DNA from: Acorus gramineus | Lineage: Eukaryota; Streptophyta; Magnoliopsida; Acorales; Acoraceae | Length of the DNA: 64,000 nt | Reading direction: 5' to 3' | Assembly: GCA_030737835.1 (NCBI GenBank) | Contig: CM060847.1 | Coordinates: 2,336,977 to 2,400,976, forward strand | Shown here: positions 1 through 64,000 of the stretch, in pieces | Position numbering within the stretch: position 1 is the first letter of the stretch | How the letters are laid out: each line of letters begins with the position of its first letter | Made by a program: the position numbers and the translations under genes | The notes under the pieces: model-generated | The model's database searches: none | The model's input: the letters and a program-made list of their open reading frames with translations, nothing else | Told to the model about the DNA's origin: nothing

Positions 1-535
1 GCTTTTAATCTGGGTAGTCCAAATTTTAGGTAAATCTAGTTAATCTTACATGTTGGGTCAGGTTGATTTATTTAATTTGCACATCATGTTAGAAATTCGG
101 GTTGGGTCAGGTTGGTCCAATTCGGGTTGAAAATCGGATTGAGTTGGATTAGGGTTAAGTAGTTTGGAATTCGGGTTGGGTTTGGGTTGGGATCAATCCG
201 AACCCAACTCGCCTGAGTTGCAACCCTATCACCAGTTACCACCACCCCGTCAAGCCCTAGCCCTCCCTCCTCTCCTCCCTCCCATGGACCCTCTCCAGCC
301 CACTTTGAAAACGGCTTTCTTCACTCATCTCCGCCCCATCTCCGATGGTCTTCGAGATGGGGATGGTAAGGTTGACCAGGCGAGGATTCGGATGTCGGTT
401 GGTGGGGAGGCGGTGGAATCGGTGAGCCTAGTCAGAGGAGGATGAGTTCGGATCTTCAGAGAGGGGACTTTCGTCATTGATGGTAGTGGTGAGCTCGTGA
501 AGAGAGGGTCGCGGATCGTGATTGGCAAAACTAAA
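1..535. other. Low-complexity GGGTTGGG-rich DNA with a GC-rich coding-like scrap
   Basis: Positions 1-190 are made of variants of TCGGGTTGGGTCAGGTTGG. Positions 230-530 become GC-rich and look like decayed coding sequence: a frame from the ATG at 283 reads MDPLQPTLKTAFFTHLRPIS, then stops near 443. I do not recognise the protein. Similar GC-rich scraps in this window lie inside transposons, so a captured gene fragment is the likeliest reading, but no clear terminal repeats were found. Confidence 0.3.
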
Positions 536-699
536 AAAAATTAGGGGTGGGATCAGTTAAGAGTGGGGTGGGTTGGGGTAGGTTAAGGTGGATTGTATCA
601 TATATGTATTGAGGGGTTAAAAAAGAATGGGGTGGATGAGATAATGGGGTGACTTTTTCATTGCATGGTATGGATGTAACCATCCCTTTTTTTATAGTT

Positions 700-1575
700 A
701 TTATCACAAAATCAAACAAAATACTAATAAAATAAATAAAATATAAAAAAATAGTACACAATGTAATAAGATTTTATTCTTTTTGTGGGAGGTGGAATTG
801 GATCTTCTTCTGTTGGGCTGGATTTGGAGACGATCCATACTTTCGATGCTGATCCAAGAAGAAGCGTTTAGGAGAACCTCCATGTTGGTTGTCAATTCCT
901 ATTCGTCTGATCTCCCTCTTTGACCTTCCGCTCTGATCACCTGTAATTCACACCGGTATGTTCAAGTCAGATCTCCATTAAAGTGAGAATTCAAATTTGA
1001 TTATAGGGTTTTGAGAAAGAAGAGGTGTGTACCTTATGTTGAAGGGGATACCCTTCTATTTATAGGCGCAGGTGACGTGCCTGTTTATGGTATAGAGGTG
1101 TGAGCATATCATGAAATAAAATCTTTCACGTGGCTATTGGATTGGTCGACACATTTGATCATGGGATCAATTCATCATAACATCATAACTGTTTTATGAT
1201 AGTTCGTCATACTCATTGTGTCATATAATATTCCGTGGATCTTTCTGTAATTTCACTAGTGTTCATACTATACACATGAGATGCCTTTGTATCAGGTCGG
1301 GCCTCATGGTCTGACTAATTCAGGTAAGAGCATATCGGGATTTCATCTTCGGACACTCAGGTCTGATCGGTAATCTGACCTGGATGTTCCTCCACTGGAC
1401 CTGGAATGAAGGCTTACTTCTGAAATGGTGTATTGGGGCGAGGTGATCTTGTCTTCGACATGGGCCCTTGTGTCAAGCTGGTCCTTTAGCTCAGATGGGC
1501 CTTGACACTGGTGAGCCTGTCTCCTTAATTTCTGTATCTTTATTCCTTATTCAGGTGAGACGAGTTTTCTCCCCT
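700..1575 (-). mobile_element. Decayed LTR-retrotransposon remnant, Gypsy-like (minus strand)
   Basis: Read on the minus strand this stretch has a TATA-like CTATAAATAGAAGGG (about 1054-1068). It is followed by leader-like sequence with GACTTGAACATACCGGTG, then ACAGGTGATCAGAGC and a short frame containing MEVLLNASSW. That order resembles the U3-R-U5 end and leader of plant Gypsy LTR elements. No second LTR, primer-binding site or polymerase was found, so this is a fragment and the class is an inference. Confidence 0.35.
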
Positions 1576-1846
1576 GCACTTTTAAATAAAAAAAATAAAT
1601 AACATCAAATTCAAATAAAATAGGAACACACAAAATTAAAAGATAAAAAATAATTAAATGAATATGTTAAAATAAAATAATTAAATTAAAAATTAAAAAA
1701 AAATCCCAACAAAATAAGAATGAAATTTTTAAATTTTGTGGCTCTTCCTATCTTGGAGTCCCAATGTTACTACTGTTTTTCCAACAGAGCCAACTTAAAA
1801 ACAAACAGATACCAAGAAAATCTAAAGACACAAGGCAACACAAACA

Positions 1847-1922
1847 CACACCTTGCATGCATTCCAACTAATAGTTTTAATTACCACACCTTGCATGCAT
1901 TCCAACTAATAGTTTTAATTAC
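1847..1922 (+). repeat. Perfect 38-bp tandem duplication carrying two RY (TGCATGCA) motifs upstream of KCS
   Basis: Two identical 38-bp units (1847-1884 and 1885-1922) end 61 bp before the KCS start codon. Each has the palindrome TGCATGCA, the RY element bound by B3 factors of the ABI3/FUS3/LEC2 type. The identity of the copies shows a recent duplication. A seed or embryo regulatory role is inferred from the motif only. Confidence 0.8.
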
Positions 1923-1983
1923 CCCCCTAAACAAGGCTCTCAATTCCTTCACTTGAACACATATCAACACAAAACACACACAG

Positions 1984-4571
1984 ATGGACAACAATCCACT
2001 GCACCTTCTCATCCTCGCCCTCACTCTAACCCTCCTCCTCACCCTCCTCCTCCGCCTCCTCCGCACCCCAAAACACATCTACCTCTTAGACTTCGCCTGC
2101 CACAAGCCCTCAGACTCCGACCGCGCCCCGACCGCAACATGCCTCGAACACTACGCCCTCTATGACGGCTTGGCGCCCGCGAGCGTCACCTTCCTAACCA
2201 AGATCCTCGAACGCTCGGGCATCGGCCCCGAGTCCTGCGTCCCGGACGCGACGCACGTGCTCCCCCCCGACGAGTCCCTCCGGGCCGCGCGCGCGGAGAT
2301 GGAGTCCGTGCTATTCGATGCCGTCGCGGACCTCTTCGAGAGGACCCGATCCGTGGCGGACCCGCGTGATGTTGCGGTGATCGTCTCGAACTGCAGCCTC
2401 ACGTGCCCGACGCCGTCGATCGCAGCGATGGTGGCGAATAGGTTCTGTTGGAAATTTTTTCAGATTTTATGAAAAATATTGCTATCTCAATAAATAATAA
2501 TTTGAAGGAATCAATATATTAAAAAATCAATAATATAAAAACCATAAAATAAAGAGATAAAAGAGAAATGAATATGTTATTCATATGTACGGAGTATTAT
2601 TGACATTATTTGTTCCTAAGATGCAATCCGACCTGTGAGATTTCACGGTTTTCCATAGATGCAATCAAGTAGAATTTTTTAATCGAATCCTTGTATTGTC
2701 GATGATGGCTGTAATAGATGGATAATAGTTGGATCCATATCTTTTATGAACACAACAAGATTTTTTTATGAAAGAAATCTGCATAAAGACTTTGATTAAT
2801 TTTCTTGTCTATTAATTTCTTATCTTTTTTTTTTTTTTTTGGTCACTAAACATTATCTATGGAAATCATAGGCCAAATGGAAAACAATGTAACGGCTAAA
2901 AAAGATAGAATAATTCCTTGTATAATAGTCAAAATTGAGAAAACGATAAAATATTCTAAAATTTGGATCATAATTAAAATATATTTAATAGGTTCAAGAT
3001 GGGGAGTGACGTGAGATGCTATAGCTTGGCCGGGATGGGGTGCGGTGCGGGACTGCTTGCGGTGGACCTCGCGCGGGAGGTTTTGGGGGGGATGAAAGGG
3101 GAGGGGCTTGCGCTTGTGTTGAGCATGGAAGGGATTGCAGGGAATGGGTACACTGGGGGGACTAAGTCCATGTTGCTTACTAATTGCCTCTTCAGGATGG
3201 GTGGTGCGGCTGTGCTATTGTCCAACAGGGAGAGGGACCGAAGTGTGTCGAAATACATGTTACGGCGGCTTGTGCGGACCCACCTCGGGTCCCAAAACAG
3301 GGCCTACAGGTATGGTCACAAAGTACTATGAACTTTTTCAAATGTTCGAAGAGGTGTTCTGATATCTAAAGAACTATGTTCGCAACATTCAGATTCTTGG
3401 TGATAATTTATCACATTTTTCATTGTTAAACCGCCTTTACACCTAACAGAGAATTTTGTGCATGTGTTTCTCGTACTATTGAAAGCATACCTCTAGAAAA
3501 TAGTTTAATTGACTTTCAACTTATCTTATATGATTTACAAAAGTAAATGTTACTGGTTAAATGTGAATGGTACATGAAATTGTAACCATGACCACGGCCA
3601 CTAATACACCCAACCGGCATTTAGCTGATTTTCTTGACTTGAATGTATATGTATTCTAAATAATGGTATATGAATATCATATACCTTAATCTATAAGGTA
3701 CATGATGAAAAAATGAGCTAAAAATTGAGACTAGATGTAACATTATTTATGTGCAATGCATGAGTACGACATTTGTGTGGGCTGTCGGTAATGGGCGACG
3801 GTAAAAGTTAATTTTCTTCTGGTGACATTGAGCACTTGATATTCTTAACCCCCGTACTTTTCGCTTCGTGAGCAGTTGTGTTTTCCACGAACCCGACAAG
3901 GAAGGCTTCGTCGGCGTCTCGTTGTCAAGGGACATACTATCCGTGGCCGGAGACGCATTAAGAGCAAATATCGCCACACTCGGCCCATTGATCCTACCGT
4001 ACTCAGAACAATTCAAATACGCGTGGTCAATAATCCGTCGCAAAATCCTCCAATCCCCCACCACCGCATACGTACCAGACTTCAAAAAGGCGGTCGAGCA
4101 CTTCTGCATACACGCGGGAGGGCGGGCGGTGATCGACGCGATCGAGGAGCGCCTCGGCCTAAGCGAGGCGGACGTGGAGGCGTCGAAGATGACGTTGTAC
4201 AGGTTTTTTTCTTCTTTTTCTCAGGGTAAATTTAAATTTTGTATTGCTATATGAAACTATGTCTGTACGAAGAGGAATTTACAAAAACTAGGATTTGTTG
4301 TGTTCAGATTCTGGATATTCATTAAGTTTGGACGTTGTACAGGTTCGGGAACACGTCGTCGTCATCGGTGTGGTACGAGCTGTGCTACCTGGAGGCGAAG
4401 GGGAGGGTGCGGAGGGGGGACCGGGTGTGGCAGATCGGGTTCGGGTCCGGGTTCAAGTGCAACAGCGCGGTCTGGGAGTGCATGTCAGACCTGGAGCCCA
4501 GGCCGAGGAACGCCTGGTCCGATCGGATACATTTGTACCCGGTCCAGGTGCCTCATGTGCTCTATCATTAG
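1984..4571 (+). CDS. KCS: 3-ketoacyl-CoA synthase (KCS), four exons, 443 aa
   Basis: Membrane-bound condensing enzyme of the ER fatty acid elongase: it joins malonyl-CoA to a long-chain acyl-CoA, the first step of very-long-chain fatty acid (wax, cutin, seed lipid) synthesis. Exons: 1984-2441, 2992-3309, 3876-4202, 4343-4571. All junctions are GT-AG, all are phase 2 after AG, and they give an unbroken 443-residue frame. Residues 5-26 form one hydrophobic helix. The FAE1/CUT1 condensing domain follows, with catalytic Cys170 (GMGCGAG), His338 (FCIHAGGRA) and Asn371 ([10 protein letters not shown]), and the usual [17 protein letters not shown] near the C terminus. The protein aligns almost without gaps to the intronless KCS at 6393-7763. 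Introns 1 and 3 lie between exact direct repeats (see findings). Exon 1 is very GC-rich. If intron 1 or 3 is not spliced the frame stops at once, so without transcripts a disrupted pseudogene cannot be excluded. Confidence 0.85.
2437..2995. mobile_element. 541-bp insertion with 9-bp target-site duplication forming KCS intron 1
   Basis: AATAGGTTC occurs at 2437-2445 and again at 2987-2995, flanking 541 bp of AT-rich DNA (2446-2986) in GC-rich coding sequence. Removing the insert and one repeat restores the frame at the length of the neighbouring paralogue. The repeat contains AGGT, so it supplies donor (AG|GTTCTG) and acceptor (TTTAATAG|G) of a 550-bp intron (2442-2991). The insert starts TGTTGGAAA and holds a T-tract near 2830, but has no evident terminal inverted repeat or ORF. 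A 9-bp duplication suits Mutator-like elements; the class is not settled. Confidence 0.7.
4191..4345. repeat. 15-bp direct repeat flanking the 140-bp KCS intron 3
   Basis: GACGTTGTACAGGTT is present at 4191-4205 (end of exon 3) and 4331-4345 (start of exon 4). Both copies contain CAG|GT, so the intron 4203-4342 takes its donor from the left copy and its acceptor from the right copy. Splicing reads TLYRFGNT in frame. The neighbouring intronless paralogue has uninterrupted sequence at this place. Confidence 0.8.
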
Positions 4572-6392
4572 ATGCATTATATTTTGTGTATGCATTAATT
4601 GGGTGTGAATCATTAGAAGATGATGTTATAGCAAAGTAAGATTGATTTGATGAACAAAATGCATTGAGAGGTTTGAAAAACTTGAAGAGTTCATGGTATT
4701 TGAACAACTAGGAAAACCTTGCAGACTGTATGTATGACAATCACCAGGACTGTGAAGTAACAAACATGCAGGATTGTGACCATCTCATAGTTGAGAAAAC
4801 CTAGGATGCACATAAGCACTTGCAAACCTGCATCAGATATTTTTGGCCCAGTAGCTAAAGAGGAATTGTTTTTCTGTTTGGTCCTCTCTCCATATTTTGG
4901 TTTACTTCGGAGATTTGAAGATAAAAATGGATAAAAATGAATAATGATTTATAACTTTTTAAATAACAAATCTATCCTTATATAATTTGTTCATGTTTGA
5001 TACTTTTATTAAAATCATCCATCTTTTAATCGTGACAAACTATCACACATATTTTAACATGGTTCTTTTTGTATTTATTGCTCATCTCCATTTTTAAAAT
5101 TTTCCTATTAATAATGTCAACATAGGTTAAAATATTTCGTGTTATAAAGTTTAATTTTTAACAGAAGTAAAAAAATTAAATTATAATACAAAATTGTATT
5201 ATGGAAGTTTGCATTATAAAATTAAAATATTATGAGATGTGAGGATTTTTTTTAAAACAAATTATAGTATAAAAGATTGTATTATAAACTTAAACAATCT
5301 GAGAAATATTTTTTAGAATAACAGGAAATGATACTACAAGTATAGATAAAGAAAAACGTTCTGATCAATTATATTCTTGACCCTATTTGATACCACAGAT
5401 AATGTATAACTTTCACAAAGAAACTACATACTAAAATATAAGTATCCAAATCCAAATAATTTTAAATGAAAATATATACCAACTGTGGTGATAAATAAGA
5501 CTACATAAAGGTGGTTATATTAGCACTCTATAGATAATAATGAATGAGCAATTCTCTTCCGCTCTTTCGTGTCAAGCCCAAGAGGTACTGATATAAATCT
5601 ATGAAAAAATGATATATATTCAGACCCTTTCAGCCCCAACCACTTTATTTTTCTAAATTACACTCACCTAATAAAATAAATATTTTTTTCTTCTAAAAAA
5701 GATAGATCTTACTGGGGATGAAATAAATATTATTATAAAAAGATAAAGTATCCATATACATATTTTTATTTTCTGAAAAATAAAAAATTTAATTGAGATA
5801 TTAGTAGAGTATATGTTGAATTTGGATAATATATAATCCATTAGTAAAATGTATAGTTGACCGGGAACAACCTCCGAACCACAGACTTGGCTGCAAACAA
5901 AATTGAGTGTACATGCACACTCTAATTCTACTCATGAAAAACCTAAAAATTTTCCAACATTAGTGAAGTGAAGGAACCCTACTTGAGCCTGTTGATACAT
6001 GAGACATACATACATAATGTATGTCCGGGCTGCAAGAATTACAACATGCATCCCTTCTACTGATAACTCCTAAATTATGTAAAAATAAGTTCCTCCCTCA
6101 CAAGACTTAGCTTCTAGGTGAAAATAATCCACAACCATGTTATCATGCAAGTTGCCTGAAAAAAACCTTCTCCAGAAGAAGCAACCTCCTTCACATGACT
6201 CTATATTCACTTCTTTCACTCCATAGTCATGCACAAGTGATGTTTAACAACCCATGCAACAAATCCAAGTCCACATGCAAATCCCCCCGCCAAATTTTCT
6301 GCAACGCAAGGTTACTTCAAAACTGCATCTTGGTATTACTAGCCTGAAATGATCCACAAATTGAAGCACATTTCAGTCACCAAGCACCAACA
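4572..6392. other. AT-rich spacer between the two KCS genes
   Basis: About 1.8 kb of AT-rich sequence without a supportable gene. It must hold the 3' end of the first KCS and the promoter of the second, but no convincing TATA box or known motif could be assigned. Confidence 0.6.
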
Positions 6393-7763
6393 ATGGCAAT
6401 GGTGAGCCCCTCTATCAATCCAAACAATATCATCCATAACTTACTCTCATTGGACCATCTACCTCATATAGCAGCAATCATCATAACCCTAACAGCCATG
6501 TATTGTTCCTACAGATCCAAGAAGCTCTATATCCTCGATTTCTCATGTTATCAAGGCCCAGACTTCTGTAGGGCGCCGGTCTCCACCTACCTGGAACACT
6601 ATGAAATCTCTGGGCAATTCGACCAGGACAACATCAAATTCCAAGCCAAAATCCTCGAGCGCTCCGGCCTCGGAAACGAACCTTGTGTCCCGCCCGGGAT
6701 CAAGGTCCTTCCGCCTGACCTCTCCTTTAACGCTTCCCTAAAAGAAGTTGAGGATGTCCTCTTCACAGCCACAGAGGATGTCCTCACCAAGAACAAAGTG
6801 AACCCGAAGACCATTGACATTCTCATCACGAATTGCAGCCTTTTTTGCCCAACGCCTTCTATGTCATCGATGGTCATCAACCGTTTCGGTTTCAGGAGCA
6901 ATGTCATGAGTTTCAGCCTCTCCGGCATGGGATGCAGCGCGGGCATCCTTTCGGTGAGCATGGCAAGAGACCTCCTCAAGGTTCACAAGAATTCGGTCGC
7001 GCTTGTCCTGAGCATGGAAGCTGTGACTGTTGGTGGGTATGAGGGGAAGGTCAAATCCATGCTTCTGGCGAACTGCCTCTTCCGCATGGGTGGGGCTGCA
7101 ATTCTACTATCCAATCGGAAGAAAGACAAGAAGACAGCGAAATACGTATTAAAGGAGTTAGTGCATACGAACCTCGCGTCTGACAACAAGTCGTATGAGT
7201 GCATCTTCCAACAACCGGATGAGGAGGGGATTGTTGGAGTGTCCCTCTCCAGAGATATATTACAAGTGGCTGGAAATGCGTTGATGATAAACCTCAGTTC
7301 ATTAGCTCCAAAAGTCCTTCCCTACAAGGAAAAGTTCAAATATGGGTGGTTTGTTATAAAAAGGAAGTACTGGGAAATGTTAGGGAAGAAAAAGCTTCCC
7401 ATACCAATTCCAGATTTTAGGACTTGTTTTGGACATTTTTGTATCCATGCAGGAGGGAGGGCCATGATTGAGGCGATTGAAGAGAATCTAGGGCTGCGAG
7501 AGGAGGTGGAGGCCTCAAAAATGGCGCTCTACAGGTTTGGGAACACGTCGTCATCATCCATTTGGTATGCTCTCTGCTACCTGGAAGCAAAGGGAAGGGT
7601 AAAGAAGGGAGATAAGGTGTGGCAGGTCGCATTTGGAAGTGGCTTCATGTGCAACAGTGCTGTATGGGAGTGTGTTTCAGATATCGATTCTACGGTTAAA
7701 AATGCATGGTCAGACAGGATACATTTGTACCCAGTGAAGGTTCCAGATGTGCTGGACCATTGA
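6393..7763 (+). CDS. KCS: 3-ketoacyl-CoA synthase (KCS), intronless, 456 aa
   Basis: Second condensing enzyme of the ER fatty acid elongase, a tandem paralogue of the gene at 1984-4571 in the same orientation. A single uninterrupted ORF starts at ATG 6393. Residues 24-40 form a hydrophobic segment, then comes the FAE1/CUT1 condensing domain with Cys181 (SGMGCSAG), His352 (FCIHAGGRA) and Asn384 ([10 protein letters not shown]), and the C-terminal VWQVAFGSGFMCNSAVWE block. The length is a little short for the family (about 450-530), because only one clear N-terminal membrane segment is seen; that resembles the short-N-terminus KCS group. Base composition is much less GC-rich than in its neighbour despite clear protein similarity. 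All catalytic residues are present, so it should be functional. Confidence 0.96.
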   Translation: MAMVSPSINPNNIIHNLLSLDHLPHIAAIIITLTAMYCSYRSKKLYILDFSCYQGPDFCRAPVSTYLEHYEISGQFDQDNIKFQAKILERSGLGNEPCVPPGIKVLPPDLSFNASLKEVEDVLFTATEDVLTKNKVNPKTIDILITNCSLFCPTPSMSSMVINRFGFRSNVMSFSLSGMGCSAGILSVSMARDLLKVHKNSVALVLSMEAVTVGGYEGKVKSMLLANCLFRMGGAAILLSNRKKDKKTAKYVLKELVHTNLASDNKSYECIFQQPDEEGIVGVSLSRDILQVAGNALMINLSSLAPKVLPYKEKFKYGWFVIKRKYWEMLGKKKLPIPIPDFRTCFGHFCIHAGGRAMIEAIEENLGLREEVEASKMALYRFGNTSSSSIWYALCYLEAKGRVKKGDKVWQVAFGSGFMCNSAVWECVSDIDSTVKNAWSDRIHLYPVKVPDVLDH

Positions 7764-8386
7764 TGTTATTTTTTTTCATGTATTTTTACCATGAATAAAA
7801 ACAAAGAAAAAATAGAGTAATTTATACTTAAACCTGTTTCCAGCAAAGGATTAAGGATAGCTTCCTCACAACAAAACTCACCTGAAAATTTCCAAATAAG
7901 AATATATTGATATAATTACCAATGTGTTTCTGGAATTTATGAAAATAAATATGGTGGGGCTTCATACTGGTTTGACCAGAAGCCAAAATGGATGACCAGG
8001 AATATCCTACAATTTAACCAATTCCTCCAACAATTGCTTTTACCTGTTGTGGAAAAGATAATTACCAGACTCGTGCAATTTCTTTGATTAATTTTCTGTA
8101 TTCCTTCTTTGGATGTTTTTTTTTTTTTCTGTTGTGGCAAATGCATGTATTACTTCTTTACCATAATTCACCTCTGCTCATTTGAATTCCCGGTTTATAG
8201 CCTGTTCTTTGGCAGCTTCTAGATCCATGATTTCCTTTGATGCTGCTTTTAGTCTTTCTTTCTTGAAAAATTTGATGATATGCCTTTAATTTGATCTTAT
8301 TGACATGCTTCGACTTCATCTCATGGTGGAAGAGAAGGTTCTCATCTTAGCAAGTCGATGTTACCGTTATTTCACTTCCTCAACAG
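7764..8386. other. Spacer without a recognised gene
   Basis: AT-rich sequence between the KCS stop codon and a LINE fragment. Nothing beyond short homopolymer runs is seen. Confidence 0.5.
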
Positions 8387-8990
8387 ATATATGATAGGCT
8401 GCTGACCAAGGATTACCGCGCCAAGTGGAGACCCGAGGCATCGAAGTCCTGCGTGCTTTGCCCAGGGGAGGTTGAAACAGTTGAACACCTATTCATCACA
8501 TGTCCAATTGCATCCCAGGTGTGGTCTGATCTAAGCTCGACGTCGGGCCTTCATCTCTGCTTCCATAATATGATCAAACTATGGGAGGTGATGACATCGT
8601 TCTACAGAAAGGGTGACAAGAGCAAACTCTCTCGTATTAAACAGTTGTTGATTCCGCCGGGGCTGTGGATGCTATGGACATTCAGAAATAAAGTGATCTT
8701 TAGGGGCCAAAGGTTCTATATGGAGAATCTCCAGCAGTCACTTAACCAGTTGATCCAGGACTGGGGACGTCACTTGGTCGGGGTGGAGAGCATCTCATTT
8801 AGAAATGGCGACCTTTGTATTCTCGACTGATGCAGACTAGTGAGTGGTGGTTTCCACTCAAACGGGGGAGGGGAATGCTTTGGAGTTCCGATTCCTGTGA
8901 AACCACTCGTGTCCCGATCTGACTTCTCGCACACCCCTCCTTTCCATTAGGGGGATCCTCTCAGCTCTCTTGGCTGTTTTTTTTTATATA
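8387..8990 (+). mobile_element. 5'-truncated LINE: zinc-binding end of reverse transcriptase ORF plus 3' UTR
   Basis: An open frame to the stop at 8830 reads DRLLTKDYRAKW, then CVLCPGEVETVEHLFITCP and LWMLWTFRNKVIFRGQRFY. This is the zf-RVT (C-x2-C, HLF-x2-C) C-terminal region of plant non-LTR retrotransposon polyproteins. About 160 bp of 3' UTR ends in a T-run and ATATATAAATTTTCATCAG, which resembles plant LINE tails. The reverse transcriptase itself is missing, as expected after 5' truncation. Confidence 0.75.
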
Positions 8991-9107
8991 TAAATTTTCA
9001 TCAGCATATTATTCACATAATTTATAATTACTAAAAATCATTTATTTGTCCAAGTTTCTAATAAACCAAGATCAACTGGTTTGTATATAGAAGAAAAAAA
9101 TACTGAA

Positions 9108-9400
9108 TAATCAAAGGGGCAGATACACCCACCACCCTTATTATCCCCCCACATCCTTTCTGCACCCACCACCTTAGAAATTGTTTTTGCCCAAACCCAC
9201 CACCTAATAAAACATATGCATTGAAACACCATACCCACCACCCCCACGTCTTTTACAAATCTCTCTCTCCCTTCTCCCCTCCCTCTTTCACTGCCCTCTC
9301 TCCCTCGCACGATCTCCACCTCGCCGATGCTTCCTGCCGCACGATCTCCACCGCGTCAACACTCCTTGTCGCACGATCTCAAGTTAGGGTTTTTGAGATA
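9108..9400. other. CACCCACC-rich scrap, probable non-autonomous transposon remnant
   Basis: It starts GGGGCAGATACACCCACC and has repeated CCCACCAC motifs. A GC-richer centre follows, in which GCACGATCT(C) recurs three times (about 9307, 9340, 9371). Composition resembles the Pack-MULE-like element at 11231, but no matching right end was found. Confidence 0.3.
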
Positions 9401-9803
9401 AATGTAGGGTTTTTGATAAAAATATGTGATTTTTGGGATAAATGTAGGGTTATGACTTATGAGTTGTTTTAGGTTAGTGATTGGGTAACAATGGTATAAA
9501 GTCTACCAATGCTTAAAAGGAAAGATCATTTATTTGCATGTTTTTGGGTTGCTTTAGGTGACTCATTGTGTATTAATGGTAAAAAAATATGCTTCGTCAG
9601 ACAATCTCAATATGAAAAAAAATCAGTCTTGTGTACCATTGCTAGGGTTCATTGATTAGGGTGCATGTTTGTGTACCACTGTAATGTCAATTCGGGCAAA
9701 AAAACCCTCACAGACCTAGGTTGACAGGAAGAGTGTCGAATATGCCGTCATCAGTTCAACACAGAGAGGGTCGAACACACTAAAACAGTCGACCACAGCT
9801 GGG

Positions 9804-9905
9804 TTGAATCAGAAATTTTTAGTTGCATGGGAAATCAGATTTTTTTTTTTTTTTTGGGTCAGTAAATCAGAAATTTTTTAGTTGCATGGGAAATCAAATT
9901 GAGAT
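9804..9905. repeat. Short tandem duplication, period about 60 bp
   Basis: The stretch AATCAGAAATTTTTAGTTGC with following ATGGGAAATCA occurs at about 9806 and again, with small changes, at about 9865. The copies are separated by a 16-T run and GGGTCAGT. Confidence 0.7.
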
Positions 9906-10904
9906 TTTGGTTGATGATGCTTGTCAGCTTATGGAACTCATTTATAACCAACATTAGGGGATTGTCCACTGTTGAGATGGATGGGAGAGATTTCTTAGGG
10001 AAACTCAAAATCAACTGTCTTAGAAAAATAAAATAATAATGGGGTGAAGCATTTAATTTTATCATTTCACATATAAAAAAAACACTTTCTCAAACATTTT
10101 TGTGTAATGTTTTCGTATTTGAAATGTTTAGGTTGATATGTGTATATGAACAACTGACACATGAATGCTTCAAGATTGCGGGATATATGAATTGCGTACA
10201 GATTAGATATGATGTACCTATGGAATGTCATCACTACTTGGAAAAAAAGTAGACACACCCAGTTCGACAAAGGCAGTGTTGAAAAGAATAACCCAATTCG
10301 ACAGGATCGGAGTCAAACAACTAAGCATCTAGCCGACTATAGGTGGGTCGACTTCAACATAACGTGACTAGGGGAAGTTTGGGGTTAGATCGACAGGGTT
10401 GTAGTCAAACATACACACCCAGTTCGCTGTTGAACACGAAGTGGACACAATCCTTTGTATATAAGACCTGAGTTTTTTATGTTCATTTGAAAATAGATTT
10501 ATTTTGCTTACATTATTTTGAATGTTTTGGATTGAAATCACAAAGGTTTGCTATTAGCATTTTTTGTCCTTCCATTTTTAAAAAATTTTACTAACCTGAA
10601 CCAACTTAAGAAGGATGCAAATTTTGAAAAGCATAGATTAGTGATAATATTTTTCAGTCTCTCTTTTGAATGCACCAAATTTCATTAGATAGAACTTATG
10701 ATACAATACCATTCATAACCACTAAATTTTATACATTTACGGCCTTATGAGTAATCATTTATTCTTTTATACTCATGAAAGAATACCTTCATTACTGATA
10801 TTGTTATTTAAGGAATGCTTTGTCGTTGTTTGTCAACAAGATAAAGATTTCTTGATCTCTTGAAGGTCAATATTTACGTGACGAGTTGAGGCCCAACATG
10901 AGCT

Positions 10905-11110
10905 TTGATTGATAGCTCCACTGTTAATCTGATAGCGTGTTCTAGATTGATCCACTGTCAATCTGATAGCATTTTCTCGACGGCTCCACTGTCAACCTAA
11001 TAGCTAGTTTTTTCTCGACAACTCCTCTGTCAATCAGATAACGTGTGTTCGACAGAGTCTCTGCCAATCTGATGATATTTTATCAACACCCCTCTATCAA
11101 CCTTATAGAG
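10905..11110. repeat. Degenerate minisatellite, about five copies of a 40-45-bp unit
   Basis: The core CTCCACTGTCAATCTGATAG recurs with substitutions from about 10914 to 11105, often preceded by TTCTCGAC. Copies include CCACTGTTAATCTGATAGC, CCACTGTCAACCTAATAGC and CCTCTGTCAATCAGATAAC. No coding meaning is seen. Confidence 0.7.
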
Positions 11111-11230
11111 TTAACTTGACAACTAGGTAGTGAAATTACTGCTATTTTATGAAAATAAAAAACCAAATATTTTGGTAATACTGCACTAACAATGAGGATT
11201 GTGCTGTGGGAATAACTGCACCCAATAATC

Positions 11231-11662
11231 AAGGGGGCGGTTATTTCAACCCCACCAACTCTTTCACCCACCCCTTTTATATTTTATTTTTTTTTTGTGA
11301 TCCTAACCCACCCCTCTCTCGTCTCCTTCGCCCGCCTCCATGAAACCCTCATCATCCTTGATCGCATGCCCCGCGATAACCTCCCCGCCTCCCCCTCCTC
11401 TTACTCTGCCCTCCTCCGCTAATGCATCCACCACCACGACCTCCTTCACGGCTGCGCCCTCCACCGTCACCTCTCCAACCTTTTTTGGATGACGGAATAG
11501 GAGAAAGAGGAGACAAGGAGGTTGTCACGGGACATGTGATTAAGAACGATGAGAATTTTGCAGAGATGAACGAAGAAAGAGAGAGAGATGGATTAGAATA
11601 AAAAAATATATATATAAAGTATGGGGGGAAAGAATCGGTGGGTTTGAAATAATCGCCCCCAA
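11231..11662. mobile_element. Pack-MULE-like element with a captured PPR gene fragment
   Basis: The left end GGGGGCGGTTATTTCAACCC and the inverted right end GGGGGCGATTATTTCAAACC are near-perfect terminal inverted repeats, continuing on both sides with CCCACC. The GC-rich centre (about 11315-11480, plus strand) reads RLHETLIILDRMPRDNLP, then SSYSALLR, a stop, and CIHHHDLLHGCALHRHLSNL. That is the N-terminal part of a pentatricopeptide repeat protein, degenerate. No exact target-site duplication was recognised, so assignment to Mutator-like elements is by structure and cargo. Confidence 0.6.
11320..11482 (+). pseudogene. PPR gene fragment inside the transposon
   Basis: One frame reads as a PPR N-terminus (SYSALLR, stop, CIHHHDLLHGCALHRHLS) with an internal TAA. 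It has no start, no further repeats and no C-terminal domain. It is flanked by the inverted repeats of the host element. A residue-level comparison with the PPR gene at 43758 shows only family-level likeness, so that gene is not its evident source. Confidence 0.6.
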
Positions 11663-12785
11663 CTCAGCCATGACATGATCTCAGCAGGGAAGTGCATGTG
11701 ATTAACACCACCTCACCCCAACCAATCAAACAGACAGTCAACCCTACTTGATTGGACCCACGACATGCACGTGATAGCTTTCATAGATTTTTTGAGATCT
11801 TAAGAAGTTCAAAAAATAAATAAAATGAAACACACCAAACCACGCCACCCTCCAAACGTGAGCTCCTCTATTTATTGAATCGCCTCGTTATCCGTGCATT
11901 GCGTGTTCTTCGTGATATATATATTTCATCATATCTTCTCTTCTCTTCTCTTTTCTTCCCTTTTTTTTAAAAAAAAAAAAACAAAAAGAAAAAATTTCAG
12001 ACGACACGTTGTACTGTCTGTCAGTAACACCATGACGCGCGACTTCGGCTTTTTAAGGTTCAATTTATAGATTTGTTTTTTTTTTTTTGCTTTTGCTGTC
12101 AATTCCCGATTCAGGGCCCTGTCGTGCCCTCCTTTATCGTACTCTGTGATCTTTCTTTTTAGGTAAATTGCGTTTGAACCCTTAAGATCTTTGAAATCTA
12201 TTAAAACATTCTTTAAAATTTTAAAACATGCATTTACAGACTTACACCCCCTCTTATTAGATTTTGAAAGCCCCAATAGATATCATTACATGATTGGTTT
12301 ACTGTTTGATTTTTTAAAATGATAAAAAGAACAAAGACAAAACCACCTTTCCTTTATATTTAAGTTTTTCACTCTGAAAAACAATCCCTCATTATTTGAG
12401 ATTGTATAACGGCCTCTAACACTCTCACTTTGACCATTTACTTTTTTACCCTCAATCTGCCACTTCAAAAATTCATTAAAGGTGGCCTCCTCATCTCCTA
12501 AGATTGGCATCACCACCATTGGATTCCTCTCGTTGCTCTTGAGAGGTGGATCGATTACCTTTTGAGCCCTCCTTCGACCTCCACCTCCTCTCTGACCTCT
12601 ATGTCCATTTTTTTCAGATATAACTACAAATACAGATGAATATATTAGAATTTCAGATACAAGTGGGTATATTAATTTTTTCATATATATATACAGATTT
12701 GAATACAGTTCTACATTAGTTTTTTTATATACACATGTATCTAAAACATTTCATATACAGATTTTGGATACAATATTAATCTGAA
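11663..12785. other. AT-rich spacer, no gene
   Basis: It contains homopolymer runs and short non-conserved frames only. The 12286-12684 minus-strand frame has no recognisable domain. Confidence 0.5.
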
Positions 12786-12791
12786 ATTCAT

Positions 12792-13247
12792 ATGAAACAA
12801 TTATGGTTTATATGCTGATGAGGCATTGCTTAGATGATTAATAAAAATCTTTAAATGTACATGACAAAAATAATTAAATATTATTTAGATACACAATAAT
12901 CAAATCTAACAAATAGCAAATTAGGTTGGATAAATTATTCAGATACACGTGTATCTGGAATCTGAATTAACAACTTTACATTAAATACAAGTGTATCTGA
13001 AATCTGAATGAGTTTAAAAATGAAACAATTATGGTTTACATGCTAATGATGCACTGCATAGATGATTAATAAAATTCATTAAATAAAGATGACAAAAACA
13101 ATTAAATATTATTCAGATACACATTAATCAAATATATGAAAACAAAAATAACAAACAACAAATTGGGATGGATAAATAATTCAGATACAAATATACCTGG
13201 AATCTGAATTAACAACTTTATATTAGATACAAGTGTATAAAAAAATT
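12792..13247. repeat. Tandem duplication, period about 228 bp, with an 18-bp palindrome
   Basis: Two diverged copies (about 12792-13019 and 13020-13247) both start ATGAAACAATTATGGTTTA and both hold TCTGAATTAACAACTTTA. Copy 1 contains the perfect palindrome CAGATACACGTGTATCTG (12940-12957) with a CACGTG core; copy 2 has a decayed version near 13177. Several other GATACA and GTATCTG motifs surround it. Confidence 0.75.
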
Positions 13248-15940
13248 TGAGTAATTGTTTCCTTCTCTTTTAATTCCTACAAAACTAAAATATGAGTTTT
13301 TGACTGGATAGTTTTTGAAACATTTTGGTAAATGACAACTTTTTTCTATTTTGAAAGATTGATTGGAGTGGAATTTGTTCACATGTTTCATCAAAAAGGT
13401 CTAATAAGTTGAAGAAATCTGCGTAGAGAAGTCCATATGGATATGTCATTTTTAAAATTTAAGTTGTCAATTTATACTGACATAACTTTCATAAGGATGT
13501 ATGGTGCTGCACATATCTGACTCACTCCATTTAAACATGTAATGAAACCCAATTTTGCTCATCCCCAATTATCAACATTAAAAACAATATTATATCAATA
13601 ACAACAAATCAACAACAACAACAACAGTACCTCATCGTCTACGTCGTCCTGCGCCCCCAAAAACCAAAATTCATACTCACCACGGCCACCATCTACTCCA
13701 ATTATTGATCAAGCGAAATATCCCTTCGTTCTTCAATTTCTCATCTTTTCTATTTTTAATTTTTTTTCTTTTTTTTTTCATTTGCTAAAAAAACACTAAT
13801 TTGATTAATGCTTTTTTGTAATTCCTGTAAACAATGCTTTTAAAAAAAGAAAGAACAAACCAAATCGTAACCACCTCGTGATTTAAGGGATGATAAAAAT
13901 TGCTTGAATTAGATGTGAAGGGTAAAGTGAGGAATTCAATCCACGGGGTTTGGTATGAGGTCTACCAATTGAGGCATAAAAATCATTATTGTTAGATTTT
14001 TAGTTAAGATGAGATAAAAGTATAGTTTTATCATTTTAATTAAGTCATTATCGTCTTTACACCTTTTGATTAACTGTAGTGTGAGTTAATTCTTGAAACA
14101 AAATAAATCCATATGTATTTGAAAGTTGATTATTATAATAAATATTTACAAAGCATATTTAAAGTTAATTCATTGTCTGTTATATATGTTTAAAACATTA
14201 ATTAAATGATAAAATAGTAATTTTGAAGTAATTTTTTTCAAGACGAAAATATCTATCTACCTTTCTTTTAAAGGGTGTTTTTGTAGGTTTTAAAAATTTT
14301 AGGGGTTCAAATGCATTTTTCCTTTCTTTTTATTATTTTACCCGGAAAGGAAACCTACGTACGCAACCGGCAAATCAAAGTTTTTTTTATATTTTTATAT
14401 TTTTTTTGGAAGAACACATGCATGCCACCTCCCACGTGTGTGTAATAAAAATGTGTTTCTTTGACCCGTTTGGATTACTTATCATCTCCATAATGTATAT
14501 TTTGAAATAAATCTTATTTTGCGTATCTAAACATGGGCTTAAGATTAAAAGACAATCGTGTTCTCACAAACATGTATAATGTAATCTTATATAAATTCTT
14601 GTTAAAGTTGGAGCAGATGTGCAAGTCTTTTAAAATTAAAAAAAATTCAGTTACATCCACGGTGTTTACACAGATTAATCATAACCCAATCTAATCTAGT
14701 TAACTCTAATTTATACAATTAAATGACAAATTTATCCCTTTTTTTTTACAATTGTCAAACAATGCTTCTATGGGAATTAAAAAACATAAAAATCATACAG
14801 TAACAATTTAGTATTTATAGGTTCTAATTTCTTTTTATGATTGTTTATGGGATTATAATTTTTACACAATTACATAGTGACGGATAAATTTAAATGAAAT
14901 TTTAATGTGAGAGTGATAATTATATTGGATTTTTATGAGTTTTCAGATATTTATATGTTTTGCTCCAACAGTGACAAAGACTTATAACATTTTTTATTGA
15001 TAAGTAATTTTCACCGTCCAAAGGTTTGGACAAAAATCGAATCGAGGTACCCTCAGTCCCTCACTAGGAAAATATATTTCTACCATCGTATTTAAAAATA
15101 GTTCAGCGAATAATAATATATTTTTCATAAAAAAGATTTCATTTTTATAATGTGAATTATATCTCCTATGTTAAATTTCAATTTACTATGGCAATGTCAA
15201 TACAGTAATTATTTCTACCCCTGCGTATAGTTCCATGTAAGACTGCATGTAAATTCCATAACTGTTTTTTACATTTTTTTGAATATGAATGAAATTTAAA
15301 TTTAGATGATGAATATTGGACACAAGCACGTTAAGGAGCCCGTACACCAAAATTTTCTCCCTGAAATTTTATTCAAAATAAATATATATGGGTAAGGTAT
15401 GCATATATGTATTCTAAATAAATGTAAATTGTGTTTAACAGAGCTCATATAAAAATCACCCAAAAATGAAACGCGGACGACAGCTTCTCAAGTTGAAAAA
15501 AAAAAAAAAAACTCTTGACATCGACATATTTACAACCCCTTCGGCGATATATATGCAGGTCCCATATCTCTAATTTAATTAAATATTTTCTTCGCTGTCG
15601 CACTCACGTGGCGCCACGTCACCCCCACTCGCGCATGCGACATGGGGGAAGCGGTGGAAGTTGAGGACAGCCCACCAGACTCAACCAATCCATCATTTAT
15701 CGTTGCACGATTTCCGAGGTATCAACGAATGGATTCACGTTTAGATTATATCAAAACATCATCGATTGTTATGGTTTTCACATTTTATTCATAAATATTT
15801 AAAATTCACTTTCAAAATAGCACACAAGACAGTATACGAAATACTTTTGCATGAACAAATCACAAAATGTGATGTATGTAGTCGAAAACACATACCTGTA
15901 TATTGGACTCAAAAGCAACTCAAACAAAATGAGTCATGAG
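13248..15940. other. AT-rich intergenic DNA downstream of MIR164
   Basis: No protein-coding gene is supportable. It holds long A/T runs, and a short MITE-like piece starting GACCCGTTTGGAT at about 14465 and ending near 14540. The 3' part of the MIR164 primary transcript, whose end is not visible, would lie at the right edge. Confidence 0.5.
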
Positions 15941-15947
15941 AGAGAGA

Positions 15948-16055
15948 GAGAGAGGTGGGAAGTCCATGTTGGAGACGCAGAGCACGCGCAGTGGGGAAGA
16001 TGAACAGCCCATGCACGTGCCCTGCTTCTCCAGCGGGGGCTCCCCCACCGAAGAA
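15948..16055 (-). ncRNA. MIR164: MIR164 precursor (miR164 with star arm)
   Basis: Read on the minus strand, 16032-16012 is the 21-nt mature miR164 sequence, starting TGGAGAAGCAGGGCACG, with no mismatch to the conserved plant miRNA as I know it. The opposite arm (15988-15968) starts CGCGTGCTCTGCGTCTCCAA and pairs with it, with one A:G mismatch and G:U wobbles, leaving the expected 2-nt overhangs. The loop is about 23 nt. Outer GGTGGG and CCCACC also pair and extend the stem. miR164 guides cleavage of NAC transcripts (CUC1/CUC2, NAC1, ORE1 types), controlling organ boundaries, lateral roots and senescence. Plant MIR164 is a multigene family; which member this is cannot be told. Confidence 0.9.
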
Positions 16056-16131
16056 AAACCTGCACCGATGAAGATCTATAGAGATGATCTGTATATACAG
16101 AGAGAGAGAGAGAGAGGGGAGACAGAGTCAT

Positions 16132-16144
16132 CTCTATTTATAAA
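16132..16144 (-). promoter_or_regulatory. TATA box of MIR164
   Basis: On the minus strand the motif is TTTATAAATAGAG, about 100 bp upstream of the mature miRNA. A start site near 16105-16112 is expected, followed by a CT-rich leader (16117-16098 on the minus strand) as is common in plant 5' leaders. The placement is inferred from spacing. Confidence 0.7.
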
Positions 16145-16937
16145 GGGGAGAGATTGAGTATTGAAGTGGGTTATCTTTGGAGACGTGGGTGCAATCGAGT
16201 GCTGCCATTTTCAATGAGTTTGGGTTGGGGCGTGAGAGACATAAGTTGCTTTTTTTTTTTTTTTAAACAGCCCTCGTATTAAATCTTATTAATTAGGTTT
16301 TTTTAGTTGGGAAAAAAAGAAAGAAGAAGAAGTAGAAGAGAAAATATCATGTCTGATGATTGGACAGGGGGCGTGAAAGAAGATTTGTTTGACCAGGCCG
16401 GCCCCGGGTAGAGGCCACCAATGCCGCATTGTCTTAAGGCCCTCAGAGAGTCCCAGCCCTGCTGTCTCCAGAGTTCATATAGTTTAGTTAATGAAAAAAA
16501 AAAATTTAATTAATCGGCTGTCTTGACTATTGGACCCTTAAATACTCATTACTCATCTCAAGACTTAAGCCTAACAAATACATTCCCCAAGTATCCAAAA
16601 CTCATCCTATCGTTTCCTATCTAAAACAAATCTATCTATATTACTAACCAAAAGTGTTTAAGTTATCATATTTGTTCCTTTGTGTGTGTGTAACATTTTC
16701 ATTTTTTAATTTTATCCTTAGCTATTTATGATATTTGATTTTATATTAAAGGATAAGAATAGTAAATATATATTTTAATATTTTAATGGATAATACAAGA
16801 TATTCATAAATCTAAATATCTATCTATAAAATAGTATATTTTATCATGTTTGACTCTAGTTAACGAGAGATGTTCAAAAGCTAAAATAAGAGTTCACTTA
16901 TTAAAACATCCCCAAATATATATATATTGTAAATAGA

Positions 16938-17200
16938 TTAAGGGTGGGTTTAAAAATATAATTTTAAAAACAGTTTTTAGCTTTTAGATACTTTACGCAC
17001 ACTTTTTGAGGGTATAATAATGATGGATGTTTTATAAAACACAGATTTTAAGGTTCTGTGTCAAAGACAAAATCAAATAATGATGATACATTTAAACCGG
17101 TCTACTTCATAACAGTTTTTAGCTTTTGTTCATAAAAAAAAAATAAAAATTAAAAGCTTAAATTTTTTTTTGTTGCCAAATGCAACTTGAGTGTAAGACA
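16938..17200. mobile_element. MITE-like element, family copy 1
   Basis: It begins TAAGGGTGGGTTTAAAAATA, then AATTTTAAAAAC, and matches the start of the element at 37151. The right end (GCCAAATGCAACTTGAG, near 17185) is less clear. CAGTTTTTAGCTTTT occurs twice inside. Confidence 0.4.
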
Positions 17201-18894
17201 ATTCTGATCAGAAGAGGAGACGACAAGAGGGTGGATATATATGATACAGATGCCCGTGGATTTGAAAATTGCTGATGGTATTATTGTTGGGTGGCTCACA
17301 TAAACAAACAATTAAAAGCAAATGATCTATCATCATTTAACCTAACCAACCCATTTAACCATCCCCGATTAACCTAACCAACCCATATATACATTGCAAA
17401 AATTGGTGTGACACGTTACAATAACTAACAAATATCTATCTATCGTTTAAATAATAATTTATATATATATATATAGAAGAATTTGACATGAAAAATATTA
17501 TAATTAGTTATTCGTATAGTTATTTTTGTGTTCCTAACTTATATACTTGTGTAAAAAAAAAAATACATATAGTACCACAAAAAAATTGTAGTACATATAT
17601 ATTATATTTTCAAATGAATTCATATATATCTTTAATTACATTTTTCTAATATAATACATATGTTATGTGAGTACATATTCCATTTCAGGTTTTACATGAA
17701 TAACTGCAACAAAGACTTGTTATCGGCGCCCAAGTTGAAATACAAGTTCATGTATCATTTGATATTTGTTTAAATCCAAATGAAATAAAATAACACATAT
17801 AATATGATAAATTTGAGAGTTTTTTATACTAGCTTTGATTAACAGGTAAGCATTATCCACCATTGTACGTGCTGCAGGGTGGGGAGGGAGATTCTATCAA
17901 GAAATTGGCAATATAAATAGCGCAAATTTTATTGTAGAAATGATAAAAAACAAAACAACAAGTATGCACTTCTGTTCATTGAGATATATAATGTCAACCT
18001 CTATGGATCACAACAATATTTGATTGATTTTACTGTGACATGAGGTTAAAATATTTACACCATGTACGAACGTGCAAGGTCAAGAAAACACAGTAGCAAC
18101 ATGTAACCTGATAGAGGTCCATGTGTACATATGGGATTGACTTCTTGATATGCCAACAAAATGAAGGAGGAGGACCTTCCATGGCAACATCACCTCCCCA
18201 AAGGACATAATAAATTTTATAATTTATATACAATGTAACTATGTAGGGGTTTATGCAGAATATCTTAAAAGAGATACCAAGCGAAAAAAAAAATATCTTA
18301 AAAGAGACAGGTTGCGTGGAATACAAGGTTAAAGTGGCACTGGAGATGGGTGTTTTGATCTACCAGTTAGTGAGACTTTCCTAGGTTGATTTGACCCCCC
18401 CCCCCCCTCCCCCCGGGATTTGAAGGCTTTTTCTCATCAGACAAATAATTCAATATTGGTATTTTATCAATCTTACTATATATAAAAAAAAAATCTTCAT
18501 CTCTACCAACATAAGATGCACATGTTACACCAAAAAAAGAAAAAAAAAATGGAAAGAAAGAAAGAAAAACATAAGATACACATGTACTGGTATTGTGTTT
18601 AATTGTCGGCATTGAATATTGATGTGATGTAGATAAAAAAAGCATTTTAATTAAAGTGTTTTTTGTCTCGGATGGTTGTTCGTTTGTGAGCACTGGAGGA
18701 AAAACAACTGAACAAGTAGTTGAGATGTTCAATCCATTCATCACCATCTGAACATTGATTACTCAGTTAAAAACACTAAATTATGTTTAATTCTAAAAGA
18801 ATAAAACGTTAAGTTTGTTTAATATGACTTGAATAAAGTATAATAATTATATATTGATCGGTTAAAATCAAATATGTAACTTTACCTAGGAGAG

Positions 18895-18896
<2 letters not shown>

Positions 18897-18949
<53 letters not shown>
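18897..18949. repeat. (TA)n microsatellite, about 53 bp
   Basis: Uninterrupted TA repeats, the longest simple repeat in the window. Confidence 0.95.
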
Positions 18950-18952
<3 letters not shown>

Positions 18953-21410
18953 TATTATCAACTATTCTAAATTATACGAATCAAGCTTTGTGAAAGTTAT
19001 CATCTCTTTGTAAAAGAGTTTAATGAATCAAATCTTGGGATACCATTCTTAAGAAAAAAATAATGTCTTGAGTAATCTATCCATCAATTAAATGTGGGAG
19101 AAAAGATTATTAAGAAAATATTTTGTCTCATATTGTTTTCTCTATGATGCATTGGTGTTGCTTTTATATCTTGATAATTTAAGATAATTATTGTTGGAGT
19201 TCGAATTGTTTTCAAAGTTTATCTGTATCACTGGATTAAATTTTTTTCTATTTTATTTTAAAATAATTAATATCACCTCTGACTTGTCATTAATTAAAAA
19301 AATTATAAACACCCTTATTATTTATCCATTATCCACCATTAATCTTCACTTTATTGAAAGAGAACCTGACAATGAAAATAAGATTTTTATGCTTGCCATA
19401 TAATAATAATAAAAAAAAAATACAATTAAACAAAAATCTTAGATATTCTATATAAAAGAAAACAAAAAGGTGTTTTGTCTCAAATGGTTGTTCTTTTGTG
19501 TGTTGTTGGTGTTGTTGCCTGAATTCCTTGTTTGGGGTCCTGTTGTGTGTTCTGTGGAGAGGACTTAAAAGCAGTATGATTGTTGGACTTCATTTTTCAA
19601 CTGGCATTCAATGTTTTTTTTTTTCTTGCAGAGCCTATTCTTGATTTTTTAGATTCATAGAAGGGTCTATTCCAGAACACGCAATCAGAAGAAATTATAG
19701 ATTCACATTATCATGGAAAGGGTTCATTTTTGCTTTCCTCCCAGTGATAAAGCTATCTCAACAATTCTATGTTTGTGGGGGTGTTAATTATGGGTGTTTG
19801 ATCTTTTACAGTCTGAATATGAGAAATTGAGAACATCAGGTTAAGCTTGTAATGATAAGGGCGTTGTAAATGCATTTTCTTGAACAGGTTCCAAAATCTT
19901 TTATTCTTCAATTTTTATATAAGTGGATTTATATATTTTTCTTAAAGAAAATATATGCTTCATTACATGAAGTGGTCTTGGCATAGGCCACATAGGCAAC
20001 TTCCAAGGATCCCCATCCATGTATGTTCCATGATTTCATTTTTTAAAGTTTCCTAAATTGTAAAGATTTTTATTGATTTATTTTAAAAAGAAGATGGTTT
20101 TATTTTAAAATTAAACAACAAATCATAACAAACCCCAAGCTATAAATATCTATGTATTTTTGTTATTTAACTTATTTTTTTATTTTTATAAATTTTTTTA
20201 TTAGTATTCTCCTTTTTTTTATCCCATTTTTAAAATTAGCCTAGGGCTATGTCCTATTTTGTTATTTTCAAAGCCGATCCTAACATGAAGTACTCAATTT
20301 AATGGAAAAAAAACATGTGAGGACTACTACATGTGAAGGTATACCTTGGCTGCATAGAAGATTATCCATTTTTAAATTAATCTTCTACTGCAGTTTGGAG
20401 AACAAGCTGTCATGTTTGAAATATTATAGAACTCCTCAAAATCATTTTGCAATATTGATATGTCAGAAACCAATTGTTAAACCTTATTATATATTTGTAA
20501 AATAATTTAATTTTTTTTTGCTTTTCAAAGTAGGCAAATACTGGAAACTCTAACTCATATTTATTGTAAAAAAAATTTTATCTTCTACTAAAAATTTTAG
20601 CTTTTCATTCCTTGTGTTAGTTTATATGTGTTAAAATTTGAAAAAAATCCTTTAAAAAACTTATTAGGAATAGCTTTTATGAAAAATGTGAATGGGAATG
20701 ATGCCTTGCCCTTTCACTTGATCATAAATTCCCCAGTCATGTAAATCCGATATAACAAATTAAAAACAGGAAGACATACAGGTAATTGTGAACCTTTTTT
20801 TTTAATTTTTTTTTCAAAAAAAAATTATGAACTTATTTATATGCATACCCACATTGAGTTTTTTTTTTTTTTTTTTGAAGAAGAATGGTGCTTCCTAGGA
20901 TTTGATCAATTGATTTTTGTCACAAAAAGGGAGGTATTTATCAACTTAACCAAAGCTCGGTTCATATACTCACAGTGAGTTTACCATTCTTTGCTACTCT
21001 CAACATTGCATGCAAACTCGCTTGTTAAATTAAATCTCAATAGATAATTTGTTAGCTAGCATAGTCATTATCGGTTTGGAAAGTTTATCACCTTAGCTTG
21101 TTTTCAACGAAATGAATAAGGCGTTGTTACATTCAATTTTTTTTATATTAAAAAATACAGTTCTATATATCTCATTAGAAATCTAGAAAAACATATTCAT
21201 AGTTAGACAAGAAATGCATCGTTATTTTTTTTACATTTATTAAAAATTGATTCATTCAATTTGAAATGAAACAATATACATTTTTCATCAAAGTATATAT
21301 ATATATATCATTAGATGATGTTTACTATTTTTTAAAAAATAAAAAACATACGTGACATGTGTTTTGGACTGTAAAAATGATTGAATCTAACATTTTTCAA
21401 GATTCCAATG

Positions 21411-21411
<1 letters not shown>

Positions 21412-21449
<38 letters not shown>
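21412..21449. repeat. (TA)n microsatellite, about 38 bp
   Basis: Uninterrupted TA repeats in gene-poor DNA. Confidence 0.95.
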
Positions 21450-21452
<3 letters not shown>

Positions 21453-21589
21453 TTTATATAAGAGTTGTGTTCTGATTTTTAATTAAAGAATAAATGATAT
21501 TGATCATGCAACATCAACACTTTTATTGTTTTTATTTTTTATTGGTTTTAAATTGGGATAAGGATAGCATTAAAAAAATAATATCTAGC

Positions 21590-21620
<31 letters not shown>

Positions 21621-23338
21621 GGGATAATATTATATTAGTCTTCACAAATTACATGGAATATTTTTTAATGGTTTTTTTTGCCTATATGCCCCTAAAAAAA
21701 TCACATTTTGTCAAAATATTCTTAATGATTTGTTATTTCTAACAATGGCCTTAAAATAGATGTTTATTAACCCATTTGAGGGATACTCGTAGTTTTAAAA
21801 TTTGAAATAGGGAATATTGACAATATAGAGTTAGTTGAGTGATATATATGCAAAAAAAAACTCTTTTTTAATTGTAAAATACTTCTTTCAAAATTTAACA
21901 CCATATATAACAATTTTTTATAAATGATTTATTTAATAATTAATAAATTTTTTAACTATATTATAACATAAGATATCATATCGCATATGAATGGATTTAA
22001 AAAATGAGGGTAATGATTCAAAGTAATTTTTTAAAATATTTTTTTATTTAAACGCACATCATGCGTGTGAAGATTAGTGTTTTATTATCTATCATCGTTT
22101 GATGATCGATAGCCTTCCTGTCCTTGATGTGGATATGGATATGAATTAGCCAAAAAAAAAAAAAAAAATCTCAAAACGTTATCACGGGGAATATCAAGAT
22201 TTGTTTTTGGCTTGAAGGCGATTGATGCTTATCGAGATGGTCCTGAATGCAAATGAGGGTCTCAATAATGCCCCCCAAAGCCATTAATATATATATATAT
22301 AGTTCTCATCTATCATAACCAGCTCTTTAGTCATCATAACTAAAGTCACGGTGTCACCTTGTGCAACAACACCAAACCCTTTCACCATCTCGTCGTGGTA
22401 GGGATCTCTCTTGATGATGCAATATCATCTTCAACGTAATTCAAAAAGAGATGATTTAGAGAGATAATATCTCTTTGTTGATCAACACCTATCAAAATCA
22501 AAATATAAGCAAAAAGAAAGTTACAACCATCTTTAAAACTCAAGTACATAATTCTAAAACTAGATACCCTTTACAATTCTAATGATGCATTTTTACATGT
22601 TTCTCAATACACTTAGTCTAGACGAATTGAGTTTTGATTAAATCGGTAAGTATCTTCCACTTATGTGAAAGAGATTAAAGGATCAAATCTTGGAGAATAC
22701 AATTCTTAAAAAAAAAAAACAAAAAAAAAACACACTCACACCCAATTAGGATGAATCCACATCCTTAAAAAGGATGCACTGTAATCGATCTATTCTAAAA
22801 GCACATGGATTATGAAAAGTTGCGACACCGTCTTAATTCATTAATCCAACTAATTATCTGGATGGATAAGAAAAATATTTTTCTAATATGTACCATTAAC
22901 TTAAGTCATTGTCATCTTGATTGTAAATTTTATCGGTTATCCGTTTAAGACGATTGCATCTCTATCGGCTCTCCATCAAAAGGATGTGTACATACCAACA
23001 TTTATGGGATGTAAAATTTTCAATCATAAAAATAGAATATAAATAAAAACTTGATCAAATCAAAATGATGTGTCCTAATCCCATAAATGATAAAATTCAC
23101 ATAGAATAACGTGTTCTTTTATCATTAACAATTTAATAAGTAGGAAAAAAATCTCTTTCAAGACACACAAATCCAAGAGTTTATATGCTCATAAGCCGTA
23201 CCATTGCAATGACAGAATTAAAACACGGAACAGAATAGCAAATCCGGCATTAACTGACCGATTTCATACGCGGAGAGGTCTATCGATCGAACGGCCGACG
23301 ACGACGACTGACATCGCTGATTCACAACCAAGCCACTC

Positions 23339-23352
23339 ATATAAATATATAT
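23339..23352 (+). promoter_or_regulatory. Probable TATA box of the O-fucosyltransferase gene
   Basis: TATAAATATATATAAA precedes a GC-richer leader-like stretch (23380-23563) that ends in a good splice donor, CAG|GTCAGT. Position and context suggest the core promoter. Confidence 0.5.
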
Positions 23353-23379
23353 AAAAAAAAAAGGACCACCAGAAGAAGC

Positions 23380-24606
23380 AAAGTCAGTGCGGCAGCAACA
23401 GTAGAGACATCGAGAGCGAGTCGCAGAGGAGGAGATGAAGTGTTGCACGGAAAGAGAGACGGAGACCTCCCTCGCTCATCGTCTCGTCGCGGCTTTCAAC
23501 ATCGAATGGAGGTCCTCCTCTCCTTCTTCGATCCGTCGATTCTGAGCTAGATCGGGATCTCAGGTCAGTCTTCTTCTTCTTCTTGTAGTGTTATTCGGTT
23601 TATGTGAAACCCTAGAAAACGAGGCTCTTCCCTCCCGATCGTGGATCGGGAGTTCATTCGATCGAACTCACGCACGCACGCACTTTGAGGTTTTGCTGCG
23701 TTTTATTTTTTAAAAAAAATTTGGTGGAGATCCAACCAAAGAGAAGCTTGAACTCGACGTGACTGTGTGGATGAGTAGGTTTATGCGAGATTGATTTGAT
23801 CTGCGGCTGGATCTCTCCAGATGATGCGAAGTTTCTATGGGTTGATTGGATTTTGATGAGTTTTTGTTGTGAAAACCAGGTGAATGTATCAGAAAGTGGG
23901 AGCGAATCAAATAGATCACTGCAGTGTTATCTTAAAATGTAGAAAGAGTAGTTGTTGTATCACCATCATAAACAAGAAGATGATGAGTCATTGTTGGTTG
24001 CAACAAAGGCATCAACATTTGATTTGTTGAGGACAGTTGGAAACTTTTTTTTTCGGTTCTTGATTTGGGTAGTTTTTTAAGTATTAGGCATGTATAATAA
24101 TGGTAATCTTAATTGGGTAGTAGAACTGGCAACATAAGTTTCTCGCTCTGATGCCTTCAGTTCATCATTTGATTGTTTTGGTTCATTAATTTGGATCTTT
24201 GCTGTTCTATAACTGCTTATTCATGTCACCTAATTGTTTTGTAATGATATCTATTTGATGGATTTTTTTCTCGATAAATTTAACTCCAGATCAATGGCAT
24301 GGCTTGTCAGTTGTTAGTTTGCTTTAGCTTCCTTCTTATAATTGTCGTCATTGGTAATTAACAATAAATCTTTTGCATATCACACACAGAGAATAAGACC
24401 CATGTCCTCCTTTTCTAATAAGTGGCATTTATCCTCTCTCTCTCTTTTTCTCTGTGCGTGCACACGCGCGCTCGCACATTCTGTTGTGTGTTGATCAATC
24501 CAATTTCTTTTGTAATGACACTGATTTATGGGTGCTGCAGAAATGTTGTTAATAACCCCTTCTGTTAACTTTTGTGCAGCATTGAAAATGTTTTTCATAC
24601 TCTAAG
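23380..24606 (+). other. 5' leader exon and leader intron of the O-fucosyltransferase gene
   Basis: A leader exon ending CTCAG at 23563 is followed by an intron of about 1.0 kb (23564-24579; GTCAGT donor, TTTGTGCAG acceptor). A 27-nt leader piece then precedes the ATG at 24607. The exon boundaries fit plant consensus; the transcription start is not known. Confidence 0.55.
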
Positions 24607-27600
24607 ATGATCATCAGATCTAAGATTAAATTGGTCGCGCTTGTTGGGGCTATCTTCTCTGTGGTGTCATTATTGGTTCATCTTCTCCTCGCCCAATACT
24701 CAAGTGAAGATTGGGCATTAAGCACGCTTGGCTCTGTTGATGATTTCTACCGAAATTCTGGAGAGCAGGTACATACAAGTTCAATTACCTTATCATGTCT
24801 AGTTATATAGAAGCATGTGTGTTGCAAGTGATATGTGATGCATAATAAAAGTAGTAAATTAGTAAATACATATAATAAGATGTTATCATCGTCTTATTAA
24901 CCGAATTGATCCGGCATACTGAAGGGTGCTGGGAAGACAGAGACTGGATAATAGATATGATGCCTTAATACTTAAAATTTTTGCATAACTCTTGAGACTT
25001 GTCTGATTGAGTACATTTATTGCTCGAGGCAATGACCCTAATAAGATGTTATCATGTATTCCAAAGGTTAAAAAAACAGTGCAGGGTATTTTGACGAATA
25101 TATACTTTTAAATTTTTTATGCATCAGCTTTGTAGGCTTACTCTTGTTTAGGGTGTGTATTGAGGGGAGCTTCGTACATTGATAAGAAAACAAAAAATAG
25201 AAAGTGACTTAAATCAATGAGAAGTTACCTTCTGATGGCATTTGGTTGACTTTACTGGTGGACCTGCAATGACACGTGAATAGGCTAATGCGATGGATGA
25301 TGAAGAACTTCTCTTTATCTTTATAATTATATCTCATTTTTAATTCAACAGTGAGAGATTCAATGATATCAAATTATAACAACTCATATAACCTCCTTTG
25401 AATCAGTCAGTAAACTTTGACCTCAATTTTTCTGATAGTCAATGTTTTAGATTAATATTCACCAGCTATCCAGATTTGAGCCCGACAGAAAATTGTCCCT
25501 CTATTCATTTTTCTATATTGAAATGATTAAGTCTCTCTGTGGTTGAATGCATCTTGATCTTTGTGCATTAGTCTATGTGGTTCAACAAGTGATCTTCCTT
25601 AACCGGGCAAGGATGACAAATGTTTGTGATTGGCCAGTTGCCACTGGTTATTTTTTTATTTTTATTTTTTGCCAATAAATGAGGAAAATGAAAAAATTAA
25701 CAGACAAAATAAGAAAAAAATGTGAAAAAAAACAGAAAAATGAAGAACAATATGTCAAATTAATTTTTGGGGCATTTAGGAGGGTTTTGGTAGAATTTGT
25801 TTGTTAAATGTAAGTAGTAGAAAGTGTGTAGAAGAGATTGAGTAATACAGAAGAAGATTGTTGTTGTTGTGATGAAAATGAAGGTTTGGAGAGGTATTTA
25901 TAGGGTAGGGAAAGTCAAGGGTTAAAATTAAAAAAAAAAAAAAATGGGGAGAGGGTTTTTAAATTTTTTTTATCTGTAGGTTTATAGATATATCGCCGAT
26001 ATATCGAAAATATATCGAAATTTTTTGATACATCAACGATATATCAAAAATTTATCGATGACATCAGCATGGCATCATCGCAAATTCGCGATAATCTCGC
26101 GAAGTGATTCGATTTTAGCGTTTTACTCTCCAAAATCAATATATCGATCGATATTTTAAACAGAGCATAATCTTGGTTGATGATTTTTTCAGTATTCATT
26201 GGATCTATTTTTATTTTTAATGATTTTTTGAAGGTTCGAAATAGGAGGTTATGGGGCCCAGTGAAGTCTTTGGAAGCATTGCAGCCACATGCAAGTCCTA
26301 GAAATGAGTACCCTGGTAAGTTGATAACACTGTATTTCTTTTATCTGCATGTACATAATTGTCCACTGTGTTTCATTCCAAGTAGGCTAGTTGGTGAGGG
26401 GAGCATGTTATAGCCGAGACACGTCGGCAGTTAGGGAAGGCTCATGCAACCAAGGGAGCAATTCTTACTCCAGCAAAAGAATTTTCCCTGTCAGTTAGTT
26501 CACTGGGTTCTGTTTCAAATTTGCTCTTCAGCTGATGAATTTCTGTAGAGTTAATAATAAGGTCTAATGAAGTTTAAGAGGTTAGACAATAAATTAGTTT
26601 TCCCTACCTGTTGACTGGCTTTGGCCAATGACTTAATGGCGTGCCCCCCCTCACCCACTTCTCTCTTAGGAATATGTCTCCAATTTATGTCTCTCAGATA
26701 TGATAATATGTCTTACCATTGATGCTTCTAAACCCTAGAATCTCATAACTTATGAATTCTACTTTCCTGTTAGCTCATGGAAAGCTGTCATTGTGACTTG
26801 TCTGTTACAGTTCCAAAGGAGCAGAATAATGGTTACATATATGCGAAGATTTATGGTGGATTTGAAAATATCAGAACCTCAGTAAGACCCTTTTTTTTTC
26901 TTCAGAAAGTGATTCCTTTGAATTTTTTGAAGAGATTTTAACTTGTTTGCTCATTTGCCAGATATGCGATCTTGTCACAGTTTCTAGGCTCTTAAATGCA
27001 ACTCTTGTCATCCCAGAAATTCAAGAGAGTACTCGATCAAAAGGCATTAGGTCTATATTATTTTTTAACCTAATTTCTTGGTTGATCATGGAATATTACT
27101 TAATACAATTTGACATCCTTGAATTTTTTCTGAATCTGTTTTCTTCTCCAGTGCAAAATTCAAAAGTTTCTCATATCTCTATAATGAGGATCAGTTCATA
27201 AGCGCACTTACAAATGACGTGATAGTTGTGAGGAGCCTGCCTAATAGCTTGAAGGAGGCAAGAAAAGGGAATAAATTTCCTACCATCTCCCCCAAATCTT
27301 CAGCTCCCCCAAGTTTTTATATCAACGAGGTCTTGCCCAAGTTAAAACAATCAAAGGTTGTTGGATTGATGATCACAGATGGCGGTTGCCTACAGGTGAG
27401 AAGATCTGCTGTAATGGTTGATGTACTTGTAGATAAGGATACAGGGTCTTGAATTTTCTCTTTCAAAGCAGAGGACAAACATTTGTATGCATAGTTTAAT
27501 CAACACAATCATATTATGGTTCACATCAGGGAAAGTACTGCATTCTAAAAAAAATTCATGACATGTAAACCCTGAAATTTAAAGGAAAATGCAATTTGAA

Positions 27601-30600
27601 GTTCTTTTTGTGTAGTTGCAGTTACATCAGTTACGAGGGATTAAATAATTGTAATTGTTTCTGAATGCTCAATTCTGTTCCTTTTTTTCATTGAAACTGT
27701 CCAAAGTTGTTAGGGCTCAGGAGTCTGGATGTCAAGCTGCCTCAAGATTTTTTTTTATTAGAATGTACTACCAATGGCGGCTAATATAGTTCTATCAGGT
27801 TAAAACTACCATAGAGAATGTTCTATTTGTTGGGAACTGACAACTTTATATTTTTGCCTTTAAGAGATCGAAGCACACTGTTCAGTGCAATTCATCAATT
27901 CATGAAATGAAATTCGTTAATTATTGCCCAAAATTAGACATTGATATACCCATCAATCTTTAGTGATCTTACTGTAATTATTGGGTGGTCTTGTGATGTT
28001 GTTGCTTGAGTTGATTTGTTTTTTAATTCTTCTATGGCAGAGAACAGTATGGGTTTTCCATAATGTATGCTAAAAATCTTTTGTATATAGTTAAAGAGGA
28101 GTTTGGATTTTAGAGGTGGATCAAGAAGTTGACAACGAAATATAATTCACCATTTGAAAGTAGAAAAGTGATCCAGAGAGAGGCAGAGTAAAATATTTAA
28201 AGAAATTTCCAATGGTAATTTTTTTGAAAATAAAGGTAGGAGCTTCTTACAAAAAAAAAAAAAAACACCCCTCCAACAAATTGAGATGGAGGAATCTCCT
28301 CCAAAGAAAAGGTAGAAAACCGAAAACAGGGATGGGGATCAAAACAGCCCAAAAAAGGATATAACATTAAGGAACACCATGCAGTAACGGCCTTCCTTTC
28401 CCTTCCCCTTTGGACTTTATTCCACCAGCAAGCTTTAATGATTTCTACCGATAATCCCAAGAGTGAAGAGATGCTTTGATCTCCTCCCAAATATTTTTTA
28501 GTGTAGATTCTTTTATCTTTAAATATTGCTTTCCACAAGTTCCAGCAAACTGCAAGCGGGAAGATTCCATGGTGATTTTGGACTAGCAGACTTGTGGGAA
28601 TTCTCTTATTAAATGGATAATTTGAACATTTCTGTTTTAGTTTCTTTTTTCTTTTTTGGATGGAGGGCCAAATGTGCTTGAGGTGCAAGAATCAGTCCAG
28701 ATGATATGGAGTACTAGTACACCTTCCTGTATTTGACATGTTTGAAGATCTTGATAGCATGATAATATGAGCCAAAGGCCCAGCCAGTTCTCATGGAGAT
28801 TGGGTGATGGTTTGGGAAGAAACAATGTGTCTGATATGGTTTCATAAAAAGTTTATTCATTGATCATAGAAATCCCAATTGGAAGTTCAGATGCAATTGC
28901 ATGGAATTCAGTGCCTCATGATCAACAAGCACTTGCACTCTAGTAGCGGGCATTTTTTATTTTTTTTAATCTGTCTTCCTTTGATCAAATAATTATGTTA
29001 TTAACCTTCTTAATTCTCTGTGACAAGACTCTTCTTAATTCTTTTTTCATCCCTCCTGCAGTCTATCCTCCCCTCAAGCATGGTTGAGTACCAGAGGCTC
29101 AGATGTAGGGTTGCCTTCCATGCTCTGAATTTCCGCACAGAAATTCAGACTCTTGGGCAACAAATTGTTAGAAGGTACCATAGTTTTGTTGTATTTGCTT
29201 TGTTTTCTGGACCACTGGAAATTATTTGACAGTGATAATTCTGATGACATGCCCTGCCAAAATGCTAGTTTATCCCTCTTTCTATGAAGAAAGTTGTATT
29301 ACATTTCTTACACAAGGGAAGTTAGGGATTGACCGAACAGCTCAACAGCTCAAAGCATTATGCATTATAATTTATTAGAATATTAAATAACATTGGAAGT
29401 TGGGACCATGGACAAACAGATGAAGATAGCTTTCCCAACTTGGCCGTAAAGTCAGCCACGGGGAGTCCCTCCGATATTAAAAAAAAATGGTTAGAGGTTG
29501 ACCTCTAATATGAACCAAGAAGGGATTGTTGACTGTGACTTATAGAAATAATGAAAAAAATCTTAATGATATTATTTAGGAGAAATATTATGTTCCAATG
29601 AGGTCTCTTTGCATAATTAATGGACTATGTGAAATCGTTGATAACATTAAAAACATATATAGCTTGGTTAAATGAATGTGGGCCAGTATTGTTCCACCAT
29701 ATATACAACATTAACAATATATATATATATATAACATTAACAACACATATATAACCACATATAGAGGAAAATTGTTCCACCAATTTTCCTTGTATTCTTT
29801 TCTTTATTCTATTCTTTTTCCACAGATTACGAGCTATGGGCCAACGTTACCTAGCATTTCACCCTGGGCTAGTGAGGGACACTCTGGCATTCCATGGTTG
29901 TGCCGAGCTCTTTCAGGTTAATAATTCTTTTACTAGCTTTTTCCTGTTTTAGGTCATGCATGCACCTGATGCAAGTCATTTTCTATTAATTGCTTAATTG
30001 CTATCTTTGGTTTAGTCTACACATTGTTATTTATTAATTAAAGCGAACATGATATAATATAGAATGAGGTTTTATTGCTCTTTAATTCTGCCTGCATTTA
30101 TGTGGACATAATTTCTAGTCATATATGTTGGCTGTTTATGTTTAACTTCATTGTTTCGTTGGTCTAGGATGTCCATACTGAACTCATACAGTACTGGAGG
30201 AAGCAGCTGATCAAACGGGGACCACTCCGAGTTGATTCATTGTCTCGAAAAAATAATGGTTCATGCCCACTTATGCCAGAGGAGGTAAATTTAGTGGACA
30301 CTTTGTTTATGTTAAGGTTATCAATTCCTGATTTAAAGAAGCTTCAGCGTGATTTCCATCAGTTCTGCTGCCATCCTATTTCTTCTTGACATATTTCTGT
30401 GTGAATTACAATTGCTTTGCTTTGTTGAAGCTAGTGATTCCAATAATTGAATCATTATTTTTACAAGGAAAGGATGGTAGGCTGTGTATTTTGTTAGTTT
30501 GATAATTATAAAATTATGTTATGCAATAATGGCTTTTATACACTTTTTACGCTTTGACTGAACAGCAAATAACATTTTTCCTGTGTATTTTAAGTATTGA

Positions 30601-33244
30601 TAGGATGCTGACTTCATGACTCACTAAAGTGGATGACTGCAGTTCTAGACTTGAAGAAGTCTTATGTTTGAAGCCAAGCGCTAGGTGCTTCCTTATAAAT
30701 TGGTGAAAGATAAAAAATGCTTTAAGTAGCTGTTAAGTTCATGTATGTTTAAATTTTATAATGAGCATAATAAGTTGAATTTCATCTCAAGGAAAAATGA
30801 AGTGATTAACCTGATCAATAATGTATTACTGATTACTGCAGGTTTAGCCATAATGTATTCTGGACGTGTTGTAAATGTATAATTTTAAATTTCAAAGAAG
30901 CTAGAAGTGAAGGAAAGATAACCAAAGGAAAAGGAAGCAACTTACTATAACCAGTTCACAGAAGATTGCAAATACTGATGTGTCGGATATTTATTGCATT
31001 TGACATTAGAAGTCTCACCTTTTATTTTTATTTTTATTTTTTTTTCTTTTTGCATCAAGTGTCATGAAAAGATGAAATTTTTTTGTTAGTACTTGTACTG
31101 GAGTATTCTCAAATCAATGTTTATTTACTTTAATTATTTGTGTAAATATTTATGTGGACCTGTTATTTTTAAGATATTATGGATATTGATGGGCTTGATG
31201 CATTGGTATCCTGAAAAGATGTGGCCCCTCTCCCTCCTCTGCAACCAGGAGTTCCAACTCAAATCTGTCATAATTATAAATTCAAAAGATCATATAAAAA
31301 TTCATAAACCTGGCAGCATGACTTGTCTGTCCAATGCCTTTTGAAGATCGAGATCTTTTGCTTCGGAGTAGTTTTCTGAGATTCACATAAATGCCATGTT
31401 ATCACATGTAAATGAATGGCCATTGATAACCATTCTTCACTATCCAAATTTCGGTGTCTTGAAAATCATCATTATCAGCTGATGATATTATCACAAATGC
31501 ATAAGATTCTACAAATTCTCATAAATTCTATTTGCTAGGTGTTATTCTGGTTTCACCAATTTGTCCATATTGCAGGTGGGACTTCTCCTCCGTGCCATTG
31601 GTCATCCTCCTAATACTCTGATATACGTGGCTGGTTCAGAGATATTTGGTGGGCAGCGGGTTCTAATTCCTCTGCGTTCCATGTATAATGTCGTGGACCG
31701 CACTTCTTTATGCAGCAAAAAAGAATTGCTTAATTTGCTAGGCCCCGAAACAGCTCTTCCTTCCGATCTACCAAAACCTCCACCGTCCAAAACAGAGGCC
31801 CAGCTGATCGAAGAATGGAAAAAGGCCGGCCCTCGGCCCCGTCCCCTCCCTCCACCACCGGCGAGGCCATTTTATCGTCATGAGAAGGAAGGCTGGTATG
31901 GTTGGGTAGCTGAGACTGATAAAGAACCAGAACCCTCCCCCATGGATACGAGGAACCAAGCACACAGATTACTTTGGGATGCTCTTGATTATATTGTATC
32001 TGTGGAAGCAGATGCTTTCTTTCCAGGCTTTAACAATGGTGGCAGTGGGTGGCCCGATTTCTCAAGCTTGGTCATGGGCCAACGGATATACGAAATGGCT
32101 TCTTCTGTAACATATCGCCCCAACAGGTATAATTTCTTCAGCTTATTCAAATTTAAACTTTTTTATGTCTATTTTGCTAACTGGTTCACCCATGTTTCAA
32201 CGTATCCATTCATGCATGCATCTACAAAAATGAAAAAAAAAAAAATGGAAGAATGATGGCATTAGGTAGAAGCCTACACTTTATTGCTAGTATGAATCAA
32301 TTCGGCGTGCGTGTTTTCTTAGCTATGTCTTATATATGGGTTTTTATTCGATCATGAAGCAGATCTCTATGAGTTTGCCGTGGTGGAGCAACTCCAATCA
32401 TGAATTTGATCAATTGTTAGTGTTGAACCAATTTTGCATTGTGTTTCTTCTTTATAATAAGGTTATGGGATTTCTCATAGCTCAATTTTCCAGTGTATTT
32501 ATAGCATAAGCAAGAAATCCTGTTATTATTTTAATATTTGTGTTGCCCACGTAGAATTAAAGTATTTTTTCAACTAGTAACCAGCTTGAGTGTATTTTAT
32601 TACTATGATCTGCTTTCCATGTTCTTTTATTTTGTATATTGAATGACTAAGAAACAAGAACACTTTTTTTCTTCATATATGAATAATCATCACAATCTTG
32701 AATTGACTCAGTGGTGAGCGACTGCATGTAATGGTAATTATCATGCCATCAATAACATGATTGTCCAAAGCATTGCTTTCTCACAATATCTTTTATTTAC
32801 TTCGTACATCTTAATCATACACTTTGCCCATGATATTTATTTACCAGGAAAATTCTGGCTGGGCTGTTAGATGGCATCCGTGATAACCTATACCACCCCA
32901 AGCGGAATTGGACTATTGCAGTGAGGCAGCATCTCAACAAGACCTTGGGCTTCGAGGGCCTGATAATGCAATCCCAGGCATCAAAGTCTGTGTCATTCCT
33001 CTCACACCCCTTACCAGAATGTTCGTGCAGAACATCCCAGTTCCCGAATCCCGTGAAAGGTAAGGATGGGGAGTTGCTATACGGAAGCGAGGACAAGTGC
33101 CCCGATTGGATGCCGAGATCAAACAATCTAAAGGAAGACACCATCGACGAGGCTGACCTGCCAGAAGATGACATATACCCTGAAGAGCAGCCAGAATCTG
33201 TTGTGGCCTCTGAACAGGATGATGAAATGGACCCGGATGATTAA
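24607..33244 (+). CDS. GT106-type O-fucosyltransferase family protein, ten coding exons, 638 aa
   Basis: Predicted Golgi type II glycosyltransferase of the plant GDP-fucose O-fucosyltransferase-like family. Exons: 24607-24768, 26234-26315, 26811-26881, 26962-27050, 27152-27395, 29062-29174, 29826-29916, 30168-30284, 31576-32126, 32848-33244. Every junction is GT-AG and the phases keep one frame of 1917 nt. A short cytosolic tail and a membrane anchor (about residues 9-29) precede the stem. Typical family blocks follow: YIYAKIYGGFENIRTSICDLVTVSRLLNATLVIPE, then VAFHALNFR, YLAFHPGLVRDTLAFHGC, then IYVAGSEIFGGQRVLIPLRSMYN. The C-terminal third has a proline-rich linker (GPRPRPLPPPPARPF) and an acidic tail ending DEMDPDD. 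The common HLRFExDM block is replaced by HPGLVRDT, a subgroup trait or a sign of altered chemistry. Acceptor and substrate cannot be told from sequence. Introns 1 and 5 hold transposon debris. Confidence 0.88.
25640..26165. mobile_element. CGATATATCG-rich repeat inside O-fucosyltransferase intron 1
   Basis: Positions 25985-26155 hold many variants of the palindrome CGATATATCG (GCCGATATATCGAAAATATA, ACGATATATCAAAAATTTAT, AATATATCGATCGATATT). They follow an A-rich stretch. This looks like a repeat-derived insertion, but no bounded element with a target duplication was identified. Confidence 0.4.
28195..28690 (-). mobile_element. LINE 3' fragment, antisense in O-fucosyltransferase intron 5
   Basis: A minus-strand open frame (28688-28197) has FPLAVCWNLWKAIFKDK, resembling the W-x2-RN-x-IF-x4 block after the zinc motif of plant LINE polyproteins. 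It ends with a T15 run, then GTAAGAAGCTCC and TTTTCAAAAAAATTACC, as in plant LINE tails. It is truncated and antisense to the host gene. Confidence 0.5.
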
Positions 33245-33749
33245 ATTTCGTAGAACATTATATGCTGAACTATACTTAATTTCCGGAGTTGCTGTTATTA
33301 GCGATAGTTCTGTTGATGTCAGTCATCAGCGCGCGAGCCTTAGCAGGAAATTGAGTTTTTGTTCACTCTCTTTTTTTGGTCTGTGAATTGGGGAGAGTAT
33401 TCCTTTTGTATTTATTGTAGGTACTATTTTAGTTCACATGGGTTCTTTGTTATACAAACTCAATGATGATACACAATACCTCATTCTTTTCTTCCCCAGT
33501 TTGGGTGCTGATTTTCTTGCACTATTTTTGTTATACAGGAAGGTTGAGAATCTCATTGTTTATGCTAGAATTCTTGTTTGATGATATAAATTTTTTTATC
33601 ATCCATGCTTCTGCACTCAATTGCTTAGCCTTTTTTTTTTCTTTTTTTTCTCTTTTCGTTTAGCCCCCATTAGGGTAATGACAAGCTATTCCGGGATGGA
33701 TAACTAATTCAATATTGATAAGTGTAAAGTCATTAGGACACGTAATAAT

Positions 33750-33955
33750 ATAAGGGGTGGTGAATTGGTGATAGATGATTTGATAACTTATTTGTTGTTA
33801 CTGTGGATAAGTTGTTAATAAAAGTAAAAAAATATTGATAACTTATTTGTTGTTACCGAGGATAAGTTGTTAATAAAAGTAAAAATATTATTGGGCATGT
33901 GAACTTTCAGGATTTATAAGGGGTGGTGAATTGGTGATAGATGATTTGACATGTG
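33750..33955. repeat. Nested direct repeats
   Basis: AAGGGGTGGTGAATTGGTGA with following TAGATGATTTGA occurs at about 33756 and 33919. Between them a unit of about 56 bp (GATAACTTATTTGTTGTTAC plus GGATAAGTTGTTAATAAAAG) is present twice, at about 33779 and 33836. Confidence 0.75.
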
Positions 33956-35065
33956 AACTCTTTTTATATCAATGGAATAGATTGGATAGAATAACACAAT
34001 TTCAAAGGGGAACCTGAAATACCAATATCAAGTTATTCTCACTTATACAGACATAGATATACCCACTTATTCATTGTAGACAAGCATGTTTTTGGCTTCT
34101 CTCTCTCCCAATTCCTCTACACAAACAGGGCATCAGAGGAACAAACAACTGATATGGATTAGGTACAACCAACTGATGTCTGCTTGGTAGACACTAGTTT
34201 CATAAGGGGACCAGGGATCAGGTTATATAAGTCATTCCATAAGGGGGACCAAAGACAGTTGCTACAAAAAATGTCTCAAGCAAATAGAGTCTAACACTTA
34301 CCTCAGTCTCCATCCTTCAAAACTGATAATCTTTTGAATCATGTAGGTTCTATTTCTACTAAGTATAATCAATATTAATATAGTATTGTTACATTATTAT
34401 AGTGTATTAAGTGTGATCTTTGTTTACTAAAGTATTGTTTAGGGCATACTTAACCACTATTTCATAACACACCCTCCAAAGAAAGAAAAAATAAATTTAC
34501 CCGAGCATAGTTTGGAAAATGATACATCCTCGATCAAGCCCGTGTGCAGCCCCGTCCTGTTTACAACCCCCAATTGTTCCATTTTTTTAGAAGTATATAC
34601 ATACCTAATGAATTACATATTATTATAAAAAATAAAATATATATTCAACCGAATATAAGAATTGTATATATGGTGTTTCCAAAAAAAATCATGTGTTATT
34701 TGTAATGAAATACAATATTGTTGTAACTTGTAACGGTAAGGGCAAACACAAATTCTGTTTCAAATTATCACAATTAAGCCAACATATATGAAAAACTATA
34801 ATACATGGAGGCATGCTGCACAAGAAATGGGTGTGACACAATTACACAAAATATATGGAGTTGTCAAAGTTTTTTTTCCATGGAAAAAGGTCATGCCAAG
34901 TTCATTTTATAGCCCAATTTAAAATGCACACAAATTTTTATTTTTTAAAGCATACTTAACTAATAAAAAATATTATTTTTTTAAAAAAATAAATAAATAT
35001 CCATGTGAATTGGGTGCTTTTTTTTTATATTTTTATGATATAATGCATACATTGATGGAGCATAT
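33956..35065. other. Spacer without a recognised gene
   Basis: AT-rich sequence after the O-fucosyltransferase 3' end. No supportable gene or bounded element. Confidence 0.5.
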
Positions 35066-35925
35066 TATTAAATTGGGCGCGTCTATCCCTACCAAGCGTT
35101 TTTCTTACCCCACTAATCAAAAAAAAAAAAAACTGGTGTTTGCCTGTTCCCACTGATCCAGGTCGATCGAATTTAGTCGTCATTTCAGGTTTTGAGCGAC
35201 CGTAATTGGTCGCAATTTCAGGTTTTGGATGACTGTAATTGGTCGAACAGGGTTCAGAACTATATCTACCTATTTTTTGTAAACAAATAAATTTTTGGAT
35301 TTATCCATCATATTCTACATTTATTCTTTTATCCAAACAACAGCTAAGGGGTCGAAAAAAATATAAGTAGGTATACTTTCAATTAATTCAAAATTTTATA
35401 GAAAAATATCTTATTAGACAAATATATATCATTTTTAAGCTTCGTTTGAATTCGTAGTTAAGAGGATTCTTCGTTTGAAAACAAAAAAAACATATCAATT
35501 GATCCAAACACATTATATATTTGGCTTTTGAAAATTTGTCTGTCACTTATGTAAAAAAAAATTGTTCTTATATTCTACATTTAAGAATAATAATTGATTC
35601 TCCTTACATTACAACTCAGACTTGGAGTGGTATGAAGGATTCAAGGAAGATATACGTCATGGGATTATGTTTCCAAGAAAAAAATTATAAACTTTATTAC
35701 AAATTCTGTTCGACCAAGTTCGGTCGCCCGAAACCTGAAATGATGACCAAGTCTGATCGCCCAAAACCTGAAATAGCGACTAAGTCCGGTCGTCCAAAAC
35801 CTGAAGTGACGACTAAATTTGATCGACCTGACCGGATCGGTGAAAAAAGATAAAACACCGATTTTTTTTTTCGATTGGTGGGGTAAGAAAAAAATTTGGT
35901 GGGGATAGCCGCGTCCTATTAAATT
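35066..35925. mobile_element. Non-autonomous Mutator-like element with 9-bp target-site duplication
   Basis: TATTAAATT lies at 35066-35074 and 35917-35925, flanking an 842-bp element (35075-35916). Its ends are long imperfect inverted repeats of about 180-200 bp: left GGGCGCGTCTATCCCTACCA, right, inverted, GGACGCGGCTATCCCCACCA. Both arms carry tandem units of about 33 bp with core TTTCAGGTTTTGG(A/G)CGACCG: two in the left arm, three in the right. A 9-bp duplication with long inverted repeats is diagnostic of MULEs. There is no transposase. The 35521-35853 frame (GRPKPE repeats) is just the right arm read as protein. Confidence 0.85.
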
Positions 35926-36059
35926 AGGCCATTACATATACATTATGTCAGTGACAACTGTAGACTGTTTGAGACTCGGTCAGTAGGGTTTGTCAGTGGA
36001 CTAATAATTGTTCATTTACGTACGATGTGAAAGAGCAACTGTAAATATCTGTCAGTCTC

Positions 36060-36665
36060 TTAAGCCCTGTTTGAATAGGAGTATTAGATGTCTGAATTAG
36101 AATTGAGAATCCCAATTCAAATCAATAAGTTGTTTGAATAAATTTTAAAAGAAAGATTGAGATTAAGAGAGTGGGATTGAAAATCCTTTATTAGAGATAT
36201 TGAAAATCCCCCTCAAGAGGTGATATTCTCCCAATCCCAATTCAAATGAATTGAAAAAAAGTCATTTTTACCCAGACTCTTCATCTCCCTTAATATATAT
36301 ATATATATTCAAGCATTAATTGTGATGCACACGTTCATAAATTCTTTTGATTTACTTTATTTATATTATATATGAATAATGAAGCTTTCATAAACTATTG
36401 ATTGGATAATATGAGATTCATGTGATTTATATCATAATTAATTTGCTATGATATCATAACTAATTTGCTATTATATATGTGTGTGTGTGTGTATTGTAAT
36501 CCATGCATTACTAAACACATGATAGAGATTGAGAATCTCAATCCTATTTTCTGAATCATGTTCCTTACCAAACAGGTTGACATGATTCACAATCCCAATC
36601 CATCAGGATTTAGAATCCCAAGATTTACAGAATCTCAATCCACTTGTCAACCAAACATGCCCTTA
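36060..36665. mobile_element. PIF/Harbinger-like MITE, about 600 bp
   Basis: Ends AGCCCTGTTTGAATAGG (left) and, inverted, GGGCATGTTTGGTTGAC (right) are imperfect inverted repeats between TTA at 36060-36062 and TTA at 36663-36665. The outer 150 bp on each side carry GAATCCCAAT and ATTGAGATT motifs in opposite orientation. Three-base TTA duplications are typical of Tourist-type MITEs. Confidence 0.6.
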
Positions 36666-37150
36666 CAATAGAATTAGTCGTAATAATATTAAAATGTATA
36701 TTTGAAAGGATGTAATAAATAAGAAATTTTTTTTTTGGAGGGTAATAAATAAGAATTTATATATCAGAATTAACAGATATAAAATTATATATGAATTCTA
36801 GTCTATACTTGAAATTAAGTTATTTCATGTTATTTAACTCAAAAGAATATGCGAGTCTACTGTCAAATCAACTGTCATTACCTCTTATTCACCTGTCAAA
36901 TCAACTGTCATCATTTTTTTACATTTTTTAAATCCTTATACACACCTTATTTACATTTTATCTAAACAATAAAAACTTTATTATTATATTTATTAACGAG
37001 AATAATTCAAAACACAACTAAACAAAAAAATCATTTTATCCTTATTTATACTAAAACAGTCATAAAATTCAGAACAACCTAATTCTCTATCCAAACGGGG
37101 GCTAAGTGAAAACTTACATAGAATATGATTATAAACTCCCTTACACTCTT

Positions 37151-37424
37151 ATAAGGGTGCGTTTAGAAATACAATTTTAAAAACAACTTTAAGCGTTATA
37201 CACGTTTTTTTATGATGTAATAATGATGACTATTTTTTAATTAATCAAGAAATCATATTTGTTACTAATAACAAAAATTATTTTTATTAGAATAAACACA
37301 GTTTTTTATATACATTTTTTTTTTATGTAACGATAAAGATAACTTATTTGCGTATGTTTGAGGCTTTTAATTTAAAAAAAAGCTAAAAAAAAACTTGAAT
37401 CACTTTACCAAACGCACCCTAGAA
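37151..37424. mobile_element. MITE, family copy 2
   Basis: The left end TAAGGGTGCGTTTAGAAATA and the inverted right end CTAGGGTGCGTTTGGTAAAG bound 274 bp of A/T-rich DNA. The left end matches the element at 16938. The right end lies about 900 bp upstream of the DRM1-like ATG. Confidence 0.65.
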
Positions 37425-37542
37425 TATTTTCACCCCAACCAACTTGGGCTTGCTCAGTTTCAGACCAACAACCGAATATTAAACATAGTCCCCCCTCGAA
37501 CATCTCCAATCGGACGGTTCAGATCCCGTACTCCCCAACGAC

Positions 37543-37787
37543 CTATAAAAAAGCACCCTCACGTGACGCAGGACCGCCTTCGTACGATCAACCGCCACGT
37601 GTCGTCCTTTCCTTTCTGTCATGGCGGCCTTATCCCCAACACCCGTTGTCCTCTTATCCATTACCACGTCATCATCCCAAGATCCAGATCCAACGGTCCA
37701 GATCCAATCCTCCCCTCTTTAAAAAAATAAGGGAAAATTTCAGATAACCCCTTATGAACCGCCCCGCCCAAACTCTATATATAAACC
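37543..37787 (+). promoter_or_regulatory. Candidate promoter region of the DRM1-like gene with ACGT elements
   Basis: Three ACGT-core elements cluster here: CACGTGAC (37560-37567), CCACGTGTC (37595-37603) and CCACGTCA (37664-37671). These are G-box/ABRE types bound by bZIP factors. TATA candidates are CTATAAAAAA (about 37543) and TATATATAAACC (37776-37787). ABA or light/sugar responsiveness is inferred from motifs. The distance to the ATG (about 540 bp) implies a long leader or another start site. Confidence 0.45.
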
Positions 37788-38326
37788 CTAATTTTTCATA
37801 GGGTCTCCATTTACGTAAATATAAATAATTTTGAGTTAAACTTTAATTGACAGATGAAAAATATTATGTGAATACTCTATTTGGTTAAACATAGTATACC
37901 AAAAATCTCTACGCTGTATTAGAATATAAAAAATCCATCTCTTTGAATAAATTATAACACCCTATCTAGAGAGGTAAAATCGTCATTTACAAATAATTTT
38001 TTATATTTTTAACACATTATAGGAGGGTTTGATATATGATATTTTCAGTCATGATAAATCAAATATAATATTTTTCATTTGTTAATAAAAATTTAACTCA
38101 AGAGCTGTTTTGAGAGATTTATCAAGAGCTGTTTTGGGAGATTTATATTAATTTTATGAAAAGTCAAGGGGTTGTATGGATTTCAGACAATGCACGTGGA
38201 GTTATATGGCATTTGTCAAATAAATAAATTCGTTTTAATGCCTTCGCGTCTTCATATATCGCTCGATCGATCGATCCAAAATCAAAAACTGAAAAAAAAA
38301 AAAAAAAAAAAAAAAACCAAATCGAG

Positions 38327-40670
38327 ATGGGTCTGCTCGACAAGCTTTGGGACGAGACGGTTGCCGGACCGATGCCGGAGACGGGCCTCAAAAAGCTTCG
38401 CAACTTCACTTTCCGGCCCGGCCCCTCCTCCTCCGGCAAAGGCGCTCCGCCGTCGCCGTCCGTCACCAGATCCGGCGGTCCTCGTCTCTCCATAGATGTC
38501 CCCGATGGAGGGATCGGGAGATCTAACGGCGAGGATCTGATGACGCCGACGACACCTGCGACGCCGACGCCAACGACCAATCCGGCGGTGACGAGGAGCA
38601 TCATGATTATCAGGCCGCCGAGCCCCGCCGGGACTCCGCCGGCGTCGCCGGCGGGGTCCACTCCTCCGTTGTCTCCCTTCTTTGGTAAGCTCTGCTTGGC
38701 TGCTTTTGGATTGTCCTTTTGTGGTAAATTACGTGAATGCACCTATGCTTCGAGAATCTTCCTTGTAGGGATTGAGGGGTAGTTTCGTCATTGTATGTAT
38801 TAGTGCAACCTGAGTGGATGAACCGTCTGTGATTTGTGGTTTGTACTGTTTAAAAACTCATAAATTTATCGATCAAAGTCACTTTAGAGTATCTAAAAAA
38901 AAAAAAGTGATAATGTAAAAAATTACATAATAAAAGAGATTTTTTTATAAAAAATATTATCTAATAAAAATGTGCACATGACAAAGTGATCTTTAATACA
39001 AAATTGTATTGCCATATAAATGATATTAATATATAATGAATCATGAACATGTTTCATAGAACCCAAAAAAAAAAAAATGTTTACTAGAATTGTTAATATT
39101 TTATTCACTTGATATTAATTGAATATAAATTAGATAAAACTATAATCATAACCAATATTACTATATTTTATATTAGGTATAGAAAATCTAGGAGATCAAA
39201 AGGTTTTATTTATAATTGATTAATTGAAAATTAGATTACTAGATACCATTATCAAGGTGGAGCATGTCAGATTTATTAGATTACTGGTTTTTTTTTTTGT
39301 GGTGATTTTTTTTTCTTTATCGAGTTGAATTGTCAATCTTTATAAAAAATCTCACTTAGGGTGAGGGTCGGAGCCAAAGGGGGGTGGGCTGGGGCCCGGA
39401 CCCAGCCGCCCCCCCCCCCAAGCCATGGTTAGTAATGCATGGATGTGAATGATTGTAATGTTTTGTGACATTTAGGCCCCTCAAAAAAAACTATTATTAA
39501 TATATCATTTTTGAAATTCTATTTCCATCCATAAAAAGGTTTAAATTTTGTATGAATGCACTTTTGAGGGGGTATTTTACACAATTTTTTTTTTTATAGG
39601 AATGCCTTTCAAAATGGCATTCGTGCACAATTTAAACAATTTTGAGTTTTGAGGGTTATACATGCAAAAACCGTAATTCAATGAGTGTGTTTAAAATAAA
39701 ATAAAAAAATATTTATTTATTATGTGACATGTTCTTGTTGATCGTCTACCAAAAATTAAAAATATTTGATTGATAAGTTATGTTGGTTTCATATTTAAAT
39801 TAGTATACAATCAATATATTTATTTTTTTTTTGTCATTTTTCATTACTTTCTCTATAACATAATCAATATATTTTATTTTCTGTTGTTTTCTATCACAAA
39901 ACACAGAAAACAGTTTTTATTTTCAGTCATTTTCTATCACAAGCATAAACAACATATAAAAATAATTTTTTTCCCCTCAGTTTTCTATTGACCCAAACTT
40001 CTTCACTTTCCATCAGTTTCCTTCATGCTTGTGCATAAACACACACTCAATCAACCGACCCGACCAAAAAATCAACCGATTTAATCCTTAGATCCGATCG
40101 AACGGTCCACCAAGTTGGCATCGTGAGTTTTTAAACAGAGGTACAATCCGATTGAGAAGTTAATAACAGTCTGTGCTTGGGTGATTTGGCGAGCGTGAAA
40201 CGATGTGGTGTTCAAAGGGGCTACCTTTTACTTCAAGAACGTGTAAGAGAGTGTGATTTCATGTATCAAGAAGTGGGGCAATGGACTAGCGGGAGTCGAT
40301 CACGTTCATGTGGGAGAAAATATTCCGAGTATTACATAATAAAAGGTTTTTGGTGTGAGTTCCGGTAGATCACTTATTCACCTAGCTACATTTTCTTTGG
40401 GTCATCCACCCGCTCATGTACTTCCTCTCTTGCTTTCTTTCTTTTCCTGTAACTCTCATTCGAACATTGTCTGTTTTGAACTCTTAAAATAGGTATCTTC
40501 ACGTTTTTTCAATAAAATAAAATAAAAAAATAACAGCCGTTGATTTTGATTATTAATTTTATTTAGGTGGGAGAGACGGGAACCGGTTCAGGAGGAAGTC
40601 GTCGTCGGTTTATGAGAGGGGAACAACTGTGACTGCAAACAGAAGCTCTGGTCCTCCTCATGACGTGTGA
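38327..40670 (+). CDS. DRM1: Dormancy-associated / auxin-repressed protein (DRM1/ARP family), two exons, 153 aa
   Basis: Small disordered plant protein whose transcripts rise in dormant buds, with sugar starvation and in stress, and fall with auxin; the molecular role is unknown. Exon 1 (38327-38684) starts with the signature MGLLDKLWDETVAGPMPE, then LKKLRNFTFRP and a Pro/Ser/Thr-rich middle ending TPPLSPFFG. Exon 2 (40567-40670) gives GGRDGNRFRRKSSSVYERG and ends SSGPPHDV, the conserved tail. The junction TTTG|GTAAGC to TTTAG|GTGG is in frame. N- and C-terminal signatures are both present, so I am confident of the family. The 1882-bp intron is long for this small gene and contains repeat scraps, including a G/C-run segment at 39361-39420. 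Exon 1 is GC-rich, rising from an A-run just before the ATG. Confidence 0.93.
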
Positions 40671-41215
40671 CCTCTCAAAAAAAACAACCAAAACAGTCAA
40701 TTTTTTTTTTCTTTTATATTTTGTTTGTTAGCATGCACGTCCGTCTATGTGTATATAGTGGACTCTGTTTAGGTGGTGTTGCTTTGTGTTTTTTTTTTTT
40801 TTTTTGAGAATTAAGTAATGTAGCAAGTACTGTAGTATAATGTAATATATATGGGAGTGTGCGTGGGAGGTGTTAGACTTGAATTATATCTGTGTTTGAA
40901 TCAGTGGTGGCATTTTAATATTCTTTGTGTTTGAAGAAGTTAGGTATGAGGTTGACTAATTGGCAACCAGTATCTGGATTGATTAATAGATTATAAACCA
41001 TGACTCAAGCAGACATAGAGAGAGGACGAGTTGTAGGTGAAAAATGAAAAAGACTCGCATGTCTTTTTGGGACCAATTGGATAGCAATTCCACAGATTCC
41101 ATGTCCTCCCAGTCTCCATACAATGTAACTTTGATCATTCCTTAGTAAGAGAGTGACATACAACAATTTCTTGCTTACATATAAGTAGTATCTTATTGGA
41201 TAGTGATGTGATGGT
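40671..41215. other. DRM1-like 3' flank
   Basis: Contains T-runs and the presumed 3' UTR. No gene or repeat with clear limits. Confidence 0.5.
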
Positions 41216-41218
41216 CAG

Positions 41219-41841
41219 GTCATATTATTCGCGGAGCCGTATGGGGTTAAGTGGGGGCAGCTATCCCCCACTCAGTTTGCAATATTCAATATGTCTATGT
41301 GTGGTTTTTTTAGTGTATATATATGTTGTAATTTGGTCGAATATTAATAAATTTAAATTGGTTAAGTCATGTAATAAGTAGTTTTGTTTGTTGGTGAAAT
41401 TATTTTATGATTATATTTATAAGAGTAGTACATCCTTTCATATTTAATTTTGTTTGTTTGGCTCATGAATAAATTACTAGTAATACAATAGTTTCTATTT
41501 GATTGATATTCGTTTATCTGGTTGATTAAATTTTCATCTTTTATATTTCTTTTATCAAATATTTTTCTTTGGTCTATCTTATTAAAACTCTAATGAAGCT
41601 CATACATTATCTTTTTTATTTTTTTAATAGTTTTAAAAGAGGCAATTAACATCATTTTTTGTTGTTTTTTTTTTTTTTTGTTTGAACCTTTTAAACAAAT
41701 CTTGAAACTTTAATTTTTATGTCAATTGAAACTTTATTATGTATTTTGAAAATTCTATATTTTGATTGTTGTTGCATAGTTAAAAAAAAAATCCTAATTT
41801 AAGTTCGCTCCCACTAAAATATATTTCTGACTCCGCCACTG
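41219..41841. mobile_element. hAT-like non-autonomous element with GGCGGAGCCAG-type ends
   Basis: The right end, inverted, reads CAGTGGCGGAGTCAGAAATA, then AGTGGGAGC. The left end near 41228 is the related CGCGGAGCCGTATGGGG, then AAGTGGGGGC. CAGTGGCGGA-type termini mark a plant hAT group. Eight bases outside (GTCATATT and ATCATGAT) agree only partly, so the target duplication is decayed or misplaced. Confidence 0.45.
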
Positions 41842-42228
41842 ATCATGATGACGCATATGTTGGGCCATCGAGTAGTGTCATAGATTCGTAGATTTTTTAG
41901 ATTTTATGACCAATTAATTAGAAAATCCAATATCACATAACCTGTTAGACATAGTTTTTGGGCTATATATTTGTATGCTATTAAACGTACCAATCAAATT
42001 ACTCCATTATATATTTTCGTATCCGCGTATCTGCCCTCTAGGTCCTTTTGGAGTTGTAATTCATTCAAGTTGTTTAATTTTCTTTTCTTTTTTGAGTTTA
42101 AAGATTTTTTTTTTCATTTTATTTGTATTTATAGTTTGAGACACAAGATTTTCTAATTTGTCCTATCTCTTTATTTTGAGGTGTCCCTCTTCCAGTCTTC
42201 CTCATTGATTCTACACTAGTATCAAAAC

Positions 42229-42668
42229 TTTTTTTTTTTTGGACTAAGAGGCCCCAAAATTGGGGCAATTTTATTTATACATCAAAAAGGATTATGTACA
42301 TGTAAACTGTTAACAGTCCAATCCGCTATCCTTGCTATACAATCCTTTATATTATCAAAATATGAAGCCAAAATATGCCTAATAGTATCATCACATAAAG
42401 CATATGAGGAACCATGCTTTTGAGTCTTTCTAGCATATTTAGCTAAAGCTTCAGCTGCTAGAACTAGGCTTCGAGAAACTTTATAGAAAATTATTCTATC
42501 ACTGGCTGAATTAGACCGACGGATAAAATCCACCGTCTGTCGAAACGTTTCAACCGGTCCTTCCATTGAACTCTGAAGAAGATTAACTAATTCTTCAGAA
42601 TCTGATGCTTCCATTCCCTGTGATGTATGAGCGAGACACTTACCCCTCCACCTAGGTCGACATGACAT
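42229..42668 (-). mobile_element. LINE 3' end (RNase H remnant and poly-A tail), minus strand
   Basis: A minus-strand frame (42668-42282) reads DSEELVNLLQSSMEGPVETF, then FYKVSRSLVLAAEALAKYAR. This resembles the last part of the RNase H domain of plant LINEs (V-x-R-x2-N-x2-AH-x-LAK-x-A). After the stop, about 40 nt lead to an A12 tract (42229-42240 as T on the plus strand). Strongly 5'-truncated insertion. Confidence 0.6.
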
Positions 42669-42669
42669 T

Positions 42670-43757
42670 GCTCATGGTCTAATTGTGTTAGGCTACAATC
42701 CTAACTCACAAGTCAATACCATGTGACACTGTCCATAGCCCAATCAAATTAACGATCAGGCCTTGCCTAGCTGGCCCATTTTATACCTCCGATACTAGAG
42801 AATGACCAATCATGTTTTTATAACAAGGTCTAATAGTACCCCAATTATGTTCTTATAATGATGTATATATCTCTGAGATTGAGACTGTATTTGAGACCGT
42901 CAAAAAGCGTAAGTGTAACAATGCTAATTATATTTATTATGGGTGTAGTTACACACAGTTTTTTTACATTCTTAAATACAGTCTTATATATCTCGTTAGT
43001 TATTCAGTAAAGTATGTATCACTTTATGTGAGGTTTCTACCTCATTATTTTTTTTTACATTTTTTGAAAATGAGTCTCTTCAAATTGAAATGTAGCTTTA
43101 TATTCATTATTCTACTTGAAGAAAAATTGAAATACGGGAGGACTGTTGGGACTTAATTTGAGGTTACCCGTGACTTTACCCATTTACTATTGGAAACTAA
43201 TCCAAATAACCCCTTATAAACTGGCAGAAATTCATATAAACCCCTGAATTTTTCTAAAGTCCATTTAACCCCCTGAAACACCTACGTAAATCTAAATAAC
43301 TTTTTAAATTAAATTTCTATTGATAGATGAAAAATATTCTGTAAATATTCCGTTTTGTTAACCCTGATTAAAAATATAGTTTACAAAAAAAAAAAAAAAA
43401 ACCCCTTTAAAGTGTTAAAAATGGTAAAACTCTCTGTCCATGATAATTTTATCCCTCCGAGTAAATTATAAAACCCTATTCGGAGGGATAAAATAGTTAT
43501 TTATAGAGGATTTTTCATATTTTTAACATATTGTTCGTAGTTTTTTTAATATTGTATTTTCAATCATAGTTAATTTTGATAGCGAAAATTTAAATCAGGG
43601 AGCTATTTAGATTTACATAGCTGCCTTCTATATGCATCCCCCAAAAATCAGGGGGTTATATAGATTTATGTCATTTCACAGGGGTTATATGGATTGTTCC
43701 CTTTAACAATTGCTACAATTTAGACAGCCGGACTTCACCAAAACCTGATGATGGGTG
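42670..43757. other. Spacer upstream of the PPR gene
   Basis: AT-rich. Short similar stretches (AGGGGGTTATATAGATTTA, ATAGATTTATGTCATTTCA) near 43650 resemble DNA at about 38100-38170, which suggests a shared dispersed repeat. No promoter motif could be fixed. Confidence 0.4.
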
Positions 43758-46571
43758 ATGAATCTCTGGCGACTCAACCCCCTCCGATCCAACACTCCTC
43801 ACCAACTCCTCCTCCTCACCCTCCTCTACCATTCACCCACTAATAAACCCATCTCCACCACCACCCACATTGAAGAAGAAGCAGAGCAAACCAAAGCCAC
43901 TCTGAGCTTGCTCCGCAGCCCAAACTTCTCCCCAACCCCGACCACCTATTCCAATCTCCTCTCCCAATGCCTCTCCACATCCCAACCCCTCCCCTTCGCC
44001 TCCCAAATCCACGCCCACCTCGCCAAGTCCGGTCTCACCGCGCACGCCACGACCCACACCCTCCTCACCCGCCTCTACCTCCAACTCAACCTCCCCAACC
44101 GCGCGCGCGACCTGCTCGACGAAATCCCCCACTCGGAACACCTCGTCTCCGCCTACGCGCGCGCAGGCCTCGCGCGCGAGTCCGCGCTCGCGTTCAAGAA
44201 CATGCGCTCGGCGGGGGTTGAGTGCGACGCGTTCACCTTCCCGAGCGTGCTCAAGGCGTGCTCGACGTCGCTTGATTACGTCGCTCTCGGCACCCAAATC
44301 CACGCCGTCGTCGTCTTCACCGGGTTCGAGTCCGACGTCTACGTCGCGAACACGCTCGCGGTTGCGTACGCCAAGTGGGGCATGCTGTCGCACTCGCGGA
44401 GGCTCTTCGACGCGATCCCTGACCGCAACGTCGTCTCGTGGAACGTCCTCCTCAATGGGTACGTGCGCAACGATCGGTGCGGGGAGGCGCTGTGGCTTTT
44501 CGGGGAGATGGTGTTGAGCGGGACGAAGCCCGACGAGTTCAGCCTTTCAACGGCGCTCAACGCGTGCACGGGTGCAGAGGACCTCCGTCGCGGGAGGTGG
44601 GTGCACGGGCTCCTTGTGCGCATGGGTCACGCGGGGGACCTCTTCTCCTCGAACGCGCTCGTCGACATGTACGCCAAGCTCGGTGACATGGGCGCCGCGT
44701 GCGCGGCCTTCGAGGGGATCGGTCAGCCAGATGTCGTCTCGTGGAACGCGCTCATCGCGGGTTGCGTCCTCCACGGGAGGCACGCGCGGGCGTTGGAATT
44801 GGTGGAAGAGATGAAGCGGGCGGGGACGAAGCCGAACATTTTCACGCATTCGAGTGTTTTGAAGGCATGCGCGGAGGCGGAGGCGCTTGATTTGGGTAGG
44901 CGAATCCACTCGAGCCTGATCAAAACGGGATCCGATCGCGACCCGTTCGTGTCTGTCGGTCTCGTGGACATGTATGCGAAGTGCGTGATCATGGAGGATG
45001 CAAGGCGGGCTTTTGATTCTATTCGTGACCGCAGTCTGATAGCATGGAACGCGTTGATTTCTGGGTACTCGCAGAATGGTCACGACAAAGAAGCGCTCGC
45101 TCTCTTTTCGAGCATGCGCGGGGAAGGTTTCAGTCCCACCTTCAACCGGACCGCACTATTGGCCGTGCTGAAATCGTCATCCGGCGTTCAATCCGTAGTC
45201 CTAAGCAGACAACTCCATGCGCTCGCATTGAAAGCCGGTCTGCATTGCGATGATCATGTCATGAACAGTCTGATCGATGCGTATGGGAAATGTGGATACA
45301 TAGAGGATGCGAGGATGGTATTTGATGAGAATCCGTTCGGAGACATCGTCGCCTTCACATCGATGATCACCGTGTACGCGCAGTTCGGGTGGGGTGAGGA
45401 AGCTCTAAAGCTATATGTGAATATGCTGAAAGGAGGGCACGAGCCGGACGGGTTCGCGTGCAGCAGCGCCCTCAACGCGTGCACCACCCTCTCCGCGTAC
45501 GAGCAAGGGAAGCAAATCCACACGCGCATCTTGAAATCGGGGTTTATCCACGACATCTTCGCCGGGAACGCGCTCGTCAACATGTACGCCAAGTGCGGGA
45601 GCGTGGAGGACGCGGGGGTCGCGTTCTCCGAGATACCCAATAGGGGGGTCGTCTCTTGGTCCGCTATGATCGGCGGGCTTGCCCAGCACGGCCACGGAGA
45701 GGAAGCGCTCGAGGTGTTCCGTGAAATGCTCGAAGAAGGGGTCGCGCCGAACCACATCACGCTCACGAGCGTCCTCTGCGCGTGCAACCACGCGGGGCTG
45801 GTCTCCGAGGCAGAGGAGTGCTTTGACACGATGGAGCATAGGTTCGCGATCGAACGCACTGGGGAGCACTATGCATGCATGATCGATGTGCTCGGGCGCG
45901 CGGGGAGGCTTGATGAGGCGGTGAGGCTCGTTGAAACCATGCCGTTCGAGGCGAACGGCGCGGTGTGGGGCGCGCTGTTGGGCGCGGCAAGGATCCACAA
46001 GGATCCTGCACTGGCGAATTGGGCGGCCGAGAGGCTTTTGTCGCTCGAGCCGGAGAAGTCCGGGACGCACGTGTTGCTCGCGAACGTGTACGCGTCGGCG
46101 GGTATGTGGGGAGACGTGGCACGCGTGCGTCGGGCGATGCGGGAGTGCGGGGTGAAGAAGGAGCCCGGGATGAGCTGGGTCGAGGCGAAGGACGAGGTCC
46201 ATACGTTCGTGGTGGGGGACAACAGCCACCCGAGGGCGCGCGAGATCTACGCGAAGCTGGAGGAGCTGGGCCATTCGATTGTCGAACTGGGGTACGCGCC
46301 GATGGTGGAGATCGATCTGCACAATGTGGGGAGGGGTGATAAGGAGGCGCTGCTCGTGCAGCATAGCGAGCGGCTTGCGCTGGCGTTTGGGCTCATTAGT
46401 ACGCCGGAAGGGGCGCCGATTCGGATCAAGAAGAATCTGAGGATTTGTAGGGATTGTCATTTGGTGTTTAAATATGTGAGCAGGGTCGTTTCGAGAGCGA
46501 TCATTGTTAGAGATGTTAATAGATTCCACCATTTTAGAGACGGCGAGTGCTCATGTAGGGATTACTGGTGA
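43758..46571 (+). CDS. DYW-class PLS pentatricopeptide repeat protein, intronless, 937 aa
   Basis: Predicted organelle RNA-editing factor: PPR motifs bind a specific RNA site and the DYW domain is a cytidine deaminase for C-to-U editing. The ATG at 43758 gives MNLWRLNPLRSN; the frame also runs 1 codon further up to a GTG. The N-terminus is Arg/Ser/Leu-rich without acids, compatible with a mitochondrial or plastid presequence. From about residue 55 come PLS-type repeats with the usual HAHLAKSGL, NTLAVAYAKWG, VVSWNVLLNGY and KPDEFSLSTALNAC cores. E/E+ motifs follow (VWGALLGAARIHKD, LLANVYASAGMWGDV, KKEPGMSWVE). The DYW domain has HSE at 869-871, CRDC at 897-900 and ends CSCRDYW, so the zinc and catalytic residues are complete. 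The first third is very GC-rich. The edited site cannot be predicted here. A TRIM element starts 57 bp after the stop. Confidence 0.95.
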   Translation: MNLWRLNPLRSNTPHQLLLLTLLYHSPTNKPISTTTHIEEEAEQTKATLSLLRSPNFSPTPTTYSNLLSQCLSTSQPLPFASQIHAHLAKSGLTAHATTHTLLTRLYLQLNLPNRARDLLDEIPHSEHLVSAYARAGLARESALAFKNMRSAGVECDAFTFPSVLKACSTSLDYVALGTQIHAVVVFTGFESDVYVANTLAVAYAKWGMLSHSRRLFDAIPDRNVVSWNVLLNGYVRNDRCGEALWLFGEMVLSGTKPDEFSLSTALNACTGAEDLRRGRWVHGLLVRMGHAGDLFSSNALVDMYAKLGDMGAACAAFEGIGQPDVVSWNALIAGCVLHGRHARALELVEEMKRAGTKPNIFTHSSVLKACAEAEALDLGRRIHSSLIKTGSDRDPFVSVGLVDMYAKCVIMEDARRAFDSIRDRSLIAWNALISGYSQNGHDKEALALFSSMRGEGFSPTFNRTALLAVLKSSSGVQSVVLSRQLHALALKAGLHCDDHVMNSLIDAYGKCGYIEDARMVFDENPFGDIVAFTSMITVYAQFGWGEEALKLYVNMLKGGHEPDGFACSSALNACTTLSAYEQGKQIHTRILKSGFIHDIFAGNALVNMYAKCGSVEDAGVAFSEIPNRGVVSWSAMIGGLAQHGHGEEALEVFREMLEEGVAPNHITLTSVLCACNHAGLVSEAEECFDTMEHRFAIERTGEHYACMIDVLGRAGRLDEAVRLVETMPFEANGAVWGALLGAARIHKDPALANWAAERLLSLEPEKSGTHVLLANVYASAGMWGDVARVRRAMRECGVKKEPGMSWVEAKDEVHTFVVGDNSHPRAREIYAKLEELGHSIVELGYAPMVEIDLHNVGRGDKEALLVQHSERLALAFGLISTPEGAPIRIKKNLRICRDCHLVFKYVSRVVSRAIIVRDVNRFHHFRDGECSCRDYW

Positions 46572-46627
46572 TGGTTGCACTTATTTTGTGATTTTTTTAT
46601 CATGAGAATAATGAGAAAGTAAGTTAA

Positions 46628-47226
46628 TGTTAGAATAAGGAACGGAAAAGAATGGATCAAAATATTATTAAGGTTTATACTCAATATTTATAGTACATTA
46701 ATATGTTGGGCTCGCAAATCTGGGTCAGGCGTTGGGTCGGATTCACGGATCTGGGTCGGGCAGCTGAGCGGGTTGTGCGTGAGCGGGTGTTGGACAGGCG
46801 GGTCGGGCGATCAAGTTGGCACGAGCTGTCCCGGAAAATCTGTATGGGCAGATTTTGCGGTCGCGACAGATCCCGAGAAATCCGCGCACGATCGTGAATG
46901 CGTGTAGACGGGGTGCCCAGGCACCTCAGCAGCAGCGGATCTGCATGGAGGCAGCGGCGGAGCTATGCGGGGCCAGCGGATCTGCGTGTGAGGGCGCAGC
47001 AAGGCTCGACGAAGTGACAGACGGCGGGACGTCGACGATTTTGCGAACAGAGAATAACGTCAACCGAAAATCAAAGAAAAAGAAAAAAAAAATGGATTAA
47101 AGCTCTGATACCATGTTAGAATAAAGAATTGAAGAGAATGAATCAAAATATTATTAGGATTTGTATCCAATATTTATAGTACAAAAGAAAAAAGAGAAAA
47201 AGATTAATATATCCTTAACCCTAACA
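46628..47226 (-). mobile_element. TRIM-like LTR element, minus strand, with GC-rich interior
   Basis: Related terminal repeats lie at 46628-46705 and 47114-47226; both start TGTTAGAATAA and share TCAAAATATTATTA and CAATATTTATAGTAC. The right LTR is 113 bp, TGTTAG to CTAACA. Directly left of it, at 47102-47113, is GCTCTGATACCA, the minus-strand form of TGGTATCAGAGC, the initiator-Met tRNA primer-binding site. The element therefore reads right to left. The interior (about 400 bp) has no gag or pol and is strikingly GC-rich for a transposon here. The left LTR has lost about 20 bp and its inner end. Confidence 0.75.
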
Positions 47227-48029
47227 TATATACACACATTTAACATTTAAATCCTTGAATATGTTTTTGGTAGGAAGTTTTTTTCTAGTTAATTATTAAC
47301 CCAATACACGCCGGTGAAGAGGGAATATTCAATATCCATACCAGCCTGCTAAGAAGTGATTAGTAAATCCTTACCTGTTGATTATAAAGAACCAATTTTA
47401 TTGCTGTACTTTCTTTTTTCTTCATTAGAATTGTTATTTATTTTGGAGAAAGTTCCTTTTTTCTTACCATTGAACATATCCATTCTTTTAAGAATCTCTT
47501 CTTAGAGTTTTTAAAGAATATTTTCCCTTTGAATGACATTAGTGATGCAGCTACACCTACAAGTCATGCTCTGTCGCTAGGCAATATCACCTACCTATTT
47601 AATGAAAGGTAAAGATTTTCATCTGCTTTTGGATTTTGTTGTAGTAATTTCTTGATTCTATGTATGTTTAAGTTCTGCTTCTTACATTCTAAATTGATTT
47701 GAGCGTCGGAGGGATGTTAGTCGGCATCACAATAGTGTGAGTGTAGGGGAACGAGGAAGGAGATTGGAGGTGCTGTGATCGATGTTCGTTTCAAGGATCC
47801 TGTTTACTCTTTGTCTCAGATCTTCATCATTCAAAGCCCAGATCAATCTTGAGTTCGGCCCATCGAGGAGAAGCACACTTTGCCCCTCCACAATATGTAA
47901 CAAAATACACAATGTTTGAAAGCAACACAAAGAGGGAAACAATAACTACGTGTGATTGCATACTTTACTCTTGCGACCAGAACGTAGTGTTTTTCATCGT
48001 TATCTTCGTGTAGCACTGGTGAATACTTC

Positions 48030-48760
48030 CCCATCAGCATCACGATCCAGAATGTCTTGCAAAGCTGTGGGATAGTGACCTAGGTACATAAATGAGATGC
48101 TTGGGGAGGACCTCCACGAAGCTAAGAAGTCTGCCGCCTAATTTCCCTCACGCAAAACATGTTGTATCTGCCATTGGGAGAGATCGGCCAAGGTATTTTG
48201 TAGTTCATTTCGTGCCCAAAAGAGCTGCCAAGGAAGACAACCTTTTCCCTTCGCCTACCGTTGTAGACGAATCACGTTCGATAAGGACTCTATGAAACCC
48301 TTGTTTTTGGCATAAACGAAGGACCGCCTGGCCATTGATGGAGTTTAGTCTCTTATCCTGAATAGCCACAGCCATTTGAGGATGCCCTCTGCTATCCCGA
48401 ATGATTGCACCATAACCCACTCTATCAGAGAATAGGGAACCATCATAGTTTATCTCATACCAACCATCTGGAGGGGGCTGCCAAGATACTTCAGAGTGGA
48501 GCTACTTTGTTGGAGTGATTTCAACTACCCGGTTTGTGGCAATAATTCTGATCAGATTAGAGCAATCTTCCTTCAAGACCTTTCCAAGGAAGGTGTCAAG
48601 TATAGAAGAGCAAATAGTCTTACAAACCTGTAATTTGTGCATATCTACGTTCTTGAAAATGCGATTGCATCTTTCCTTCCAGACAGTCCAGATCGTGGTG
48701 CCAAAAACTACTTGCATGATGTGTTGAGGTGCGCCAATGGACATAGATGCAATACAAATG
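48030..48760 (-). mobile_element. Degenerate LINE fragment: polymerase tail and RNase H
   Basis: Minus-strand frames read FGTTIWTVWKERCNRIFKN (about 48700), then after a stop SWQPPPDGWYEINYDGSLFS and VGYGAIIRDSRGHPQ, then GFHRVLIERDSSTTV. This is the order W-x2-RN-x-IF block, then RNase H, of plant LINE polyproteins. Stops and frameshifts show it is dead. Sequence from 47700 to 48030 may be its further decayed end. Confidence 0.65.
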
Positions 48761-49127
48761 AATTTTTCAGGAGCATAAATGAGATGAGCTTTTTAAAAGG
48801 GATATAATGTCAAAATAGAAATTTAATAGGGTTATACTTGCAAATGTCCCTTTCTGTGTTAAACTCAAATTCTCAATTTTTCTTGTTTGGTTACCTTAAA
48901 AAAGAAAATCTACGGAGGAGCTTGAGCCCCCTCTTGTCCCTACATGGCTCCACCTCTATATTCACGATATGCGATGTGATATCCATAATCAATTAAGATT
49001 TCACTTATTTCTGGATCATCGGATTCCCGATCGACATAATTCATGTCGAACCATCTTAAACACAGAAAAAATCGTTTATGTCGAACTCGTGTGGTGTATT
49101 AGATATGAAAAACAATGTAACAAATTA

Positions 49128-49640
49128 ATTTTTTTTATTTAAATAAACGGGGTGGATAAAATAATTCGTGGGGGTGGCTATAAACGTCCCCTTATGTCTT
49201 TCAAACGACTTGAACCTGCTAGGGCACGTGCTCGATCGGTCACTTTATTGACTAACGCGAGTATGATTGTTAGGTTAGATTTGGTGCTATATATAAATAT
49301 CTTTATATGCACAGTTTAATCACTGTAGACACCACGGTGACATTCAAAAATGTGATGGTTATAAAATGGTCAATGAAATACGTGGACATCGTAGGACCGG
49401 CTCGATCACTTTATTTACTAATGCGCATATGATTGTTGTTTGGTTAGATTTGGTACTATAAATATCTTTAGTTCCACAGTTTGATCACTGTTGATAATGC
49501 AATATACTTCAATAATGTGATAGTAATAAAAATGGTCCATCAAATACGTGTTTCATGTGAACCATCCTCTTAAATGACTTCACACAAGTTATGTTGCCAC
49601 GTAGGATCGGCAGCCGAAACCAGTCACTGTTCAAGGAATA
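49128..49640. repeat. LOR-array block: upstream-type flank, internally duplicated
   Basis: It starts with a strip (AATAAACGGGGTGGATAAAA to CCTGCTAGGGCACGTG) that recurs at the right edge of the window (63920-64000). Then two tandem copies of about 170 bp (49228-49395, 49398-49560) carry TTTATTGACTAA, GATTGTT, AAATATCTTTA and GTGATGGTTATAAA. The same strip flanks the LOR gene at 53300 and recurs at 58980. Confidence 0.75.
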
Positions 49641-49939
49641 TGAAAGAAAGGACAAGCCGTCTCTGATTGATAATTCATTTATTTAGGTTCAACGATCGTT
49701 CATGACCGTCCGATCTTATAATTTATGTATAAATTAATTAAATTTTAAAAAAAATTTAGAATTTAATTGCATTCTAAGTTTAATCACAACAAAGTGGAAA
49801 AATCAGACGGTCATGAACACATTGAACAATTAAATTATTTTATGCCCGTTGAAATCAATCCGATTCCATTTATTTGAGTATATATTTTATTCTTTTCAAA
49901 AAATATCTAATTTATTTTAAAAACTTTAAAAAAATTAAA

Positions 49940-50960
49940 CGCGTGTCTGATCCATAAAAATGGCTTCTGAGGAATGATTGAATTTAACCATTTTTCTTGT
50001 TTTATTGGTGTGGATTCAGAATTTATTTATTTATTTATTTTTAGTTTTTTTTTTTGTGCGCGCTCTGAAATTGTAGTTCCATGATTTTGTAGTGTTTTGA
50101 TGTCCAAGGTGAGATTACCTATCAAATTGAAGGTGACTTCTCACTGAAGTGTTTCGGGACGGGCAGATTCTTTGTTCAAATGTTTCACGTGGCACGTACT
50201 AAAAACATACATTTTCATTTGTTTAATTGCAAAATTCTTTTTGGTATTGGGTTTATGTATGATGTTTCAGTTTCTAGAACATCAATGAAAAATTACTGTG
50301 GTTGAATTTTTCCATAGTCGAATATGGTTTACCCTTATGAGTGAAAATACGGGTCAACCTTATGATCATACATTTTTCACATAGTGAGAATTTCTACGCA
50401 TGATATGGTATTGAGAGTTTTGTTTTTGTTTTGTTTTTTTATTTAAACAAAATGAGTGTATTGTGATGTGGGTATTTTAGATATATGATTTACACCATTG
50501 CAAGTTTGATTGATTGTTAATTAATGAATTTTATATTATAATTAAATTAGCATATGAATAAATATATAAATGAATAAATGATAGTTTTATTTTCCATCCC
50601 TATGTGCAATGATACAGATAAAATATTTTATTCTTTTATTATTTTTCATCATATGCACAAATTACATTATTATTTTCTAGCACATGCACAAACAACATAA
50701 AAACAGTCAAATAAAAAAAAAAATTTACATAAATTTTTCTTTGACTCAAATTCTTCCACCATCTTTTATTCTTCAAGCTAGATTATGTACAAACCACAAT
50801 GTAGGTACGTACATTTCTTACAAGCAAGAAAAAAAAACTTCCATTCTAAGGATTTATTGCACTTACGTAAGCTAAAGGATGTTATTACTTAGTTCTTTTT
50901 TATCTTTTCATTTCTCATACATGTACTGGTGATGGTTTCTCTACATTAATTAGCAATGGT
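49940..50960. repeat. LOR-array block: downstream flank of the LOR gene
   Basis: Matches 57995-58970 over its length. Shared landmarks are GTGTGGATTCAGAATT, GCATGATATGGTATT, GAGTGTATTGTGATGTGGGT, AAATTAGCATATGAATAAAT and CTCATACATGTACTG. It adjoins the last exon of the LOR gene. Confidence 0.8.
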
Positions 50961-50963
50961 CTC

Positions 50964-53175
50964 TCATTTCATGACATCTATTATCATAATCATAGCCATG
51001 ACCATCGCCTGATCCAATCCGGGTTGTAAACGCAGGCTGAAGACATCCTTGCCCAGCATCACCGGCGTTGAACCCCCGCATTTCCTGCTAACCTAACCAT
51101 ATATTGCAACCACAAAAAAGGATCGATCGAGTTAAGTCCAACAGGTTTAATATGAGAATATTTATGTGTACCTTCCACTTTTAGGTGTCCCACACAGTTC
51201 AATTAACATATATCATTAAATAGATAAATGAATAAATGATAACTACACAAAAAGTGTATGAGGTTATTTGGATGACCTTCCACTTTTAAGTGTCCCGTAC
51301 AGTTCAATTTTATACATTCAGAATTGCGCCAAGAAAAGAAAATTGACTTCATGGAATATCAAAAGCGTTACGTTACTCATGCGAGAGAGATTTTTAAAGT
51401 TTAGAGTTTAAAAGACATGATGGCTATACTCATGTGGGATCATCAGTTTCAATTGAAAATTTTATAGGTCAAGTTAAAGCATGGTAATTTTTATAAATTA
51501 AGGAGAGAGATTTAAATGTCACTGGTGTGGGATTTGAGTGTTGGATTTACAGAATATAGGTTATGAAAAATTAGAAGTTATATTTCCATTTTTTTTTTTT
51601 TAGAATAAGTTATATCTCAAGTTAATAAGAATATATTGTATCTAAGATAGAGTAGTAAAAAAATAATTATTACAAGAAACTTAAAAGTTATAGGTTCAAT
51701 ATCAAGTTAATGAGAGTAACCAAAGGACAAATCTTACATCTTTTTATGAGTAATGGGTAGTCTTGGGTTACCCAGATGACCACACAATTTAAAATATGCA
51801 AACAAGATTGTCTTTTTTTTTTTTAAATAACATCAAAATGGTATTTTCATGAATTATATATTTTGTCGCATACATGGCACATTCCTACTTCATCACGACT
51901 TTGAATCCAGACATGTTTCATACAATTAGTATCGAATTGCATAACATATGAATTGACCAATACAGTTTATAAATCGAGCCGTATAGATAGTGATATTGTA
52001 TTTATGTTGTTCAATTTATAGGTTGTGCAATTCAATATTAACACTCATAATATCCAAAGCTGACTGATCCGAGACATGATCACAATGACGTCTTACAAAT
52101 TTATGCTTCTGGATAAGTAGGTTGGTTCTTACACGGCAAAAAAAAAAAAAAAAATTGTTATCTATCACATCAAACGAAGCAGTCAAAAGAAAATTCAAAA
52201 AGAATGAAAACAGCATCTGGACGTTCTCTCTCCCTTCCCCTCCGGAACATTTGTAATCTTTGTTGAGTTATGAAAAGTCAACCGTTTTTAAAAAATAATA
52301 AAGAATGAAAATCAACCGTTTGTAATTTTTGTTGAGTTACTCTTCATGAAATTATGAAAATCACATTAAAGAAATCCGGTCGAAAACACAGATGATTCAA
52401 TTTCAATAAATACCATACCATACTTCATAATCAATATTTTTTTCATTGATATCTTTCATCACAATAAATAGACTCCATTATGCATAAGATCCTTATTAAG
52501 CATGCTAACTCTAATAAACAAGATTCTCACCTCAGCAACTGGTGACAGACTGATGCTTGCCCTATAAAGCTTCGTCCATTCATGCCGACGTGACCAATAC
52601 ATCTTATAATGTTGATGCTCACCATCCGTCGCCGCCACAGATATAGTGCAACTGGGATTTCCCAGAGCTTTAGTTGCCTTAAACACGGGCGGTGGCGCCT
52701 TCCGGCACCCGTTCTTCTCCCCCTTGTAAGCTTCCCAACTCTCCAACATGCTCAGCATCTGCAAAAGGTCTACCACTAACAAATAAGTGATAGTGTCTGG
52801 AACCTCTGCATGACAATTATACAGAGATTCATGTATGCATGACTTATGTAGTTCAAGTTATATTTTAAATAACATATTTTCTGATTGATCAACGTAGAGA
52901 TTCTCTTTTACCTTCTTGCACCTTTGAACGGTGAGCAGGACGTGACCGTGCGGGTCCATGAGGAAGGCCTCCTCCCTCCAGTTGTGTGCGTAGTTGTCCA
53001 CCCTGAACACGATCCGCCCGTCCGAGTCGTCGTACACGGTGTAGCCCCGGCTGTTGAAGAGAAGCGACTTGCGCCACACGGTGAGCCTCGTCGGGGACGG
53101 CAAGCAGAGGTGCGGTAAAACCCCCCTCGCGACCTCCCGATGGGCGGCCGCCTCGCACTCCTCCACCTGAGTCAT
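50964..53175 (-). CDS. LURP-one-related (LOR) family protein, three exons, 206 aa
   Basis: Tubby-like beta-barrel protein of the plant LOR (DUF567) family; LURP1 itself is needed for basal defence against an oomycete, while most members have no known biochemical role. Exons on the minus strand: 53175-52912, 52758-52531, 51092-50964. Junctions are AAG|GTAAAA to TTTTGCAG|A and GAG|GTGAGA to GGTTAG|G, all in frame. The protein has the family order: SPTRLTVWRKSLLFNSRGY, FRVDNYAHNWREEAFLMDP, LLTVQRCKK, ESWEAYKGE, PVFKATKALGN, YKMYWSRR, RASISLSPVAE, then exon 3 VSRKCGGSTPVMLGKDVFSL and DQAMVMAMIMIIDVMK with a stop. Its length is normal. Exon 3 was found by splicing and lies across a 1.4-kb intron holding repeats. 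It is the only intact gene of a duplicated array. Confidence 0.88.
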
Positions 53176-53238
53176 GTAACAGAAGCCTTTGATTTGATGT
53201 TTAAGTTTTAATTAACCTGTGATTGGGGAAATGATAGC

Positions 53239-53252
53239 CATATATATAGAGG
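53239..53252 (-). promoter_or_regulatory. Probable TATA box of the LOR gene
   Basis: The minus strand reads CTCTATATATATGG about 65 bp upstream of the ATG. This fits a short leader. Confidence 0.55.
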
Positions 53253-53269
53253 GAAATGGAGTTAAAGAG

Positions 53270-54105
53270 CAATACGTCTTTCCCACCCCACTTGAACATG
53301 TCAGGGCACTCGTTTACGTGGCTCACTTTATTGACTAATGCGCATATGATTGTTGTATGGTTAAACTTTGGTGCGTGCCATAAATATCTTCCTTAGATCA
53401 TATGTTTAGTCGAATTTAAAAAATTAGACTTTGAAATGTGTCTTTTTTTCAATTTTAAATTATTTTTTAAAAAATACTACATTTTCTCACAATGTTTAAT
53501 ATCTCTATTCAAGTTTAAAACTTCTCCCCTCTTATCTCTCCAACCATGACGACACTAAACATTAGAATTTTATGACTCTCATTCTTTTCAATGTATCTAT
53601 ATCCCTCTCTCCCTGTTATATAATAATACAATGTTTAACCCCTCTTTTAAAGATTATTATTTTTTTCATAATTTTCTCATTCCATTAAAATTTAATTTTT
53701 TTTGTTATTTGTTAAGCGCATATGATAATGTAGAAGGTTTTAATTTAAATGATTGTATATTATTGTATATTTATTTTGTAATATATGTAACTTAAAATAA
53801 AATAACATATAATATTCAAACAACTAGATTTATTTTGTAAAATATATAGGGTTTCATTTTAAAAATTCGCCAAGGACCTAGCTACAAAATTTAATTATCA
53901 GAACAGGCCTTCATTAAATGGACAGTTTGATCATTTTGATACCGCAAACGGTGGAACATAATGACATTCAAAATATGTGATGGTTATAAAGTGGTCCATG
54001 AAATATATGTGTTTCATGTGAACCTTCCTCTTAAAAGGAGTTCATGCAGGTTATGTAGACATACATGTAGAATCGAATCGGCATCCAAAACCAAAACATT
54101 AATCA
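53270..54105. repeat. LOR-array block: upstream flank of the LOR gene
   Basis: Contains GGCTCACTTTATTGACTAAT (53317) with GCGCATATGATTG, and further right ACCGCAAACGGTGGAACATA (53940) and TTTCATGTGAACCTTCCTCTT. These landmarks recur at 49240-49560 and 58975-59190. An unrelated AT-rich insertion of about 500 bp (53400-53920) separates the two parts here. Confidence 0.75.
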
Positions 54106-54245
54106 TGTCAAATAAATAAAAAATAAAAAATAAAAACTGCGATTGAAACCTAAAAGCCTCTCTCCTTCCCCTCACAATTTCAGCCGCGCTGATGGCAATC
54201 AACATGAATATTTAAAAAAATTTATCCTCAAGATTTCATTAAATA

Positions 54246-54790
54246 AAAGATGTGCACTTTAAAAATTCATCTACAACATTATGAGCTTGATGTACCTCGT
54301 CATCTAGATTTTAATAATATATCTACTATTTTTGAATTATGTGAAAGATTAGTTGAAACAAGAAAGTTAAAGATCTATTATTTGATTAATAAATTGATTT
54401 GTCTTGTGTTGACTCTTCTTGTTTCTGTGGCAACTATTGAAACATGCATTTTCAGCTATGAAGTATGTTAAAACATAATTTCGCACATATATAGATGATG
54501 ATTTCTTGGCAATCCTATGATTGTCGGTATTGTATTGAAAAAGAATTTGTTGAAAATATTTACTCAGATTTGATAATTGATGATTTCTATTCACTGAAGG
54601 ATTGACGGACACAACTTTATAATGTATTTTCTAGGAAAGTTTGTTTTTTTAATCTTTTATGTAATTTTGAATTTTTACTTTATAGTTAACTTATGAACTC
54701 ATTTAATTTATATTAAATTTAAATTGTTTATTTGATTTTGAATATGTTTTAGCCGCCTCGTATGAAATCCTGATTCCGCCCATGGCTGTA
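54246..54790 (+). pseudogene. hAT transposase C-terminal remnant and element end
   Basis: The frame 54250-54471 reads LQHYELDVPRHLDFNNISTI, then YYLINKLICLVLTLLVSVAT and IETCIFSYEV. This matches the hAT dimerisation region (Y-x-L-x-L-x3-L-x-LPVS-x-AT-x-ER-x-FS). Frameshifted continuation contains YIDDDFLA and IIDDFYSLK, typical of the transposase C-terminus. The end near 54788, inverted, reads CAGCCATGGGCGGAATCAGG, like hAT termini. It is truncated and carries stops and a frameshift, so it is inactive. Confidence 0.65.
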
Positions 54791-55260
54791 TTGGTGGTCA
54801 GAATTCATTGTATTTCGTTTTATTTATTTATTTTATTTTATTTGGGTGTGTTCTGAAAACGTAGCGGCCCCTGGTTTTATACTTTTATTGGCGATGAGTC
54901 ATATATAGGTGGGTTCATTACGCGTGCAAAACAGAACTTTTGTCACTCACAAGTGTTTACGCATGCTAAAAGTTTATTCATTATCTATATTATAATACTA
55001 TTTGCCATGGGTGGACTATTTGCCAAAAGTTTCGCGTGCCACATGCTAAAAATAAGTGTACACTTTTCCATTAATTGGATTTGAAATGCAATGGTTTTTT
55101 TAGTGATGATGTAAAAATTATTAAATAAATTTTTATAAATTGATAATAATTATCATATAACAAACGGGCGTTTAAAGACAAAGTTTGAGAGTGATTCTAT
55201 TTTTATTTTTATTTTATATAGATATTTGTTATCCGATTTTATTTTTAAATTTAAATTACA
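54791..55260. other. Partial LOR-array strip
   Basis: TTGCCAAAAGTTTCGCGTGC and CACATGCTAAAAATA (about 55018-55055) resemble 50180-50210 and 63820-63855, so a small piece of the array continues here. The rest is AT-rich without features. Confidence 0.45.
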
Positions 55261-56157
55261 AACTCTAAAAGGAGCGCGGAGATGCATAGTAAAAAGGGGA
55301 AAAAAATTTACTCACCAGTAGAAACCCCGTGGTTAGAAGAGGTATCTAACTCTAAAAGGGCTGACCCACGCGTTTACCCTATGATACATATACTCCCATC
55401 TCGGAAGGTGTCCACCTTCGCCTTGGCAATAAAACAGCCCCAATCCTACATGCATCCTTGGAACATTTCCCACATGTTTTCTTGATACACCCGCGCTCCT
55501 CTGAAGATAATCTTGTTTCAAATACGCCAAATAGTCCACGTCTCTGCTGGTATTATTGATTGCAAGATGGTGGCAGCCAATCTGGTATCCATCAATCTCC
55601 TCAAATCCATTCCAGCGGCCCATAGCTCATCGAGAGATTGGAAGGTTTGCTGCAGATCAGTCTGCGCCCCCACTTGTGCCCAGAATTACCGAGCAGCCAC
55701 AGAAGAGCGATGACCGTCGAGCTGCCCGGTTGCGACCTGCTCCACCAGCTGTAGGCGTTCTTGACCAAAAACAAACCCGAAGAGTGAGGTTGCCACCTCG
55801 TGTGATTGGCCTCACCATCTAGCAGTCGGCAAGATCAGACCTTCTCCAATATTGCAGCATATTGTGTTGTCTTCGTCGCATTCAGACACGCACAAACGAG
55901 CTCAATCTGCCAGGTACCAGAGGCAACATGGTAGAAGTCGATGACTGGCTCGTCTCTTTTGCACGCAAGTATAAAGATGTCTAGAGAATCATTGAGGCGG
56001 GTTTGCCCTGTCCATCTGTCTAGCCAAAAGTGCACCGAGCAGCCGTCTCCAAGCTTCCAAACGATCGCATTTGCTACCTTTGCGCAATAAATAACTGCAC
56101 TATCTTTGTTCTCTGTCTTCTCATTACATGGAGTTACCTTCTTTGAACTCCAGATCA
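55261..56157 (-). mobile_element. LINE 3' fragment fused downstream of Copia gag
   Basis: Minus-strand frames read AIVWKLGDGCSVHFWLDRWT, then SGLFLVKNAYSWW, then TIWRI, stop, NKIIFRGARVYQENMWEM. This is the order of plant LINE polyprotein C-termini: W-x-LGDG-x4-FW-x-D-W, then F-x-V-x2-AY, then the IFRG block. Stops and frameshifts are present. The left part of the same frame is Copia gag, so this copy lies directly against or inside a Copia element. Confidence 0.65.
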
Positions 56158-56443
56158 AATTTTTTTTATTACCGGCGGTTTTCCTCACGTAGACATCTTG
56201 TCGAAGTAACATTCGACAAAGATGAAACATGGAGTCATCCACCCATTGTTGAATGGTGCCAATGGCCTTCCGATCGAGCATCTTCCAATCCTCCGGTTTC
56301 ATGGTTGCCGGCTTGGCGGTTTCACCTTCTACCGGTGCATAGAGATCTTTGCAATAGAGATGATCCTCCATCTTTGACTTCCATATCATCCAATTCTCTC
56401 TGTTTAGGCTATTCATCTGAACACCGCTGGTGGATGCCTCCAT
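56157..56443 (-). pseudogene. Copia retrotransposon gag N-terminus (truncated)
   Basis: From the ATG at 56443 (minus strand) the frame reads MEASTSGVQMNSLNRENWMI, WKSKMEDHLYCKDLYAPVEG, WKMLDRKAIGTIQQWVDDSM and VRKTAGNKKNLI. This is the gag (UBN2-type) start of plant Copia elements. It then runs without a stop into LINE sequence until 55835. No protease, integrase or reverse transcriptase follows. Confidence 0.75.
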
Positions 56444-56469
56444 CTCAACACAAGAAGTCTAACAACTTT

Positions 56470-56823
56470 GCTCTGATACCACTTGTTGAGAAAAGATGTG
56501 TTGAGAAAAGAGAACAAAAAAATACAATTTTACTTTGGAAAACCCTTTCAAGATGAAAGGAAAAAAAACCACGGGCCGAACTCCAAAAGTTTCCACTATA
56601 AAAAATGGGATCATAATCTCTCTCTCTCTAGAACTCATTAGAGAAACAGACTCAAGAGAATACTCTTGGAAAAACACCTCAATCATAACTCTTTTGTGTA
56701 GTAGATTTACAAGTAGGAATTCTCTCTCTCTCTACTTCTTCTTCTCTTGGATTGGGTTGAATTGTTTCCTACTCCCATCTCCCTCTTTTATATAGAGAGG
56801 ATGTGTCACTTAGTATTCCAACA
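56470..56823 (-). mobile_element. Copia LTR and primer-binding site (minus strand)
   Basis: GCTCTGATACCA (56470-56481) is the inverted form of TGGTATCAGAGC, the initiator-Met tRNA primer-binding site. It lies 2 bp from the LTR edge TGTTGAG at 56484. Going right, TATATAAAAGAGGG (minus strand, near 56795) is a TATA box. A plausible outer edge is CCAACA at about 56823, giving an LTR of about 340 bp. The outer edge is uncertain and no second LTR was found. Confidence 0.6.
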
Positions 56824-57034
56824 ACATAATGGAACACCTCTTCCCATGCATTGAGAAGCACAAGGCCTTTCCATCTACCAAGATATATAGGAGACAACAT
56901 CAATTAACCTTATACATGGTTTCAAGAGTAAATCATATGTTCCCAAGGTATTGAATACATGCACCAAGAACCAAGTAGTGCAAGTACCAATGCCACCACC
57001 TCTTCATGGGATGGACCCCCATAGGACAATCAAA

Positions 57035-57765
57035 TTGTCCAACGCGCGTTAGACCTAACCCGATCCCTCTTTTGATTGTTCTAAAATCAGTTTTAAGTCA
57101 CTCAAATAATCAAATTGATCAAAATCATATTGATTTGATTGAAGAATTCCTAATTTAGTGACCTAATTCTTGACTTATTTAACCCAAACTGCTTGGTAAT
57201 TAATCACTAAATCAAATAGTTTGGTTGAAGATTGGATCAAGAATTGAGTCACTACATGATGGATGACCCCTTGACAAAAAGCCAAAGATGGGTTGGAAAG
57301 TGAATGGTATGAAGCATTTCTCAAACAGGGGAAACATTCTACAAACACTTATCATAAACTTTGTTTTATTTGCTTGGTACACATATCATATCAAAAACTA
57401 AAAAAAAAAAAAGCATTCAACGATGCATGGATCAGCTTCTAATTTTGATAATTGCATGTCAATCCAAATTCCAAAGAGAGAGGTCTATCCAATATTTGAA
57501 GATTGGACTTACAATCATCAACTACTATCAACAGTAATGTGTGGATTAATTGTCAGTTGTACCAATTCTTCCAAATAAAAACATCCATATATGAGCGACT
57601 TCGAGCTTCCATCCCCAACTTTCTTTTTAGCTTTTTGTGAAGATTAGATAAGCTTCGCTTTCGTCTAGAATTTGAGAATCTTACATCGTTGTTGCTATTT
57701 AAAAATCTATAAGTGTCCTAATGAGTCATGAATGATTGAAAGGAAAATTTTAGGACAGGTCATTA
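57035..57765. repeat. LOR-array block, copy 1 of a 0.7-kb direct duplication
   Basis: Closely matches 62815-63530 in the same orientation. Shared stretches include GATCCCTCTTTTGATTGTTC, AATTTAGTGACCTAATTCTT, GGATCAAGAATTGAGTCACT and GGTCTATCCAATATT. The copies are separated by 5.8 kb. Confidence 0.9.
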
Positions 57766-57994
57766 AGATAATTGTCATTTTTGTAGTGCTAAGACATTTA
57801 GAGTTTTTTACAGGACGCTAATATAATTGCATTATATACTCCACTATCTTAACATATAGACTTTATTATAAAATAAATAAAAAGATATATATTTAGTTAA
57901 TAAAAGAATTTTTTTTTACCTTTTACTTAGTAATGTAATTTTGTTAACTAATTATTTATTTTAAGGAAAACTCACAATTCATTAAATATTTTTA

Positions 57995-58970
57995 AAAAAA
58001 TTATACTATGTGTGATCCATGAAAATGACTTCAAAGAATGATGGAATAAACGAATATAACTATTATTCTTGTTTTATTAGTGCGGATTCAGAATTGTGAG
58101 TGAGTGTTTTTTTTCTGTGCTCGGAAAAGGTAGTCCCATGATGTCAAGTGTTTTGAAATCCAAGGTGGTTGATTACGCATCAAATTGAACGTGACTTCTT
58201 GTTGGAAACTTGGGTTTTGATCAAGCTTTTGGATCAAAATGAATTTGATTCCTCTTACTATTGGTAGTGGAAACACATTGGATTGTGTTCTAATGTGTTT
58301 CCTCATTATCTAATATGATTTGCCCTACAATGAAAATGCAGATCAAGTTTATGATCAATGTATTTTTCACATGTTTAGGATTTCTATGCATGATATGGTA
58401 TTCCGTGGGTGCTTTTGTTTTTTCTTCTTTGGAAAAAATGAGTGTATTGTGATGTGGGTCTTTTAGATATATGATTTACATAATGTTTGCAAGTAGATTG
58501 ATTGTTAATTAATTAATGACTAATATATTATAATTAAATTAGCATATGAATAAATATATAAATGAATAAATGGTAATTTTATTTTCTATCATTATTTGTG
58601 ATGACACAGGCGGTATATTTTATTTTATATTATTTTTCATCACATGCATAAACTATATTATTATTTTTAATCACAAACACAAACAACAACAAAAATGGTT
58701 AAATGAAAAATGATTTTTTCCCATTCAATTTTCCTTTAACTCAAATTCTTCCACTGTTCTTTATTTTTCATACAAGATTATGCAGAAACACACCATTTAA
58801 CGTAGTAGGTATGTGCATCACAATTACATTACAAGCAAGAAAGGAAAACATCCATTCAAGGATTTATAAATTATACTACATAAGCTAAAGGAAGTTATTG
58901 GTTAGTTCTTTTTTTTCTTTTCATTTCTCATACATGTACTGATGAGGTTTTCCCTGTATTAATTAATTAG
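57995..58970. repeat. LOR-array block: downstream-type flank, no gene attached
   Basis: Copy of 49940-50960. It keeps the landmarks up to the ATTAATTAGCA at its right edge, where in the other copy the LOR last exon begins. Here that edge joins directly to the upstream-type flank at 58975. Confidence 0.8.
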
Positions 58971-58974
58971 CAGG

Positions 58975-59190
58975 GCTCACATTATTGACTAATGCGCATA
59001 TGATTGTCGTTGCCGCAAATGGTGGAACATAATGACATTCAAAGTATGTGATGGTTAATAAAGTGATCCATGAAATATGTGTGTTTCATGTGAATCTTCT
59101 CCTCTTAAACTTAAAAAAGACTACATGCAGGTTAGTTGTAATACATGTAGAATCGGGCATCCGAAACCAGTCAGTGTTCAGGGTATCTGG
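58975..59190. repeat. LOR-array block: upstream-type flank
   Basis: Carries GGCTCACATTATTGACTAAT, GCGCATATGATTG, CCGCAAATGGTGGAACATAA, TGTGTTTCATGTGAATCTTC and ACATGTAGAATCGGGCATCC. All match the LOR upstream flank (53317-54085). Confidence 0.8.
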
Positions 59191-59359
59191 ACGTACGTAC
59201 ACTTTTGGAAGAAATGCAAACTGACTTTGATTATAGGTTATCGGTGTATTATAAAAATATATTCATTCAATTTATTTTAAATAAATATTTTTTTTAACAA
59301 AAATTTATATTTTAGCAACAATTTAAATCATGTACAGCTTAAAAGTGGATGTAGGGAAC

Positions 59360-60215
59360 TAGAGACGAGGGATCCATAATCGACCCTGATTATAGGTCGG
59401 ATAGACGACTGTTTAGGGCCCCTTCTTCAAAGAAGGCCTCCAAATCCATTAATTTTATTTTTATGTTAAGCTTTTGATATTAAAATTAAAGATAATTTTA
59501 CATCTAATCCATTTTTCAGCCCTAAATTCAATCTACAAGTGTTTTGAATTTTTTAAAAATAGTATACCTCATCTGATGAGGTATGTGTTTTTACAAAAAA
59601 ATGAAGCATATACTCTAATGAATTGCATAGATGTATTTATAAAAAATGTGAATTTTTTTTATCAAAGCATATACATTGCTAAGGTGAGTATATGCTCTGA
59701 TAATTTTCTATCGACGCATATGAGACTGGAATTGAGGCTGGAATAAAAATTGTGTGTAACAACATTCTAAATTTTTTTTTTGTTTAAATAACTTGAATAT
59801 ATGTTCCTATTTATTTTAAAATTTAAATTTATAAGTTTTCTTTGAAAATGTAATCTTTGCTTACATCATTATGCAAAATATTTTTTTTGTGATTCTTAAA
59901 AAATCTCATATGTATCTTAATATATTTTTAGTATATTCCTATTTTATAGGGATTATTTATTTTCTATAAAAGAAATGATCTTATTTTTGTGATTTTCTTT
60001 TTAAAAGAAGAAATCGATGAGGTTTTTTTTTGTTATAATTTATTTTTTAATTATTATTATCATTATTTTGCTTAGTCTTAATTCTTTTATTACTAATATA
60101 GTTAAAACATTCACTCAAAAATTTCAATATACATCTATAGAGCCCCATTTTATGAGTTAGTGTAGGACCCCACCTAGATTTTCTTATCTCAGGGCCAGCC
60201 CTGGAGGGATCCCGG
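59360..60215. mobile_element. Possible hAT-like element with GGGCC-rich end
   Basis: The right end, inverted, reads CCAGGGCTGGCCCTGAGATA, then AGGTGGGG. This is the CAGGGCCGGCCCTG type of terminus seen in plant hAT elements. Near the left end is GTTTAGGGCCCCTTCTTC, but its outer edge is not clear. There is no transposase; the short frame 59474-59746 has no known domain. Confidence 0.35.
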
Positions 60216-60961
60216 ATATCAAAAGTTTTTTTTCACAAATGGGCAAAGGGGCCGTTTGAAAATGTTAAAAAATATGATTTTGTATAAAGTAGTTTAATAA
60301 AATTCGATTTATAAAAAACTCATTTTATTTATTTTTTAAGAAACACATTTTTTGTACTAAAGACTTAACACGAATTTTCTAATTAAAAAGTGTGTTTTTT
60401 TTTTTTCAAAATCATTGAAAACATGTATGTTATTTTTTATTTCTATAGAAACAGAAGCATATTTAAATAGATTTCTAATTAAATAGCCTTAAATCTCATG
60501 ATATGTGCTACAAGCATCGTATCATGCTGGCCTTTTTTAATACTTAAAACTATTAGAGTATCTCCAACTCTCATACTTTCACTACAGTAGAGAAAAAAAA
60601 AAGTTTCTTTTTCTCATTTCTTTCTTTATTTTCAAGTGATTTTTCCAATCCTCTCTATTTTTTCTCTAATCAAAACAAAATGACTGAAATACTAAGAATG
60701 ATCAAATTTTTTAATATTTTATTAAGGACAAACTCGTAATATTACACAAAAACACATGTGCCCAAAATCAGTTTCTATCTTTAGGGAGTGAATTGGAGAT
60801 GAGATTTTAAAAATTTCTTTGATGGAGGAAGATTAGGGAGTGGGTTGGAGATGCTCTTATTTGGATCCCATATCTCCGGTCAAGGTTTCTTTAGGTTTTC
60901 CATGGGGAAAAAAAAAGGTGAAATCAAGATTTTTGGGATCCCGATGTCACATAATTATTAA

Positions 60962-61220
60962 GGTTGCATTTGGTTGTACAATTGCACAGCTTTTGCATTT
61001 GCAGAAAGTTGTTTCTGCAATCATGCAACCAAACAGTTTTACTGTATCAGCTTGCTACAAATAGATTTTAGACAAATAATACTCGAAAGCTACGATTTTC
61101 AAAAGCTGAGGGTAGTAAGCTTCCTACATAATCAGTTTTAAAACTCAGATTCCTACAGAATCAGTTTTAAAACTCAGATTCCTGTAGAATCAGTTTTTCA
61201 ATCGCGCAACCAAATGCACC
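60962..61220. mobile_element. MITE, 259 bp, with internal tandem repeat
   Basis: Ends GGTTGCATTTGGTTGTAC and, inverted, GGTGCATTTGGTTGCGCG are inverted repeats. Inside, CAGTTTTAAAACTCAGATTC plus CTACAGAAT is repeated 2.5 times (61132-61200, 36-bp period). No exact target duplication was recognised. Confidence 0.6.
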
Positions 61221-61439
61221 AAAGAAAAAAAAAGGATGATCATTAACTGTGACATCTACATACAAACATATAATCATTTTCATCACGATCAATGTCTATT
61301 TATTTACTTATGTTTTACATGATCATTAATAAAGCATGTTACTAAGACCCCGTTTGGATCTAAGTTTAGATAGATTTTGCATTTCAAAAACTAAAAATCA
61401 TCAAACTCGAATTCAAACACATTTTCAGCATTTTAACTT

Positions 61440-61960
61440 TTCAAACTACCATCTTCCTTTGTGGAGAGGAACCAGAGACGATTACACACCTCTTCTGTCA
61501 GTACAGGGTCTCGAGAGCCCTATGGGACGTTGTGGGGGAGGCCACATCTTGACATTCTTCCTTCCTTGACACCGAGTCTCTATGGGAGGCGGGGAAGACA
61601 CTTTGTAGACCCGAGAACTCAAGACTTGCCAATACCATTTTCCAATCGGTGATCTAGGCGGTCATGTGCGCGATCTGGAGAACACGGAATGAGGAGATCT
61701 TCAAGGGCTCCCGGGTCTATGTGAAGAATATGTGAGAGATGGTGTCTCTCTCTATCACTGAGTGAGGCCAAGGGATTACAGAGGTTAGGGGGTTTATCTC
61801 GACAGAGGCCGTTTGGACATTACCTTGTAGTGGCATAGAGTAGCATGGGGGGTCTCTCGTAATAATTGGTAGAAACCCCACCTACTGTTCACCCCCCTCC
61901 CCCCTGCACGTTTGTTTTTATGCGCCACATTGTCTTTTTTCTTGTTTATTTTATGTATCC
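61440..61960 (+). mobile_element. Degenerate LINE 3' fragment
   Basis: The plus strand reads CGEEPETITHLFCQYRVSRA, later MCAIWRTRNEEIFKGSRVYV and KNM. These are the zinc-motif and IF-x-G blocks also seen in the LINE pieces at 8387, 55261 and 48030, and stops are frequent. The tail is T-rich (about 61910-61950). Confidence 0.65.
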
Positions 61961-62814
61961 TCTCATCCCCAATTTTGACTCGTAATCCACTTTTAGTAAT
62001 AGAAATGACAGAAGCAAGATCTACTTTTTTTATAAAAAAAATATCATTTTTCTTTTTCAAGTAAAAAAATTTTGCGATAAAAATTTTAATAAAACAACGA
62101 TTTTTAAAAGCTAAGCTTGAAATGCACACAAGATTCTAAGAATCTTAGTGTTTTAACCTTACATCGAAATGCAGCCAATATCATAAAATTCATAATGAAC
62201 AGGGGTAATGTATCAACTATTCATTAAAAAATCATCATAATTGGTCAATTATATTATTCATGATTAATATTATATGTTTGCTAATTATGTCAGGTTTGTT
62301 AAATGTTGGTTTAATCCGTTAAGTAATTCAACTAATTACAAATTTCTTTTGAAAAATTTATTTAGGTTTTTTGTTTGAAAAAATTTATAAATGTATTTAT
62401 TTATGTTACATGCATGTTTGGATAAGTGGTACTGCATGAGATATTAGAGCCACACATTATTAGCAATTATGAAAAATATCAATACATAATTATGAAGAAA
62501 TCGTACTCATTTGAATAATGATCTAAACACTAATAACTAAAGTTAAACCAATTCGGTAACAAAGTGATATAGACCAATATCAAAAGTGATAGAATAACAT
62601 GTATTTTTTTAATGAGATGGAGTTAGGTCCAACGCATGTTGAACAAATGCAATCGTGATTATTCGATTTTATTGAGACATTATAGCTGAGATATTATGTC
62701 AGATTTTAAAATTAAAATTAGGATAAATTACATTTCTATCCATTCATTTTTTAGAATTGAATTAAATTTTGTATCTCAAAGTGATAAGATTGGACAGTCA
62801 TGATCGTGTTGAAC

Positions 62815-63530
62815 AATCAAATTTTTCAACGTGCGTTGGAGCTAACCTGATCCCTCTTTTGATTGTTCTAAAATCAGTTTAAATCACTCAAATAATCAAA
62901 TTGATCAGAATCCTATTGATTTGATCGAAGGATTACTAATTTAGTGACCTAATTCTTGACTTATGTAACCCAAACTACTTGGTAATTAAGGATTAGATCA
63001 CTAAATCAAATAGTTTGGCTGAAGACTGGATCAAGAATTGAGTCACTACATCATACATGACTCCTTTATAAAAAGCCAAAGATTGGGTTGGAACTTGGAA
63101 GGGAATGGCATGAAACATTTCTCAAATAGAGGAAACATTCCACATGTACTTATCATAGACTTTGTTTTATTGCTTGGTACACATATCATATAAAAAACTA
63201 ATATATATATATATATATATAAGCATTCAAAGATGGGGATCAGCTTCTAATATTGACTTAATTGCATGTCAATCCAAACTCCAAAGAGAAAGGTCTATCC
63301 AATATTGAAAGATTGGGTTATCATGAACTATTATCAACAGTAATGTATGGATTGTCTGTTGTACCAGTTCTTCTGAAAAAAAAAAAATCCATAATACGAG
63401 AGACTTCGAGTTGCCATGCTAAGAAGATTAGATAATTAAGCGTCTAGAATTTTAGAATCTCGTATCGTTGTTGCTCTTTGAAAAACCTGAAAGTGTCCTG
63501 ATGAGTCATTCATGATTGAAAGAAAAATGT
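62815..63530. repeat. LOR-array block, copy 2 of the 0.7-kb direct duplication
   Basis: Second copy of 57035-57765. It differs by small indels and by a (TA)n run at 63201-63222 where copy 1 has an A-run (about 57400-57412). The 62715-62820 strip also resembles 49780-49860. Confidence 0.9.
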
Positions 63531-63779
63531 TCCGATTGTTGTATCTTGGGACACTATCGTCAGGATCTGTGAGAATCAATGTAGGGTGATTATAATCTTA
63601 AACACATAGAGTCCAACTCTAGATTCAGTCTTCATCATTCATCAAAGCAGAACAGAATAGTCTCCCCAAATCAATAAGCTTTTGTTCTTCTTCACCTTTT
63701 TATTACTATTATAGTGTTATATATGTCAGCTTTTCTTATTATATATATATATTGTTTTATGAACATAATCCTTGTTTTT

Positions 63780-64000
63780 CCAAAACTTCTCACTCAAATG
63801 TTTTGGCATGGCAGATTCTCTGACAAAAAGTTTCACGTGGCACATACTAAAAGCATACATTTTCATTGAATTTAGATTTGAAAAACATTAATGTAACAAA
63901 CCAATTTGTTTATTTAAATAAACAGGTTGGGTATAATAACTCGTGGGGTGACTATAACCATCCACTTATGTCTTTCAAACCCTTTGAAACTGCTAGGGCA
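63780..64000. repeat. LOR-array block continuing beyond the window
   Basis: GTTTCACGTGGCACATACTA (63829) with AAGCATACATTTTCATT matches 50190-50220. The last 100 bp (AATAACTCGTGGGGTGAC to CTGCTAGGGCA) match 49160-49225. The array therefore goes on past the right edge. Confidence 0.75.

Follow-up and report, generated by a model that had tools for sequence, protein, structure and literature searches.

The origins of most introns are untraceable. KCS-A, a wax-type fatty-acid enzyme gene of Acorus, raises the question of where its introns came from and how its coding sequence could have taken them up; in this gene all three components, namely the inserted element, its target duplication and the resulting splice sites, are legible for one intron and mostly so for another. 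The analysis concerns a stretch of 64,000 nucleotides of Acorus gramineus DNA, referred to as the window, to which all coordinates apply.

The KCS-A gene and its surroundings

The window starts with two adjacent 3-ketoacyl-CoA synthase (KCS) genes, KCS-A followed by KCS-B. KCS-A, which is KCS7-like (1984-4574, plus strand), is made up of four exons on the plus strand (1984-2441, 2992-3309, 3876-4202 and 4343-4574), the spliced translation of which gives 443 aa, the frame being free of stop codons and frameshifts outside the introns. All three introns are in phase 2, and the spliced coding sequence contains four AGGT motifs, located at codons 153, 183, 368 and 437. KCS-B (6393-7763, plus strand; 456 aa; locus L029, protein match P0037), which is an intronless paralogue, served for comparison.

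The best protein match of KCS-A is a KCS of Acorus calamus (P0001; 95% identity over 94% of the query), the residues of which are identical to those of KCS-A at all three exon joins, while its annotation is without six residues (VLLSNR) away from the joins. A published estimate places the split from A. calamus, which has two subgenomes, at about 9.9 Mya (PMC10282084). The window's own KCS-A protein was absent from the best 120 of the 5706 matches, from which 38 were chosen to form, together with KCS-A, a tree of 39 rows. In this tree KCS-A groups with its A. calamus relative and a Colocasia KCS (support 92/94), and residues C170, H338 and N371, which we take to be the catalytic residues of KCS, are invariant in 39 of the 39 aligned rows. 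A search with the exon-1 read-through protein returned no match at E 0.001 among 315 candidates.

Several other features of the window were noted. A perfect 38-bp tandem duplication, CACACCTTGCATGCATTCCAACTAATAGTTTTAATTAC, is present at 1847-1923, approximately 60-140 bp ahead of the start codon of KCS-A, and an ORF downstream of KCS-B (8453-8830) resembles, by eye, the zinc-binding end of a LINE reverse transcriptase. An uninterrupted ORF of 938 aa at 43755-46571 appears, again by eye, to encode a pentatricopeptide-repeat protein, while an inverted pair of approximately 165 bp (35067-35228 and 35761-35924, 80% alike) could be a MITE or hairpin element. The long repeat pairs 57026-57612/62813-63417 (85% identity) and 50318-50952/58309-58965 (79%) suggest local duplication in the last 15 kb of the window.

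Intron 1 and the LTR family to which it belongs

Intron 1 (2442-2991, plus strand; 550 nt, phase 2) interrupts codon 153, which encodes the R of the motif NRF, and reads AG|GTTCTG..AATAG|GTTC. It is AT-rich (24.7% GC), and its retention would result in a protein that stops after 162 aa. A first-pass annotation of this DNA had explained it as a 541-bp insertion into coding sequence, with a target duplication of 9 bp supplying both splice sites, and had compared it to introner-type elements of algae and Ds insertions of maize. The 9-bp repeat on which that proposal was based, AATAGGTTC, is indeed present at 2437-2445 and 2987-2995, and excision of 2442-2991 restores AAT AGG TTC and with it ten residues that align gap-free with the paralogue, inside the four-exon frame of 443 aa.

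The identity of the insert became apparent from a search of the Acorus genome (398.6 Mb, 137 contigs) using 2446-2986 as the query. Other copies were found, as the annotation had envisaged: at least 48 further stretches resemble the insert, with identities of 66-92%, and in 18 the match starts at its first base (40 of 130 candidates scored). As the query itself starts at base 1, the left boundary was judged from the flanking sequences; 20 places were read, in 18 of which the family start is visible. Mean pairwise identity among these 18 copies is 0.63 over the first 25 bases inside the element and 0.30 in the left flanks, where only two pairs exceed 0.6 (L019/L020 and L024/L025, each identical), and the point at which the likeness stops outward is the TG with which an LTR begins. 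On the right, the family mostly ends in ..ATATAT(CC/TT/TC)AACA, after which the sequences diverge; the right flanks of nine copies have a mean identity of 0.34, and likeness among them is confined to the near-duplicates L018, L024 and L025. These three near-duplicates are among the eight copies aligned at the LTR end, of which seven finish in AACA and one in AACG, compared to AATA in KCS-A, which is one substitution away from the family's CA end. Reading the same number of copies at both ends revealed perfect and mutually different 5-bp duplications in three (GATTG in L013, GAAAC in L016 and TAAAC in L027), four of five duplication bases in L012, and no 5-bp duplication in L018, L021, L024 and L025.

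The divergence of the flanks, the ends of the family and the 5-bp duplications of its relatives together define the element as 2446-2990 and the duplication as GGTTC, the length of which falls within the range of 4-6 bp for a target duplication. On this sequence evidence intron 1 of KCS-A is a solo LTR of 545 bp (TGTTGG..TTTAATA), written on the plus strand in the reading direction of the gene and flanked by a left (2441-2445) and a right (2991-2995) copy of GGTTC, both on the plus strand. The length given previously is thereby corrected by four bases, and the LTR of a retrotransposon takes the place of an introner- or Ds-like DNA transposon; the duplication measures 5 rather than 9 bp because the element is an LTR, to the end of which the other four bases of the repeat belong. 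The exon bases AATA (2437-2440, plus strand) equal the last four bases of the LTR (2987-2990) and so lengthen the repeat from five to nine; we read this extra match as a chance feature of the exon, three of the four bases being the LTR family's own.

Alignment of the insert with six relatives gave a modest identity of 62-71% over 420-529 columns, whereas shuffled versions of the insert (20 shuffles) aligned to one relative at 48% on average and 53% at most; coverage is thinnest at 2796-2845, around a run of T. A primer site of the initiator-methionine type was found in none of the 20 stretches read. A DNA transposon with a 9-bp duplication, as in Mutator-like elements, was also considered and rejected, given that a scan of 2400-3040 detected no inverted repeat that pairs the ends of the insert and that three relatives carry duplications of 5 bp.

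Intron 3 and its LINE fragment

Intron 3 (4203-4342, plus strand; 140 nt, phase 2, 30% GC) interrupts codon 368, the R of YRF, with the borders AG|GTTTTT..TACAG|GTT, and its retention would stop the protein after 384 aa. It is bordered by an exact 15-bp duplication, GACGTTGTACAGGTT, at 4191-4205 and 4331-4345 (plus strand), which contains AGGT and which, although a stronger repeat than that of intron 1, was overlooked by the first-pass annotation. A genome search with intron 3 gave six other matches of 48-85 bases, all within the first 85 of its 140 bases. These are LINE 3' ends lying antisense to the gene, with the arrangement ..ATAGCAATACAAA..TTTACCCT followed by an A-rich run; in three of the six, L080, L085 and L081, the sequence upstream of the tail encodes LINE peptides (two matching zf-RVT and one RVT_3), while the longest frames of the other three were, by eye, unlike LINE protein.

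Tail alignment and genome matches thus assign 4206-4330 (minus strand) to the antisense, 5'-truncated 3' end of a LINE with an A-rich tail, approximately 40 bp at its 5' side being without a match in the genome. The A-rich 3' tail adjoins the duplication, which is where target-primed reverse transcription leaves such a tail, and LINE target duplications are variable in length, often 7-20 bp. Insertion of a truncated LINE copy, together with its target duplication, would explain the anatomy of intron 3.

Flanking repeats and chance

Repeats in register with the exon borders extend over 9 bases at intron 1, 3 at intron 2 and 15 at intron 3. Random introns were generated with matching base composition and GT..AG ends, and 3394 of 400000 (0.85%) reached at least 9 bases; the 3 bases of intron 2 are equalled by 16% of random introns and the 15 of intron 3 by one in 400000. 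Pseudo-introns across the window gave 94881 GT..AG pairs 100-700 bp apart, of which 19 reach 9 bases and 3 reach 15, the real introns included. The 9-bp repeat is, by itself, only moderately unlikely to arise by chance, and coincidence would be a weak reading for intron 1 alone and an unlikely one for intron 3; judged by these rates, the first-pass annotation had selected the weaker of two remarkable introns. In Drosophila, flanking repeats of at least 5 bp have been reported for 26 of 100 conserved introns (PMC3296678), and a short repeat alone therefore proves little. The case for intron 1 is strong because of the identity of the insert as a repeat element, not because of the repeat. Tandem duplication of exon sequence was rejected as a source of introns 1 and 3, both of which are AT-rich and match genome repeats, not exons.

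Splice sites

Duplication of GGTTC would have left A-G|GTTC on the left of the LTR and CA-G|GTTC on its right. The donor GT would then lie entirely within the left copy of the duplication, with the exon's A in front of the duplicated GGT producing AG|GT, whereas the acceptor AG would combine the terminal A of the LTR, whose family ends in CA, with the first G of the right copy. The acceptor was presumably CAG|GT at first and would have become the present TAG|GT through one C-to-T change; CAG is the standard acceptor and TAG is also usual. The first-pass annotation was right in placing an insertion in coding sequence and in deriving splice sites from its target duplication, but only half of the acceptor comes from the duplication, the other half being contributed by the LTR. 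We infer that intron 1 is spliced by means of these LTR- and duplication-derived sites.

Measured against the donor consensus, donor positions +3 to +6 agree in none of four cases in intron 1 and in one of four in intron 3; the 17 other modelled KCS introns have one to three such matches, some being as weak as intron 3. Weak donors fit sites borrowed from coding sequence, and they also leave room for inefficient splicing.

Intron positions in other Acorus KCS genes

Intron 2 (3310-3875, plus strand; 566 nt, phase 2, codon 259) has no flanking repeat beyond its three in-register bases. KCS-A was compared by spliced alignment with 13 further Acorus KCS loci and then with 16 more. Among the 13, introns that agree in codon and phase with those of KCS-A interrupt codon 153 in L060, codon 259 in L064, L065 and L066, and codon 368 in L059. 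The readable parts of the 16 contain no intron at codons 153, 259 or 368, two of these loci being void (wrong strand; frames open across the whole match), two partial and one poorly aligned, with a few weaker KCS matches excluded. None of eight KCS loci modelled as intronless (L029, L030, L031, L033-L036 and L038) has an intron at codon 153 or 368; one of them, L035, carries stop codons.

The intron of L060, a distant paralogue, (1159-1558, minus strand) sits at the codon of intron 1 and has AGGTAC on both sides and TG..CA inside, and it is possibly a decayed LTR intron; its ends had no matches in the genome search. Its 39 other genome matches are all interior (within 123-327 of 400), for which reason it looks unrelated to intron 1. 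The codon-368 intron of L059 (1880-3230) shows a 9-base in-register repeat, TGCACAGGT, and contains at approximately 77-571 a repeat whose copies match on both strands (4089 first-look candidates, 40 scored), which likely represents an abundant palindromic, MITE-like family. In L060 and L059 the repeats are restricted to the intron interiors, so that neither intron represents the insertion present at the corresponding codon of KCS-A. Either codons 153 and 368 gain introns repeatedly, in which case the conserved motifs NRF and YRF, which often keep AGGT, would be the reason, or some of those introns are old. In Daphnia, independent gain at one and the same site is reported to be common, accounting for 43 of 90 new introns (PMC4202315). 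KCS genes of other plants have few introns, 20 of 29 in maize and 17 of 25 in sorghum being described as intronless (PMC11676716, PMC9549899).

Search for a second LTR-made intron

The genome was scanned for the LTR family start at an AGGT site using the pattern AGGTNNTGTTRGAAAT (AGGTNN followed by TGTTRGAAAT), which yielded 17 places compared to 11 for a reversed-pattern control. At the 16 places other than KCS-A, comparison with five LTR queries gave no match at E 1e-4; the scan requires an exact start and so sees only part of the family. A family of introners comprises many highly similar introns in separate genes of a single genome; the six aligned LTR relatives, 62-71% alike and none of them identified as an intron, do not present this picture.

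One further candidate was considered, namely an insert of 362 bp with TG..CA ends (386-747, minus strand, of the 831 bases of L098) which has GGTAC on both sides and lies, by eye, in a pectin methylesterase exon. At this site 38 of 41 matching stretches read across, and the 3' part of the insert is matched by 29 of 35 other stretches. In four of four copies read, the repeat runs on for approximately 30 bp, which means that the end of the insert is not the end of the family, and L098 is unproven as a second LTR-made intron; also counting against it, the codon that holds the insert is interrupted by an intron in L111, another such gene.

Origin of introns 1 and 3

Taken together, the sequence data make it probable that introns 1 and 3 of KCS-A were made by the insertion of an LTR element and a LINE, respectively, with splice sites of the AGGT type duplicated in the process. 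An LTR retrotransposon would have inserted in the KCS-A coding sequence at codon 153, duplicating GGTTC, a step that we regard as well supported. Recombination between the two LTRs of the element would later have left one, as is suggested by the LTR being solo. Loss of GTTC, the LTR and G would restore the frame with zero bases gained or lost, and such exact restoration, with splicing, would have enabled the gene to survive with its new intron. Independently, a truncated LINE copy would have inserted antisense at codon 368, duplicating 15 bp that include AGGT and so giving rise to intron 3. Of the four AGGT sites in the gene, two thus appear to owe their introns to different retroelements, and such sites may be able to absorb insertions of this kind without loss.

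It is conceivable, though unlikely, that the LTR and LINE insertions simply disrupted the gene and that we are looking at a dead or truncated allele whose introns are apparent only. The weak donors would agree with such an allele, as would the early stops that retention of either intron entails. Against this, neither a stop nor a frameshift interrupts the 443 codons of the exons, C170, H338 and N371 are conserved, and the A. calamus protein, at 95% identity, is annotated with the same joins, its VLLSNR gap being located elsewhere. Less probable still is an origin of both introns as ancestral ones at codons 153 and 368, common to L060 and L059, that mobile elements subsequently filled or replaced. 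Each intron position of KCS-A is indeed found again, with codon and phase unchanged, in one or more paralogues, but the Daphnia data cited above (PMC4202315) illustrate that parallel gain at one site is common. Moreover, intron 1 consists of duplication and LTR only and intron 3 of duplication, LINE fragment and a few bases without a match, which leaves no recognisable old intron sequence in either, and the duplications span exon and intron exactly; introns composed of little beyond element and duplication favour gain.

The least probable of the readings is that filler DNA, derived by coincidence from an LTR and a LINE, was captured when staggered double-strand breaks were repaired. Short direct repeats do mark many new Daphnia introns (PMC3443670, PMC4202315), but the LTR of intron 1 possesses both family ends and a 5-bp duplication, as in three relatives, and the LINE piece has its A-rich 3' tail at the duplication. 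Due to the approximately 40 bp of LINE insert that remain unmatched, the argument against break repair is stronger for intron 1 than for intron 3.

A broader reading, which we advance tentatively and with some doubt, is that LTR retrotransposons may have a built-in route to seamless introns: an element ending in CA and flanked by a duplication that starts with GGT would create CAG|GT after it and xG|GT before it, KCS-A uniting an LTR and a LINE version of the process in one gene. The rule would operate in either orientation, both ends of an LTR being of the TG..CA type, and would make it simple to tell from sequence which LTR insertions are able to become introns. If it is true, approximately 1 in 64 targets would qualify, and LTRs that survive in plant coding sequences should be enriched for GGT duplications. 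The open-licence literature searched yielded no earlier report of the KCS-A introns or of an LTR-end rule.

Comparison with known intron-making systems

Mobile-element introns in plants include Ds insertions in maize and a p-SINE1-like catalase intron in rice, which KCS-A resembles in this general respect and from which it differs in the class of element involved. ONSEN, an LTR retrotransposon of Arabidopsis, is a Copia element. An induced exonic insertion of ONSEN was reported to be spliced out, as seen in cDNA reads, and its authors consider that ONSEN LTRs may hold splice sites (PMC12112155). In ONSEN an exonic LTR retrotransposon was removed as an intron, as would also be the case in KCS-A judging by its sequence; the reported ONSEN insertion is induced and full-length, whereas KCS-A harbours a solo LTR of natural origin, read from a genome assembly.

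The insertion of transposons at AGGT is a route of intron gain that has been both proposed and documented, a 2012 review presenting 35 unambiguous events in Oryza, Zea, Drosophila and Oikopleura (PMC3443670). KCS-A shares with the route described there a duplicated AGGT, an AG|GT donor, an AG|G acceptor and an unchanged coding sequence, but departs from it in a duplication of 5 bp (GGTTC), in an acceptor of which half is LTR, and in the participation of two classes of retroelement in one gene. Introners are likewise mobile elements that make introns, some of them with both splice sites taken from the insertion site; a survey of 3325 genomes reported none in any land plant, and, among animals and land plants, found them in two groups only, both of them animals (Gozashti et al. 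2022, PMC9860276). In contrast to introners, no family of similar introns was found for the LTR of KCS-A, the narrow scan having added no LTR member at its 16 further places. KCS-A accordingly differs from the known cases in its natural solo LTR, in an acceptor whose make-up is shared between element and duplication, and in the presence of a LINE-made intron in the same gene.
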